A DNA stretch of 56,775 bases from NCBI GenBank assembly GCA_902620585.1, contig CACNJC010000008.1:1-56775 (forward strand). Reading direction: 5' to 3'. Positions 1 through 56,775 of this stretch are shown here, in pieces; positions within the stretch are counted from its first letter, which is position 1, and each line of letters opens with the position of its first letter. A model generated the notes under the pieces. The model had not been told where the DNA came from, did not search any database, and saw only the letters and a list, made by a program, of their open reading frames with translations. Both the position numbers and the translations under genes were made by a program. Origin of the DNA: an uncultured Pelagibacteraceae bacterium. GTDB taxonomy: Bacteria > Pseudomonadota > Alphaproteobacteria > Pelagibacterales > Pelagibacteraceae.

Positions 1-207
1 TTCTGCAGTGTTATTAAAAATTTTTGTTTTATTAATTATGTCATACGCACCTACTGAAGTTACTTTTGTTTTATGATTAGGGAAAGAAAATTTAGGTGAA
101 ACAATGTTAAGCTTGCTAAAACCAAAATTTTTCATCGAGCGAGCACACGCACCAATGTTTTCACCTAATTGTGGTTTAACAAGTACAATCCCAAATTTAT
201 TTGCCAT
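1..207 (-). CDS. trmJ: TrmJ-type tRNA/rRNA 2'-O-methyltransferase, N-terminal part (runs off the window start)
   Basis: Only the first 69 codons are in the window. They begin MANKFGIVLVKPQ and continue with the LGENIGACARSM block, the hallmark N-terminus of SpoU/TrmH-class (SPOUT) RNA methyltransferases of the TrmJ/LasT type. TrmJ methylates the ribose at position 32 of tRNAs using S-adenosylmethionine; that role is family knowledge, because the catalytic knot lies outside the window. The ATG at 207 overlaps the end of cimA by 11 bases, so this is the last visible gene of the minus-strand run that starts with the DAHP synthase. The family is clear; the exact substrate (tRNA position 32 or another RNA) is not settled by this fragment. 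Confidence 0.85.
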   Translation of the reverse strand, partial: MANKFGIVLVKPQLGENIGACARSMKNFGFSKLNIVSPKFSFPNHKTKVTSVGAYDIINKTKIFNNTAE

Positions 208-1801
208 TAATATTTGCTGGGGCTTTTTCCTTATAAAGTTTATAATCTAAACTATCTATTAAAGCTCTAAAAGATGCTTCTATAATATTAGGAGATACTC
301 CAACTGTAAACCAGCTAATGCCAGATTTATCTGTGCTTTCAATTAACACTCTTGTTGTCGCTTCAGTACCAGTATTAAGTATTCTGACTTTGTAATCTAG
401 AAGTTTAAGGTCTGAAAAAAAATTATAATATTTAGTTACTTTTTTAAAATTAGATCTGATTGCGTTATCTAAAGCATTTACAGGACCATTTCCTTCACCA
501 TGGCACTCAATCTCTTTGCCATCAATTAAAAAAACAACGCTCGCCTTTGTTTCAATACTATTAGATTTAGATACCCTAACATCATAACTTTTCACATTTA
601 AATATTCTGGAACTTTTCCTAAAAGTCTGTTTGCTAAAAGTTCAAATGAGGCATCTGCTCCATCATAAGAGTAACCACTAAACTCTCTGTCTTTTACTTC
701 ATCCAAAATTTTTTGTACTTTAGGATCTTTAGAGTCAATTTCAATTCCGTATTTCTCCAATCTTGATAATATATTAGATCTACCGGCTTGGTTTGAAATA
801 ATTATATTTCTATGGTTACCAATAAGTTCAGGATTAATATGTTCATATGTCTTTGGATCTTTTTTTACAGCTGAAACGTGTAAACCACCTTTATGTGAAA
901 AAGCTGATGCCCCAACATAAGCCATATTTTTATTCGGTTTACGATTTAAAATTTCATCTAATAATCTTGAACATTCAGTTAAAGATGCTAAATTTTCTTT
1001 TTTAATATTTATTTCATACTTTTCGCTAAATGATTTCTTTAAACATAAAGTAGGTATAATTGACATTAAATTTGCATTACCACATCTTTCCCCTAAACCA
1101 TTAATTGTACCTTGAATATGTCTTACTCCAGATTCAACAGCAGCTAAGGAGTTAGCAACAGCATTTTCGGTATCATTATGAGCGTGTATTCCTAGATTTT
1201 TTCCAGGTATTACTTTTGAAACTTTTGCAACAATTTCTCTTACTTCGTTAGGCAAAGTTCCCCCATTGGTATCACACAAAACAATCCACCTTGCTCCGTT
1301 TTCATATGCCTGTCTCAAACAATTTAAAGCGTAATCTGGATTAGCTTTATAACCATCAAAAAAATGTTCAGCATCGAATAAAAACTCTTTATTATTTTTT
1401 TTAAAGTGTCTGGCTGTTTCTTTAATATTTTCTAAATTTTCTTCATTTTTAATTCCTAAAGCAACATTAACATGATAGTCCCAAGATTTTCCAACTACAC
1501 AAACAGCCTGAGAATTAGCATTAATTAATGCCGCTAAGCCTGGGTCATTATCAGCACTTCTTCCAGTTTTTTTTGTCATGCCGAAAGCAGTGAAAATACT
1601 TTTGTCCATCTTTGGAGGATTAGAAAAAAATTTAGTGTCAACAGGATTCGCTCCAGGCCAACCTCCTTCAACATAATCTACTCCAATTTCAGATAGCACT
1701 TTGGCAATTTTATTTTTATCTTCTATTGAAAAATCAACACCTTCGGTCTGTGCTCCGTCTCGTAAAGTAGTATCAAATATATATATTTTTTCTTTACTCA
1801 T
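197..1801 (-). CDS. cimA: Citramalate synthase (isoleucine pathway)
   Basis: A 534-residue member of the LeuA/HMGL-like family, with the length and C-terminal regulatory domain of CimA. It would condense pyruvate with acetyl-CoA to (R)-citramalate, the threonine-independent entry to isoleucine. The TIM barrel opens with DTTLRDGAQ (residues 10-18, catalytic Arg and metal-binding Asp). HAHND near residue 206 supplies two metal-binding histidines, followed by GLGERCGN. The last ~140 residues match the LeuA allosteric dimer domain. I chose the ATG at 1801, which overlaps the cysS stop as ATGA; four extra in-frame codons upstream would lie inside cysS. Homocitrate or isopropylmalate synthase is the alternative, but the GGWPGANPVD segment and overall form fit the CimA group. 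Confidence 0.88.
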   Translation of the reverse strand: MSKEKIYIFDTTLRDGAQTEGVDFSIEDKNKIAKVLSEIGVDYVEGGWPGANPVDTKFFSNPPKMDKSIFTAFGMTKKTGRSADNDPGLAALINANSQAVCVVGKSWDYHVNVALGIKNEENLENIKETARHFKKNNKEFLFDAEHFFDGYKANPDYALNCLRQAYENGARWIVLCDTNGGTLPNEVREIVAKVSKVIPGKNLGIHAHNDTENAVANSLAAVESGVRHIQGTINGLGERCGNANLMSIIPTLCLKKSFSEKYEINIKKENLASLTECSRLLDEILNRKPNKNMAYVGASAFSHKGGLHVSAVKKDPKTYEHINPELIGNHRNIIISNQAGRSNILSRLEKYGIEIDSKDPKVQKILDEVKDREFSGYSYDGADASFELLANRLLGKVPEYLNVKSYDVRVSKSNSIETKASVVFLIDGKEIECHGEGNGPVNALDNAIRSNFKKVTKYYNFFSDLKLLDYKVRILNTGTEATTRVLIESTDKSGISWFTVGVSPNIIEASFRALIDSLDYKLYKEKAPANINGK

Positions 1802-3150
1802 TTGTAGTTCCAAGTCGTTTTACCTTTTTCATCTTTTATATCAATACCCTCTTTATCTAAATCATCTCTAATTTGATCAGCGAGCTTATAATTGCCAGTT
1901 TTTTTTGCTTCTTCACGATCTTTAATTTTACTTAATATATTATCTTCAGAGATTTTAACTTTACTTTTTTTATATTCAGCTCTTTTTTCAATAGTTTCAT
2001 TGAACAAACCAATTAAACGACATGCTTTGTTAAATTCTTTTTTTTTATCTTTATCTCCATTTTGTGATTGTTGAAACAACTCATGCAGCTTAGAAATATA
2101 AAGTGGAGTATTCATGTCATCTAATAAATCATTAAAGCAATCTGGTGTTTTTTCACTTACTTCAGAGGAGTACATTGAGTACCATTTATCTAATGTTTTG
2201 GATTGTTCCATGAGTAAATCATTATTCCAGTCCAATGGCTGTTTATATTGAGCGCTTAAGAGAGATAAACGAACCACTTGTCCTGAATATTTTTTGGTTG
2301 CGTCTTCTATTGTAGTTATGTTGCCAAGTGATTTCGACATTTTTTCTTTATTCATAATTACAAACCCGTTGTGTACCCAATAGTTAGCAAATTTATCTGT
2401 TCCATTATAAACACACGATTGAGCAATCTCATTTTCATGATGTGGAAAAATTAAATCTAATCCTCCACCATGAATATCAAAATTTTTACCTAAATATTTT
2501 TCACTCATTACTGAACATTCTAAATGCCATCCTGGTCTACCTCTTCCCCACGGCGATTCCCAACCAGGATCATTATCATCTGAAGGTTTCCAAAGAACAA
2601 AATCTAGAGGATCATTTTTTAATTTTGATACTTCTACTCTAGCGCCGGCTTTAAGATCGTCTGGATTTTTATTTGAAAGCTTACCATATTTTTTAAATGA
2701 AGTTACTGCAAAAAAAACATGTCCCTTTTTTTCATAAGCAGCATTTTTTTCAATTAGTTTTTTTGTCATGTTTATCATACCAACAACATGATCAGTTGCT
2801 CTTGGCTCTTTAGATGGATTTAGACAAAATAAAGTTTTGCAATCTTTATGAAATTTTTCTGTTACAGATTTTGTTAAATCTGAAATATCTATTTTTTTGT
2901 TTTTTGAAGCTTCAATAATTTTATCATCTATATCTGTTATATTTCTTACATACGTAACTTTTTTCTCTCCATAAAGTTCGATGAGTATTCTAAAAAGAAG
3001 GTCAAACACTACTAGAGCACGAGCGTTTCCAACATGGGGATTATCGTACACTGTTGGTCCACATGCATATAAGGAGACTTTATCTTTATTTATTGGGTTA
3101 AAAATTTCTTTTTTATTTGAAAGTGAGTTAGTTAATTGTAAATTATTCAT
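1798..3150 (-). CDS. cysS: Cysteinyl-tRNA synthetase
   Basis: A class I aminoacyl-tRNA synthetase of 450 residues that charges tRNA-Cys in the cytoplasm. Visible signatures are the zinc-binding Cys30 in YACGPTVYD, the HIGH-like HVGN at 39-42, WHLECSVM with Cys212, PHHENEIAQ at 236-244 (zinc-binding His and Glu) and KMSKS at 270-274. The alpha-helical C-terminal domain is a little shorter than in E. coli (461 residues). It overlaps nadE upstream by 8 bases and cimA downstream by 4, so translation of the three is probably coupled. Confidence 0.97.
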   Translation of the reverse strand: MNNLQLTNSLSNKKEIFNPINKDKVSLYACGPTVYDNPHVGNARALVVFDLLFRILIELYGEKKVTYVRNITDIDDKIIEASKNKKIDISDLTKSVTEKFHKDCKTLFCLNPSKEPRATDHVVGMINMTKKLIEKNAAYEKKGHVFFAVTSFKKYGKLSNKNPDDLKAGARVEVSKLKNDPLDFVLWKPSDDNDPGWESPWGRGRPGWHLECSVMSEKYLGKNFDIHGGGLDLIFPHHENEIAQSCVYNGTDKFANYWVHNGFVIMNKEKMSKSLGNITTIEDATKKYSGQVVRLSLLSAQYKQPLDWNNDLLMEQSKTLDKWYSMYSSEVSEKTPDCFNDLLDDMNTPLYISKLHELFQQSQNGDKDKKKEFNKACRLIGLFNETIEKRAEYKKSKVKISEDNILSKIKDREEAKKTGNYKLADQIRDDLDKEGIDIKDEKGKTTWNYK

Positions 3151-3880
3151 TAAATTTGCAAACTGGTATAGGATTCATTTTGTGTAAGTTTTTTTCTCTT
3201 ATCTTTAAATACTTCTGATAGTTTGGATCATCTTTATTTTCCATAGCCTTTTCAAGATCCTCATAGCTCATTCCTAATTGTTGGATGTCATTTCTTCCAT
3301 CGTCCCACAATCCATCTGTTGGTTGAGAATTTATAATTTCTTCTGAAACTCCAAGATATTTACCTAATTCCCAAACTTGAGTTTTTGTACAATCAGCTAT
3401 TGGAGATATATCTACACCCCCATCACCATATTTAGTATAAAAGCCAACGCCAAAGTCCTCAACTTTATTTCCTGTTCCAACTACAATACCAGAATTAGCT
3501 GCTGCCACCTGATAAAGTGTTGCCATTCTTAATCTGGCTCTTGAGTTTGCAAATCCATGCTCATTATCAAAGTTATTTAAAACTTGAGAAAAGGATCCAA
3601 ATATTTTGTCCATCTCGATTAAGTGATGTTCAACATTTTTAAACTTATCTTTCAACCATTTTGCATGCTTCAAGCTTAAATCATGTTGAGATTTTATTTG
3701 TTTGATTGGCATTGTTAACACGATTGTCTTTCTTCCTGTGTTTGCGCATAGCGTACTAACTACAGAGGAGTCTATACCGCCTGAAATACCAACTACTAAA
3801 GCTTTAGGATTAAACGATGTAGTTTCACAATAATTGTTGATCCAATCTGTGATAATTTTTGTTCTATTTTTTACTTCCAT
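3143..3880 (-). CDS. nadE: NAD+ synthetase, ammonia-dependent
   Basis: A 245-residue N-type ATP pyrophosphatase with the SGGIDSS P-loop (33-39). It would amidate nicotinate adenine dinucleotide to NAD+ with ATP and ammonia. There is no N-terminal nitrilase-like glutaminase domain, so this is the short ammonia-using form. Other family marks are VVGTGNKVED and YTKYGDGGVDISPIADCTK, which bind ATP and the deamido-NAD substrate. A GAGGAG Shine-Dalgarno sequence lies about 12 bases before the ATG. The gene follows the DAHP synthase after 51 bases that hold an AT-rich hairpin. Confidence 0.96.
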   Translation of the reverse strand: MEVKNRTKIITDWINNYCETTSFNPKALVVGISGGIDSSVVSTLCANTGRKTIVLTMPIKQIKSQHDLSLKHAKWLKDKFKNVEHHLIEMDKIFGSFSQVLNNFDNEHGFANSRARLRMATLYQVAAANSGIVVGTGNKVEDFGVGFYTKYGDGGVDISPIADCTKTQVWELGKYLGVSEEIINSQPTDGLWDDGRNDIQQLGMSYEDLEKAMENKDDPNYQKYLKIREKNLHKMNPIPVCKFNE

Positions 3881-3909
3881 AATTAATACAACTCCTCTTT
3901 TAAGGTCAT

Positions 3910-3938
3910 GTCTTAATAATTACAATAATTATTAAGAC
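3910..3938 (-). other. Perfect 13-bp inverted repeat across the DAHP synthase stop codon
   Basis: GTCTTAATAATTA (3910-3922) and its exact reverse complement (3926-3938) flank a 3-base loop. The arm at 3926-3938 contains the stop codon of the DAHP synthase gene. No U-run follows on the minus strand, and the stem is mostly A-T, so this is at best a weak terminator or an mRNA 3'-end stabiliser between that gene and nadE. Confidence 0.45.
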
Positions 3939-5308
3939 GCGGCTTGGATAATTTTTTTTGAATATTTTGAGTTTTTCTTTATTTCTTCAGAAATAAGAAA
4001 AGCTAACTCTAGCGCTTGATCAGCATTCAATCTTGGGTCGCAATGCGTTCTGTACCTATTAGATAAGTCATTTTCAGATATTTTCTGAGCTCCGCCTGTG
4101 CATTCGGTCACATCTTGACCGGTCATTTCTACGTGCAATCCTCCAGCGTAGCTTCCTTCAGATTGATGTACACCAAAAAAGTTTTTTACCTCTTTCAAGA
4201 CACTGTCAAAAGGTCTTGTTTTAAATCCTGTGGCTGCTTTGATCGTGTTCCCGTGCATAGGGTCACAAGACCATATTACATTTAATCCTTCTTTTTTAAT
4301 TACTTTTATTAATTTGGGCAAATATTTTTCTACGCTGTCGGCACCAAATCTTGAAATCAAGGTCATTCTACCTGGCTCATTATCTGGATTTAAAATATTA
4401 CATAGTTTTACAAGTTCATCTGGTTTTAAAGTCGGGCCACATTTTAAACCTAAAGGGTTTTTAATACCTCTGCAAAATTCCACATGGGCTCCGTCTGGCT
4501 GTCTTGTTCTATCTCCTATCCACACAAAATGTGCAGATGTATCGTGATACTCTCCAGTTGTTGAGTCGACTCTTGTCATGGCTTCTTCAAATGGTAATAG
4601 AAGAGCTTCGTGAGAAGTATAAAAATTAACAGTTCTTAATCTTCTATTATTATCAGAATTAATTCCACAAGCTTGCATAAACGCTAAAGCATCACTAATT
4701 TTATCTTCAATCTCTTTGTATTTACCTTTAGTTTTGTCTTTTATAAATCCTAAATTCCATAAATGAACTTGTCTTAAATCAGCAAATCCTCCTTGAGAAA
4801 AAGCTCTTAATAAGTTTAACGTTGATGCTGATTGTGAGTATGCTCTAAACAACCTTTTTGCATCTGGAACTCTAGTTTTTTCATTGAAATCTACTCCATT
4901 TATATTGTCACCTAAATAACTTGGTAACTCTTTACCATCTTTTTTTTCTGTTGGAGCACTTCTTGGTTTAGAAAATTGTCCGGCTATTCTTCCAACTTTA
5001 ACCACTGGTACTGAAGCTGAAGCGGTTAAAACTAGCGACATCTGTAAAATTACTTTGAAAGTATCTCTAATATTGTCAGGATGGAATTCTGCAAAACTTT
5101 CTGCACAATCTCCACCTTGAAGAAGAAAGGCTTTGCCTTCAACTACCTCTGATAACGCTTTTTTTAAAGATCTTGTTTCTCCAGCAAAAACTAGTGGCGG
5201 ATACTTTTGTATTTTACTTAAAACTAAATCCAGCTCTTTCTTATCTACATAAGTAGGTAGATGTTTTGCAGGAAATTTAATCCAGCTATTTAATGTCCAT
5301 TTTTTCAT
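3932..5308 (-). CDS. Class II 3-deoxy-7-phosphoheptulonate (DAHP) synthase
   Basis: The first enzyme of the shikimate pathway, condensing phosphoenolpyruvate and erythrose 4-phosphate. The sequence is of the plant/Mycobacterium-like class II (AroA-II), not the E. coli AroFGH type: [18 protein letters not shown] at the N-terminus, [25 protein letters not shown], the Arg- and Lys-rich PEP site around [10 protein letters not shown], and [14 protein letters not shown] near the end. Its length of 458 residues is normal. I start at the ATG at 5308, 6 bases after an AGG; an upstream in-frame TTG at 5314 is less likely. It is the first gene of a minus-strand run toward nadE, cysS, cimA and trmJ. Confidence 0.95.
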
Positions 5309-5371
5309 ATTCAACCTGTGATATGTATATAGAGTATAGAGATTAATTTTCCAATAGTTAAATTAGAAAAT

Positions 5372-7189
5372 TTACTCAACAGTTACAGATTTAGCCAAGT
5401 TTCTTGGTTTATCTATATCACATTTTTTTAGTAGAGCTACATGATAAGCTAATAATTGAAGTGGTATGGTTAATAAAAAAGGATTTAAGAGTTCATCAAT
5501 AAAAGGCATTTCAATTTTAAATCTTATATTTTCATTTATTACCTCATCATGTTTGTCTGATATTAATAAAACCTTTCCTCCTCTTGCTATAACTTCTTGC
5601 ATATTAGAAATAGTTTTTTCAAAATATTTATCTTTTGGAGCCAAAATAATTACAGGTAAACCATCTTCGATCAAAGCTAGTGGACCATGTTTCATTTCCC
5701 CAGCGGGGTAACCTTCAGCGTGAAGATAAGACAATTCTTTCAATTTTAATGCTCCTTCTAATGCTATAGGGAATGATGATCCTCTTCCTAAAAACATTGA
5801 TCCTTTGGCTGATAAAAAGTCTTTAGCAAATATTTGAATTAGTTCCTCGGTCTTTAATGAATTCTCAATTCCTTGAGGTAGATTTTTAAGATTTTTAATT
5901 TTTTCAATATAATTTTTTTCATCAATATTCCCTCTTATTTTAGATATCTTTAAACTCATTATATACAAAACTAACATTTGACCTATAAAAGCTTTTGTAG
6001 ATGCTACGCCTATTTCCGGGCCCGCATGAATAGGAACAACCCAATCAGAATTCCTAGCTATTGAGCTTTCTACTACATTAATAACAGAACAAGTTTTCAT
6101 TTTATTTTTTTTAGCTATTTCTAAAGCTGCTGCTGTATCTGCTGTTTCTCCAGACTGAGACACAAATATATATAAAGTATTAGGGTTAAATCTTATCTTT
6201 CTATATCTAAATTCTGAAGCCACCTCAGTTTCTACGTATAAATCTGTTAATTCTTCTATCCAATATTTAGCAACTTGGCATGAATGATAAGCAGTACCAC
6301 ATCCAACAAGGAATATTTTATTAATTTTTTTGGGGTCAATAGGAAAATCATAAAGATTTATATCATTTCTTATTTTGTCAATATATTCGTTCAAACAATT
6401 TTTAATAGTAGTTGGTTGCTCAAATATTTCTTTAGACATAAAATTTTTATAATCACCTAACTTTGCTTCATTTTTGTCCTCGGATAAAACTAATATTTTT
6501 TTATTAATTTTATTTTTAGAAACATCAAAAAATTCAACGCTATCTTTTGTTATCTTGCATATTTCTCCGTCATCCAAATAAGAAATTTTATTTGTCATAG
6601 CTTTAATTGCATATGAGTCAGAACCTAAATAATTTTCATTATTTGAGTATCCAACAGCAAGAGGGCTGCCTCGTCTAGCTCCAATAATAATATCAGATTG
6701 ATCTTTAAATAATATCCCTAGTGCAAAACTTCCTTCAAGATATTCTAAAGACTTAAATACTGCATCAATTGGGTTTGAGTCTTTTAAATTTTTCGTTATC
6801 AATAATGTGATAACTTCAGTATCAGTTTGAGATTTAAATTTGTATCCCTCTTTTTCCAGATTCTTCTTTAGAGAATTAGAATTTTCAATTATTCCATTAT
6901 GAACCACCGAAACTATTTCAGAAGAATGTGGGTGAGCATTAACTTCATTCGGTATGCCGTGAGTAGCCCATCTCACGTGTCCAATTCCTATATTGCCTTG
7001 AGCTGGAGAATTAAATAATATTTTTTCAAGCTCTTCAACTCTTCCAGAACATTTTTTTTCATTAAGATTTTTTTTAGAGATTGTTGCAATACCAGCGGAG
7101 TCATATCCTCTATATTCCAATCTTTTTAAAGAATTAATAATATTTGAGGTAACAGACTTATTGCTTGCAATACCAATTATCCCACACAT
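5372..7189 (-). CDS. glmS: Glucosamine--fructose-6-phosphate aminotransferase (isomerizing)
   Basis: A 605-residue enzyme that makes glucosamine 6-phosphate from fructose 6-phosphate and glutamine, the entry to UDP-GlcNAc. The N-terminal class II glutaminase starts MCGIIGIA, with Cys2 as nucleophile, and has RGYDSAGIA and GHVRWATHG. Two SIS sugar-isomerase domains follow (VGCGTAYHS and SQSGETADT in the first; GRGSSFPIALEGALKLKE in the second). The C-terminus LAKSVTVE is the standard tail. Its ATG shares a base with the stop of the acetyltransferase gene upstream (TAATG), tying two steps of the same pathway in one transcript. No glmS ribozyme-like leader is possible here because there is no 5' gap. 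Confidence 0.97.
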   Translation of the reverse strand: MCGIIGIASNKSVTSNIINSLKRLEYRGYDSAGIATISKKNLNEKKCSGRVEELEKILFNSPAQGNIGIGHVRWATHGIPNEVNAHPHSSEIVSVVHNGIIENSNSLKKNLEKEGYKFKSQTDTEVITLLITKNLKDSNPIDAVFKSLEYLEGSFALGILFKDQSDIIIGARRGSPLAVGYSNNENYLGSDSYAIKAMTNKISYLDDGEICKITKDSVEFFDVSKNKINKKILVLSEDKNEAKLGDYKNFMSKEIFEQPTTIKNCLNEYIDKIRNDINLYDFPIDPKKINKIFLVGCGTAYHSCQVAKYWIEELTDLYVETEVASEFRYRKIRFNPNTLYIFVSQSGETADTAAALEIAKKNKMKTCSVINVVESSIARNSDWVVPIHAGPEIGVASTKAFIGQMLVLYIMSLKISKIRGNIDEKNYIEKIKNLKNLPQGIENSLKTEELIQIFAKDFLSAKGSMFLGRGSSFPIALEGALKLKELSYLHAEGYPAGEMKHGPLALIEDGLPVIILAPKDKYFEKTISNMQEVIARGGKVLLISDKHDEVINENIRFKIEMPFIDELLNPFLLTIPLQLLAYHVALLKKCDIDKPRNLAKSVTVE

Positions 7190-7833
7190 TATTTTTTTTT
7201 CCTTTTGTAATTTTTTTTTGTAATTTGTGGCGATCTTGTCAAAGCCAGTGAATTTTTTGTAATATTTTTAGTAATTACAGATCCTGCGCCTACTACAGAA
7301 TTTTCCTCTATTACTAATGGTGCCACTAAAGAAGAGTTAGACCCAACAAACACATTTTTTTTGATTTTAGTTTTATTTTTTTTAATTCCATCATAATTAC
7401 ATGTGATAGTTCCTGCTCCTATATTACTATTTTCTCCAACTTCTGTATCACCTACATAGGATAAATGATTTACTTTACTTTTAGATTTAATTTTAGAGTT
7501 TTTTGTTTCCACAAAATTACCTACCTTTGAACCTGGTAAAAAATGTGATCCAGGTCTAATTCTAGCATAGGGTCCAACAGTAACATTTCTTTCCAACTTA
7601 GCCCCCTCCAAATGGGAAAAAGATTTGATGGTAACATTGTTTCCAATTTTTACTTTTGATCCAATAACAACATATGGTTCAATTATAACGTTTTTGCCAA
7701 ATGTCGTATCTTCGGAAAGAAAAATTGTTTCTGGTGCAATTAATTCTACACCTTTGTTAAGAGCTTTTATTCTTAAATTATCTTGTTCAGATCTAAGTTT
7801 AATCGCTTTTTTAAGTTTTAAATTTATCTTCAT
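7189..7833 (-). CDS. GlmU acetyltransferase domain only (glucosamine-1-phosphate N-acetyltransferase)
   Basis: 214 residues that align with the C-terminal left-handed beta-helix half of GlmU. The hexapeptide repeats run from about residue 35 to 195, and acetyltransferase residues seen in E. coli GlmU are retained: the Arg of ARIRPG, Lys of NFVETK, His and Tyr of VNHLSYVGD and Asn of TCNYDG, ending ALTRSPQ. It would acetylate glucosamine 1-phosphate with acetyl-CoA. The ~230-residue uridylyltransferase half is absent: only 71 bases separate this ATG from the divergent gph gene. UDP transfer would need another enzyme encoded elsewhere. The gene is open and intact, so it looks like a real single-domain protein, not debris. 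Confidence 0.85.
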   Translation of the reverse strand: MKINLKLKKAIKLRSEQDNLRIKALNKGVELIAPETIFLSEDTTFGKNVIIEPYVVIGSKVKIGNNVTIKSFSHLEGAKLERNVTVGPYARIRPGSHFLPGSKVGNFVETKNSKIKSKSKVNHLSYVGDTEVGENSNIGAGTITCNYDGIKKNKTKIKKNVFVGSNSSLVAPLVIEENSVVGAGSVITKNITKNSLALTRSPQITKKNYKRKKK

Positions 7834-7904
7834 TAAAAGTTCTCTTTACATTAGAAATGGATTATAAATAAGTCACAAAATATTTCTTTTTAAAACTTTA
7901 AAAA

Positions 7905-8567
7905 ATGACTCAAAACCTAACCATTTTATTCGATCTAGACGGTACAATTGTTAATACTGCTCCAGATTTAATGTCTGCACATAACCACGTAATGAGAAAA
8001 TTTGGTTTTGAAGAAAAAAAAATGGAAGATATAAAATCGCTGGCTGGCAAAGGTGCATGGGTAATGATGCAAAGATCGTTTAAAGAGGAGATTAAAAGTG
8101 AAGAAACTAAAAAAGCAATGACTAAAGAGTTTATTGATTTTTATTCTAAAAATATTGATACTTATAGTAAGCCATTAAAAGGACTGGTTAAATTTTTAGA
8201 TTGGGCAAAAAATAAAAAGATTTCGATGGCTGTTTGTACTAACAAACAAGAACGTTTAGCAGTTGATCTATTAAAGAAATTAAATATTTATAAGTATTTT
8301 GAATATGTTGCAGGATCAGATACTTTTGCATTTAATAAACCTGATCCTAGACATTTAACAGATGTCGTTGAAATTATTGGTGGAGATTTAAATAAAACAA
8401 TAATGATTGGTGACAGTGAAGTTGATGAGATGTCTGCTCAAAATGCTAAATTACCTTTTATTTTAGTAAAAGATGGCTACACAGAAAAATCTGAAAATGA
8501 AATCAAGCATGACACTTTAATTTCAGATTTTGTCGGTTTCGAAAAAGTCATAGAAAAATATTTATGA
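7905..8567 (+). CDS. gph: HAD-family phosphatase, phosphoglycolate phosphatase-like
   Basis: A 220-residue HAD subfamily IA hydrolase. Motif I is FDLDGTIVNT (9-18, nucleophilic Asp10), motif II is the CTNK region, motif III a Lys in the FNKPDPRHL block and motif IV GDSEVDEMSA. The KPDP loop and overall order are those of Gph, which removes 2-phosphoglycolate; other HAD-IA phosphatases look similar, so the substrate is inferred. It is the first gene of a plus-strand run and overlaps the LysE-type exporter by 4 bases (ATGA). Confidence 0.8.
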   Translation: MTQNLTILFDLDGTIVNTAPDLMSAHNHVMRKFGFEEKKMEDIKSLAGKGAWVMMQRSFKEEIKSEETKKAMTKEFIDFYSKNIDTYSKPLKGLVKFLDWAKNKKISMAVCTNKQERLAVDLLKKLNIYKYFEYVAGSDTFAFNKPDPRHLTDVVEIIGGDLNKTIMIGDSEVDEMSAQNAKLPFILVKDGYTEKSENEIKHDTLISDFVGFEKVIEKYL

Positions 8568-9163
8568 TAACTTTTGCCCTATTCTCGGCGTTAGCAACTT
8601 TTTATTTTACTATGTTCATAACTCCTGGCCCAAATAATGCTATGCTAACTGCCTCTGGATTAAAATTTGGTTTTTTTAGAACCTTGCCTCACGTAATAGG
8701 AATTCCACTTGGTCATATATTTCAAATAGGATTAACTTGTTTTGGTTTGGCAAATTTATTTTTAATTTATCCTCAGGTTCAATTTTATATGAAAATTTTA
8801 TGTTTTTTATATTTACTTTACCTAGCTAAAACAATGATCGGTTCTTTTAGCATGATTCAAAAAGAAACAGGTAGACCTCTAAAATTTTATGAGGCTTCTA
8901 TTTTTCAATTTGTAAATCCCAAAGCGTGGTCTATAGCTGTAACAGTAGCTTCAGGTTTTTTTCCTACCGAAGAAAATATTTTTATAGGTGTTGCATTTGT
9001 CACAATTACTGCAGCAGTAATATGCTTTCCATCAATATGTGTTTGGGCTTTATTTGGTAGCAGTTTAAGAAAATTTGTTACTAATTTGAAAATTAAAAAA
9101 ACAGTCGAGTATTTACTTGCAATACTGTTAATTTTAACAGGCTTATTTATTTTGCTTAAATAA
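8564..9163 (+). CDS. LysE/RhtB-family amino-acid exporter
   Basis: A 199-residue inner-membrane protein with about six hydrophobic helices. The N-terminal FITPGPNNAMLTASG motif (about residues 19-33) is the signature of the LysE/RhtB export family, and FVNPKAWSIAV near residue 110 is the second conserved block. The family moves amino acids or related small molecules out of the cell in exchange for protons; the substrate cannot be read from sequence. It is translationally coupled to gph and followed 41 bases later by prpB. Confidence 0.85.
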   Translation: MITFALFSALATFYFTMFITPGPNNAMLTASGLKFGFFRTLPHVIGIPLGHIFQIGLTCFGLANLFLIYPQVQFYMKILCFLYLLYLAKTMIGSFSMIQKETGRPLKFYEASIFQFVNPKAWSIAVTVASGFFPTEENIFIGVAFVTITAAVICFPSICVWALFGSSLRKFVTNLKIKKTVEYLLAILLILTGLFILLK

Positions 9164-9204
9164 TCTTTGATTTTTATACTCTGCTCTAATATACATTTTG
9201 GCAA

Positions 9205-10101
9205 ATGCACTTTACAAAAAAAACAGTAGCAGAAAAAAGATCTAACTTACTAAATAAATTACAATCAAAAAAATTATTGAGATTTCCGGGTGCTTATAAT
9301 CCTCTATGTGCGAAATTAATTGCTGAAATTGGTTTCGATGGTGTCTATGTTTCTGGTGGAGTAATGTCAAACGACTTAGGACTGCCTGACATTGGTTTAA
9401 CATCATTAGAGCAGGTTAGCTATAGAACTTCTCAAATAGCAAGAGTTACAGATTTACCTACAATTGTTGATATTGATACAGGTTTTGGTAATTGTAAAAA
9501 AACTATTGAAGTTATTGAAGGTAAAGGTTTAGCTGGTTGTCATCTTGAAGATCAAGTCGCTGAAAAAAGGTGTGGTCATTTAGATAATAAAGAACTTGTT
9601 TCTATAAAGGAAATGGTTAAGAAAATTGAAGAATGTGTCAAATCAAGAAAAGACAAAAACTTTTTAATTATTGCTAGAACAGATGCAAATACGGTTGAAG
9701 GTTTAGATAAAACAATTAATCGAATTAAAGCATATGAAAATGCGGGAGCAGATATGATATTCCCAGAAGCTATGAAAGATGAAAGTGAATTTGAAAAAAT
9801 TAGAAAAGAAACAAAGGGTTATTTATTAGCAAATATGACTGAGTTTGGTAAATCTAAGCTACTAAACAAAAAACAATTAGAAAATTTAGGATACAACGTA
9901 GTTATTTATCCAGTTACTACACAAAGGTTAGCAATGAAGAATGTTGAATTTGGTCTTAAATCAATATTTGAGGATGGACACCAGAATAATATCATAGACA
10001 AAATGCAAACTAGAAAAAGGTTGTACGAATTAGTAGAATATGAGAAATACAATACTCCTGGAAAAAAAATAACTGATTTTTCTACTGAGGGACATGAATA
10101 A
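9205..10101 (+). CDS. prpB: Methylisocitrate lyase
   Basis: A 298-residue member of the isocitrate lyase/PEP mutase superfamily, splitting 2-methylisocitrate into pyruvate and succinate at the end of the methylcitrate cycle. Seen are GVYVSGGVMSNDLGLPD, the metal-binding DIDTGFG (89-95), HLEDQVAEKRCGH with the catalytic Cys at 123, and ARTDAN. Its length and the KRCGH loop fit PrpB better than glyoxylate-cycle isocitrate lyase. The stop overlaps the prpC start (TAATG), so the two are co-translated. No prpD or acnD-like gene lies in the window. Confidence 0.9.
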   Translation: MHFTKKTVAEKRSNLLNKLQSKKLLRFPGAYNPLCAKLIAEIGFDGVYVSGGVMSNDLGLPDIGLTSLEQVSYRTSQIARVTDLPTIVDIDTGFGNCKKTIEVIEGKGLAGCHLEDQVAEKRCGHLDNKELVSIKEMVKKIEECVKSRKDKNFLIIARTDANTVEGLDKTINRIKAYENAGADMIFPEAMKDESEFEKIRKETKGYLLANMTEFGKSKLLNKKQLENLGYNVVIYPVTTQRLAMKNVEFGLKSIFEDGHQNNIIDKMQTRKRLYELVEYEKYNTPGKKITDFSTEGHE

Positions 10102-11225
10102 TGAGTGAAGAAATAAAAAAAGGTCTTTTAGGTATAGTTGTTGATGAGACAACTGTATCTCATGTCGTTCCTGAACTTAGTGCTCTAACTTATAGAGGAT
10201 ATAAAGTTCAAGACCTTTGTGATAAATGTGACTTTGAAGAAGTGGCTTATTTAGTTCTTTATGGTGAACTTCCAAGCAAAAAACAATTAAAAAAATTTGT
10301 AAAAGAAGAGAGATCGAACAGAAAACTCTCAAAAACTATAATTAAGAATATTCAACAAATGCCAAAAAATGCTCATCCTATGGATGTCGTTAGAACTTGC
10401 GTAAGTTTAATGGGTTTGGAAGATAAGGATACAAAGGATAATTCTCCAAAAGCTAATATGAGAAAGGCTTTAAAAATATTTTCTCAGACTCCAACAGCAG
10501 TAGCAGCATATTTTAGAACTAGAAAAGGAAAAAAAATAATTTCACCTAGTAAAAAATTGTCTTTTTCAGAAAACTTTTTTAAAATGATGTTCAACAAAGT
10601 ACCCGATAAAGAAATAGTACGAGCTTTCGATATTTCATTGATTTTATACGCTGAGCATAGTTTCAACGTTTCAACTTTTACAGCAAGAACTATCACTAGC
10701 AGTTTATCAGATTTACATGGTGCAATTACTGGTGCGATAGCATCTTTAAAAGGTCCCCTGCATGGTGGAGCTAATGAAGCGGTAATGCACATGATGAAGG
10801 AGATTGGAAAACCAGAAAAAGCTAAAGCATGGATAGAAAATGCTTTAGCAAAGAAAAAAGTGATAATGGGATTTGGACATAGAGTTTATAGAACGGGAGA
10901 CTCTAGAGTGCCAACAATGAAGCACTATATGTTTAAAGTCGCAAAACTTTTGAATAAAGATAAATATCCAAAGATGTACGAAATTTTAGAAAATGAAATG
11001 CTATCAAAAAAAAATATTCATCCAAATGTAGATTTCCCTTGTGGGCCTACTTATTATATGATGGGCATTGATATAGATTTTTACACTCCAATCTTTGTAA
11101 TGTCACGGATTACTGGCTGGTCAGCCCATATCATGGAACAACATGCTTCAAATAAATTAATTAGGCCTTTGTCTAAATACAAAGGTGAAGAAGTAAGAGA
11201 AGTAATGTTGCTAAATCAAAGATGA
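10101..11225 (+). CDS. prpC: 2-methylcitrate synthase (citrate synthase family)
   Basis: 374 residues with the citrate synthase fold, condensing propionyl-CoA (or acetyl-CoA) with oxaloacetate. Catalytic blocks are visible: LHGGANEAV, GFGHRVYRTGDSR and a late VDFPCGPTYYMMG with the catalytic Asp. The short length and the SEEIKKGLLGIVVDETTVS-like N-terminus are typical of PrpC and not of the ~430-residue GltA. Its pairing with prpB supports propionyl-CoA disposal. Activity with acetyl-CoA as well is common in the family. Confidence 0.9.
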   Translation: MSEEIKKGLLGIVVDETTVSHVVPELSALTYRGYKVQDLCDKCDFEEVAYLVLYGELPSKKQLKKFVKEERSNRKLSKTIIKNIQQMPKNAHPMDVVRTCVSLMGLEDKDTKDNSPKANMRKALKIFSQTPTAVAAYFRTRKGKKIISPSKKLSFSENFFKMMFNKVPDKEIVRAFDISLILYAEHSFNVSTFTARTITSSLSDLHGAITGAIASLKGPLHGGANEAVMHMMKEIGKPEKAKAWIENALAKKKVIMGFGHRVYRTGDSRVPTMKHYMFKVAKLLNKDKYPKMYEILENEMLSKKNIHPNVDFPCGPTYYMMGIDIDFYTPIFVMSRITGWSAHIMEQHASNKLIRPLSKYKGEEVREVMLLNQR

Positions 11226-11257
11226 TATTGCTTACAAATTTTTTAATTTAAAATCAG

Positions 11258-12451
11258 ATGAAAGATGAAATAAATATAGATGGTGAAATATTCCACAACA
11301 CAGTAAAAATTTTAAAAGATTTAATTAAATTTCAAACCGTATCTGGAAAGCCAAATATTCAATTAATAGAATATTGTGAAAATTTATTAACAAAATCCGG
11401 AGCAGTTTCAGTTAAAACATTCAATCAGTCAAAAACTCAAGCCAATTTATTCTCTACAATAAATGGAGATGGTTCAAATAATGGAGGAATTGTATTATCT
11501 GGACATACTGATGTTGTTCCTGCAACAGCAAATGAATGGACTTCTAACCCTTATGAAGCGAGAGAAGATGACAATAAAATTTTTGGCCGAGGAACTTGTG
11601 ATATGAAAGGCTTTATTGCTTGCACTTTAGCAGTCGCTCCATTGTTTGGATCTAAAAAGTTAAAAAAACCAATTCATTTTTCATATACATTTGATGAAGA
11701 AACTGGATGTTTAGGAGTACCATTAGTGCTGACTGATTTAAAAAAAAGAAACCTAAACTTTTCAGCATGTATAATTGGTGAACCAACAAATATGAAAGCT
11801 ATTACAGCAAATAAAGGTTACAATGAATATGTGACTCATTTCACTGGTGTATCTGGTCATGCCTCAAATCCTGAAAATGGTGTAAGTGCAATCGAATATG
11901 CTATTGAATATAGTAACAAATTATTAGAATTAAAAAATAAACTTAAAAGTAAAACAGTAAAAAAGAAAATATTTTCACCTCCCTACTCTACTCTTCAAAT
12001 AGGAAAGATTTCAGGAGGAATAGGTGCAAATGTGATTGCAGACAAGTGTTCCTTGGAATGGGAAGTTAGACCGGTCAACGAAGAAGATGAAAATTTTGTC
12101 ACCAAAAGTATTGATGATTTCACAAATAATATATTATTGCCTAAACTTAAAAAAAATAGCCCTAAAGGAAATATTAAAAAAGAAATAATAGGTGAGGTTG
12201 TTGGTTTTTATAAAGAGGAAAATTCTGAAGCAGTAAATCTTGTTTGTAATTTAACTGGTGATAATTCAATAGGCACAATGTCTTTTGGAACTGAAGCAGG
12301 TTTATTTCAAAGTTCTGGGATTAGCACTGTAATATGCGGACCAGGATCTATTGATCAAGCACATACAGTAGATGAGTTTATTTCCTATGATCAGCTTAAG
12401 AAATGTTTGAAAATGCTGGTCAATCTCCAAAAAAGAATTGAAAGTAAATAA
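11258..12451 (+). CDS. argE: M20-family deacylase, acetylornithine deacetylase-like
   Basis: A 397-residue co-catalytic zinc hydrolase. Metal and catalytic residues are in place: SGHTDVVP (His83, Asp85), GRGTCDMKGF (Asp115) and DEETGCLG (catalytic Glu147, ligand Glu148), followed by IGEPTNM and a C-terminal GSIDQAHTVDEF with the last ligand His. The GEPTNMKAITANKG segment and length match the alphaproteobacterial ArgE group, which releases ornithine from N-acetylornithine. Many members of this family act on other N-acyl amino acids, so the substrate is probable, not certain. It lies 32 bases after prpC. Confidence 0.78.
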   Translation: MKDEINIDGEIFHNTVKILKDLIKFQTVSGKPNIQLIEYCENLLTKSGAVSVKTFNQSKTQANLFSTINGDGSNNGGIVLSGHTDVVPATANEWTSNPYEAREDDNKIFGRGTCDMKGFIACTLAVAPLFGSKKLKKPIHFSYTFDEETGCLGVPLVLTDLKKRNLNFSACIIGEPTNMKAITANKGYNEYVTHFTGVSGHASNPENGVSAIEYAIEYSNKLLELKNKLKSKTVKKKIFSPPYSTLQIGKISGGIGANVIADKCSLEWEVRPVNEEDENFVTKSIDDFTNNILLPKLKKNSPKGNIKKEIIGEVVGFYKEENSEAVNLVCNLTGDNSIGTMSFGTEAGLFQSSGISTVICGPGSIDQAHTVDEFISYDQLKKCLKMLVNLQKRIESK

Positions 12452-12468
12452 TCCTAAATTTTATCTTT

Positions 12469-13116
12469 ATGTCTGAAATAATCAAACAAAGTAAATCTGA
12501 AAAATTTCTTGTAGGCTTAATTTTAATATTGATTATATTAACTCTATACATTTTTGTAATTCTGCCTAATAAATGTTTATTTGTAAAAAATTATGACCCG
12601 AAGGAAATTAATTTTGAAAAACCCGAGAACATTTCAGTTTTAAACGTTAGTTGCGGAAATGTAATTATAGAACTTTACCCAGATATTTCTCCGGTTGCAG
12701 TAAAAAGATTTAAAATGTTAATTCAAGCTGGAAAATATGATGATGTTGCTTTTCACAGAGTAATTAAAGACGTCCTAGTTCAAGCAGGAGATTTAGAATA
12801 TGGGAAAAAGGATAATATAAACTATACCTACATTGGATCAGGAAAGTCTGGATTTGGTCTCATTAAATCAGAGTTAAATGAAAAATTTAAATTTGAAGAA
12901 GGAACGGTGGCCATGGTTAAATTAGACAAAAAAAATACTGAGGATAGTCAGTTTTTTATTTTACTTCGAGACGCTCCAGATTTTAATGGCAGATATACTC
13001 CAGTTGGAAAAGTTCTTTATGGTATTGAAGTTTTGAAGAAAATAAAAAACAATGATAAATCTGACTATGTGTTAAGGCCAGACTTTATTAATAGCTTTAA
13101 ATTATTTATAAATTAA
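12469..13116 (+). CDS. Membrane-anchored cyclophilin-type peptidyl-prolyl isomerase
   Basis: 215 residues. One hydrophobic segment at about 14-36 is followed by a cyclophilin domain from about residue 55, so the domain should face the periplasm. Conserved are AFHRVIKDVLVQAGD (catalytic Arg), EGTVAMVK and SQFFILL. The His of the usual LDGKHTVFG loop is Tyr here (FNGRYTPVG), as in some bacterial cyclophilins, so activity may be reduced. It would help fold exported proteins. It ends directly against the stop of the convergent potC-like gene. Confidence 0.85.
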   Translation: MSEIIKQSKSEKFLVGLILILIILTLYIFVILPNKCLFVKNYDPKEINFEKPENISVLNVSCGNVIIELYPDISPVAVKRFKMLIQAGKYDDVAFHRVIKDVLVQAGDLEYGKKDNINYTYIGSGKSGFGLIKSELNEKFKFEEGTVAMVKLDKKNTEDSQFFILLRDAPDFNGRYTPVGKVLYGIEVLKKIKNNDKSDYVLRPDFINSFKLFIN

Positions 13117-13971
13117 TTATCTATTAATTCCTCTTATTCTTTCAGATCTTCTTCTTAAAAGTTCCGCGGCAACTAGAACTAATGTTGAGAGTAATATCAA
13201 ACAAGTGGCAACAGATAATATAGTTGGACTTAATTGTTCTCTTAATCCAGTCCACATTTGAACTGGAATAGTGGTGTTATCTAAACCAGCTAAAAACAAT
13301 ACAATTACAACTTCATCAAAAGAAGTAACGAAAGCAAATAAGGCCCCTGATATAACTCCTGGTAAAATTAAAGGTAATGTTATTTTCATAAAAGTATTTA
13401 CAGGGTTGCTTCCTAAACTTGCGGCAGCTCTTGTAACACTGTGATCAAACCCAGATAAAGTTGCTGTCACAGTAATTACCACAAAGGGAGTTCCTAATAT
13501 AATATGAGCTAACACTATTCCTGTGTGAGTTGCTGCTAAGCCTGCTTTAGCCATAAAAAAGAATATTGCTACTCCTGAAATAATTAAAGGAACAATCATT
13601 GGAGAAATTAAGGTTGCCATTATTATTCCTTTATAAGGCATGTATCTGCTGCTCAAACCTAATGCAGCAACTGTTCCTAAAATAACAGCACCAATTGTTG
13701 CAAATATTGCTATAAAGAAACTATTCTTTGCCGCTAATCCCCAAGGATTTTTAGTTCCATAAACCATATCCTTGTACCATCTTAAAGAGAAAGCATCAGG
13801 GTCTAGTCTCTTCATGCCGTCAGTTATTACTAAAAATTCTTCTGCATTAAACGACAGTGGAAAAATTACAAATAAAGGAGCAATCAAAAAGAAAAACACA
13901 CAACCACAAATAAAAAGATACACATAATGCCATATTCTATAATGTGGTTCTGTATATTTTGGTAAAGCCAT
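13117..13971 (-). CDS. potC: ABC transporter permease, PotC-like
   Basis: A 284-residue inner-membrane permease with about six transmembrane helices and the EAA-type cytoplasmic loop TRAAASLGSNPVNTF (near residue 180), which contacts the ATPase. It belongs to the spermidine/putrescine (PotC) branch of binding-protein-dependent importers. It starts 2 bases after the potB stop and is the last gene of the eutA-doeA-potADBC unit. The substrate is inferred from the family and the neighbours: polyamines by family, ectoine-type solutes by context. Confidence 0.85.
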   Translation of the reverse strand: MALPKYTEPHYRIWHYVYLFICGCVFFFLIAPLFVIFPLSFNAEEFLVITDGMKRLDPDAFSLRWYKDMVYGTKNPWGLAAKNSFFIAIFATIGAVILGTVAALGLSSRYMPYKGIIMATLISPMIVPLIISGVAIFFFMAKAGLAATHTGIVLAHIILGTPFVVITVTATLSGFDHSVTRAAASLGSNPVNTFMKITLPLILPGVISGALFAFVTSFDEVVIVLFLAGLDNTTIPVQMWTGLREQLSPTILSVATCLILLSTLVLVAAELLRRRSERIRGINR

Positions 13972-13973
13972 GA

Positions 13974-15227
13974 TTATCCTAATTTAATATTATCTATCCC
14001 AACTAATTTGTTATAAACCCAGTAAATTGCAAGAACTCCTGCTAACAACATCAGTCCCATAGCAGAGGCAAAGCTCCAATCCAAAGTAGACTTCATATGA
14101 TATGCAATCATATTACTAATAAGAGTTCCCGACGCACCTCCTACTAATTCTGGAGTAATGTAGTAGCCAATTGCAAGAATAAAAACTAAAAGAGATCCTG
14201 CCCCTATGCCTGGGATGGTTAGTGGAAAGTATACCTTCCAAAATGTAATGAACGGTGTTCCGCCAAGAGATTTTCCAGCTCTAACAAGACTAGGAGATAT
14301 CGTCTTCATGACACTATACAGCGGTAAAACCATAAATGGTAAGAGAATTTGGGTCATTGCAATATAAGTCCCGGTTTCATTATACATCATAACTAATCTC
14401 TCATCGTCAGCTACTAAACCTATCCAAACTAAAAAATCATTAACTACTCCCTGTTGTTGAAGTAAAATCATCCAACTTGCAGTCCTGACTAATAATGAAG
14501 TCCAAAAGGGAAGAAGAACACAAATCATTAATAAATTACTAAATTTCATTGGAAGAGTGGCTAATAAATGTGCAATTGGATAAGCCATTAAAAAACAAAA
14601 AAGAGTGACATAAAAGGCTATCTTTAAAGTTCTAACCCATAATTTTTTATAAATTCTTCGATCCTCTTCAACTTGAACGAACTTTCCCTCTTCATTTTGA
14701 TACATATCAACACCTTTTAAATATTTTGAATACGAATAAGAAGGTGCACGTCTTTTAATTGCTCTCCAATATTCAACGTCTGCCCATCTTTCATGTACAG
14801 CCATGATTTGTTCTTTATAATTCCCTTCTTCAAAAGATTTCGATTTTCGTCTTAGTTTTTTAATAATGCTTTTAAAACCATTTTTTTCATAATTTAATTG
14901 AGTAGATAATTTTCCCTCTCTTTCTTCCTCAATCAATTTTTGAAAATCAATGTAAAAAGCTTCGAATACTTCCTCTGATGGAAGTTCTTTTCCATCCCAT
15001 TTCTCCATAGCAATAAATGTTTTAGGTAGAGCTTTCGTAACCATACGATCATCGACACTATTGAATAACATTCCGATAATAGGAGAAATATAAACTATTA
15101 ATAGAAAAAATAATAAAGGTGCCACCAATAAAAAGGCCTTAAGTTTATTTTTTCTCTCAACTTTCTTAAGACTCACCTCTAAAGGTATACCGTCAGTAGT
15201 TAAAATTTTTTGTGTTTCACTGCTCAT
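13974..15227 (-). CDS. potB: ABC transporter permease, PotB-like, with a large extra N-terminal loop
   Basis: A 417-residue permease, about 130 residues longer than E. coli PotB. After the first helix (about 32-53) there is a long charged segment (about 60-190, rich in Glu, Lys and Arg) that should face the periplasm before the remaining helices. The EAA loop VRAGKSLGGTPFITFW is near residue 315. The inserted segment may contact the binding protein, but that is inference. Its start lies just downstream of a strong hairpin terminator, so its expression should be lower than that of potD. Confidence 0.83.
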   Translation of the reverse strand: MSSETQKILTTDGIPLEVSLKKVERKNKLKAFLLVAPLLFFLLIVYISPIIGMLFNSVDDRMVTKALPKTFIAMEKWDGKELPSEEVFEAFYIDFQKLIEEEREGKLSTQLNYEKNGFKSIIKKLRRKSKSFEEGNYKEQIMAVHERWADVEYWRAIKRRAPSYSYSKYLKGVDMYQNEEGKFVQVEEDRRIYKKLWVRTLKIAFYVTLFCFLMAYPIAHLLATLPMKFSNLLMICVLLPFWTSLLVRTASWMILLQQQGVVNDFLVWIGLVADDERLVMMYNETGTYIAMTQILLPFMVLPLYSVMKTISPSLVRAGKSLGGTPFITFWKVYFPLTIPGIGAGSLLVFILAIGYYITPELVGGASGTLISNMIAYHMKSTLDWSFASAMGLMLLAGVLAIYWVYNKLVGIDNIKLG

Positions 15228-15230
15228 AAA

Positions 15231-15260
15231 TAAAAAGGGCGGTTATTTAATAACCGCCCT
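15231..15260 (-). terminator. Rho-independent terminator between potD and potB
   Basis: On the minus strand an 11-bp G+C-rich stem (AGGGCGGTTAT, loop of 3, exact complement; 15236-15260) is followed immediately by five U (15231-15235) and then AUUU. It sits 35 bases after the potD stop and only 3 bases before the potB ATG. In such an AT-rich genome this is a conspicuous hairpin. It should let the binding-protein message accumulate while passing only part of transcription on to the permeases. Confidence 0.85.
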
Positions 15261-15295
15261 GAATATAATATATCATCTTGGTCTTTAAAACTTAA

Positions 15296-16414
15296 TTATA
15301 GACCAGACTTCATTGCTTCCCATTTTTCACCGATTTCTGAACCGTTGTCAGCCCAGAATAATGGATCAATCAGGATATAGCTTTTTGTATTATTTGGATG
15401 AGTTGGCATTTGAGTCATCATCATCGTTTTACCATCTTTGTACCATGGTTCACCCGCTTCAATAACTTTTAGAGAAGATTTTCTCCAAGGTGCGTAAGCA
15501 ATGTACTTCGCAGAACCAGCTAAACCTTCTGTGCTAGTCATTTGCGCAATTGCTTTCATAGCATCAGCTTCGTTAGGTCCACCCTTAACAACTACCATGT
15601 ACTGGTAATCTAAACCTTGAGCATCCCAAACTTGTTTTAATGGTGCGCCTTCTCCAACTTCTGCGTTAAAGAATCTACCATTCCAACCTGTTGCCATTAC
15701 AACTTCACCCTGCATAAGTAGTTCAGGTGGTTTTGCACCAGCTGACCAAAATACACATCCGCCATTTGGATCTTTACATAGAGCTTCAACTTTTTTTATT
15801 GCAGCATCTAAACCTTTGGCTTTTGAAAGTTTTTTATAGATATTTTTTCCACCTTTACCTGGTTTAGTACCTGATGCAGCCACTGCCATTTCTATATTGT
15901 GCATAGCTGATTTATAGATACCTCTTTTTCCAGGAAATTTTTTAGTGTCAAAGAAATCTTTTATTGTTTTTGGTTTATTGCTTCCAATTGTTTTATCATT
16001 GTAAGCGTATGTCCAAGAATATAAAATATTTCCTACAGCACATTTACTAGGCATTGACGTAAAGAAGTCTTTGCTGGCTTTAGTACCATCTGGAGCTGCT
16101 GGGAAGTCTTTGTCAAAATCAAATTTTACAAATAGTCCTTCGTCACATCCATTAATAGTATCCATAGCGAAAACATCTATGATGTCCCAAGTAATTTTAC
16201 CTGCTGCTTTTTGAGCTTTAATTTCAGATAATCCACCTGAATAGTCTACCCAGTTTATAGGTATACCTAATTTTTTAGCAGTTGGATCACCATAACCTAG
16301 TTTTTGACTTTCAGTGTATGCTCCACCCCATGATGCAACTGTTACAGCATAAGAAGTTGAAGAAATTGAAAGAGCAAATACTAGAGTAAGTATTAGTTTA
16401 CTTAATTTTCTCAT
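15296..16414 (-). CDS. potD: Periplasmic substrate-binding protein, PotD-like
   Basis: 372 residues with a clear signal peptide (charged start MRKLSK, hydrophobic core, cleavage after about SSTSYA). The mature protein begins VTVASWGGAYTESQ, typical of the PotD/PotF class of type 2 solute-binding proteins. It would deliver its ligand to the PotBC permease. It has its own promoter (16450-16478), a good GGAGAGG ribosome site and a downstream terminator, as expected for a protein needed in excess. Codon choice (many GCT, GGT, AAC) is also more biased than in neighbouring genes, suggesting high expression. Ligand: polyamine by family, possibly ectoine or a related solute by context. Confidence 0.87.
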   Translation of the reverse strand: MRKLSKLILTLVFALSISSTSYAVTVASWGGAYTESQKLGYGDPTAKKLGIPINWVDYSGGLSEIKAQKAAGKITWDIIDVFAMDTINGCDEGLFVKFDFDKDFPAAPDGTKASKDFFTSMPSKCAVGNILYSWTYAYNDKTIGSNKPKTIKDFFDTKKFPGKRGIYKSAMHNIEMAVAASGTKPGKGGKNIYKKLSKAKGLDAAIKKVEALCKDPNGGCVFWSAGAKPPELLMQGEVVMATGWNGRFFNAEVGEGAPLKQVWDAQGLDYQYMVVVKGGPNEADAMKAIAQMTSTEGLAGSAKYIAYAPWRKSSLKVIEAGEPWYKDGKTMMMTQMPTHPNNTKSYILIDPLFWADNGSEIGEKWEAMKSGL

Positions 16415-16449
16415 TATTACCTCTCCGTTTAAACGTTAATTAATGGTTT

Positions 16450-16478
16450 ATTACAACAATTAACAAAAATTAAGTCAA
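16450..16478 (-). promoter_or_regulatory. Sigma-70-type promoter for potD
   Basis: On the minus strand TTGACT (16478-16473) and TGTAAT (16455-16450) are separated by exactly 17 bases, one mismatch from consensus in each hexamer. It lies in the 119-base gap after potA, 36 bases before the potD ATG, and a GGAGAGG ribosome site follows. Confidence 0.6.
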
Positions 16479-16533
16479 CCTCTGATTTTGTAATATTATT
16501 GATTAAATTAACTTTTTTTTGATTGAATCAATC

Positions 16534-17628
16534 TCAGATTGATTTTGGATCTAGCGCTCTAGCATCTTGGCTATTCCAGCCAACGTTGATCTCATTTCCA
16601 CGTTTAATGTCCAATCTTGCTGAACTGTTAGGAACTTTTAAAATAAATTCTTTATTACCCAATAAATTTAACCTTACTCTAGCGTGATCACCGTGGTAAA
16701 TAATTTCTTCGATTTTTCCTTTATACTTATTGTCCATTTTTTCTTCAGGATCTATAATTGCTCTTTCAGGTCTTAAAGAAACTTTTGTTTTTTCTCCTTT
16801 TGACTTAACGCTAATAGGATTTGAAATTATTTCACCACCTGTATCAAGTTTCACTTTACATTTTCCGCCCGAAATATCAGTAACCTCTCCTGCAAAAGTA
16901 TTATTTTCTCCAATAAATTCTGCTACAAATGAGTTAACCGGTTCTTCGTATAATTTATCAGGTGTGGAAAGCTGTTGAACTTTTCCATCATTGAAAACTG
17001 CTATTCTACTAGACATTGTTAAGGCCTCACTTTGATCGTGAGTTACGTATACGACTGTTACTCCTATGTTTTCATGAATATGTTTAATCTCGTACTGCAT
17101 ACTTTCTCTTAAATTTTTATCTAGAGCCCCAAGAGGTTCGTCCATTAAAACTAGTTGTGGATCAAAAACTAAAGATCTTGCTACAGCAACTCTTTGTTGT
17201 TGACCGCCAGATAATTGATTTGGCATTCTTTTTTCAAATCCAGATAAAGAAACCATAGATAAAGCCTTATCAACTTTTTTGTCGATTTCATCTTTAGAAA
17301 GTTTTCTAACTTTTAATGGAAATGCTAAATTTTCATAAACTGTTAGGTGAGGAAATAGAGCGTAATTTTGAAATACCATGCCGATTCCTCTTTTATGTGG
17401 TGGAATTCTAGAAATAGGTTTTGAGTCTAAATAAATTTCACCGTTAGTTGGTGTTTCAAAACCTGCTAACATCATTAAGCAAGTTGTTTTGCCTGAACCA
17501 GATGGTCCCAACATTGTAATAAATTCGCCTTCGTTAATATCTAAATTTAAGTCTTTAACGACTAATACTTTGCCATCGTAACTTTTGTCTACTTTATCAA
17601 ATTTTACAAAGCTTTTTGAAGACGTCAT
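16534..17628 (-). CDS. potA: ABC transporter ATPase, PotA-like
   Basis: A 364-residue ATPase of the PotA/MalK class. Walker A is GPSGSGKTT (41-49), the signature is LSGGQQQRVA, Walker B is LVLMDEPLGALD, and the switch His is in YVTHDQSEA. A TOBE regulatory domain occupies the last ~120 residues. It energises import through the permease pair. It follows doeA by 47 bases. Ligand-binding and permease genes come after it, the usual order in pot operons. Confidence 0.92.
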   Translation of the reverse strand: MTSSKSFVKFDKVDKSYDGKVLVVKDLNLDINEGEFITMLGPSGSGKTTCLMMLAGFETPTNGEIYLDSKPISRIPPHKRGIGMVFQNYALFPHLTVYENLAFPLKVRKLSKDEIDKKVDKALSMVSLSGFEKRMPNQLSGGQQQRVAVARSLVFDPQLVLMDEPLGALDKNLRESMQYEIKHIHENIGVTVVYVTHDQSEALTMSSRIAVFNDGKVQQLSTPDKLYEEPVNSFVAEFIGENNTFAGEVTDISGGKCKVKLDTGGEIISNPISVKSKGEKTKVSLRPERAIIDPEEKMDNKYKGKIEEIIYHGDHARVRLNLLGNKEFILKVPNSSARLDIKRGNEINVGWNSQDARALDPKSI

Positions 17629-17675
17629 ATAATTATTATTTAAAGCACTTAAGAAAATTTATTTCAAGGTTTTTA

Positions 17676-18842
17676 TTATTTTATATGTAATTCTCTAGAT
17701 AAATTGCAGAATAATTCAGAACCTGTTTCTGTAACTCTCACTGCTTCGCTGGCTTCTACACCCCAATCGCCAAATTGCATTACTGCTATCATGTGAAAAG
17801 TAACGTTAGGTTGTAAAATTGTTTTGTCGCCTTTTAATATATTAAATGTTTGCTCTCCCCAATCAGGTGGGTAACCAATACCTATTGAATATCCTGTTCT
17901 CGATTCTTTTTTGATATTATATTTATCTAAAATACCCCAAAATTTTTGTGCAATATCATCAACTGTATTACCAGGTTTAGTTGCTGAGATCCCAGTATCC
18001 AATGCTTCATTGGTTGCTTTCATAGTATCAATTTTTTTTTGATCTTTTTCTCCTAATAAAACTGTACGAGCCATAGGACAATGGTATCTTTTATATGAGC
18101 CTGCTATTTCGATAATTGTTGCCTCTCCAGAAACAAATTCTTCATCTGTATGGGTTAAATGAGAAGCGGAAGTTCCCTTTCCAGTCGGTAATAAAGTTGC
18201 AATACTTGGATAGTCTCCTCCAAATTCTTTTGTTCCATTAAATAAAGCCTTTTGAATTTGAGCTACAGCATCACATTGCCTAACGCCAGGGTTTATACTT
18301 TTGAATGCTGTTTTCATTCCGCTTTCAACTATACGGGCAGCAGATTGCATTAATTTAATTTCTGCATTTGATTTTACAACTCTTACCCAGTTAACTAATC
18401 TTTCAGCGTCTTTTAATTTTGCATTAGGTAAACCTTTCTTAATGGTCTCATAACAAAAAGCAGTAAAATAATGACTGTCCATCTCTAAACCGATATTTAG
18501 GTTGCCCCATTTTCTTTTTTTAATTATTTCAGTCAAATACTGGTAAGGATGTAATGGCCAAGTATGTATATACTTTTCATCGTATTCAATAATGTTTTCG
18601 TCTTTAAGATAAGTTTTAATATATGCTCCTCCACCATCTTGAGCTCTAACAAAACAAATTGGTTCATCCTCATTAATATGAACCAAAACACATTGAGCAT
18701 AATAGAAAGACCAGGCGTCGTAACCAGTTAGATAGTTCATATTGGCCGGATCTTGAGACACTAGAAGATCAATACCTTTTTTTTGCATGCTGATCTTGAC
18801 TTTTTTTAGACGTTCTTTGAATTCTTTTTTTTCAAAAAGCAT
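17676..18842 (-). CDS. doeA: Ectoine hydrolase-like M24-family protein
   Basis: A 388-residue pita-bread fold protein close to DoeA/EutD, which opens the ectoine ring to N-alpha-acetyl-diaminobutyrate. Features shared with DoeA, by recollection of that family: MNYLTGYDAWSFYYAQCVL near residue 36, EIAGSYKRYHCPMARTV and GYPPDWGEQT. The aspartate metal ligands of true prolidases are not present (EIAGS and HCPMA stand in their place), which argues for a metal-independent creatinase/ectoine hydrolase-type enzyme and against an Xaa-Pro peptidase. It begins directly after the eutA stop with no gap. Other amidohydrolase activities remain possible. Confidence 0.78.
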   Translation of the reverse strand: MLFEKKEFKERLKKVKISMQKKGIDLLVSQDPANMNYLTGYDAWSFYYAQCVLVHINEDEPICFVRAQDGGGAYIKTYLKDENIIEYDEKYIHTWPLHPYQYLTEIIKKRKWGNLNIGLEMDSHYFTAFCYETIKKGLPNAKLKDAERLVNWVRVVKSNAEIKLMQSAARIVESGMKTAFKSINPGVRQCDAVAQIQKALFNGTKEFGGDYPSIATLLPTGKGTSASHLTHTDEEFVSGEATIIEIAGSYKRYHCPMARTVLLGEKDQKKIDTMKATNEALDTGISATKPGNTVDDIAQKFWGILDKYNIKKESRTGYSIGIGYPPDWGEQTFNILKGDKTILQPNVTFHMIAVMQFGDWGVEASEAVRVTETGSELFCNLSRELHIK

Positions 18843-19592
18843 TTATTTCTCTAAAAGTTTTCCGTATCCTTTTACTGGAGATTGATACCCTACTGATCTT
18901 AACGTATCCCATATTAAAGTTTGATTACTAGATAATACTGGTTTTTGTAATTTTTCTTCTAACTTATCAAGGATATTTAGCACTGGTAATGCTGTACAGG
19001 AAATAAACAAAGCATCTGCATCTTTCATTTCTAATTTTGATGAGATATCTAAAATATAATTTGGATCTACATTAGCAAATTCAGAATCTAAATTTAAATT
19101 TAGACTAGCAAATGATGAAACTTCAATGTTTTTTTTGATAAAATAATCTAATATCGTTTTATTTACAGCATCAGGATATGGTGTAAATAAAGCAATATTT
19201 TTAATATTCATTTGTTTAAAAGCTTTAATTGCTGAAGTTACCGGTGTAGTTACATAACAATTCTTTTTGGCTAACAATATTTTTTCTTTTACTTTATTTT
19301 CTCCAATTGCAATAGTGCCTGACGTGCAGCCATAAGCAATAGTATTAATTCTTTCTTCAGGCAATATTTTGTTTGTAACTGACTCAAGATCTTTTTCCAT
19401 TTTTAATAAATTTTCTTTTGTTAATGGATTTTGGTTGTGAATACGATTTACAAAGATATCTAAAGGTAAGTTTTTACAAATTGTATTGAAATCACCTTCA
19501 ATTGTTTGATCGGTGGATAAAGCAATTAAGCCAACTTTGGGTTTATTCTTATTTTTAAATTTACTATCAATGTGTTTAATAGATAAAGTCAT
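18843..19592 (-). CDS. eutA: EutA-like Asp/Glu racemase-superfamily protein (ectoine utilisation)
   Basis: A 249-residue member of the maleate isomerase/arylmalonate decarboxylase group. Two catalytic cysteines are in their usual settings: AYGCTSGT (Cys89) and FISCTALP (Cys199), followed by SSNQTLIW. VGLIALSTDQTIEGDF at 20-35 is typical of EutA. In ectoine degraders this gene sits next to doeA/eutD, as here; its precise reaction is not well defined, with isomerase or racemase action on an intermediate proposed. It is the first gene of the unit that runs on into the transporter genes. Confidence 0.75.
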   Translation of the reverse strand: MTLSIKHIDSKFKNKNKPKVGLIALSTDQTIEGDFNTICKNLPLDIFVNRIHNQNPLTKENLLKMEKDLESVTNKILPEERINTIAYGCTSGTIAIGENKVKEKILLAKKNCYVTTPVTSAIKAFKQMNIKNIALFTPYPDAVNKTILDYFIKKNIEVSSFASLNLNLDSEFANVDPNYILDISSKLEMKDADALFISCTALPVLNILDKLEEKLQKPVLSSNQTLIWDTLRSVGYQSPVKGYGKLLEK

Positions 19593-19645
19593 TATCTTAA
19601 TATACTGTAATATTCTTCTAAGATAAGACTAATTAAGTTGTTATT

Positions 19646-20044
19646 TTACTTGGTTTTACACTTTTTGCACAAACCAAAAAATTCTAAATTGAATCTTCTA
19701 AACTTCATACCTTTTTTGTGATTAAATTTAGATAAATATTTTGAAAGCTTTGTGTCGCTTATTTCATCTACTATTTCACAACTTTCACATATTGAAAAAG
19801 CGGTAGCTTTTGAAACTTCACAATTAGAATTTTTACAAGCAACAAAAGCATTTTTACTTTCAATTTTATGAATTTTTCCAGCTTCTATTAATTTATCAAG
19901 AGCTCTGTAAATTTGTTGAGGTGCATTTATACCTTTTTTTTGAACATTAAATAAAATTGAATACGCTTTTAATGGTCCTTTAGCTTTTTCAATAATATCA
20001 AGTACTATTTGTTGGTTTTTAGAGAATGTTTGTGTTTGAGCCAT
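19646..20044 (-). CDS. zur: Zinc uptake regulator, Fur family
   Basis: 132 residues with a winged-helix N-terminal half and a short metal-binding C-terminal half. The cysteine pattern Cys70, Cys75, Cys86-x2-Cys89 and Cys126-x2-Cys129, with His59 and His109, fits the structural and sensory zinc sites of Zur. Its place as third gene of znuC-znuB-zur, opposite znuA, makes zinc the likely metal. It should bind the GTTATATTATAAC boxes at 21644-21673 when zinc-loaded and so repress its own operon. Confidence 0.9.
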   Translation of the reverse strand: MAQTQTFSKNQQIVLDIIEKAKGPLKAYSILFNVQKKGINAPQQIYRALDKLIEAGKIHKIESKNAFVACKNSNCEVSKATAFSICESCEIVDEISDTKLSKYLSKFNHKKGMKFRRFNLEFFGLCKKCKTK

Positions 20045-20066
20045 AGTTAAATTTACCGATTCATAT

Positions 20067-20870
20067 TTATTTTTTCAATTCAGAAAATTTCTGGGTCTTA
20101 ATAAGTGTTATTAAAAAAAGTATTAAAGCAGCAGTTATAATTGATGGGCCTGATGCAGTATTAAATTTTAAAGAAGAAAATAATCCTATTAGAACTGATA
20201 GCAGTCCTCCGATTATTGAGAAAATAACCATTTGTTTTGGATTATTTGAAATGTTTCTTGCTAAAGCTGCTGGAATAATAAGCATACCTGTTATTAAAAG
20301 AAGACCAACTATTTTTATTGAAATAGCTATTATTGCTGCCATTAATATTGTGAATAATGCGTTGTACCTATCAGGATTCATGCCTTCAGCTTTTGCTAAA
20401 TCATAATTAATTGTTGATGCAAATAAAGGTTTCCAAATAAATTTTAAGATTATAAGAATAAAAGCTCCACCAACCCAAATGAATAATAAGTCCGTTTGAT
20501 TGACTGCTAGTATATCTCCAAATAATAATCCCATTACATCAAATCTAATTGTTGTTAAAAAACCTATAATAACTAAACCTATTGCTAATGAAGAGTGTGC
20601 TAGTAAACCTAATAAGGCATCATTTGGTAAATTTGTTTTTGTTTGTAATTGAAGGAGAAAAATTGCTAAAACTGCTGATATCAAAAAAACCGATAAAGCA
20701 ATATTAAGTTCAAATACTAAAGCCATTGTTACGCCAAGTAATGCTGAGTGTGCAAGTGTGCCTGCAAAAAAAGATAGTCGTCTCCAAATAACAAAGCATC
20801 CTAATGGACCTGTTATTAGTGCTATTCCAACACCAGCAAGCAAGGCTCTTATAAAAAAATCATCAAGCAT
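20067..20870 (-). CDS. znuB: Zinc ABC transporter permease
   Basis: A 267-residue inner-membrane permease of the ABC-3 metal family with about eight hydrophobic helices. It carries ALLGVTMAL-type and DALLGLLAHSSLAIGL segments and the cytoplasmic-loop block NYDLAKAEGMNPDRYN, which is characteristic of ZnuB/ZurM. Only 1 base separates it from znuC, and zur follows 22 bases downstream. Confidence 0.93.
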   Translation of the reverse strand: MLDDFFIRALLAGVGIALITGPLGCFVIWRRLSFFAGTLAHSALLGVTMALVFELNIALSVFLISAVLAIFLLQLQTKTNLPNDALLGLLAHSSLAIGLVIIGFLTTIRFDVMGLLFGDILAVNQTDLLFIWVGGAFILIILKFIWKPLFASTINYDLAKAEGMNPDRYNALFTILMAAIIAISIKIVGLLLITGMLIIPAALARNISNNPKQMVIFSIIGGLLSVLIGLFSSLKFNTASGPSIITAALILFLITLIKTQKFSELKK

Positions 20871-20871
20871 A

Positions 20872-21618
20872 TTATTTATGATCTATCGTTCCATCCTGTG
20901 AGTGAGTATGATCGTGTTTATGTTCGTAAAGAGATAATATATTAGATGCCCTATCTCCAAATAACTCTCTATACTTGTTATCTTGCACAACTTTATGAGG
21001 TGTCCCTGAACAACAAACATGTCCATTTAAACAGATTACAAAATCAGTTGCTGACATGACTACGTGTAAATCATGTGAAATTAAAAGAATTCCACATTTC
21101 ATTTTCTCTGAGATCTCTTTAATTAATTTGTATAATTCAATTTCTCCTTTAAAATCTACTCCTTGAACTGGTTCATCTAGCACTAAAAGTTCCGGTTGTT
21201 TAGAAATAGCTCTTGCAATTAAAACTCTTTGAAACTCTCCTCCGGATAAATTACTTAAACTTTTATCTTTTAAATGTTCAACACCTGTTAAATTTAAAGC
21301 AGTATTAATTTCATCTTGGGTTAATTCTTCTGTCAAAGTCATAAAATCCAATACTCTAATTGGTAGGGTCCAATCTATTGAAATTTTTTGAGGTACATAC
21401 CCTATTTTGTCAGTATATGTTTTAACTTTACCATCTATCTTTTTATAAATACCAAGAGCAATCTTGGCCGTAGTTGATTTTCCAGAACCATTTGGACCAA
21501 TTAGTGTAACTATTTCTCCTTGTCTAACCTCTAAAGAAACACCTTTTACTAAAGATTTTCCATTTATTGAAATCCCTACATTCTCAACTTTGAGTAGTAT
21601 CTTTTTATTATCATGCAT
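20872..21618 (-). CDS. znuC: Zinc ABC transporter ATPase
   Basis: A 248-residue ATPase: Walker A GPNGSGKST, a Q-loop at KIGYVPQK, signature LSGGEFQRV, Walker B LLVLDEPVQGVD and the switch His in LLISHDLHVV. The C-terminal tail is rich in histidine (EHKHDHTHSQ), common in ZnuC. The ATG has an AAGGA ribosome site about 8 bases upstream, and the promoter must overlap the Zur boxes because only 58 bases separate it from znuA. Confidence 0.94.
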   Translation of the reverse strand: MHDNKKILLKVENVGISINGKSLVKGVSLEVRQGEIVTLIGPNGSGKSTTAKIALGIYKKIDGKVKTYTDKIGYVPQKISIDWTLPIRVLDFMTLTEELTQDEINTALNLTGVEHLKDKSLSNLSGGEFQRVLIARAISKQPELLVLDEPVQGVDFKGEIELYKLIKEISEKMKCGILLISHDLHVVMSATDFVICLNGHVCCSGTPHKVVQDNKYRELFGDRASNILSLYEHKHDHTHSQDGTIDHK

Positions 21619-21643
21619 AATTATATTCCTTGACCTTAAATAT

Positions 21644-21656
21644 GTTATATTATAAC
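21644..21656. promoter_or_regulatory. Zur operator 1
   Basis: GTTATATTATAAC is a perfect 6-1-6 palindrome matching the core of the E. coli Zur box (GTTATAWTATAAC). Read on the minus strand it contains TATAAT, a consensus -10 hexamer for znuC. A Zur dimer here would block transcription in both directions. Confidence 0.85.
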
Positions 21657-21660
21657 AAAC

Positions 21661-21673
21661 GTTATATTATAAC
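21661..21673. promoter_or_regulatory. Zur operator 2
   Basis: An identical copy of GTTATATTATAAC, 17 bases centre to centre from operator 1, and only 3 bases before the znuA ATG. It occupies the place where a ribosome site for znuA would be; no Shine-Dalgarno sequence is visible there. Confidence 0.85.
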
Positions 21674-21676
21674 ACT

Positions 21677-22717
21677 ATGATAAACAAATTTTTAAAGCTT
21701 ACAATTACTTTATTTTTTACATTTGCTATAAATTTTTCTGCTAATGCAGACATAAAAGTTGTAGCCTCTGTAAAACCTATACATTCATTAGCAAGTTATT
21801 TGATGGATGGAGTGGGTAAACCAGATTTAATTGTAGATGGATATAATTCCCCACATGGATTTGCGTTAAAACCATCACACGCTAAAATGTTGCAAAATGC
21901 TGACTTAATATTTTGGGTTGGTGAAGACTTGGAAAGTTTTCTAGAAAAACCATTAAAATCAATAGCAAAAAAAGCTGAAAAAATAGAATTAATAGAAATC
22001 AAGGGATTAAATAAATTGAAATTTAGAGAAAGAAACATATTTGATGGACATGATGATCATGGACATGATGAACATAAAGAAGATGAGCATAAAGAGCATG
22101 GTCATAAAGAAGATAAACATGACGATCATGGACATGACGAACATAAAGAAGATGAGCATAAAGAGCATGGTCATAAAGAAGATAAACATGATGACCATCA
22201 TGAGCATGCTCATGGTGAACATGATCCACATATTTGGCTTGATCCAATGAACGCAAAAGTAATTTTAAGTGAGATGGCAGAACATCTAATTGAAAACGAT
22301 CAAGAAAATGCATCGAAATATAAAGCTAATTTAAAAAAAGCTCACAAAGATTTAGACAAACTTACAAAAAAAGTAAAATCTGAGTTAAATAAAGATTTTA
22401 AATCAATTGTTTTTCATGACGCCTATCAATATTTTGAAAAAAGATTTGGTGTAAATATCTTAGGTGCTTTTACAGTAAATACAGATGTATTACCTGGTGC
22501 AGAGCAATTATCTGAGATTAGAGAAGTAATTGAACATGAAAAAGTAAGTTGCGTGTTTTCTGAACCTCAATTTAACCCTGATATAATTAAAGCAGTAGCA
22601 AAAGATACTAATATTAAGACTGGAGTTATAGATCCTTTAGGAGCAACTCTAAATCCAGGAAAAACTTTATATTTTGATTTAATCAGTAATATGTCTAAAT
22701 CTTTTAAAGGTTGCTAA
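21677..22717 (+). CDS. znuA: Periplasmic zinc-binding protein
   Basis: A 346-residue cluster A-I metal-binding protein. It has a signal peptide (cleavage after about NFSANA), the first zinc His in SVKPIHSL, a second His in HDPHIWLDP, a third in FHDAYQYF and a final Asp in GVIDPLG. Between about residues 119 and 181 lies a long His/Asp/Glu loop that fetches zinc ions. That loop contains a 23-residue unit repeated twice in tandem. The gene faces znuCB-zur across two Zur boxes. It is intact; the ligand is zinc by operon context. Confidence 0.94.
   Translation: MINKFLKLTITLFFTFAINFSANADIKVVASVKPIHSLASYLMDGVGKPDLIVDGYNSPHGFALKPSHAKMLQNADLIFWVGEDLESFLEKPLKSIAKKAEKIELIEIKGLNKLKFRERNIFDGHDDHGHDEHKEDEHKEHGHKEDKHDDHGHDEHKEDEHKEHGHKEDKHDDHHEHAHGEHDPHIWLDPMNAKVILSEMAEHLIENDQENASKYKANLKKAHKDLDKLTKKVKSELNKDFKSIVFHDAYQYFEKRFGVNILGAFTVNTDVLPGAEQLSEIREVIEHEKVSCVFSEPQFNPDIIKAVAKDTNIKTGVIDPLGATLNPGKTLYFDLISNMSKSFKGC
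22052..22189 (+). repeat. Two tandem 69-bp repeats in the histidine-rich loop of znuA
   Basis: Copy 1 is 22052-22120 and copy 2 is 22121-22189. They differ at only two bases, both silent (GAT to GAC). Each codes for 23 residues with seven histidines. The near identity points to a recent in-frame duplication. Confidence 0.95.
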
Positions 22718-22759
22718 GAATATTTCAAATAAAAATTTTAATTAAAAATAATTTTAACA

Positions 22760-23980
22760 TTAAATAAAATTTTTGTTATCTTCATTAATTGCTTCTTTAA
22801 GTCTTTTTAAATAATCGGGTATAGCACTTTTAACTCTGCTCCATGTGGGTATGAATGGAGTGTCCATAGGACTTTTTAAAAAAGAGTCACCAGCCTTTAT
22901 TATGTTTAAAGCAAATAATTCAACTGTTTTTTCCTCAGTATGAGAATCAAATTTAAAACCATTCATTTCAGCATCACTTCTATAAATATCGATTAAATCT
23001 AATGCATATCGGTAATATGTAGCTTTTAATGATCTAAAATATTCAGGGCTAAATGTATTTCCTTGTGTTGCTAGTTTTCTTATTAATGTTTTGATTATAT
23101 CTAAAGACATCCTTGATAAACCTTTGTTTTCGTTATCTAATGATAAGTCCTGATGTTTATGATCATATTTATCTGCTAAATCGACCTGGCAAATATTTTG
23201 AGGAGAAAAATTTCTTTGCATTTCTGATAGAATACCTACTTCAATACCCCAGTCAGAAGATATTCTCAGCTCTGGTAAAACGTTTCTTCTAAAGGAAAAC
23301 TCTCCTGCAAGAGGATATTTAAATGATTTCATAAAATCTAAATAATCACTTCTTCCAATAGTTTTTTCTAAAGCATTCAATAAAGGAAATACTAGTAATC
23401 TTGCAACTCTACCATTCATTTTTCCGTTAGATATTCTTGGATAATATCCCTTACAAAACTCAAAATTAAAAAAAGGATTTACAACAGGATAAAATAACTT
23501 TGCTAACATTCTCCTGTCATAAGTTTTAATATCACAATCGTGAAGAGCAACAGATCTAGCTTCATCTCGTGCTATACACATACCAAGACAATACCAAACA
23601 TTTCTTCCCTTTCCCATTTCACTCGGTGCTAAACCTTTTTCTTTAAGTTCTTCATGTAATTTTTTTAATCTAGGTCCATCATTCCATAAAATTGTAAAAG
23701 GTGTCTTTAATTTTTTAAAAAATTTCCAAGCTTTAACAGCTTCAGCTTTTGAAGCCTTATCTAAACCAACAATAATATGATTCAGATATTTTGTTTCACC
23801 AATCTGTTTTACGATATTAGGTAAAGCATCTCCTTTTAACTCAGAATATAAGCTTGGTAAAATTAATTCCATTTTTCTTTCTTTAGAAAATTTTACTAAT
23901 TCTTTTTCTATATCAGCTGTAGTTTTAGTTCCAAAATCGTGGAGATTTGAAATTATTCCATTTTGAGAAAAATCACCCAT
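22760..23980 (-). CDS. gpgS: Glucosyl-3-phosphoglycerate synthase (GT81-like)
   Basis: About 406 residues of a GT-A glycosyltransferase resembling GpgS, which joins glucose from an NDP-glucose to 3-phosphoglycerate, the first step to the compatible solute glucosylglycerate. Visible are LPSLYSEL, IIVGLDKAS, GKGRNVWYCLGM and the metal-binding HDCDIKTY, with YPLAGEFSF and SSDWGIEVGIL later; these fit this family as I know it. I start at the ATG at 23980, with an AAAAGGA ribosome site about 13 bases upstream; the open frame could extend 20 codons further but that would run into the phosphatase gene. The neighbouring phosphatase supports the two-step pathway. Mannosyl-3-phosphoglycerate synthesis is the alternative. 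Confidence 0.8.
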   Translation of the reverse strand: MGDFSQNGIISNLHDFGTKTTADIEKELVKFSKERKMELILPSLYSELKGDALPNIVKQIGETKYLNHIIVGLDKASKAEAVKAWKFFKKLKTPFTILWNDGPRLKKLHEELKEKGLAPSEMGKGRNVWYCLGMCIARDEARSVALHDCDIKTYDRRMLAKLFYPVVNPFFNFEFCKGYYPRISNGKMNGRVARLLVFPLLNALEKTIGRSDYLDFMKSFKYPLAGEFSFRRNVLPELRISSDWGIEVGILSEMQRNFSPQNICQVDLADKYDHKHQDLSLDNENKGLSRMSLDIIKTLIRKLATQGNTFSPEYFRSLKATYYRYALDLIDIYRSDAEMNGFKFDSHTEEKTVELFALNIIKAGDSFLKSPMDTPFIPTWSRVKSAIPDYLKRLKEAINEDNKNFI

Positions 23981-24000
23981 AATAAAATTTATTCCTTTTA

Positions 24001-24798
24001 TTAAATTTTTTCTAGTGCCAATTTGACAATCTCTACCCACCCTTCTGGTGCAGCTTGTTTTGATATTATCAAATTTTTAATTTGTAGGTTTTTACTTAAA
24101 AACTTGTCATTTTTTACTAAACAAGGAATATCTGAATTTTGAAGCATCTCTATATCATTATGATTGTCACCCACTGCTATAGTTCTTGGCTTACATTTAA
24201 ATTTAGTTTCAAGCATTTGAGTTATTTTTTTCATGGCGTCAGCTTTATTTATTCTATCACCTAAATTTATAACTCTTCCCCCGTCTTTAAAATCTAAACC
24301 ATTTTTTAATAATATATTTTTTAAACTTAATTTTTCTTCATTATTTCCCTCAAATATTATGGGTATTGTACATGATCTCTTATAAACTTGTTTAAGTTTA
24401 TTTTCAGGTAAACCAAAAATTTTAGTTTGTTCCAACATTGTAAGACTTGAAATTACCTTGCATTTTGATTTTAAATCTTGATTTATATTTTTATCGAAAA
24501 TATTTTGAATTTCATGAATATTTTTAGCTAGCATAATTTTCTCTGGGAATTCGTTACTTAAAAAATTTAGATTATGAATAATTGATCCATTTTCACTGAT
24601 AAAAGGAAATTGAAAATTAGCTTCGTAATTAAATTCTATTATTTCATCCTCAGTTTTACTTGAATTTGGTATAATTATTATATTTCTTTTTTTAAGCTCT
24701 TTTAGAAAAGTTTTAATACTGTCGAATTTAAAAGTATCTCTATTTAAAAGTGTTCCGTCAAGATCAGTAAATATTAAAATGGATGAATTTGAATACAT
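24001..24798 (-). CDS. Glucosyl/mannosyl-3-phosphoglycerate phosphatase (HAD-IIB)
   Basis: A 265-residue Cof-type HAD phosphatase. Motif I is FTDLDGTLL (nucleophile Asp12), SSKTEDEI is motif II, a Lys in RINKADAMKK is motif III, and GDNHNDIEML is motif IV. Its type (the YedP/MpgP group) and position 20 bases upstream of gpgS indicate that it removes the phosphate from glucosyl-3-phosphoglycerate to give glucosylglycerate. Whether it prefers the glucosyl or mannosyl form cannot be told from sequence. Confidence 0.8.
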   Translation of the reverse strand: MYSNSSILIFTDLDGTLLNRDTFKFDSIKTFLKELKKRNIIIIPNSSKTEDEIIEFNYEANFQFPFISENGSIIHNLNFLSNEFPEKIMLAKNIHEIQNIFDKNINQDLKSKCKVISSLTMLEQTKIFGLPENKLKQVYKRSCTIPIIFEGNNEEKLSLKNILLKNGLDFKDGGRVINLGDRINKADAMKKITQMLETKFKCKPRTIAVGDNHNDIEMLQNSDIPCLVKNDKFLSKNLQIKNLIISKQAAPEGWVEIVKLALEKI

Positions 24799-24827
24799 CC
24801 TAACATTTTAACACAAAAATGGTAAGA

Positions 24828-26288
24828 CTAAACTTCTATTACTAAAGTATCTTTTGAACCACCACCTTGTGAACTATTAACTATAGTGCTTCCTTTTCGA
24901 AGTGCTACTCTAGTCAGGCCACCAGTTGTTACCCATGAAGTTTTGCCACTAAGAACAAACGGTCTTAAATCAAGATGTCTTGGTTCGATTGAGTTTTCTG
25001 AAATTGTAGGAGTTGTTGACAAAACTTCAAGTGGTTGAGCAATATAACCTTTTGGATCTTTACTAATTTTTTTTATAAAATCGTTTTTTTCTTTTATTGA
25101 AGCTTTGGGTCCTATCATAATACCATTACCTCCAGATCCGTTTGTTGGTTTTATTACAAGTTTTGAGATATTCTCTAGTACATGCTCTCTTTCTAATTTG
25201 TTTCTACATAAAAAAGTTTCGACTTGATTTATTTTTGGTTCCTCACTCAAATAAAATTTTATCATTTTACCAACATATGAATATATAGCTTTATCGTCTG
25301 CAATCCCTGTTCCAGGAGCATTGACTATTCCAACATTTCCTTTAATCCAAGATTTGAAGAGACCTGCAACACCCAAAAGTGATTTTTTGTAAAAAACTTT
25401 AGGATCTAGAAAATTATCATCTATTCTTCTATAAATACAATCTACCTTTAGAGGACCTTTAACAGTTTTCATGTAAACAAAATCTTTTTCTACAAATAAA
25501 TCTTTACCTTCAACTAAAGCTATGCCCATTTGATCAGCTAAAAATTCATGTTCAAAATAAGCAGAATTATACACACCTGGTGTAAGTAAAACCATGTGAG
25601 GATTTTTAGTTTTTTTTGGTACACATTCCTGCATACAACTATAAAGTCTATTTGGATATTGATGAATGGAAGATACCTTGTGTCTTGTAAATAGTTCCGG
25701 AAAAACATCTCTCATCACCATACGATTTTCAAGCATATAAGATACGCCAGATGGTACTCTAAGATTATCCTCTAAGACTAAAAATTCTCCATCTTTATTT
25801 TTAATTAAGTCAACGCCCGATATATTAGACCAAGCTTTGTGCTTAGGTGAAAATCCTTCACATTGTTTCAAATAATAAGGAGATTTGAAAATCAATTCTT
25901 CAGGAATTAATTTTTCCTTAAAAATTTTTTTTTCATTATAGACATCATCTATGAAAAGATTAAGTGCCTTTACCCTTTGTAATAATCCTTTTGAAATTTT
26001 ATTCCATTCTTTTTTTTCTATTATTCTTGGAATGATATCTAAAGGCCATTTTTTTTCATCTTGTCTTTTGTCTGCAGAATAAACTTTAAAATTTATACCT
26101 CTAGCATTAATAGTGCTTTGACAGTTTTTCTCAATCTCATTTAATTTTTTTATTCCGTATCTTTCTAAGATACCTGATATAGTTTTAGCTTGTTTTCTAA
26201 GCTTATTATCTAAGTTAAAATACTCATCATACGACTTGCTAGGGTTATATTTTTTCCATATATCAACCATTATAAAATTATTTATCAT
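24828..26288 (-). CDS. Circularly permuted ATP-grasp protein (Anbu-associated)
   Basis: A 486-residue protein of the circularly permuted type 2 ATP-grasp family. Key blocks are LVLEDNLRVPSGVSYMLENR, APGTGIADDKAIY, LVIKPTNGSGGNGIMIGP and a C-terminal LDLRPFVLSG. Members are predicted ATP-dependent carboxylate-amine ligases, usually encoded with the proteasome-like Anbu, an alpha-E helical protein and a transglutaminase; only Anbu is present here. It precedes the glucosylglycerate genes by 29 bases on the same strand. Start is uncertain between 26288 and 26270 (MVDIWKKYNP); neither has a strong ribosome site. The substrate is unknown. Confidence 0.82.
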   Translation of the reverse strand: MINNFIMVDIWKKYNPSKSYDEYFNLDNKLRKQAKTISGILERYGIKKLNEIEKNCQSTINARGINFKVYSADKRQDEKKWPLDIIPRIIEKKEWNKISKGLLQRVKALNLFIDDVYNEKKIFKEKLIPEELIFKSPYYLKQCEGFSPKHKAWSNISGVDLIKNKDGEFLVLEDNLRVPSGVSYMLENRMVMRDVFPELFTRHKVSSIHQYPNRLYSCMQECVPKKTKNPHMVLLTPGVYNSAYFEHEFLADQMGIALVEGKDLFVEKDFVYMKTVKGPLKVDCIYRRIDDNFLDPKVFYKKSLLGVAGLFKSWIKGNVGIVNAPGTGIADDKAIYSYVGKMIKFYLSEEPKINQVETFLCRNKLEREHVLENISKLVIKPTNGSGGNGIMIGPKASIKEKNDFIKKISKDPKGYIAQPLEVLSTTPTISENSIEPRHLDLRPFVLSGKTSWVTTGGLTRVALRKGSTIVNSSQGGGSKDTLVIEV

Positions 26289-26375
26289 TTAGATGATTAA
26301 TCAAATGCAAGAAATAGATGTCTGGCATGTCTAATTTAGATTATTTATGATAGATTAAATATTTTAACATTAAAA

Positions 26376-27098
26376 ATGACTTATTGTGTAGGTATAAAAA
26401 CAAATGAAGGGGTGGTTTTAGCATCAGATTCTAGAACTAATGCTGGTCTTGATAACGTCAATATTTACTCAAAAATGTTGACTTATGATGTAGGAGATAG
26501 AACAGTAATTATAGTAACATCTGGAAATTTAGCTACATCTCAAGCAGTTTTTAAAGCCATTGAAAAGGACATAAAAGATAATTTAGCTTTAAATTTAAAC
26601 AAGTGTAAAGATTTTGAGCAAATAGCGTCATACGTTGGAAAACTTACTATAAAACATTCATCTCCGGATGGAGTAAATACAGATAGCTTAGTTTTGGGAG
26701 CCACTTTTATTATTGGAGGTCAAATACGTGGGCAAGATTTAGAATTATATATGGTTTATCCTCAAGGAAATTATATTAGGCCTGCAGACAGCAAACCTTA
26801 TTTAGTTATAGGCGAAGTAAAATATGGAAAACCTATTCTTGATAGAGTTATAACTCCAAATGTTTCAATTGGGGATGCTTCTAGATGTGCCTTAATTTCA
26901 ATGGACTCAACTCTTAAGAGCGACTTAACAGTCGGTCCTCCAATAGATATTGCTGTTTACAAAAAAGATCAGCCAAAGATATCTTATCTTAAATGCCTAA
27001 ACACTAGTGATGAAGATTATTCTAAAGTTTGCAACCAGTGGTCAGAAAAAGTACTACAAGTATTTGATACCTTTCCTAAATTTGATTGGGAAAAATAA
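26376..27098 (+). CDS. Anbu, proteasome-like peptidase
   Basis: A 240-residue Ntn-hydrolase of the Anbu (bacterial proteasome homologue) group. Thr2 follows the initiator Met in MTYCVGIK and would become the N-terminal nucleophile; SDSRTNAGLDN, YSKM with the active-site Lys, and VTSGNLA are the other proteasome-fold landmarks. Anbu forms self-compartmentalised rings in the cytoplasm; a natural substrate is not established. The divergent partner is a circularly permuted ATP-grasp gene, 87 bases away. The usual alpha-E and transglutaminase genes are not in the window. Confidence 0.88.
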   Translation: MTYCVGIKTNEGVVLASDSRTNAGLDNVNIYSKMLTYDVGDRTVIIVTSGNLATSQAVFKAIEKDIKDNLALNLNKCKDFEQIASYVGKLTIKHSSPDGVNTDSLVLGATFIIGGQIRGQDLELYMVYPQGNYIRPADSKPYLVIGEVKYGKPILDRVITPNVSIGDASRCALISMDSTLKSDLTVGPPIDIAVYKKDQPKISYLKCLNTSDEDYSKVCNQWSEKVLQVFDTFPKFDWEK

Positions 27099-27120
27099 TC
27101 CTCGGTCTTAAGCTAATTCT

Positions 27121-28128
27121 TTAAGCAAAAACTTCGCCCCACGTTCCTCTTGTTGAAGCTTTAGAATATTCTGTAGCTCTACCTTCAAAGAAGTTCATGT
27201 GCTCTACACCGTTCAACATAGTGTCTAACCATGTTAAAGGATTTTTCTTAACATCATAAATCGGGTCAAGACCTAATTGTTCAAGTCTTCTATTTCCAAT
27301 AAACCTTATGTACTGCTTAATTTCATCTGCTGTTAAACCTTGTAACGGACCCATTTGAAAAGCTAAATCTATAAATGCATCTTCGTGCGTTACAATTGTT
27401 TTGCAAGCATCAACGATTTCCTTTTTGAGTTTATCATTCCAAATTTGTGGCTCTTCTTTTATAAAGTCTCTAAACAATCTGATCATGGAATTACAATGTA
27501 AAGTTTCGTCTCTCACTGACCAAGTTACAATTTGGCCCATTCCTTTCATTTTATTAAATCTTGGGAAGTTTAATAAGATTGCAAAACTTGCAAACAATTG
27601 TAAACCTTCTGTAAAAGCTGAAAACACTGCCATCGTCATTGCGATATTATGTTTTGATTTAACATCAAAACCTTGCATGTAGTCATATTTGTCTTTCATT
27701 TCTTTATACTGCAAGAAAGCTGAGTATTCTGTTTCTGGCATTCCAATTGTATCTAAAAGATGAGAGTAAGCAGCAATGTGAACTGTTTCCATAGCCGCAA
27801 AAGCAGTCATCATCATTAAAACTTCAGTTGGTTTAAAAACAGTTGTATAATGTCTTAAATAACAATTGTTAACTTCAACATCGGCTTGAGTAAAGAATCT
27901 GAAGATGTGTGTTAAAAGATTTTTTTCTTCTTTGGTTAAATTTTTTTGCCAGTCTCTTACGTCATCTCCAAGAGGTACTTCTTCTGGTAACCAATGAATT
28001 CTTTGTTGTGTTAACCAAGCGTCGTAACACCAGGGGTATCTAAACGGTTTATAAACAGGGTTTTCTACTAATAAACCCATTTTTTTTGGTTGAATTATTC
28101 CTGGCTTAACTTTTTCTGTTACTGACAT
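27121..28128 (-). CDS. nrdB: Class I ribonucleotide reductase, beta subunit
   Basis: A 335-residue radical subunit. The diiron ligands are visible as DVEVNN, METVH, TEGLQLF and RDETLHC. The radical Tyr is kept four residues after the first His (ETVHIAAYSHL), as in E. coli Tyr122, so a tyrosyl-radical enzyme is likely. I start at the ATG at 28128, which has a GAGGAG ribosome site inside the end of nrdA; the 10-base overlap implies coupled translation. Confidence 0.94.
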   Translation of the reverse strand: MSVTEKVKPGIIQPKKMGLLVENPVYKPFRYPWCYDAWLTQQRIHWLPEEVPLGDDVRDWQKNLTKEEKNLLTHIFRFFTQADVEVNNCYLRHYTTVFKPTEVLMMMTAFAAMETVHIAAYSHLLDTIGMPETEYSAFLQYKEMKDKYDYMQGFDVKSKHNIAMTMAVFSAFTEGLQLFASFAILLNFPRFNKMKGMGQIVTWSVRDETLHCNSMIRLFRDFIKEEPQIWNDKLKKEIVDACKTIVTHEDAFIDLAFQMGPLQGLTADEIKQYIRFIGNRRLEQLGLDPIYDVKKNPLTWLDTMLNGVEHMNFFEGRATEYSKASTRGTWGEVFA

Positions 28129-30068
28129 GATAAACACTCCTCATAGTTATTGTCTTTATTATTTGATTCATTCGATTTCGAATAAACATTTTTCGTCACA
28201 TCTGTTGATGATCCTGCCTCTACATTTTCAGCTCTTTGAATAGATTTAGATCTACAATAATAAAGGCTTTTAAGTCCCTTTTTCCAAGCTTGAAAATGAA
28301 TATCGTGAAGTTCCTTTTTATGAATATCTGCTGGCACAAACACATTGATTGATTGTGCTTGAGAAATATGAGGAGTTCTATCTGCCCCTAATTCAACAAT
28401 CCATCTTTGATCAATTTCAAAGGCGGTCTTGAAAGTATCTTTTTCTTCAGATGTTAGAAAATCTAAATGAGAAACTGATCCTTGATTAGTTGTTATAGAT
28501 GACCATACTGCATCTGTGTCTTTATCATATTTTTGAAGTATTTTTTTTAAGTACTTATTTCTTACATTAAAAGATCCTGATAAAGTTTTATGAGTGTAGC
28601 TGTTAGCTGCGATTGGTTCAATTCCTGGAGACGAACCTCCACAAATAATTGAAATTGATGCGGTTGGAGCTATCGCTGTTTTGTTTGAAAATCTCTCCTT
28701 TATTCCATATTCTTCTGCGTCTGGACATGCTCCCCTCTCTTCAGCAAGATTTTTTGAAGCTAGATCAACTTTCTCCTGAATGTTTTTAAAGATCTTTTTG
28801 TTCCATACTTTGCTCATTACAGAACCAAAAGGAATATTTTTTTGCTGAAAATAAGAATGCAGACCCATTACTCCAAGTCCTACACTTCTCTCTCTCATCG
28901 CTGAATACTTAGCATGAGCAAATTCATCAGGTGCTCTATTAATAAAGTCTGTCATTACATTATCTAAAAATCTCATAACATCTTCGACAAACTGAGCATT
29001 ATCCTTCCATTGATCATATGTATCTATATTTAAAGATGAGAGACAACAAACTGCTGTTCTTTGTTTTCCATCATTATCTAATCCCGTAGGTAAAGTAATT
29101 TCGCTACATAAGTTTGATGTTTTAACTTTTAAACCTGCTAATTTATGATGCTGAGGTATTTGTCTGTTAACAGTATCTATATAAACGATATATGGTTCTC
29201 CAGTTTCTATTCTTGCTGTTAGAAGTCTTATCCATAAATTTCTAGCTGGAATCGTGGATTGAACAGAACCATCATAGGGACTTCTAAGTGCCCACTGTCC
29301 GTCTGTTTCAACAGCTCTCATAAAGTCATCTGTTACCAAAACTCCATGGTGTAAATTTAAAGATCTTCTGTTAACATCGCCTCCTGTTGGCCTTCTCATT
29401 TCGATAAATTCTTCTATTTCAGGATGATCTATTTGTAGATAACATGCAGCAGATCCTCTCCTTAAAGATCCCTGGCTGATCGCTAAAGTTAAAGAGTCCA
29501 TGACTTTAATGAAGGGAATAATTCCAGATGTTTTTCCAACTTTTCCAATTTTTTCACCGATTGATCTAAGGTTTCCCCAATAACTTCCTATTCCACCGCC
29601 TCTCGCTGCTAACCAAACGTTTTCCTCCCATAAATCTGTAATACCTTCAAGACTATCGTTAGCCTCATTTAAGAAACAAGAAATAGGCAAACCTCTTTCA
29701 GTTCCTCCATTAGATAAAACAGGGGTAGCTGGCATAAACCATAAATTGCTTATGTAATTATAAATTCTTTGAGCATGTAAATTATCGTCTGCATATACGC
29801 TTGCTACTCTAGCAAATAAATCTTGAAAACTTTCGTTTTGACCAAGGTATCTGTCTTTAAGTGTAGCTTTTCCAAAATCTGTTAAATTCGCGTCTCTAGA
29901 TCTGTCAATTTTTATAGTTATACCTTTTTCGTTTTGAAAAAGTTCAGTTTCTCCAGATAAGGAGAATAAATCTGGTTTTTTAGGACCATTATTCTTTAAT
30001 CCATTTTGGTTTTTTTGGCTTATACTGCCGACAGCTTTCTCTATTGCCAATGATACGTTTTTATTCAT
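28119..30068 (-). CDS. nrdA: Class I ribonucleotide reductase, alpha subunit, without ATP-cone
   Basis: A 649-residue catalytic subunit that reduces ribonucleoside diphosphates. The catalytic triad is Asn319, Cys321 and Glu323 (SNLCSEI); redox cysteines are Cys131 and a Cys at 341-342; the C-terminal shuttle pair is Cys645 and Cys648 (ECLSC). Compared with E. coli NrdA (761 residues) the N-terminal ATP-cone is missing: only about 55 poorly conserved residues precede the ten-stranded barrel region, so overall dATP inhibition should be lost. The ATG has an AGGGA site 5 bases upstream. The 185-base gap before it carries inverted repeats suggestive of NrdR control. Confidence 0.93.
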   Translation of the reverse strand: MNKNVSLAIEKAVGSISQKNQNGLKNNGPKKPDLFSLSGETELFQNEKGITIKIDRSRDANLTDFGKATLKDRYLGQNESFQDLFARVASVYADDNLHAQRIYNYISNLWFMPATPVLSNGGTERGLPISCFLNEANDSLEGITDLWEENVWLAARGGGIGSYWGNLRSIGEKIGKVGKTSGIIPFIKVMDSLTLAISQGSLRRGSAACYLQIDHPEIEEFIEMRRPTGGDVNRRSLNLHHGVLVTDDFMRAVETDGQWALRSPYDGSVQSTIPARNLWIRLLTARIETGEPYIVYIDTVNRQIPQHHKLAGLKVKTSNLCSEITLPTGLDNDGKQRTAVCCLSSLNIDTYDQWKDNAQFVEDVMRFLDNVMTDFINRAPDEFAHAKYSAMRERSVGLGVMGLHSYFQQKNIPFGSVMSKVWNKKIFKNIQEKVDLASKNLAEERGACPDAEEYGIKERFSNKTAIAPTASISIICGGSSPGIEPIAANSYTHKTLSGSFNVRNKYLKKILQKYDKDTDAVWSSITTNQGSVSHLDFLTSEEKDTFKTAFEIDQRWIVELGADRTPHISQAQSINVFVPADIHKKELHDIHFQAWKKGLKSLYYCRSKSIQRAENVEAGSSTDVTKNVYSKSNESNNKDNNYEECLSCQ

Positions 30069-30100
30069 ATTTTCCCTATTTTAGTCGATTTGTTAACAAA

Positions 30101-30146
30101 ACAACTACATGTTGTGTTATATTTAAGTTAATATACTATATAACAC
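30101..30146 (-). promoter_or_regulatory. Inverted repeats upstream of nrdA, possible NrdR sites
   Basis: Two nested palindromic elements: ACAAC-5 bases-GTTGT (30101-30115) and GTGTTATAT (30114-30122) matched by ATATAACAC (30138-30146). ACTATATAA and the ACA/TGT flanks recall NrdR boxes, and the position 33-78 bases before the nrdA ATG is right. The match to the 16-base NrdR consensus is only partial. The rest of the 185-base gap (30069-30253) shows nothing recognisable beyond promoter-like AT-rich stretches. Confidence 0.4.
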
Positions 30147-30253
30147 TGAAATCAATAGAACATTATAAGAACATTTGATTAAATTTGCAAGTGGAAAGTT
30201 TTGTTAATAAACATTTTATAACAAAATACCATATTCTTTAGTATTTATAGTTA

Positions 30254-31696
30254 ATGAAAATCAATCCAAACGGTTTTAGAGAGTATGATGCAAGATGGCT
30301 TTACGAAAAAGACATCGATTTAGAGGGAATCACAGAATTAGGTAAAGGTTTAGGTTCTCAGGTCATTAAGCACACAAAAAAAATTAATCCAAGAGTTATA
30401 GTTGGCCACGATTATAGATCTTACAGCGAGGATATAAAAAACTCTTTTATAAGAGGTTTAATCTCAACAGGATGTAATGTTGAAGATATTGGTTTATCAT
30501 TATCCCCTACTGTTTACTTTGCTCAATTCAATTTAAATTCAGATGCTATCGCTATGGTTACGGCTAGTCATAATGAAAATGGTTGGACAGGGGTAAAGAT
30601 GGGTATCAAAAAAGGTTTAACACACGCACCTGAAGAAATGAGTGAATTAAAGGAAATCACTTTAAATAAAAAGTTTATTGAGGGAAAAGGTTCGATTAAA
30701 AAAATAGAAAATTTTAAAAATATCTACTCAAATGATTTAATAGAAAAAAATAAGATTACTAAAAAGATTAAAGCAGTTGTTGCGTGCGGAAATGGAACTG
30801 CTGGTGTATTTGCTCCTGAGATATTAAGAGGTATTGGCTGTGAGGTAATTGAACTTGATTGTAGACTAGATTGGTCTTTCCCAAAATATAATCCAAATCC
30901 AGAAGATCTTAAGATGCTTCATGCTATAGGAAAAGCTGTAAAAGAAAATAACGCAGATATTGGTTTTGGTTTTGATGGAGATGGAGATAGATGCGGTGTA
31001 ATTGATGAAAAGGGTGATGAAATATATTCAGACAAAATTGGATTATTGATAGCAAGAAATTTGGCATCAAAGCATCAAAATTCAAAATTTATTGTTGATG
31101 TAAAATCAACTGGGCTTTACTCAAAAGATGATGTTTTGTTAAAAAATAAATGTAAAACTGTTTATTGGAAGACTGGACACTCACATATAAAAAGAAAAGT
31201 AAATTTAGAAAAAGCCTTAGCAGGATTTGAAAAAAGTGGTCATTTCTTTTTCAACCAGCCTTTAGGATATGGATATGATGACGGAATAAATTCAGCAATT
31301 CAAGTTTGTCATTTATTAGCTAATCGAAATAAAAAGATGAGTGAAATAGTCAAAGAATTACCTAAAACATATCAATCTCCAACTATGGCACCATATTGTA
31401 AAGATGAAGAAAAGTACAAAGTAGTTGAAGAAATGGTTAATAAAATTGAAAAATTAAAAAAACAAAATACAAAAGTTGATAATCAATCAATCATAGAAAT
31501 TTTGACTGTTAATGGTGTGAGATTTGCTTTAGCAGATGGATCTTGGGGTTTAATTAGAGCTTCTTCAAATAAACCTTCTCTTGTAGTAGTAACTGAAAGT
31601 CCGTCTTCCAATGAAAGAAAAAAAGCGATTTTTGATTTTATAGATAACTTATTGCAAGAAACTGGAAAAATTGGAGAATACGACCAAAAAATTTAA
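30254..31696 (+). CDS. Phosphomannomutase/phosphoglucomutase
   Basis: A 480-residue alpha-D-phosphohexomutase. The phosphoserine loop is TASHNENGW (Ser105), the metal loop is FGFDGDGDRCG near residue 240, the sugar loop is GFEKSGHFFF and the C-terminal phosphate-binding loop is RASSNKPSL. It interconverts hexose 1- and 6-phosphates, feeding nucleotide-sugar synthesis for the surface-sugar genes further along and possibly the glucosylglycerate genes. The EKSGH sugar loop suits mannose and glucose substrates. It ends with a 4-base overlap on the convergent TauE gene. Confidence 0.88.
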   Translation: MKINPNGFREYDARWLYEKDIDLEGITELGKGLGSQVIKHTKKINPRVIVGHDYRSYSEDIKNSFIRGLISTGCNVEDIGLSLSPTVYFAQFNLNSDAIAMVTASHNENGWTGVKMGIKKGLTHAPEEMSELKEITLNKKFIEGKGSIKKIENFKNIYSNDLIEKNKITKKIKAVVACGNGTAGVFAPEILRGIGCEVIELDCRLDWSFPKYNPNPEDLKMLHAIGKAVKENNADIGFGFDGDGDRCGVIDEKGDEIYSDKIGLLIARNLASKHQNSKFIVDVKSTGLYSKDDVLLKNKCKTVYWKTGHSHIKRKVNLEKALAGFEKSGHFFFNQPLGYGYDDGINSAIQVCHLLANRNKKMSEIVKELPKTYQSPTMAPYCKDEEKYKVVEEMVNKIEKLKKQNTKVDNQSIIEILTVNGVRFALADGSWGLIRASSNKPSLVVVTESPSSNERKKAIFDFIDNLLQETGKIGEYDQKI

Positions 31697-32523
31697 AGAT
31701 TAAAATATTCATATAAAAATTTTGTTCCAATAACGATCAAAAATAATCCAAAATATTTAGTCATCTTTTTTTTGTTAATTCTATGACTGGCTTTGGCGCC
31801 TAGTCTTGCCATAAATGCTGTTATTGGGAAAAAAATTAAAAAAGCTGGTATATTCAAAAATCCGATACTTAGTGGTAAATTAGCGTTCAAATAATTGCCT
31901 GAAAAAAGAAAACCTATTGTTCCAAATAAAGCTATTATAAATCCTATTGCGGCAGCACTTCCTATAGCTTTATTTATAGGGTAACCAAAAAACTTCAAAA
32001 TTGGTACATTCATAACTGCTCCGCCTATGCCCATCGGTGCTGAAACAAATCCAGTAATTATTCCAGAAATAATTTTGGCAGGTAAACCCATTTTTATTGA
32101 TAGATCTGACTCTTTTTCTTTTAAAAATAATAAGTAGAAAGCAAGAATAAAAACAACTATTGTAAAAAATAATATTAAAGGTTTAGTTTTTAAGCCAGCA
32201 GCTAAAATAGTACCAAGTATAACTCCTACAATAACAAATACCCCATAACCTTTCACAACATTAAAATCGACTGCTTTATGCTGATGATGTGTTAAAACTG
32301 AAACGATAGACGTTGGGATTATTATTCCAAATGAAGTTCCTACTGCTAAATGCATTAAATATGCTTGTTCTATGCCCGCTGCACCAAAAATATAAAATAA
32401 AATTGGAACTGTAATTAAACCACCACCAATACCAAATAAACCTGCCGCAAATCCCGCTGGAATTGCTGTTATGATCATTATTAAAATTAAATAAAGTGTT
32501 TCAGGTTGAAAAAGAATATCCAA
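31693..32523 (-). CDS. TauE/SafE-family membrane permease
   Basis: A 276-residue integral membrane protein with about eight helices in two repeated halves, each with a glycine-rich start: GLFGIGGGLITVP near residue 30 and APMGIGGAVMNVP near residue 160. This is the TauE/SafE (sulfite exporter) family, which carries sulfur-containing or other organic anions; the substrate is not readable. The frame starts with TTG at 32523, 2 bases after the dusA stop, implying translational coupling; no ATG lies before the first helix. Confidence 0.82.
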   Translation of the reverse strand: MDILFQPETLYLILIMIITAIPAGFAAGLFGIGGGLITVPILFYIFGAAGIEQAYLMHLAVGTSFGIIIPTSIVSVLTHHQHKAVDFNVVKGYGVFVIVGVILGTILAAGLKTKPLILFFTIVVFILAFYLLFLKEKESDLSIKMGLPAKIISGIITGFVSAPMGIGGAVMNVPILKFFGYPINKAIGSAAAIGFIIALFGTIGFLFSGNYLNANLPLSIGFLNIPAFLIFFPITAFMARLGAKASHRINKKKMTKYFGLFLIVIGTKFLYEYFNL

Positions 32524-32525
32524 AA

Positions 32526-33509
32526 TTATCTTTCTAAAGATACAGGATTAGTTTTTCTGACCTGGTCCATTATATGATTTACTTTTTGGAGGTCTGCATC
32601 TCTGATACACATGTTTTTAGAAAGGTATTGTTTCCATATTTTAGATCCATTCTGTCCATGAAATAATCCAACTGTATGCCTCATGATATGATTTAATTGA
32701 ATGCCTTTAGCTGTTTCTTCTTGAATATAAGGAATTAATTTTTCCATAACTTCTCTTCTCGAAGGAACATTGCTATTATTAAAAATATCTCTTTCAATAT
32801 CAGCTAGAAAATAAGGTGAATGATAAATAGCTCTTCCTATCATCGTGCCATCTACTTTTAATAAATGATTTTTTATATCTTCTGTTGATTTAATTCCTCC
32901 GTTGATGATGATTTCATCGTTTTTAAAATATTTTTTTAGTTCATAGACAAATTCGTATTTCAAAGGTGGAATATTTAGATTCTCTTTAGGGCTTAATTTT
33001 TTAAGTAAGGCTTTTCTAGCATGAATAATAAATTTTTTAGATCCTGCATCTTTTGTTGTTTGAATAAAAGATTTCAAGAACTTAAAGTTTTCAACTTCAT
33101 TATAACCAATTCTTGTTTTAATTGTTACTGGTAACTTTGTGGCTTTAGACATTGCTTCGATACATTTTGCTACAAGCTCAGGTTCTTGCATCAAACACGC
33201 GCCAAATTTATTTTTTTGAACTTTTTTACTAGGACAACCAAGATTTAAGTTTATTTCTTTATAACCGTAATCTTCTGAAATTCTACAAGCTTCTGCAAGC
33301 TCATTTGGGTTCGAGCCCCCTATTTGCAGTATTACGGGATTAGGAATTTTTTTAAACGACAATAATTTATCTCGATCGCCTCTGATGATAGCATTGGCAA
33401 CGATCATTTCAGAGTATAAATGTATATTTTTACTTATAAGACTTAAAAAATATATTTCATGTTTGTCAGTGCAGTCCATCATTGGTGCAACTGAAACAGT
33501 TTTCTTCAT
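32526..33509 (-). CDS. dusA: tRNA-dihydrouridine synthase, DusA type
   Basis: A 327-residue FMN-dependent TIM-barrel enzyme. VAPMMDCTDKH opens the barrel; the catalytic Cys lies in KNKFGACLM after NLNLGCPS; IHARKALLKKLSPKEN and INGGI are FMN and substrate contacts, and the KGIQLNHIMRHTVGLFHGQNG region is the helical tRNA-binding domain typical of DusA. It should reduce uridines in the D-loop (positions 20/20a). It follows rpoZ by 3 bases. Confidence 0.92.
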   Translation of the reverse strand: MKKTVSVAPMMDCTDKHEIYFLSLISKNIHLYSEMIVANAIIRGDRDKLLSFKKIPNPVILQIGGSNPNELAEACRISEDYGYKEINLNLGCPSKKVQKNKFGACLMQEPELVAKCIEAMSKATKLPVTIKTRIGYNEVENFKFLKSFIQTTKDAGSKKFIIHARKALLKKLSPKENLNIPPLKYEFVYELKKYFKNDEIIINGGIKSTEDIKNHLLKVDGTMIGRAIYHSPYFLADIERDIFNNSNVPSRREVMEKLIPYIQEETAKGIQLNHIMRHTVGLFHGQNGSKIWKQYLSKNMCIRDADLQKVNHIMDQVRKTNPVSLER

Positions 33510-33512
33510 AAT

Positions 33513-34022
33513 TTACTCTGATTTATTTTCTTCTTCTGCAGGGGCTTCTTCACTCAATTCAAGTGGAGCTTCCTCGGTATCTAGATTTTCTTCTTTGATC
33601 TCAGGCTGGTCTGCTTTTAACTCTGATAAAGCTTCTTTTGCTAAGTTACTTGAGTCTGGTTTTTTAACTTCTGGAATTCTTCTAGTTCTCTTAGAGGGTA
33701 AAATTGCTACACCACTTTTTGAAATTTGACCTTTGTATAAACTTTCAAAGTCATCATTTGTTTCTTCTTCTATATCTTCTTGTTGTTCGTCTTCGTCTGG
33801 TTCTTTACGAAGTCTTTTAACTGCATTTTTTTCCAACTCATCAACTGATATCTTACCATCGCCTATTTCTCGTAATGAGATAATTGTTCTTTTGTCGTTA
33901 TCTTCCTCTACTAACGCTGGTGCGCCTGAGTTAAGTTGAACAGTTCTCTCTTTTGCTAATAAAACTAAATCGTATTGATTATCGATTTTTTCCAAACAAT
34001 CTTCCACAGTAATTCTAGCCAT
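33513..34022 (-). CDS. rpoZ: RNA polymerase omega subunit with long acidic C-terminal extension
   Basis: 169 residues. The first ~60 are a standard omega subunit: MARITVEDCLEKIDNQYDLV and LAKERTVQLNSG, followed by NDKRTIISLREI. The remaining ~100 residues are a low-complexity tail dominated by Glu and Asp, with Pro and Ala (for example DEDEQQEDIEEETNDD), more than doubling the usual omega length. The core helps assemble RNA polymerase; a role for the tail is unknown. It heads the rpoZ-dusA-tauE run. Confidence 0.9.
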   Translation of the reverse strand: MARITVEDCLEKIDNQYDLVLLAKERTVQLNSGAPALVEEDNDKRTIISLREIGDGKISVDELEKNAVKRLRKEPDEDEQQEDIEEETNDDFESLYKGQISKSGVAILPSKRTRRIPEVKKPDSSNLAKEALSELKADQPEIKEENLDTEEAPLELSEEAPAEEENKSE

Positions 34023-34062
34023 GATGGAGAGTATATATTCAAATAATTCTAATAAATCAATG

Positions 34063-35280
34063 TTAATTTCTTAACTTAGTCGGTTCTAAATTTTTTCTTA
34101 TTATCAACAAAAGAGCTAGAGAAACGACTATATAAATCACTGCAATTAATGAGATATTCTCGATTGAGAATCCTTTGTCTATCAGCATTCCAAAAATGGC
34201 AGTACCAAACGCAGTTGAAAAAACCATAAAAGCTGTTGTTAAAGCTTTGATAGATCCAATGAACTTTACACCATAAATTTCAGCCCAAGTAGAGGAGCCC
34301 AACACATTGGCTAATCCGTTAGATACACCCACTAACCCTAAAAAAATAAATGCAGAAATTTCATTATCATAATAAAACAAAACAAACATAGCTAAAAGTA
34401 AAGGAAAATTCATAAGAGGGATTAATTTTCTGCTTGTAAATTTGTCAACTAAATAACCGGAAAAAAATAATGTTATTATTGTAGCCACGGAATACACCAT
34501 GAAAGCTTTTGGAATTATGTAAATGTCCCACATTTTAGAGTCAGAGATGAAAGATTGATAAACAAATATACCCGTCGCAATCCATGGCATAGCTAACATG
34601 TTAAGTGAGATAACATAAAATCTATAATCTTTAATTACTTCTCTTCTCCTCCAACTCTTAATCTTAAAATTCTTCTTATTAGAATTTAATTTCTTTTCCC
34701 TAGATTCTAATTTTATTGATTTAATTGTGTTTAATACTAAAAATGGTAAAAAAATAATTATCAGAATTGCAATTCCTTGCCATACAGTCCGCCAAGAGTA
34801 AATGATAAATAGATAAGTTATCAAGACTGGTAAAATAAACTCAGCAGCAGATAATCCAAACCAAACTGTGCTTAGAGCTTTTCCTCTTGATCTATCAAAA
34901 AATCTTGAAATTGTTGTTGTTGATGCATGACTCATAAGACCTTGGCCTGAAAACCGCATTAAAAAGATACCAGCTGCAAGAAAATAGATGCTATTAATGA
35001 AAGAAAAAAATAAAGCTGAAAAAAATAATAATATTATAACAAAAAAAGAATAATAAATTATCTGATATTCATCTATCTTCTTCCCCACCCAAATTAGTAG
35101 AAGACTGGAAAAAATTGTTGCTAAAGCATAAATATTTCCAAATTGTCCGTGAGTAATACCTAATTCATTTCTTATCGGTGCGTTAAACAATCCCAAAAAA
35201 AAGCTCTGTCCAAAACTAGAAAAAAATGTAAATATAAATCCAAATATAATTACTTTTTTATTTAACGAAAGGTTAATCAT
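34063..35280 (-). CDS. Major facilitator superfamily transporter
   Basis: A 405-residue membrane protein with about twelve helices and MFS landmarks: an early GQSFFLGLFNAPIRNELG loop, WVGKKIDEY after helix 2 and YLVDKFTSRKL in the second half. It resembles the monocarboxylate/oxalate-formate-like MFS group, but the substrate cannot be assigned. Its ATG is only 2 bases from the ATG of the divergent dehydrogenase, so the two genes share an unusually tight start region. Confidence 0.82.
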   Translation of the reverse strand: MINLSLNKKVIIFGFIFTFFSSFGQSFFLGLFNAPIRNELGITHGQFGNIYALATIFSSLLLIWVGKKIDEYQIIYYSFFVIILLFFSALFFSFINSIYFLAAGIFLMRFSGQGLMSHASTTTISRFFDRSRGKALSTVWFGLSAAEFILPVLITYLFIIYSWRTVWQGIAILIIIFLPFLVLNTIKSIKLESREKKLNSNKKNFKIKSWRRREVIKDYRFYVISLNMLAMPWIATGIFVYQSFISDSKMWDIYIIPKAFMVYSVATIITLFFSGYLVDKFTSRKLIPLMNFPLLLAMFVLFYYDNEISAFIFLGLVGVSNGLANVLGSSTWAEIYGVKFIGSIKALTTAFMVFSTAFGTAIFGMLIDKGFSIENISLIAVIYIVVSLALLLIIRKNLEPTKLRN

Positions 35281-35282
35281 TA

Positions 35283-36152
35283 ATGAGTTGTAAAGTTTCT
35301 TTCATAGGTTTGGGAGTTATGGGCTACCCTATGGCAGGTTATATATCAAAAGGTGGTCATGATGTAACTGTTTATAATCGCACAAAATCAAAAGCAGAAA
35401 AATGGGTTAAAGAATATAAAGGTAAAATAGCTGATACACCTATGGATGCAGCTAAAGATTGTGATTTTATTTTCACATGTGTTGGAAATGATAATGATTT
35501 AAAAGAAGTTACTTTAGGTGAAAAAGGATTATTTAAAAATGCAAAAAAAGAGGCAATCTATATTGATAACACTACAGCCTCAGCAAATATTGCAAGAGAA
35601 CTTTATAAAGAGGCAAAAATAAAAGGATTTGATTTCTTAGATGCTCCTATATCTGGAGGACAAGCTGGAGCCGAGGGAGGAACCTTAACTGTAATGGTTG
35701 GTGGCGACGAAGCTCCATTTAAAAAAGCTGAACCTGTAATTGATTGTTATAGTAAAAAAATAAAATTACTGGGGCCTTCTGGAAGTGGACAGCTAACAAA
35801 AATGGTTAATCAAATTTGTATAGCTGGCTTAGTTCAAGGTTTATCTGAAGCTATAAATTTTGGAATGAATGCAGGATTAAATATGCATGATGTTATTGAG
35901 GTAATTTCTAAAGGCGCAGCACAATCTTGGCAAATGGACAATAGACACAAAACAATGATTGAAAACAAGTTTGACTATGGTTTTGCTGTTGATTGGATGA
36001 GAAAAGATCTAAAAATAGCAATGGATGAAGCAAAGAAGAATAACTCTCCCCTCCCTATAACTAAAGTCATTGATAATTATTATGCCGAAGTACAAAAGAT
36101 GGGTGGCCAAAGATGGGATACTTCAAGTTTAATCAAAAGATTTAGAAAGTAA
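35283..36152 (+). CDS. Beta-hydroxyacid dehydrogenase (3-hydroxyisobutyrate / tartronate semialdehyde reductase family)
   Basis: 289 residues. The N-terminal Rossmann domain starts FIGLGVMGYPMAGY and the cofactor-choosing loop is YNRTKSKAE (Arg-Thr suits NADP(H)). DAPISGGQAGAEGGTLTVMVGG is the substrate block and the catalytic Lys is in GQLTKMVNQ near residue 176. Family members oxidise 3-hydroxyisobutyrate or reduce tartronate or succinate semialdehyde; sequence alone does not decide. It is followed 3 bases later by a PNPOx-like gene. Confidence 0.82.
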   Translation: MSCKVSFIGLGVMGYPMAGYISKGGHDVTVYNRTKSKAEKWVKEYKGKIADTPMDAAKDCDFIFTCVGNDNDLKEVTLGEKGLFKNAKKEAIYIDNTTASANIARELYKEAKIKGFDFLDAPISGGQAGAEGGTLTVMVGGDEAPFKKAEPVIDCYSKKIKLLGPSGSGQLTKMVNQICIAGLVQGLSEAINFGMNAGLNMHDVIEVISKGAAQSWQMDNRHKTMIENKFDYGFAVDWMRKDLKIAMDEAKKNNSPLPITKVIDNYYAEVQKMGGQRWDTSSLIKRFRK

Positions 36153-36155
36153 AGT

Positions 36156-36755
36156 ATGCAACCAGCGTACTACGAAAACTTTGAGGAAATTCAAAAAAAA
36201 TTTTGGTCAATGTTAGATGATGCAGTAATTAACAGAAGTTCACCTTTTAGAATACCAGTATTTATTTGTGCTGATCAAAATGAAATTGATGGAAGGATAG
36301 TTGTTTTAAGAAAATCAGATAAAAACAATAATGTTTTACAATTTCATACCGACCTTAGATCTCCAAAAGTAAGTATTCTTAAGAAAAATAAAAATGCATC
36401 ATTAGTCTTTTATGATAAAGAGGAAAAAATTCAATTAAGAGTTAAAGTCACTTGTGAAATTAACAATAAAAATTTAGTAGCTGAAGAAGCCTGGAAAAAA
36501 ACTCAACATATTAGTAGACGATGTTACCTTACAGATGATGCACCCGGTACTACGTCAAAAAACCCAACATCCGGTATGATTTCAAAATTAGAAGATTTTG
36601 ATTATACGATGGAACAAAGTGAAAAAGGTTATGAAAATTTTACGGTGATCAAATGTAATATTAAATCTATTGAATGGTTGTACTTAGCTGCTAAAGGTCA
36701 TCGAAGAGCTATTTTTAATTTTGAAAATAAAAAGAGTAGTTGGTTAGTTCCCTAA
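36156..36755 (+). CDS. Pyridoxamine 5'-phosphate oxidase-like FMN-binding protein
   Basis: 199 residues with the split-barrel flavin-binding order: RIVVLRKSDKNNNVLQFHTDLRSPKVS (FMN-phosphate contacts), NASLVFYDKEEKIQLRVKV, and a C-terminal EWLYLAAKGHRRAIF. The domain belongs to the PNPOx-like clan, but the C-terminal R-x-H-x-R-like block of true PdxH is not evident, so I do not call it vitamin B6 synthesis. It probably oxidises or reduces a small molecule, or binds a flavin cofactor. It ends overlapping the convergent lyase-like gene by 12 bases. Confidence 0.72.
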   Translation: MQPAYYENFEEIQKKFWSMLDDAVINRSSPFRIPVFICADQNEIDGRIVVLRKSDKNNNVLQFHTDLRSPKVSILKKNKNASLVFYDKEEKIQLRVKVTCEINNKNLVAEEAWKKTQHISRRCYLTDDAPGTTSKNPTSGMISKLEDFDYTMEQSEKGYENFTVIKCNIKSIEWLYLAAKGHRRAIFNFENKKSSWLVP

Positions 36756-37562
36756 GTTTTTTGTAACTTTTTCTTTTGACGTTCCTAAATTAACTTCATC
36801 AAAATAAACTACCATATTTGGGTAATCTTTATCGCCATGTTCTCTTTTCCAGCCACTTACAAAAGTTTGATATATCCCGAAATCTAATCCAACACCCCTT
36901 TTGGTGTATGGTGTAATATTTTTTATATTTAAAGCCTCTAATACTAATTTACCATTCACCCAAACTTTTAAGTAACCATCTTCCTCTCTTGAATAGCGTG
37001 CATTAATTAAAATATCAGTCCATCTTCCTTTCATGTCATTAATTTTAATTCCTTTTTTCATTTCAACATATTCTCCACTCCACATTCTTCCGATTTCTAA
37101 CCATTGGTTGCTTCTGTCAGTTACCATCAAAATTGGTTTCCATCCTTTTTCGTAAAGTTGCATGAAGGTAGTTCTAACTGGAGCTACTGATTTATAATCT
37201 TGAGGTAGAAAAATTGAAGCTGAGTACCAATAATCCTTTTTTCCTTTTTGATAATCCTTAAATTGACCCTCAACTCTTTGTCTATCTTTTTTACAATCAT
37301 TATGACCCTCGTCTTTACCACAATCTCCTAATCGTACCTCAAATCTATATGATTTCTTTCCTGATCTTACAGGATGTCCATCTTTTAAATTTACTAAGTT
37401 AAAGCCATGTTTTTTTTTATGTGAGATAGTCTTTTTTTTTACTTGTGTGTTAGAGACATCCTTGCTGTTTTTCGCCTCTGCAAAAGAAAAGCTAATCACT
37501 AAAAAAATTGGAGTTAAAAATAATATTACTTTATTTTTTGTATTTTTTGTAATTAGCAACAT
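36744..37562 (-). CDS. Secreted polysaccharide lyase-like protein
   Basis: 272 residues. A signal peptide (hydrophobic 12-27, cleavage after about SFAEA) is followed by a Lys/His-rich linker and a jelly-roll domain with RFEVRLGDCG, YWYSASIFLP, FMQLYEKGWKP, GRWTDILINARYS, KVWVNGKLV and YFDEVNLG. These blocks match the heparin-lyase-like polysaccharide lyase family as I know it. It would act outside the cytoplasm on an acidic glycan, possibly the cell's own. The start overlaps the preceding carbonic anhydrase-like gene by 32 bases; no later start keeps the signal peptide. Confidence 0.7.
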   Translation of the reverse strand: MLLITKNTKNKVILFLTPIFLVISFSFAEAKNSKDVSNTQVKKKTISHKKKHGFNLVNLKDGHPVRSGKKSYRFEVRLGDCGKDEGHNDCKKDRQRVEGQFKDYQKGKKDYWYSASIFLPQDYKSVAPVRTTFMQLYEKGWKPILMVTDRSNQWLEIGRMWSGEYVEMKKGIKINDMKGRWTDILINARYSREEDGYLKVWVNGKLVLEALNIKNITPYTKRGVGLDFGIYQTFVSGWKREHGDKDYPNMVVYFDEVNLGTSKEKVTKNLGN

Positions 37563-38034
37563 AATGTTCAGCGTTTTCTTTAATACTTTTTATCTCTTCA
37601 TCTGTAACTTGCCTTACAATTTTGCCTGGACTTCCAAGCACTAAAGATCTTTCTGGGATTACTTTATTTTCAGTAACTAAAGCATTTGCTCCTATGATAG
37701 AATTTTTCCCTATCTTAGCTTTATTTAAAATCGTGCTACCTATTCCAATTAAACAATCATCTTCAATTACACATCCATGCAGCATTACTAAATGACCTAC
37801 TGTTACATTTTTTCCTATAATCGCTGGACAGCCTGGATCTGTGTGGACTACGCTGCCGTCCTGAATATTAGAACCTTCTCCAATTGTAATAGTTTCTACG
37901 TCTCCTCTGAGGGTTACATTGAACCAAATATTTGAATCTTTTTTTAAATCAACGTTACCTATTACGACCGCATTTGGGGCCACCCAACTGTTAGGGTTTA
38001 GTTTAGGTGTTTTGCCTTCAAAATCGTAAATCAT
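37531..38034 (-). CDS. Gamma carbonic anhydrase-like hexapeptide protein
   Basis: A 167-residue left-handed beta-helix protein of the YrdA/PaaY/gamma-CA group. Three His residues expected to bind zinc or iron are in VVHTDPG, VTVGHLVMLHGC, as in the family. NIWFNVTLRGD and GIGSTILNKAKIG are the other consensus blocks. Members may have carbonic anhydrase activity or act as coenzyme A thioesterase-like enzymes; the function here is open. It is divergent from the thioredoxin-like gene, 41 bases away. Confidence 0.82.
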   Translation of the reverse strand: MIYDFEGKTPKLNPNSWVAPNAVVIGNVDLKKDSNIWFNVTLRGDVETITIGEGSNIQDGSVVHTDPGCPAIIGKNVTVGHLVMLHGCVIEDDCLIGIGSTILNKAKIGKNSIIGANALVTENKVIPERSLVLGSPGKIVRQVTDEEIKSIKENAEHYVANYKKYKK

Positions 38035-38075
38035 AAAATTGCTGTATAATTAATTTATATTTCTTATAATATATT

Positions 38076-38633
38076 ATGACTTTAACTAAAACACCTATTT
38101 GTGACTTTGGAAAAATAGCTGTCGATTTTGAACTGAAATCTATTAATAACGAAACCATTTCACTAGAAAAAATTAAAGGAAATAATGGCACTTTAGTTAT
38201 GTTCATATGTAACCACTGTCCATATGTAAAAGCTATTATCAAAGAACTTGTCAAAGATTGTAAAGATTTAAAAAGAGAAGGAATTAATTCTGTAGCAATA
38301 ATGTCTAATGATACTCAAAACTATCCCGAAGACTCTTTTGACAAAATGATTGAATTTGCAAAAAAAAACAACTTTGGAGATTTACATTATTTAATTGATG
38401 AGACTCAAGAAGTTGCAAAAAAGTACGGAGCTGTATGTACACCAGATTTTTTTGGTTATAACAAGAATCTTGAACTTCAGTATAGAGGGAGAATTAGAGA
38501 GCTTAAAGATTTAAAGCCTTTAAAGGATGGAGAAAGTGATCTTAAACTAGCCATGAAAATGATAGCTCAAACTCAGAAAGGTCCGAACAAACAAATCCCA
38601 AGTATGGGCTGTAATATTAAATGGAAACAGTAA
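38076..38633 (+). CDS. Thioredoxin-fold peroxiredoxin-like protein
   Basis: 185 residues with an AhpC/TSA-type fold. FICNHCPYVKA (about residues 47-57) carries the Cys-x-x-Cys site, and GAVCTPDFFGYN has the cis-Pro loop. The family is abundant in marine and gliding bacteria but uncharacterised; a thiol-dependent redox role is likely. It overlaps the SGNH-type gene by 13 bases. Confidence 0.82.
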   Translation: MTLTKTPICDFGKIAVDFELKSINNETISLEKIKGNNGTLVMFICNHCPYVKAIIKELVKDCKDLKREGINSVAIMSNDTQNYPEDSFDKMIEFAKKNNFGDLHYLIDETQEVAKKYGAVCTPDFFGYNKNLELQYRGRIRELKDLKPLKDGESDLKLAMKMIAQTQKGPNKQIPSMGCNIKWKQ

Positions 38634-39925
38634 AATTTGATAATTTAAAATTTAAAAAGATAATTAAAATTATTATTATATCTTTATTAAGTTTTTTTTT
38701 GTTTTTAAGTTTTAGGTCTTCAATATTATTTTCAAATTATACAGCGGTTTTTTTAATTATCTATTTAATTTTCCAATTATTGATAATTTTAGGAATTTAT
38801 TTAAAAAATATTATCGTTTCAAATATTTTGATTTTAATAATAATTAATTTATTTATAACACCAATTTTTTTTAATATTACATTTGATATTCCTTATAGAA
38901 ATCCAAACACAATAAGTTTTTTAAAATGGGATATAAACGAAGATACTGGCTTTTCAAAACAAAAACACAAAATTACAACTGACCAGAAAGGAAATAGAGT
39001 AAATAAAGAAATTAATTACGTTGAAAAATCACAGGATACTCTTAGAGTTTTCACGATTGGGGGCAGCACAACTGAAGAAGAAGGAATGGACGATAGTTTA
39101 ACGTGGTCAAATAACTTAATTAAGCTACTTGAAAGCAGTAACTTGAATAATAAAAAAAATTACGAGATGATAAATCTTGGTATAGGTGGCTTGAGAACAG
39201 TTCATCATTACTTTACCCTTAAAAGAAATATTAAACTCAAGCCTGATTTAATAATCTTTTTAATAGGTGTTAATGATTGGAATTTTCATATTATTAATAG
39301 TGAAGAAAGTTTTTTATTTAGTAGTTTTGAAGTTCCTTTTGATTTTAGATCTTCACTTTTATACAAATTTTTTAATAAGAGTTACAAACAAATTTCAAAA
39401 AAAATTGATAACGTATTTGGTAAAAAAACAAATGTTCAAAATATAGAACTCAAAGATAATAATAAGATAGATAATCCTTATAATGACTTAATAAATATTC
39501 AATCTTCTTTAAAAAGAAAGATTGATAATTATACTGAAATTAATATTCATAAAGTTTCAGAAAGATATGTTTATTGGTTAAACAAAACCTCAAATTTTTG
39601 TGTCAAAAATGATTTAGATTGTATATTTGTAGATCAACCGACAGTATATAATCTTTTAGATAAAAATAAAAATATACAAAATAGAATATGGATGGATCCA
39701 CCTTTTCAAGATTATAAGATAAAACCCAATAATATGCTTAAAATTGCAAATCTTTACAATTCTTACCTGCAAGAAAATTTAAAAAGTAAAAATATTAAAT
39801 TTTGTAAACTCTCAGAAAAAATCAACAGCGATTCAAATAATTTTATCGATGATGTTCATTTTTCTCCTAATGGCTCTAAAAATGTTGCAAACTTTTTACA
39901 TAAATGTATAAGAAAATTATATTAA
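38621..39925 (+). CDS. Membrane-anchored SGNH/GDSL-type hydrolase
   Basis: 434 residues: about three hydrophobic segments in the first 90 residues, then an SGNH domain that begins at FTIGGSTTEEE (nucleophile Ser in GGST), with GVNDWNF (block III Asn) and DDVHFSPNGS (block V Asp-x-x-His). This type of protein often adds or removes acyl groups on surface sugars. It starts the plus-strand pair with a GT4 glycosyltransferase. Its A+T-rich, Lys/Asn/Ile-heavy composition marks the start of the surface-polysaccharide region. Confidence 0.75.
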   Translation: METVKFDNLKFKKIIKIIIISLLSFFLFLSFRSSILFSNYTAVFLIIYLIFQLLIILGIYLKNIIVSNILILIIINLFITPIFFNITFDIPYRNPNTISFLKWDINEDTGFSKQKHKITTDQKGNRVNKEINYVEKSQDTLRVFTIGGSTTEEEGMDDSLTWSNNLIKLLESSNLNNKKNYEMINLGIGGLRTVHHYFTLKRNIKLKPDLIIFLIGVNDWNFHIINSEESFLFSSFEVPFDFRSSLLYKFFNKSYKQISKKIDNVFGKKTNVQNIELKDNNKIDNPYNDLINIQSSLKRKIDNYTEINIHKVSERYVYWLNKTSNFCVKNDLDCIFVDQPTVYNLLDKNKNIQNRIWMDPPFQDYKIKPNNMLKIANLYNSYLQENLKSKNIKFCKLSEKINSDSNNFIDDVHFSPNGSKNVANFLHKCIRKLY

Positions 39926-39929
39926 ATAA

Positions 39930-41021
39930 ATGTTCTTAATTTCTACAAGAAATTTTCCTCCAGACCTTGGGGGAATACAAAACCTAATGGAGGGTTTATC
40001 TAATGCTCTATTAAATCATGGTCCAGTAAAGGTTTTTGCTGATAGCTTTGAAAATTCTGATAGCTATGATCAAAATTCTAAATTAAATATTCAAAGAGTC
40101 TCTGGTTTTAAGATTTTTAGAAAATATAGAAAGTCTAATCTTGTTAATGAATTTATTAAAAATAACGTTCTAAGAGCGGCTTTTTTTGATCATTGGAAAA
40201 GTATTGAAAACATTGAATTAGCATCATTGAAAAAAACAAAAACATTTTGTTTAATACATTCTAAAGAAATAAATCATTCCCTCGGTTCATTGCTTAACAA
40301 GCGAATGCTTAATGCGCTTAATAAAGCAAACTATGTGATTGCTAACTCGAATTTTACAAAGGGATTAGTTATAAAATCAGGATATAAAAAAGAAAATATT
40401 AGAGTTATTAACCCAGGATGTAATTATCCTATTAAAGTAAATAACGAGTCTAAGAATTTTGCTCAAAAAATTTATGATAATGCTCATCCTAAATTAATTA
40501 CAATCTCTAGATTAGATGGGAGGAAAAGCCACCGAAATATATTAATGACTATTAAAAATCTTTTACCTAAATATCCAAAGCTTAAATATGTTTCAATTGG
40601 AGATGGGGAAGAAAAAGAAAATCTCAGAAGTTTAAAAAAAGAGCTTGGTTTAACAGATGAGGTAAATTTCATTTATAAATCAACAGAACAAGAAAAATTA
40701 GCATTGCTAGAAAAATCAGATATTTTTGTTATGCCATCTGTAGTTCACAAGAAATCAATAGAAGGATTTGGTATAACTTTTATTGAAGCAGCCTCCTATG
40801 GAAAACCTTCAATTGGAGGAATTTTTGGTGGAGAGGCTGACGCGATACTCAATGGAAAAACTGGATATTTGTGTGATGGGAATGATTTAAATGCTATTCA
40901 TGAAACTTTAATAAAAGCCTTAGATAATGAGCATTACAAAAAACTTAGTGCAAATGCTCTCGAGTTCTCAAAAAATTTTAGTTGGGATAAAATTATTAAA
41001 AAATATATAGAATTAATTTAA
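39930..41021 (+). CDS. Glycosyltransferase, GT4 family
   Basis: A 363-residue GT-B enzyme. The N-terminal loop is FPPDLGGIQNLMEGL; the nucleotide-sugar half has TISRLDGRKSH, SIGDGEE and the Glu-x7-Glu motif in EGFGITFIEAASYGKPSIG. It retains anomeric configuration by family rule; donor and acceptor are unknown. It lies 4 bases after the SGNH gene and its end overlaps the convergent GT9 gene by 9 bases. A role in surface polysaccharide or LPS assembly is inferred from the neighbours. Confidence 0.85.
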   Translation: MFLISTRNFPPDLGGIQNLMEGLSNALLNHGPVKVFADSFENSDSYDQNSKLNIQRVSGFKIFRKYRKSNLVNEFIKNNVLRAAFFDHWKSIENIELASLKKTKTFCLIHSKEINHSLGSLLNKRMLNALNKANYVIANSNFTKGLVIKSGYKKENIRVINPGCNYPIKVNNESKNFAQKIYDNAHPKLITISRLDGRKSHRNILMTIKNLLPKYPKLKYVSIGDGEEKENLRSLKKELGLTDEVNFIYKSTEQEKLALLEKSDIFVMPSVVHKKSIEGFGITFIEAASYGKPSIGGIFGGEADAILNGKTGYLCDGNDLNAIHETLIKALDNEHYKKLSANALEFSKNFSWDKIIKKYIELI

Positions 41022-41945
41022 TCTTTTTTTAATTTCACCGATAACTCTTTCAACGCTTAATTCTGATAAATTGTTAACACTAATAGCTTTAAAATCAGAA
41101 TTTTCTATACTAACTTTTTTTGCTGAAGTATGGCTGCCAAAAAGAACTAATCCTTTTTTATTCAGGTGAGAAGCTATATGTGCTGGTCCCGTATCATTGG
41201 AGATAACAAATTTTGCATCACTAATTAAAGAAATTAACATTTTAATATCAATCGGCTCATTGTCTTTCAAAATTATTTTAGCATTTAGCTCGTAAGCCTC
41301 TTTTATCTCATTTGGCCCTGGAGCAACTAAAACTGAATAATTATTTTTATATTCTCTTCTTATTTTAGAAATTAAATCTTTAAAATATGGCCATTTTTTC
41401 TTTTGATGTTTTTTTGAACAAAAAGGAAAGATTAAAATATAATCTCTGTTAGTATACTGTTTAATTATTTCAGATAAATCACCTTTAGCCCAGCTTAAAT
41501 CAATATTTTTAATAAATTTTGTTGGAATTCCGCTTTTTTTGAGTTGTAATTCCATACGATCCAAAACAGGATAAACATCAAAATCTTTTTTAGTCTGGCC
41601 TGCTGATAATGTGGTTTCAGAAGAAGACCATTCCATTTTTCCCAAAATAAATCTCTTGTAAAACTTAGTTCTTTTAGAATTTTGTAAATCAAATACTTTA
41701 CTAAAGTTATATTTAGATAATAATTTTTTTAGATTATATAAAAAAAAAGGATTCCATCGTGGCAATCTTTTATCAATGATAACTCCATCTAAATAAGGAC
41801 ATTCAGACATAAAAATTGAGTAAGACTTGGAAGTTAATAGAAAAACTTTTCTATTTTTATAAAATTCTTTAATATCTTTTATAGCACCATTGGCTTGGAT
41901 CAGGTCGCCTAAAGATCCATGTTTGATTATTAATATGTTTGACAT
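41013..41945 (-). CDS. Glycosyltransferase, GT9 (heptosyltransferase) family
   Basis: 310 residues. IKHGSLGDLIQANGAIKDI at the start and VISNDTGPAHIASHL near residue 250 are the two landmark blocks of LPS heptosyltransferases, with IFPFCSKKHQKKKWP between them. It probably adds a sugar in the LPS core. It is divergent from the DUF6165 gene, 49 bases away. Confidence 0.86.
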   Translation of the reverse strand: MSNILIIKHGSLGDLIQANGAIKDIKEFYKNRKVFLLTSKSYSIFMSECPYLDGVIIDKRLPRWNPFFLYNLKKLLSKYNFSKVFDLQNSKRTKFYKRFILGKMEWSSSETTLSAGQTKKDFDVYPVLDRMELQLKKSGIPTKFIKNIDLSWAKGDLSEIIKQYTNRDYILIFPFCSKKHQKKKWPYFKDLISKIRREYKNNYSVLVAPGPNEIKEAYELNAKIILKDNEPIDIKMLISLISDAKFVISNDTGPAHIASHLNKKGLVLFGSHTSAKKVSIENSDFKAISVNNLSELSVERVIGEIKKRLN

Positions 41946-41994
41946 TGCAAAATATGCGTATATTTATAACCCTATTATAGTCAAAAAAATTAAT

Positions 41995-42390
41995 ATGAAT
42001 ACAAAATTAGACAAAATATTGACAGAAATTTCAGCTGGTGAATTAATAGATAAGATAACTATTTTAGAAATAAAAAAAGAAAAGATTACAAACAAAGACA
42101 AATTAGTTGAGATTGAAAAAGAACTATCGTCTTTAAACACTACCATGAAAAAGTTTATTCCTAATAATGCAGAAATTTCAGAATTTAAGAATAGATTAAA
42201 AGAAACTAACTTAAAACTTTGGAATATTGAAAATGGGACGAGATCATCTGAAAGAAATAAAGATTTTGGACCAAAATTTGTAGAACTTGCACGTGGGGTT
42301 TATAAGTATAACGATGAAAGAGCAAAGATAAAACTGACTATAAATAATTCTTTAGGATCAAATATTAAAGAAGTGAAACATCACGAATAA
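41995..42390 (+). CDS. DUF6165 family protein
   Basis: About 131 residues starting MNTKLDKILTEISAGELIDKIT. The GELIDKITILEIKKE block followed by an amphipathic helix-rich body and RDFGPKFVELARGVYKYNDERA-like tail is characteristic of DUF6165, a family of unknown function seen beside LPS glycosyltransferases. I reject a 35-codon upstream extension because it would overlap the divergent GT9 start region. No enzymatic motif is visible. Its stop lies directly next to the convergent nitrilase-family stop. Confidence 0.75.
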   Translation: MNTKLDKILTEISAGELIDKITILEIKKEKITNKDKLVEIEKELSSLNTTMKKFIPNNAEISEFKNRLKETNLKLWNIENGTRSSERNKDFGPKFVELARGVYKYNDERAKIKLTINNSLGSNIKEVKHHE

Positions 42391-43188
42391 TTAATTTATA
42401 CTAAGGCTTGGTATTTTAAACCTCAATTTTTTTGATAAACTTGGATCAATATTAGTAGTTATAACTCCCTCACCTTTTCCCATTTCTTTTATTATTTTTC
42501 CATCAGGTGAAATAATTAATGAGTGGCCATAAGTTTTTCTTCCATTGTAATGTGTTCCGCTTTGAGCTGGTGCAAATACGTAGCAAAAATTTTCGATCGC
42601 TCTTGCCTTCAGTAAGCTATGCCAATGTTTTTTTCCGGTAGTTTCAGTAAATGCTGAGGGTATTGATAAAAATAGAGAACCTTTCTGAGCTAAATTACGA
42701 TATAGATTTGGAAATCTCAAATCATAACATATGCTCATGCCAAGTTTGCCCCATGGTAATTTTGTAACGCAAAATTTTTTTCCCGGCGTAAAAGTTCCCG
42801 ACTCAAAGTATTTTTCTTTTTTACTTAATTTTGCGTCATACATATGAATTTTATCATAATAAGAATGAATTTTGCCTTTAAAATTAATCAATACTGATCT
42901 ATTAACTAGTTTTTTCTTTCCAGCTTTAGTGATTAATGAGCCTATTAAAATCCATTTTTTATATTTTTTTGCCAAAATCATCATTCCTTTTAGATAAATA
43001 TCTTGTTTCATTGGTTTACATATTTTAAGTAATTTTTTTTTATTTAAAGAAAAAATAGATGAGATTTCAGGTGTTAAAATAAAATCTGCATTTTGACTAA
43101 TTGCCTTTTTAATAAGCCTAGTAGTTTTAATTAGGTTTTGCTGAATACTGTCGTTAGATTTTAGTTGTATACAAGATACTCTGAACAT
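42391..43188 (-). CDS. Carbon-nitrogen hydrolase (nitrilase superfamily, Nit1-like)
   Basis: A 265-residue amidase. The catalytic triad is in place: Glu in LTPEISS, Lys in YYDKIHMYD and Cys in SICYDLRFP. GTHYNGRKTYGHSLIISPDG resembles the deaminated-glutathione amidase (Nit1) group, so repair of deaminated glutathione is a reasonable guess; a polyamine-related amide is possible because of its neighbour. The ATG at 43188 shares its first base with the SpeDE stop (TAATG); a 10-codon upstream extension in frame is discarded. Confidence 0.8.
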   Translation of the reverse strand: MFRVSCIQLKSNDSIQQNLIKTTRLIKKAISQNADFILTPEISSIFSLNKKKLLKICKPMKQDIYLKGMMILAKKYKKWILIGSLITKAGKKKLVNRSVLINFKGKIHSYYDKIHMYDAKLSKKEKYFESGTFTPGKKFCVTKLPWGKLGMSICYDLRFPNLYRNLAQKGSLFLSIPSAFTETTGKKHWHSLLKARAIENFCYVFAPAQSGTHYNGRKTYGHSLIISPDGKIIKEMGKGEGVITTNIDPSLSKKLRFKIPSLSIN

Positions 43189-44228
43189 TACTTCATTATA
43201 GATGAAGCAAAATTCCATTTACAGTCAAAACTTGGAATATAAGCACCTGAAAGTTTTACGTTACCAAAGCTTTTGTCTAAAACTTTACACCAATTCTCAA
43301 CTTGTTTTGGCTTTTTGTCGAAACTGCCAACTTGTGCTGTTATTACACCGCCTTTTTTTAAAATTCTTTTAAGACTTCTCATATTTTTTTTTGCTAGATC
43401 AATGCAATACTGATCATCATTAAGATCAACGAAAATTTTATCATATTTTGAGTCCTCAATTTCTTTGATACTTTTGAATGCATCCCCCCAAAAAGTTTTT
43501 ATTTTATTACTTTTTTTTACTTTTGAACAAACTTTAGGAAGATGACGGTAGCACACATCAACTATTTCTGGATCAAGCTCAAACCAATCAATGTAATTTG
43601 AATTGTTTTCTAAACATGCTCTAGCCACACCTCCATCACCTCCTCCAATAATTGCTACATTATTGTTTTTTTTGCTTAAATCAAAACCAGATTTAAAAAA
43701 ATTTGAGCTATAAATTTTTTCATCTTTTTCGGCAACTTGTATTTCGTGATCTATAAATAGTGCGTGTCCAAATTCTTCTAAATCCATAATCTCCACGAAT
43801 TGACCTGCTTTTGAGGTAAATTTTTCTAATACATCTTTGACTACATAGAATTTTTTTTGACCAGGAGTACTATATATGTCGTCATACAAACTAATGCTAC
43901 TTCTATCAAATGTATTAGTTACAACTCTTCTGTGATCTATTTCTTTTCTTAAAATTTTTAAAGCAACTTTTGGATTTACTTTTCCGCATGTGAAAAAATC
44001 AAAACTAATTACACTTTTCTCAGGAAATGTATGAAAACTAAAATGGCTTTCAGCTAATAAGGCTACTAAAGTAAAACCTTGCGGCTCAAATTTATGAGAA
44101 GCTACATTAAGAATTTGAACTTTAGCTGCTTTAGCAATTTTGTAAATTATCTTTTCGTAGAATTCAGGTTCGTAATCTTTTTTAACTCCTAGAAAGTCAA
44201 TCGTTATATGTTCTCCAACTTTTAACAT
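43188..44228 (-). CDS. Fused SpeD-SpeE: AdoMet decarboxylase-type domain plus spermidine synthase-type domain
   Basis: 346 residues in two parts. Residues 1-115 are a SpeD-type pyruvoyl proenzyme: Glu60-Ser61 is the self-cleavage site (AESHFSFHTFPE), with His66 and Cys81 (FFTCG) as the helper residues. Residues ~130-346 are an aminopropyltransferase with GQFVEIMDLEEFGHAL, GGGDGGVAR for decarboxylated AdoMet binding, ELDPEIVDV and FVDLNDD. Together they would make decarboxylated AdoMet and use it to extend a diamine, releasing methylthioadenosine. Some SpeD relatives have become ornithine or arginine decarboxylases, so the first domain could instead make the diamine. The genes for recycling methylthioadenosine lie immediately upstream. 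Confidence 0.87.
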   Translation of the reverse strand: MLKVGEHITIDFLGVKKDYEPEFYEKIIYKIAKAAKVQILNVASHKFEPQGFTLVALLAESHFSFHTFPEKSVISFDFFTCGKVNPKVALKILRKEIDHRRVVTNTFDRSSISLYDDIYSTPGQKKFYVVKDVLEKFTSKAGQFVEIMDLEEFGHALFIDHEIQVAEKDEKIYSSNFFKSGFDLSKKNNNVAIIGGGDGGVARACLENNSNYIDWFELDPEIVDVCYRHLPKVCSKVKKSNKIKTFWGDAFKSIKEIEDSKYDKIFVDLNDDQYCIDLAKKNMRSLKRILKKGGVITAQVGSFDKKPKQVENWCKVLDKSFGNVKLSGAYIPSFDCKWNFASSIMK

Positions 44229-44233
44229 AAAAA

Positions 44234-44878
44234 CTATCCTTTTTTATAATCTTTAAACTTTCCTAAAACTATATTCATTTCTTTTTTTGAAAGAATCTTA
44301 GGTATTCCGATTCTTAGTGCATTTATATATTGATGGCAAATATTTTCGATCTCTTGAGCTAACTCAAATGCCTTCTCTAAATTTTCACCAAAAGCAACTT
44401 GACCATGATTAGCGATCAAACAAGCTGATCTATTTTTTAAAGACTTAATGATATTTCTTGATAGATTTTTTGTTCCAAAAGTTGCGTATTTACTGCATTT
44501 AATATCTTCTCCTCCGGCGACTGCAACCATATAGTGAAAAGCAGGAATATTTTTTTGATGAGTTGAAACAGCCGTTGCACAAGTTGAGTGTGCATGAACT
44601 ATAGCTTTAGCTTCTTTTTTATTCACATAAATATCCAGGTGGAACCTCCATTCTGAAGATGGTTTACCTTTTTTTTTATCATAAGTTCCTTTTAGAGAAA
44701 CAAAGACTATGTCTTTTGGTTTTAGAGATGAATATTTTCTTCCTGACGGTGTGATAAAAAAACCCTCTACTCCATTTTCTTTAGTTCTCACAGAAATGTT
44801 TCCTGATCTTAAAGCAGATAAATTGGTTATATTTAATTTTTTTGAATATTTAATTACTTTTGATTTTAGTTTGCTCAC
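44234..44878 (-). CDS. Class II aldolase/MtnB-like protein, probable methylthioribulose-1-phosphate aldolase or dehydratase
   Basis: A 214-residue zinc protein of the fuculose-phosphate aldolase family: SGNISVR, FITPSG, catalytic Glu76, zinc His95 and His97 (VHAHS) and His158 (ANHGQ). Next to mtnA it should act on methylthioribulose 1-phosphate. Two reactions are known for such neighbours: dehydration (MtnB, followed by MtnC and MtnD) or retro-aldol cleavage to dihydroxyacetone phosphate and methylthioacetaldehyde (the DHAP shunt). No mtnC or mtnD is in the window, which favours the aldolase. The GTG start overlaps the mtnA stop (GTGA); speDE follows 5 bases later. Confidence 0.8.
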   Translation of the reverse strand: MSKLKSKVIKYSKKLNITNLSALRSGNISVRTKENGVEGFFITPSGRKYSSLKPKDIVFVSLKGTYDKKKGKPSSEWRFHLDIYVNKKEAKAIVHAHSTCATAVSTHQKNIPAFHYMVAVAGGEDIKCSKYATFGTKNLSRNIIKSLKNRSACLIANHGQVAFGENLEKAFELAQEIENICHQYINALRIGIPKILSKKEMNIVLGKFKDYKKG

Positions 44879-45945
44879 TTAAATAAACCCTTTAAACCTT
44901 TTTCTGATGCTTCACAAATTCCTTTTTCAGTAATTAAACCTGAAACATATTTAGCAGGAGTAACATCAAATGCTAAGTTCATTGCTTTACTTTTTTGTGG
45001 GTATATCCTAATTTTAGTTATTTTGTTCTCTTTATCCACTCCTTCAACATAAGATAATTCTTCTACATTTCTTTCTTCAATAGGAATTTTCGTATGATCT
45101 TTAATATTCCAATCAATAGTAGAGCTAGGTAATGCAACATAAAAGGGAACATTATTATCTTTAGCGGCTAAAGCTTTTAAGTATGTTCCAATTTTATTAC
45201 AAACATCTCCATTAGACAAAGTTCTATCTGTCCCCACAATACACATATCGACTTGTCCTCTTTGCATCAAAATACCGCCTGCATTATCAGTAATAACAGT
45301 ATTTGAAATTCCTTCTTCGTTTAATTCATATGAAGTTAAATTTGCACCTTGATTTCTTGGTCTGGTCTCATCAACCCATACATGAACTTTAATTCCCTGT
45401 TGATGAGCATGATAAATTGGTGACGTAGCTGTACCCCAGTCTATTGTAGCTAACCATCCTGCATTGCAATGAGTTAAAATATTTACAGTATCTTTTTTTT
45501 TATTAGCAACATCCTCAATTATCTTAAGACCATTTAGGCCAATGTTTTTACAAAAACTAATATCTTCCTCAATAATTACTTTTGCTTCATCTAATGCTAT
45601 TTTTAAAATTTCGTTATTATTTTTTCCCGACAATTTTTTCATCATTCTGTCTACAGCCCACTTCAAGTTTATTGCAGTTGGTCTAGATTTAATAAGTTTT
45701 TCACTTGATTTTCCTAAGAAAGATGAATCATTTTTTTCAATAATAGATAAAACAATTCCATATGCCGCGGTGGCTCCAATTAAAGGCGCTCCTCTTACTT
45801 CCATAGTTTTAATTGCATTAATACAATCTTCCACGGTTTTAAGGTCTTTTATAATAAATTTATGTGGAAGTTTTGTTTGGTCAATTATTTTAACTAAATT
45901 ATTTTCAAACCAAATAGTTCTATATTCTTTGCCTTCTATCCTCAT
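44875..45945 (-). CDS. mtnA: Methylthioribose-1-phosphate isomerase
   Basis: 356 residues matching MtnA: RGAPLIGATAAYG at 51-63, the catalytic Cys160 in LTHCNAG, VDETRPRNQGANLTSYEL at 191-208 and Asp240 in VGTDR. These are the same positions as the active-site Cys and Asp of B. subtilis MtnA. It converts methylthioribose 1-phosphate to methylthioribulose 1-phosphate. The ATG overlaps the stop of the aminotransferase gene upstream (TAATG). An eIF2B-like sugar isomerase is the only alternative and is less likely given the motif set. Confidence 0.93.
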   Translation of the reverse strand: MRIEGKEYRTIWFENNLVKIIDQTKLPHKFIIKDLKTVEDCINAIKTMEVRGAPLIGATAAYGIVLSIIEKNDSSFLGKSSEKLIKSRPTAINLKWAVDRMMKKLSGKNNNEILKIALDEAKVIIEEDISFCKNIGLNGLKIIEDVANKKKDTVNILTHCNAGWLATIDWGTATSPIYHAHQQGIKVHVWVDETRPRNQGANLTSYELNEEGISNTVITDNAGGILMQRGQVDMCIVGTDRTLSNGDVCNKIGTYLKALAAKDNNVPFYVALPSSTIDWNIKDHTKIPIEERNVEELSYVEGVDKENKITKIRIYPQKSKAMNLAFDVTPAKYVSGLITEKGICEASEKGLKGLFK

Positions 45946-47093
45946 TATTTTTTCAAAATTGTGTTAAGAACTTTACAAGTGTAAATTATCTCCTTGTTCG
46001 TGATACCAAGGCCTGAGGGTAAATAAAATCCATTTCTTGAGAGAAATTCTGAATTTGGTAATTTAATTTTTCTTTTAAAAATCTTTAATCTTTTAAAAAT
46101 ATTTTGTTTGTGCATTGGATAAAAGAAATTTCTTGTTTGAATATTCTTTTTAAGTAATTTTTTTACGATTAAATCCCTGGTAAATTTGTTATTTGGTTTT
46201 ACCAAAACTCCAAATACCCAATAAATATTTTTAGCATATTTAAGGGACTGATCTTGTATCTTAATAAACTTATTGTACTTAAGATATTTATAATAAATTT
46301 TTCCAATCTCTCTTTTTCTTTTCACAAGATAATTAATCTTTTTTAATTGACTGATACCCATCGCAGCTTGCAAACTTGATAATCTATAATTCCATCCAAT
46401 ATCTTCATGGTTAAACCTATTATTGTCGCTTCCAAAACATAAATTTCTCAAAGACTTAGATTTTTCAAAAATTCTTTTATTATTTGTTAAAATCATGCCG
46501 CCCTCACCAGTTGTTATATGTTTATTTGCATAAAAACTGAACGTACTCACATCTCCAAAACTTCCACATAATTTATTATTATATTTCTGACCAATTACTT
46601 CTGCTGCATCTTCAATGATGGTAATTTTTTTTCTTTTAGCGATCTTTAAAACTCTTCTCATATCGACTGGAAAACCATAAATATGAGTTATAATAATAGC
46701 TTTAGTCTTTTTGTTTATCTTTTTTATAATTTCTTCAGGACTCATATTCCAACTATCTAAATCAACATCAACTAAAATAGGCTTTAAATTATTTTTAACT
46801 ACACATAATGCTGTTGAGATTATTGAAAAAGCTGGAATTATTATTTCACTCCCTTTTTTAAAATTGAATGATTTAAGTGCAATTTCAAGCGCTGCTGTTC
46901 CATTGCTTACTGAAATAGCATATTTTTTTTTATGGAATTTAGCGAAATTTTCTTCAAATTTTTTAACATAAGGTCCATCTCCAGAGATCCAATTTTCTCT
47001 TAATGCTTTAACAACACTTTTAATATCATTTGAAAAAACTTTAGGCCTATTAACAGGAATGAATTTACTTTTTAATTTTGATAAATTTTTCAT
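45945..47093 (-). CDS. DegT/DnrJ-family sugar aminotransferase, perosamine synthase-like
   Basis: 382 residues, PLP-dependent. Landmarks: IPVNRPKVFSNDIKSV, SVSNGTAALEIAL, the stacking region in EDAAEVIGQKY and the PLP Lys near residue 191 in SFYANKHITTGEGGM. The overall pattern is close to GDP-perosamine synthase (Per), which transfers an amino group to a 4-keto-6-deoxy sugar. The ATG at 47093 is preferred over a TTG one codon upstream. The start overlaps the cupin gene by 29 bases. The product sugar is inferred. Confidence 0.82.
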   Translation of the reverse strand: MKNLSKLKSKFIPVNRPKVFSNDIKSVVKALRENWISGDGPYVKKFEENFAKFHKKKYAISVSNGTAALEIALKSFNFKKGSEIIIPAFSIISTALCVVKNNLKPILVDVDLDSWNMSPEEIIKKINKKTKAIIITHIYGFPVDMRRVLKIAKRKKITIIEDAAEVIGQKYNNKLCGSFGDVSTFSFYANKHITTGEGGMILTNNKRIFEKSKSLRNLCFGSDNNRFNHEDIGWNYRLSSLQAAMGISQLKKINYLVKRKREIGKIYYKYLKYNKFIKIQDQSLKYAKNIYWVFGVLVKPNNKFTRDLIVKKLLKKNIQTRNFFYPMHKQNIFKRLKIFKRKIKLPNSEFLSRNGFYLPSGLGITNKEIIYTCKVLNTILKK

Positions 47094-47496
47094 CAATTTT
47101 GTTAAATCTTTCTTTATCTAGAGATAAACTAAAAGGTCCCTGTTTAATTTCTATAATTGAGCATTTTTTTAATATCTTAAAACCGTGTGAACCTTCAAGT
47201 AAGATCAAAATTTTATTCTTATTTACAATTTTACTAAATAAATATTTTTTATTAGAATAAAAATCTACCCTAATTGATCCTTCTTTAATTAAAAGTATCT
47301 CTGTAGTCTTTTTAATTTTTCTAAGATAACTTTTATGTGTATGTGGTTTAATGTATGTATTAGATTTGTGACTTATAAAACCTAACTGTAAAGTTAAATG
47401 ATTTGGTGTAATAAAATTTACACCAGGTTTAAAAACTTTTTTTTCTGGGACCACCATTGCTAAAAGTTTTTTTTTATAAATTATCTTCTTTATCAT
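47065..47496 (-). CDS. Cupin-fold protein, possible sugar-modifying enzyme
   Basis: 143 residues: a single small beta-barrel domain with NTYIKPHTHKS (metal-type His-x-His) and GSIRVDFYSN, LEGSHGFKIL and IEIKQGPF. Small cupins like this (WbuC-like or sugar isomerase-like) are common in O-antigen clusters, but no specific activity can be assigned. I place the start at the ATG at 47496, 2 bases after the Gmd-like stop; a TTG at 47502 would add two codons. Confidence 0.62.
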   Translation of the reverse strand: MIKKIIYKKKLLAMVVPEKKVFKPGVNFITPNHLTLQLGFISHKSNTYIKPHTHKSYLRKIKKTTEILLIKEGSIRVDFYSNKKYLFSKIVNKNKILILLEGSHGFKILKKCSIIEIKQGPFSLSLDKERFNKIDEKFIKIKK

Positions 47497-47498
47497 TT

Positions 47499-48473
47499 TC
47501 AATTATTGCTCTCTAACTTTAGATCGTTTTCCATCATTAATGCAATAATCTTATTAATGTTCGTTTTATTTCTAAATTTAAAAGTTTTTTGAGCCTTTGA
47601 AGTATTAGCTATAAGTGTTGAATTTTTACTTGGTCTAATCAATTTTTTGTTAATCTTTAAATATTTTTTATAGTCCAACCCTACATAATCAAACGCTTTT
47701 TTTAAAAAATATTCGACTGTATAAGCCTTTCCAGACCCGATTACAAAGTAGTCTGGTTTTTTTAGTTGCATAATATTGTAAGCAGCTTCTACATAGTCCT
47801 CTGCATAACCCCAATCTATTTTGGCTTTGATGTCACCTAACTGTATTTTTTGTTGTTTCCCATAGAAGATACGTGCTACACTTTTAGTAATTTTTCTTGT
47901 TACATATTCTTCAGGTCTTACCTCTGACTCGTGATTATAAAAAATTGCGCTATAAACTTTTAAATTATGAACCTTTTTATACATTTCACACGCGTAAAAT
48001 GCTGAAACTTTTCCAAGCGCATATATACTTAATGGAGTAAATACCTCATTTTCGTTTTGTTTATTTTTTTTACTACCACCAAATATATTTGAGGACAAAG
48101 GTTGAAAAAATTTTGATTTAGGTGAATGATTTTTAATTATTTCTAATAATTTAACGACTGACGATCCTGTGACATCAAACGAATAGCTTGGAAGTTCAAA
48201 GCTCCATCTTACGTGATCTTGGTCTGCAAAATTATAAATTTCTTGGGGCTTTATATTTCTTATAATTTTTTCAATTGAAATAAGATCTAATAAATCTCCA
48301 TGCAAAATCACAAAATTTGGATTATTAACTATTTCTTTTAAATTTTTTAAATTTCCTGTAGCTGATTTTCTAACAAGACCATAAACTTTAAAATTTTTTT
48401 TAATTAAAAATTTAGAAATTGTTGAACCATCTTGTCCTGTTGCACCTAAAACTAAAATCTTTTTTTTGCTCAT
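47499..48473 (-). CDS. GDP-mannose 4,6-dehydratase-family protein with an altered active site
   Basis: A 324-residue extended short-chain dehydrogenase. NAD(P) loop GATGQDGS at 10-17, DHVRWSFELPSYSFDV and the catalytic Tyr151-x3-Lys155 (YALGK) are present, as are the Gmd-type VTRKITKSVARI and DWGYAEDYVEA blocks. The usual S-T-S-E-L-Y-G block, with its catalytic Glu, reads SSNIFGG here, so Glu is replaced by Asn. It may therefore be an epimerase or reductase rather than a working dehydratase. It stands in a run with the aminotransferase, a cupin and a methyltransferase. Overlaps the methyltransferase stop by 4 bases. Confidence 0.78.
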   Translation of the reverse strand: MSKKKILVLGATGQDGSTISKFLIKKNFKVYGLVRKSATGNLKNLKEIVNNPNFVILHGDLLDLISIEKIIRNIKPQEIYNFADQDHVRWSFELPSYSFDVTGSSVVKLLEIIKNHSPKSKFFQPLSSNIFGGSKKNKQNENEVFTPLSIYALGKVSAFYACEMYKKVHNLKVYSAIFYNHESEVRPEEYVTRKITKSVARIFYGKQQKIQLGDIKAKIDWGYAEDYVEAAYNIMQLKKPDYFVIGSGKAYTVEYFLKKAFDYVGLDYKKYLKINKKLIRPSKNSTLIANTSKAQKTFKFRNKTNINKIIALMMENDLKLESNN

Positions 48474-49693
48474 TTTTTTCCAATTATTTTCATTCGTGGA
48501 AATGGTAATATAAACTTTCCTCCCTTATTTAGCCAATTTTTTTCTCGCTTAATAAATTCTTTTATAAACCCCCACGGAGTGACAAAAAAGAAATCTGGCT
48601 TGAGTTTTTTAGCTTCTTTTTCGGATATTATTTTAATACCTGTGCCTATAGTATATTTTCCCCATTTAAAAGGTGTTCTTTCTGCTGCGTAAGGAATGAT
48701 TCTTTTATTAAGACCATAATATTGTAAAACTGTGTTTCCTTTAGTTGAGGCTCCATAAAGAAATATTTGTTTATTTTTTTTATTCTGTTTTTTTATAAAA
48801 CTTAGTGTTGTCATCTTGTTTTTTTTAACTCTATAAACAAATTCTTTCATCATTTTAATAACATTTTCATTTGGCAATTTAATGCTGCCTTTACTGAACT
48901 TTCTACAGTAAAATCTGTGACTTCCTCCGTTAATATCGTTGCTCGATATTTTAAAAATTTCTAATCCATTTTTTTCAAACAAATATTTAATAGATTTGAA
49001 TGAGTAAAATTCAATATGTTCATGACATATATTGCCTAGGTCATTTTTATCTATCATAGATTTAAAGCTCATAAGTTGAGCAACAAATATACCGTTTTCG
49101 TCTAAACTTTCCGCTGCATCTTTGATAAATTTGTTTGGATCTTCTAAATCATAAAACATTCCTATAGCTGTGATAAGTTTGGGCTTCTTTACTTTCTTTT
49201 TATCTAAAATTTTAAATAACGCTTTTTTAGACCAGAAATTATCAATTACATAATTACAATTTTTTTTAAGTTCATTTTTCAAATTGTTGGCTGGCTCGCA
49301 CCCAATGGTTTTAAATTTTCTTTTTTTAAAATATCTTAATAGTGTTCCATCATTAGCTCCTATATCTAAAACTACGTCATTCCTTTTAAGTTTAGCTTCT
49401 TTCACACAATCATGAAAAAGGTCTTTTAAACCTTCTCTCATAGTTTTCGTTACCCCTGACTTGTACCAATAAAATCTTCTATACATTATTTCTTGAGGCG
49501 CGAGGTGAGAAAGTTGTATCAATGTACACTTGTTGCAATAAAGTAAATTTAGTCTTGATTTTGTTCCTTTGTAAATATCTTTTTTTTTTACAAAGTTACT
49601 TACGTAAAGATTTCCAAGATCAAATAAAGACCTTAGTTTGTTATTTTTACACAATAAACATTTTTTTACTTTCTTTATTTTTTGAGAAATCAT
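48470..49693 (-). CDS. Zinc-binding sugar C-methyltransferase-like SAM methyltransferase
   Basis: 407 residues in three parts: an N-terminal four-Cys zinc site (CLLC at 13-16 and CNKC at about 53-56), a class I SAM domain with LDIGANDGTLLRYF, and a C-terminal domain with FLYGASTKGNTVLQYYG. This arrangement is typical of deoxysugar 3-C-methyltransferases (TylC3-like). It would methylate the nucleotide sugar handled by the Gmd-like and aminotransferase proteins; the position is unknown. A run of ten A (49580-49589) lies inside the reading frame near its start and is read straight through. Confidence 0.8.
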   Translation of the reverse strand: MISQKIKKVKKCLLCKNNKLRSLFDLGNLYVSNFVKKKDIYKGTKSRLNLLYCNKCTLIQLSHLAPQEIMYRRFYWYKSGVTKTMREGLKDLFHDCVKEAKLKRNDVVLDIGANDGTLLRYFKKRKFKTIGCEPANNLKNELKKNCNYVIDNFWSKKALFKILDKKKVKKPKLITAIGMFYDLEDPNKFIKDAAESLDENGIFVAQLMSFKSMIDKNDLGNICHEHIEFYSFKSIKYLFEKNGLEIFKISSNDINGGSHRFYCRKFSKGSIKLPNENVIKMMKEFVYRVKKNKMTTLSFIKKQNKKNKQIFLYGASTKGNTVLQYYGLNKRIIPYAAERTPFKWGKYTIGTGIKIISEKEAKKLKPDFFFVTPWGFIKEFIKREKNWLNKGGKFILPFPRMKIIGKK

Positions 49694-49701
49694 ATTAAGA
49701 A

Positions 49702-50601
49702 TTATTTATTATTTAAAACATGAAAATATTTTTCAAAATGTGCTTGAAAATAAAATTCGTACCCATTTTCACCATGAATTTGAGTTGTAGGAAAATAAGG
49801 ACAAACTTCCAGCATTCTTGGCGATTTTAATCCCTCTGCAATATCAATTCCTAATGTTTGATTTCCTATATGCGCTTTACTACTTTTGATTATCATTGCC
49901 ATCTCAAGGAAATCTTTACATTCATAAAACTTCAAATTTTTAATATTATTTTTTAAACTTTGGTATTCTTCTGAAACTCCTATGTAATAAATGTCATCAT
50001 ATTTTTCTAAAAAGCTATAATCTATAAATGGATTTTGATATCTAAGTGACCTACAGATTGTAATCTTATTTCTCAAATCGGCATGATCCTCGACTTCTAA
50101 ATACTTTTTGCTTAAATCAACTTGAATTCCAGCTATATGAAACCAATAACGCTTATTATCAAAACAAAGATTTATTGGTAATTCTCTTATCAAATTAAAA
50201 TTAATGTCAATTGACTGGTTGTTATATAATTCAACTTTTTTGATATAAGATTGTTTTATTAGTAATGGGTAAAGCATGTCATAAAGCTTTTTATTTAAAT
50301 AAAATTTTCCTGCGGGGTGACTATTGTAAACATCAGGTGCTGGTAAATTCGTCTGAATTATCAAATTACATTTATGCGATTTAGAAATTTCTTTTATTAC
50401 AGGTAAAACATTGATTATATCACCAATATGTCCTGCGTGCAGAAATGAAATTTCATCTTTATTTTTTAATGATGTTTGAACATCATTTAGCTGTTTTTCA
50501 TATTTTTCTTTAAAAGTTTTTTTATCTTTTTCAATTATTTTTAATCGCTTGTCAGCCGAATATTTTTTTGGATTAAAGAATTTATTAAAAAGATTTTTCA
50601 T
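49702..50601 (-). CDS. GT9-like protein, putative glycosyltransferase
   Basis: 299 residues. A charged helical N-terminus (1-45) precedes a GT-B-like body: HAGHIGDIINVLPVIKEI near residue 56 and IGNQTLGIDIAEGLKSPRML near residue 250 occupy the places of the two GT9 landmark blocks, though with altered residues. I therefore regard it as a diverged heptosyltransferase-type enzyme; direct recognition of the family is weak. It begins 4 bases inside the mtnP end and is 8 bases ahead of the methyltransferase. Confidence 0.55.
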   Translation of the reverse strand: MKNLFNKFFNPKKYSADKRLKIIEKDKKTFKEKYEKQLNDVQTSLKNKDEISFLHAGHIGDIINVLPVIKEISKSHKCNLIIQTNLPAPDVYNSHPAGKFYLNKKLYDMLYPLLIKQSYIKKVELYNNQSIDINFNLIRELPINLCFDNKRYWFHIAGIQVDLSKKYLEVEDHADLRNKITICRSLRYQNPFIDYSFLEKYDDIYYIGVSEEYQSLKNNIKNLKFYECKDFLEMAMIIKSSKAHIGNQTLGIDIAEGLKSPRMLEVCPYFPTTQIHGENGYEFYFQAHFEKYFHVLNNK

Positions 50602-51473
50602 TTTTTTAAAACTCTGCCCGCAATATATTGCAATTTTTTAATAGTTTTTTTTGTCCTTAATTTAGGATCTGTTATTATAGCAACATCTAGGCAATTATTA
50701 GCCGGATCTCCTTCAGCTGAAAAATCTTTGAACGTTTTGATTACCTCTTTAACCATACTTTGTGCGTTACTAGCATTTTTTTGCAATGTCTTGATCACCA
50801 TTTCAACATCAACTTCATCATGGTCTGGATGCCAACAATCAAAATCTGTCACCATGGCTACAGTGCAATATCTGATTTCAGCTTCTCGAGCTAATTTTGC
50901 TTCTGGCATATTAGTCATTCCAATTACATCAGCTCCCCAAGACCTATAAAGATTTGACTCAGCTAATGTAGAAAACTGTGGACCTTCCATTACAAGATAG
51001 GTACCTTTTCTTTGAAAAGGTATACCAAGTTTTTTTAAAGCCTTCTCACAACAATCTGATAAACTCTTACTTGTGGGTTGCGCCATTGATACATGAGCAA
51101 CTATTTCATCATTAAAAAAAGTTTTTATTCTTGAAAAAGTTCTATCTATAAATTGATCTATTATTACAAATTTTCCTGGATTTAAATCTTCTCTTAAAGA
51201 GCCTACTGCAGAAACTGATATAATATCCGTGACTCCAAGTTGTTTCATTGCATCTATGTTTGCTCTAAAATTAATATTACTCGGATTTATTTTATGTCCT
51301 CTAGAGTGTCTTGGTAGGAAACAAATCTCTATTCCATTTAACTCTGCAATTAAAATCTCATCAGATGGCTGACCCCAAGAAGTTTTTACTTTTTGCCATT
51401 TGTTCTTTTCAAAACCACTCATTTTGTAAAGACCACTTCCTCCAATTATCCCAAGTTTTCTTTTTTTCATCAT
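50598..51473 (-). CDS. mtnP: Methylthioadenosine phosphorylase
   Basis: A 291-residue purine nucleoside phosphorylase (class 2). It has GIIGGSGLY, the phosphate loop CFLPRHSRGHKINPSNINFRA, VMEGPQFSTLAES and the base-specificity block TDFDCWHPDHDEVD. The DCWHP block suits methylthioadenosine (MTAP/MtnP). It splits methylthioadenosine to adenine and methylthioribose 1-phosphate, which feed Apt (divergent, 40 bases away) and MtnA respectively. Two adjacent ATGs begin the gene. It overlaps the GT9-like gene by 4 bases. Confidence 0.93.
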   Translation of the reverse strand: MMKKRKLGIIGGSGLYKMSGFEKNKWQKVKTSWGQPSDEILIAELNGIEICFLPRHSRGHKINPSNINFRANIDAMKQLGVTDIISVSAVGSLREDLNPGKFVIIDQFIDRTFSRIKTFFNDEIVAHVSMAQPTSKSLSDCCEKALKKLGIPFQRKGTYLVMEGPQFSTLAESNLYRSWGADVIGMTNMPEAKLAREAEIRYCTVAMVTDFDCWHPDHDEVDVEMVIKTLQKNASNAQSMVKEVIKTFKDFSAEGDPANNCLDVAIITDPKLRTKKTIKKLQYIAGRVLKK

Positions 51474-51513
51474 TTGATTATTAATCCTTTTTTGTTAAAA
51501 CTTGAAGCTAAAT

Positions 51514-52042
51514 ATGAATTTAAAAAAGTATATCAGGTCAATTCCGGATTATCCTAAAAAGGGTATATTATTTCGTGATATAACCACTTTAATTAAAAAT
51601 CCTGAAGCTTTTAAATTCACAAACGATAAAATAATTGAGTTATCAAAAAAAATAGACTTTGATAAAGTTTCAGCAGTAGAGTCTAGGGGGTTTGTGTTCG
51701 CTTCGGCTGTATCATACGTCTTAAATAAACCTTTTATACTTTTGAGAAAAAAAAATAAACTTCCTGCAGAAACTCACTCTGTTGATTTTAAACTTGAGTA
51801 CGGAGAGGCAACTATTCAAGTGCACAAGGACTCTATATCGAAAGGGGAAAAAATTCTCGTAATTGATGATTTGATTGCAACTGGAGGAACAGCAGAAGCA
51901 GCTGCAAAATTAATAGAAATTTCTGGAGGTAAGGTAGCTGGATTTATTTTTGTAATTAATCTCTTTGATTTACCAGGAAATGATCTTCTTAAAAAAAAAA
52001 GGTTACAAAACTAATTGTTTAATTGAATTTCCTGGTCATTAA
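51514..52042 (+). CDS. apt: Adenine phosphoribosyltransferase, C-terminus split by a +1 shift at an A10 run
   Basis: A type I phosphoribosyltransferase that turns adenine and PRPP into AMP. IPDYPKKGILFRDITTL, AVESRGFVFASAV, RKKNKLPAETHSVDF and the PRPP loop VIDDLIATGGTAEAA are all standard. The unshifted frame stops at 52014 after LLKKKRLQN. If one A of the ten at 51991-52000 is skipped, the frame continues GYKTNCLIEFPGH and stops at 52042, which is the normal Apt C-terminus. I give the full span on that basis; without the shift the protein would be 166 residues. The ATG at 51514 is preferred to a TTG at 51502. Its end overlaps the convergent epimerase stop by 4 bases. Confidence 0.85.
51991..52000 (+). 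other. A10 slippage-prone tract at the frame break in apt
   Basis: Ten consecutive A between CTTCTT and GGTTAC. Nine A restores the conserved Apt C-terminus and ten gives an early stop. Runs of this length are known to allow polymerase slippage and are also common sequencing-error sites. Confidence 0.85.
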
Positions 52043-52929
52043 GAATTATGTTTAATAAAATTTTCTACGTAATCTTTTAATTTACGCTTCCCAAAATAAC
52101 TAATAATTCTATTGGATAGGTTTTTATTTACTAAAGCTGATGTAAACCTTTCTCCACTTCTTTTTGGTAAGTATTTAATTTTTGATTTAAACATTTTAGC
52201 TACTTCATAAATAGAATAAGACTTTGTGTTAGAAATGATATAATGCTTATTCAAATTCTTCTTCCAAGCTAAATAGCAAATTTCAACTGTATCATCTATG
52301 TGAGTAAATCTTCTAGTTTGAGTTCCAGGTTTCACAACTGGCATAGATTTCTTTTTCAAGTAATGATGTTCGAAAATACCTATAACGGTAGACATTGATC
52401 CTTTAGAAATTTGATTAGGCCCATAAACATTATAAAAGTAGATAACTTCATACTTAAACTGAAAACGTTTTTTAAAATTTTCTAATTGCTCTAAATTAGT
52501 TGCTTTTGAAAAAGCATATGGAGATAAATTTTTATCTTTCCCATTATTACCCAAAGAGGCGGATGTAGCAGAGTAAACAAGTTTAATATTATTAATTAAA
52601 CAAAAATTAAAGACCGCATTTGAACCTAGAAAATTGGACTCTACACATTCATCCATTTTTAGAAAACTTTGATATATTCTTGCAAATTCACCAAAATGAA
52701 AAATTGAGTGAATGTTTTTAGGGTTTTTAATTAAATCATTTATATTTTTTGTGTGTCCCCTTATGTATTTTACTCTTTTGTTTTTTATATGATTTTTTTT
52801 AGTACCCGATGAATAGTTATCTAAACTTATTAAGTGAAATTTTGTTTTTTTTAAAAGATATTTAATAAGATTTGTCCCTACAAATCCGGCGCCACCTGTT
52901 ACTACTATCTTTTTTTTACTATTCGACAT
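52039..52929 (-). CDS. NAD-dependent nucleotide-sugar epimerase, GalE-like
   Basis: A 296-residue extended short-chain dehydrogenase. GGAGFVGTNLIKYLL starts the Rossmann fold, SLDNYSSGTKKN follows, and the active-site Tyr-x3-Lys is YAFSK near residue 137, with Ser in SATSAS. FYNVYGPNQ and TRRFTHIDD are typical of UDP-glucose/UDP-GlcNAc 4-epimerases. Substrate is uncertain. It ends against apt and starts 31 bases after the GT2 gene on the same strand. Confidence 0.8.
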   Translation of the reverse strand: MSNSKKKIVVTGGAGFVGTNLIKYLLKKTKFHLISLDNYSSGTKKNHIKNKRVKYIRGHTKNINDLIKNPKNIHSIFHFGEFARIYQSFLKMDECVESNFLGSNAVFNFCLINNIKLVYSATSASLGNNGKDKNLSPYAFSKATNLEQLENFKKRFQFKYEVIYFYNVYGPNQISKGSMSTVIGIFEHHYLKKKSMPVVKPGTQTRRFTHIDDTVEICYLAWKKNLNKHYIISNTKSYSIYEVAKMFKSKIKYLPKRSGERFTSALVNKNLSNRIISYFGKRKLKDYVENFIKHNS

Positions 52930-52960
52930 GAGAATTCATTATATCTTTGAAATAATTAAA

Positions 52961-53821
52961 TCAATCTAATCTTGGTCTGAACCAGGAGCTCTTGTTAAAT
53001 AAAGCATTCATAAATCCTGAGGCTCTACAGTAATATAATCTACTTTTAAATTTATTCTTAATTAAGAAAAAATACACACTTTTGATAATCGATTTAAAAA
53101 ATGTTAAAAAACCAAAAAAGAATGCTCTTGTGAAACCATAATGTTTTTTTCTAAAGTAAAACTTTGACCAGTTCCAGTGCCAATTTCTTGAAAATTCTAA
53201 CTCATTTCGATATTTTTCATCAACGGCTTTTGCACCAAGATGCGATATTAATGATTTACTATAAACATAAATCTTTTTAAAATTATTTCTTGTTCTTAAA
53301 CAAAGATCATCATTTTCAAGATACATAAATATTTTTTCATCGAAAAAATTATTATCAAATTCGTCTTTATTTAAAATCATTGAATATCCATCAATCTGAC
53401 TAACTTCGATCAAATCAGCTTTATTGTTTTCTGAGTGAATATCTTTTTTATAATTTGGAAAATCTTTGTTATCACTTAAAGGACTTAAGATTGCAAATTT
53501 TAGATCTTTCGAAATTTCATAAATCTTATTTAAAGTGTCTGATCTCAAAATTGTATCTGGATTTAAAATCATTACAAACTTAGTTTTTGCTTTTCTAATT
53601 CCAAAATTATTTCCAGCTCCCATTCCTAAATTCTTACCTGTTAAATAACATTCGATATTTTTATATTTTTTTTTTAATGTATCAATAAATTCTTGATCAG
53701 ACGAATTTTCTACGATTATCTTTTTAACTTCTGGATCAATTGACTGTAAACAATCGTCAATAATATTTTGACTTTTTATTGTTACTATTATTATTGTTAA
53801 ATTTTCTTTTGTTATTTGCAT
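52961..53821 (-). CDS. Glycosyltransferase, GT2 family (rhamnosyltransferase-like)
   Basis: A 286-residue GT-A enzyme: IIIVTIKSQNIIDDCLQSI start, GKNLGMGAGNNFGIRKAK, MILNPDT as the metal-binding motif and YLENDDLCLRTRN as the acceptor block. The order is that of WbbL/RfbN-type rhamnosyltransferases, and dTDP-rhamnose-type genes lie just beyond. A Lys/Arg- and Phe-rich C-terminus (about 225-275) may sit on the membrane. Divergent from rfbB, 65 bases away. Confidence 0.82.
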   Translation of the reverse strand: MQITKENLTIIIVTIKSQNIIDDCLQSIDPEVKKIIVENSSDQEFIDTLKKKYKNIECYLTGKNLGMGAGNNFGIRKAKTKFVMILNPDTILRSDTLNKIYEISKDLKFAILSPLSDNKDFPNYKKDIHSENNKADLIEVSQIDGYSMILNKDEFDNNFFDEKIFMYLENDDLCLRTRNNFKKIYVYSKSLISHLGAKAVDEKYRNELEFSRNWHWNWSKFYFRKKHYGFTRAFFFGFLTFFKSIIKSVYFFLIKNKFKSRLYYCRASGFMNALFNKSSWFRPRLD

Positions 53822-53886
53822 CCAAAAAATGCCTTCATTATGATAGAAAGTATACTTACAAGCATAAATAATATAAATAATAGCAA

Positions 53887-54891
53887 ATGAAAAGGTTTAT
53901 TGTTACTGGGGGTTATGGCTTTATTGGTAGTAGCTTAATTAAGCTATTATTGAAAAAAAATTATACAGTCCTAAATATAGATAAGCTGTCGTACTCAGCT
54001 CAAAAGTATAATTTAAAAGATGTAAAGAGTAAAAAGTACTTTTTTAAAAAAATTGATATTAATAACAAAAAAGAGATAACTAAGATTCTAAAAAGATACA
54101 AGCCACATGGAATTTTCAATCTCGCTGCAGATACACACGTGGATAGGTCAATTGATGATTCTTCAAACTTTATTAGAAATAATATTCTTGGCGTATACAA
54201 TTTGTTAGAAGCTATTAAAAACTACAACAAAAATATTAGATTAGTTCATATATCTACGGATGAAGTATATGGAGATATTGCAAATTCTAAGAGGTCGAAT
54301 GAAAGTTTTCCATATGTACCTAGTTCACCATATTCTGCTTCAAAAGCTTCCTCTGATCACCTTGTTAATGCTTTTGTAAGAACTTATAAAATTGATGCAG
54401 TCATATCTAATTGTTCTAACAATTATGGTCCAAGACAATATCCTGAAAAATTAATTCCTAAGATGATTTATAATATATTAAACAATAAGCCTCTTCCAAT
54501 ATATTCAAAGGGAAAAAATTTACGAGAATGGATTTATGTTGATGATCATTGCGAAGCTTTGTTAAAACTATTTTTTAAAGGAAAATCAGGAGAAAAGTAT
54601 AATATTGGGTCTGGTATTAATTGCAGTAATCTTTTTTTGGTTAAAAAAATATTAAAGACTTTTTCAGATAAAAATATTGAAATAGGAAAAAAGGTAAAAA
54701 TTATATTTGTCAAAGATAGACCTGGTCATGACTTTAGATATGCTCTTAATAGCAACAAAATTAAAAGAGAATTAAAATGGAAGCCGAAAATAAACCTCAA
54801 TCAAGGTATATCTAAAACAGTTGACTGGTATATAAATAACCAAGGATATTTTAAAAAATTAAATGAAAAAAATTTTAGTTACAGGTGGTAA
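53887..54891 (+). CDS. rfbB: dTDP-glucose 4,6-dehydratase
   Basis: A 334-residue RmlB: GGYGFIGSSLIKLLL, AADTHVDRSID, STDEVYGD with the catalytic Asp-Glu, YSASKASSDHL with Tyr and Lys, and RQYPEKLIPKMI. It makes the 4-keto-6-deoxy intermediate of dTDP-L-rhamnose and related sugars. Its end overlaps the following fused gene by 29 bases. No rfbA is seen in the window. Confidence 0.93.
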   Translation: MKRFIVTGGYGFIGSSLIKLLLKKNYTVLNIDKLSYSAQKYNLKDVKSKKYFFKKIDINNKKEITKILKRYKPHGIFNLAADTHVDRSIDDSSNFIRNNILGVYNLLEAIKNYNKNIRLVHISTDEVYGDIANSKRSNESFPYVPSSPYSASKASSDHLVNAFVRTYKIDAVISNCSNNYGPRQYPEKLIPKMIYNILNNKPLPIYSKGKNLREWIYVDDHCEALLKLFFKGKSGEKYNIGSGINCSNLFLVKKILKTFSDKNIEIGKKVKIIFVKDRPGHDFRYALNSNKIKRELKWKPKINLNQGISKTVDWYINNQGYFKKLNEKNFSYRW

Positions 54892-56089
54892 TGGAAGATT
54901 CGCTCAAGTTTTAAAAAATAAAAAAAGTAACTTTAAATTTATTTTTAGAAACAAAAAGCAACTTAATATCTTAAGCAAAATTTCAATAATAAATAATATT
55001 AAAAGATTTAAGCCAAATTATATTTTACATTTAGCTGGACTTTCTAGACCAATGAAAATTCATGACACGAATATTTGTAAAAGTATCGATTTAAATATAA
55101 TTGGAACAGCAAATATAATTAAAGCATGTATGGAAAAAAAACTAAAAGTTATTCATTTTTCAACTAGTTATGTTTATCCTGGAAAGAAAGGAAATTATAA
55201 AGAAACGGATCCATTGTTGCCATGGAATAATTACGGTTGGTCAAAGCTTGGTGCTGAATGTGCTGTTCAAATGTACAAAAATTCTCTTATTTTAAGAACT
55301 TGCATGACCGAAAAACCTTTTGTTCACAAATCAGCTTTCTCAAATGTAAAGACAAATTTTATTTATCATGACGATTTCATAAAAATTTTTTTAAAAATTT
55401 TGAATAAAAAAGGTATATTTAATATAGGAGGGAAGTCTCAATCCGTTTATGAATTTGCAAAAGTTGAAAATAAGCATGTGAAAAGAAAAATTTCTAAAGG
55501 TGAGTTACCTTTAAAAAATGGATATGAGTCTGAAAAAAATTTCAAAATATTTGTGATGAAAATTTATAAAACTAATATTAAAGATTTACTGGTAATAAAA
55601 CAAAAGAATAATATCGATAAAAGGGGTTCTTTAAGAGAAACTTTTAATAAAAAGTTATTAGACAAAAAGTTTGTTTTTGAATATTGCACAACTTCTAAAA
55701 AAAATGTCTTAAGAGGGTTTCATTTTCAAGTAAAATTTCAACAGGCAAAATATGTAAGTGTATTGAAAGGAAAAATATTAGATGTTGTAGTAGATTTAAG
55801 AAGAAAATCTCGTACTTTTGGAAAGTCATTTAAAATAATTTTATCTAAAGATAATTCAACAAGTCTATATATACCTAGAGGATTTGCTCATGCGTATTAC
55901 AGTTACAGCTCCGAAAATATAATTTATTACAAGCTAGATAATTTTTATAAACCTAAATATGAAAGTGGAATTATCTACAATGATAGTAGATTAAAGATTA
56001 GATGGCCTAACCGTGCTAAAATTGTTTCATTAAAGGACAAAAAACTAAAATCTTTTAAAGATTTTGTTTTGCGTTATAATTTTTTGTAG
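54863..56089 (+). CDS. RmlD-like reductase fused to RmlC-like 3,5-epimerase
   Basis: 408 residues in two domains. Residues 1-~235 are a short-chain dehydrogenase of the RmlD/epimerase type: TGGNGRFAQVL, STSYVYPGKKGNY and Tyr-x3-Lys in YGWSK. Residues ~235-408 are an RmlC cupin: RGSLRETF, LRGFHFQ with the catalytic His, VVDLRRKSRTFG, PRGFAHAYYS and YYKLDNFYKPKYESG. Together with rfbB this covers three of the four dTDP-rhamnose steps if both halves are active. The reductase half is more diverged, so a different 6-deoxyhexose is possible. It ends tail to tail with a 16-base overlap on the DUF4422 gene. Confidence 0.83.
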   Translation: MKKILVTGGNGRFAQVLKNKKSNFKFIFRNKKQLNILSKISIINNIKRFKPNYILHLAGLSRPMKIHDTNICKSIDLNIIGTANIIKACMEKKLKVIHFSTSYVYPGKKGNYKETDPLLPWNNYGWSKLGAECAVQMYKNSLILRTCMTEKPFVHKSAFSNVKTNFIYHDDFIKIFLKILNKKGIFNIGGKSQSVYEFAKVENKHVKRKISKGELPLKNGYESEKNFKIFVMKIYKTNIKDLLVIKQKNNIDKRGSLRETFNKKLLDKKFVFEYCTTSKKNVLRGFHFQVKFQQAKYVSVLKGKILDVVVDLRRKSRTFGKSFKIILSKDNSTSLYIPRGFAHAYYSYSSENIIYYKLDNFYKPKYESGIIYNDSRLKIRWPNRAKIVSLKDKKLKSFKDFVLRYNFL

Positions 56090-56775
56090 TCTGATAAATT
56101 CTTCACTATTATAGGAAGTTCTTTAACCTTATAATTTTTTAAGAACCAATATGATAAAAATCTCTCTGCGAGAAATCCATAGATTCTTGTCATCCCATAA
56201 CCCTTTAAAGTTTTAAATCCAAATATATCCTCACACTTTTCTAACCATGGGAATATAGTTTCATAGTAGCTTTTTAAGATTTCTTTTTTACATATGAACA
56301 TGTTGTGTGGATTAAATGAAGATCTTGACTCAATGAAATTTTTAAAGTCATTTTTATGTTCAGCGTCAAGTAGTTCTATTGCTGACTCGAGATGCCCTTC
56401 TCCATGAAAAATATCAAAATGAAATTTAATATTTCTTTTTTTTTTAAAAAATATAAATGATGGAGAAAATATTAATTTTTTAGGATTTTGTTTAAAAAAT
56501 TTCATAAATTTAAAATTATTAACGTACGACTGTTCACCCAATATACAATCATAATCCAATAAATCATTTGATATATTTTCTATAATATTTTGTTTTAAAT
56601 TTTCCAAAGTGCTCAAATTATTATCTTTAGAATTTTCTTTTAGAAAAAATTTTCTATATTGGCAAAAACCAACCCAATCTGTTTTAATTTTTTCCAAATA
56701 TTTTTTCCAAATCCAATAATGAAAAGTATACTCTCCATAATTTGGATTTTTATTCGAAATATTTTCTCCTTTTTT
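56074..56775 (-). CDS. DUF4422-type glycosyltransferase (5' end beyond the window)
   Basis: The frame stays open to the window edge, so at least 233 residues are coded. It reads upstream of the first TTG as SNKNPNYGEYTFHYWIWKKY, joined to DWVGFCQYRKFF, a pattern typical of the DUF4422 family in capsule and O-antigen clusters. Later blocks are LSTLENLKQNII, HGEGHLESAIELL, NPHNMFICKK and ERFLSYWFLKN. The donor sugar is unknown. An A10 tract (56436-56445) inside the frame is read without a shift. Confidence 0.8.
   Translation of the reverse strand, partial: KKGENISNKNPNYGEYTFHYWIWKKYLEKIKTDWVGFCQYRKFFLKENSKDNNLSTLENLKQNIIENISNDLLDYDCILGEQSYVNNFKFMKFFKQNPKKLIFSPSFIFFKKKRNIKFHFDIFHGEGHLESAIELLDAEHKNDFKNFIESRSSFNPHNMFICKKEILKSYYETIFPWLEKCEDIFGFKTLKGYGMTRIYGFLAERFLSYWFLKNYKVKELPIIVKNLSDYKKL

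Follow-up and report, generated by a model that had tools for sequence, protein, structure and literature searches.

A single extra A, probably artefactual, interrupts the adenine phosphoribosyltransferase gene of a draft Pelagibacteraceae genome

The apt locus and its displaced 3′ end

The window analysed here, a stretch of 56,775 nucleotides with 29.8% G+C, is contig 8 of a draft genome (964 kb in 27 contigs, 85% complete; labelled G000). Its relatives are Pelagibacteraceae (SAR11), and the named ones are almost all single-amplified genomes, suggesting that G000 itself is probably a single-cell genome. The forward strand carries apt, encoding adenine phosphoribosyltransferase, whose assembled frame 0 (51,514–52,014) gives a protein of 166 amino acids ending in KKKRLQN. 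This translation exceeds the cut-offs of two Apt profiles (TIGR01090, 196.1 bits against 185.85; NF002636, 205.9 bits against 125), and it contains the PRPP-binding loop VIDDLIATGGT: ILVIDDLIATGGTAEA. The divergent neighbour on the reverse strand is mtnP (50,598–51,473), encoding S-methyl-5′-thioadenosine phosphorylase, which is intact (NF006492, 451.4 bits against a cut-off of 437). Gene and neighbourhood are typical of apt in SAR11, and an Rfam scan of positions 50,300–53,000 matched no RNA element near it.

The frame of apt breaks at a run of ten A (51,991–52,000), preceded by T and followed by GG. As assembled, the codons read CTT AAA AAA AAA AGG TTA CAA AAC TAA, so that the protein ends in ...DLLKKKRLQN with a stop at 52,012–52,014. 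With nine A, they would read CTT AAA AAA AAA GGT TAC ... CAT TAA, giving 175 amino acids that end in GYKTNCLIEFPGH, with a stop at 52,040–52,042; the run is A9 in three relatives that share the CTT context. The preliminary description had located a break in apt at this run, which the sequence bears out, although it had counted nine codons from the start of the tract to the end of the frame where there are seven sense codons. The displaced 3′ end of the gene (52,001–52,042, forward strand) encodes the last β-strand and the FPGH motif of the Apt fold, and both are found in the next frame only.

Several comparisons support the identity of this tail. FPGH ends the protein in each of 127 further distinct apt genes that could be followed to the C-terminus, drawn from contigs of the genus and of the wider set of genomes, as expected from the earlier proposal that the tail is the usual Apt ending. 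The 175-residue reading can be aligned to its final residue with bacterial Apt chains of solved structure. In an AlphaFold2 model of a relative's Apt (L073; mean pLDDT 86, 28 sequences), residues 166–171 form the last β-strand, and F172-P173-G174-H175 is invariant across the Apt alignment. Between G000 and its closest relative, codons 1–162 show 61 silent and 9 residue-changing differences, and the 13-codon tail, read with A9, differs at two codons, one silent and one residue-changing. This agreement argues that the next-frame tail is not there by chance, and it is clearly the true Apt C-terminus. The rest of apt is under strong purifying selection and intact except for one base; the change, if real, would be very recent. 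A 166-residue Apt would lack the last β-strand and FPGH and would presumably be inactive.

Variation of the A run among relatives

Comparison of the tract in related genomes, which the preliminary description had recommended, revealed no conservation of the A run, whose maximum length at apt codons 155–165 varies from 3 to 10 A among the 127 genes, five of which have A10 in frame. All 127 are unbroken at this site, so the frameshift is not kept across relatives, and a search for a short form of Apt among them found none. A single one of these genes, that of AG-461-E04 (L128 about 3000), is broken elsewhere: around codon 16 it has A7 for A6, a run that is too short to slip. Viral contigs, searched by DNA pattern for independent copies of the A10 site, contained none. 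Some relatives, including G077 (96% complete) and G132 (93% complete), have neither apt nor mtnP, as if the pair were gained or lost together.

A phase-variable contingency tract, in which replication slippage would switch apt on and off, could make use of an A10 run near the 3′ end of the gene. We consider this very improbable: the tract is unconserved, the one further disrupted apt that was found has its break at a different site, and apt is neither a surface nor a defence gene.

Single-base insertions elsewhere in the assembly

The window contains a second frame break, at an A6 run (55,513–55,518, forward strand) in the 3′ end of an rmlD-like gene, where relatives read ELPL[KR]MDM[SN]LKKIS(KY). 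Here, the additional A creates an apparent 408-residue fusion (54,863–56,089, forward strand) of an RmlD-like protein with dTDP-4-dehydrorhamnose 3,5-epimerase, which G014, G041 and G105 encode separately, in two genes. With one A fewer, the rmlD-like gene reads LPLKMDMSLKKISKYL, and its stop shares the letters TGATG with the following start codon, an overlap that the insertion destroys. A third break in the same genome lies in a glycosyltransferase gene (L168 about 800–830; contig 2, about 77.8 kb), where a run of six A is one base too long; the homologues in G041 and G014 are intact. Besides these insertions, ligA (L153 about 1225–1234/L218; contig 1, about 65.92 kb) carries a premature TAA about 48 codons from its start, at a position occupied by Glu in 7 of 7 relatives; the nonsense base is a T directly before an A10 run. 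Because ligA should be essential, the change is presumed to be an error, and the broken gene presumably points to base errors in the G000 assembly.

Assemblies of relatives contain breaks of the same type: in addition to AG-461-E04, G014 has A8 for A7 (L232 about 4720), and G041 has T9 for T8 (L235 about 17880). All six indels (three in G000 and one in each of these relatives) are insertions of one base, and four of the six lie in runs 6–8 long, counted after the insertion, in a survey that would miss breaks near gene ends where no homologue was at hand. This spectrum suits amplification or assembly error rather than slippage rescue, because slippage rescue needs long runs, and both the A6 run at 55,513–55,518 and that of the glycosyltransferase show that the same error is not limited to long, slippery runs.

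We also examined the reliability of long A/T runs in G000, sampling the stretches around them over about 199 kb. Of 75 runs of 10–13 bases, 46 are open and coding straight through. We therefore rejected the idea of a genome full of tolerated frameshifts at runs of at least ten A: within genes, most of these runs keep the frame. Apparent breaks at nuoC/nuoD, at ThiS-like and YbaB-like genes (sequence-based names) and at others proved to be normal gene ends and starts, and the L152 homologues, in a variable region, match as DNA only. The sampled runs include an in-frame A13 near the end of a peptide-deformylase-like gene (L166 11385–11397; contig 2, 49,784–49,796), from which we conclude that SAR11 keeps very long A runs within genes expected to be essential.

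Together, these observations favour the tenth A being an artefact, introduced by whole-genome amplification, by library PCR or during assembly, a reading to which we assign a probability of roughly 70%. The cell's own apt would then have A9 and be a plain 175-residue gene, the tenth A having been inserted in the draft SAR11 genome at one of these steps while absent from the cell's DNA. In support, the 56.8-kb window holds two frame breaks and the rest of the genome one more, all through one added A, the same error type occurs in relatives' assemblies, and ligA carries its nonsense base; the strong purifying selection on apt, its intact tail and the predominance of single-amplified genomes among relatives add to this. 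Of the two options given in the preliminary description, sequence error at the homopolymer is thus the better supported: this assembly has further insertions of one A or T, as do those of relatives, mostly in runs of 6–8. Counting against an artefact, most gene-internal A/T runs of at least ten are in frame, showing that the assembly is not generally bad there, and the single-cell status of this genome rests on its relatives. As for published data, indels enriched by whole-genome amplification in human exomes are mostly insertions and homopolymer-enriched, but these insertions lean towards G/C, not A/T (PMC5467262), and in a WGA-X benchmark the assemblies of the smallest genome had the fewest indels (PMC5519541), which we count against an artefact.

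Alternatively, the tenth A could be a real and recent replication slip in this cell or its lineage that, with no efficient rescue, left apt damaged and encoding a 166-residue protein without its last β-strand and FPGH. Indels arise naturally and often in long A runs (PMC3017870), and elsewhere the gene is free of decay, which would fit a very recent change. Such damage is plausible because some near-complete relatives lack the apt–mtnP pair, whose loss seems tolerated. The same type of insertion, however, is present in unrelated genes of this assembly at A5/A6 runs, which seldom slip naturally, and we regard a real loss of function as unlikely, albeit the foremost of the alternatives to an artefact.

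Slippage at the A10 run and comparison with known systems

The second option of the preliminary description was that slippage makes two proteins from apt and tunes adenine salvage, for which we found no positive evidence, the tract being unconserved and no relative having the short form. In such a scheme the A10 would be real, transcriptional (or +1 ribosomal) slippage would restore the 175-residue Apt in part, and two C-termini would coexist. The gene, intact in all other respects, does have one indel within a run of at least nine A, the run falls within the length range of reported endosymbiont rescue, and the tail beyond it is conserved. Precedents exist in insect endosymbionts, where poly(A) slippage corrects 12–50% of transcripts (PMC5009743), and rescued poly(A) frameshifts in Blochmannia and Buchnera are attributed to Tamas 2008 where that study is cited in PMC3017870 and PMC5009743. 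In B. vafer, eight genes are frameshifted in A/T runs, against 153 coding-region A runs of at least nine (PMC3017870). Rescue by poly(A) slippage is on record for insect endosymbionts (PMC3017870, PMC5009743) and not, in the literature searched, for SAR11: a search for homopolymer frameshifts or slippage in this group found nothing relevant.

The direction of the shift also speaks against rescue. Restoring apt would need the loss of one base or the gain of two, whereas measured bacterial transcription favours insertions; in Buchnera, single insertions predominate among transcription errors in runs, where 151 of 157 insertions but 16 of 57 deletions were located, and no frame was restored (PMC5574713). 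One added A would lead into the third frame, giving ...KKKKVTKLIV and then a stop. At the ribosome, a −1 shift at the A10 run was rejected, as it would yield a short wrong tail, and only +1 (or −2) would restore Apt. Since, in addition, the A tract is not conserved among the 127 genes, no relative uses the short form, and most other +1 breaks sit in runs too short to slip, we consider rescue of a real A10 improbable, and still less probable that a free-living SAR11 lineage makes both the 166- and the 175-residue Apt by polymerase slippage. Of these three readings, we rank slippage rescue as least likely, after an artefact and a real, recent loss-of-function change. If true, slippage would bring frame rescue of the endosymbiont type into a group that ranks among the most abundant free-living bacteria, and dual Apt would be its first case in SAR11, according to the literature searched. 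An artefactual tenth A carries a caution, as scattered +1 A/T insertions in assemblies of this genus can mimic slippage or, as at 54,863–56,089, a gene fusion, and base errors can mimic the loss of an essential gene, as in ligA.

Compared with known systems, apt of G000 has the fold, order and mtnP neighbour of intact Pelagibacteraceae apt (TIGR01090, NF002636), with amino-acid identities reaching 94% across codons 1–175 in the A9 reading, and departs from it by the extra A at codons 160–162, in the G000 assembly only. It resembles the rescued genes of Blochmannia and Buchnera in its setting, an AT-rich small genome and an otherwise undecayed gene in which one indel falls within nine or more consecutive A. 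Unlike those cases, the change is not conserved in relatives, and +1 indels occur in runs down to six in the same assembly. The single-base, frame-disrupting homopolymer insertions across unrelated genes are like the artefacts of whole-genome amplification (PMC5467262), although that set comes from human exomes with G/C-leaning insertions, whereas the insertions here are of A, in a genome whose amplification is probable from its relatives.
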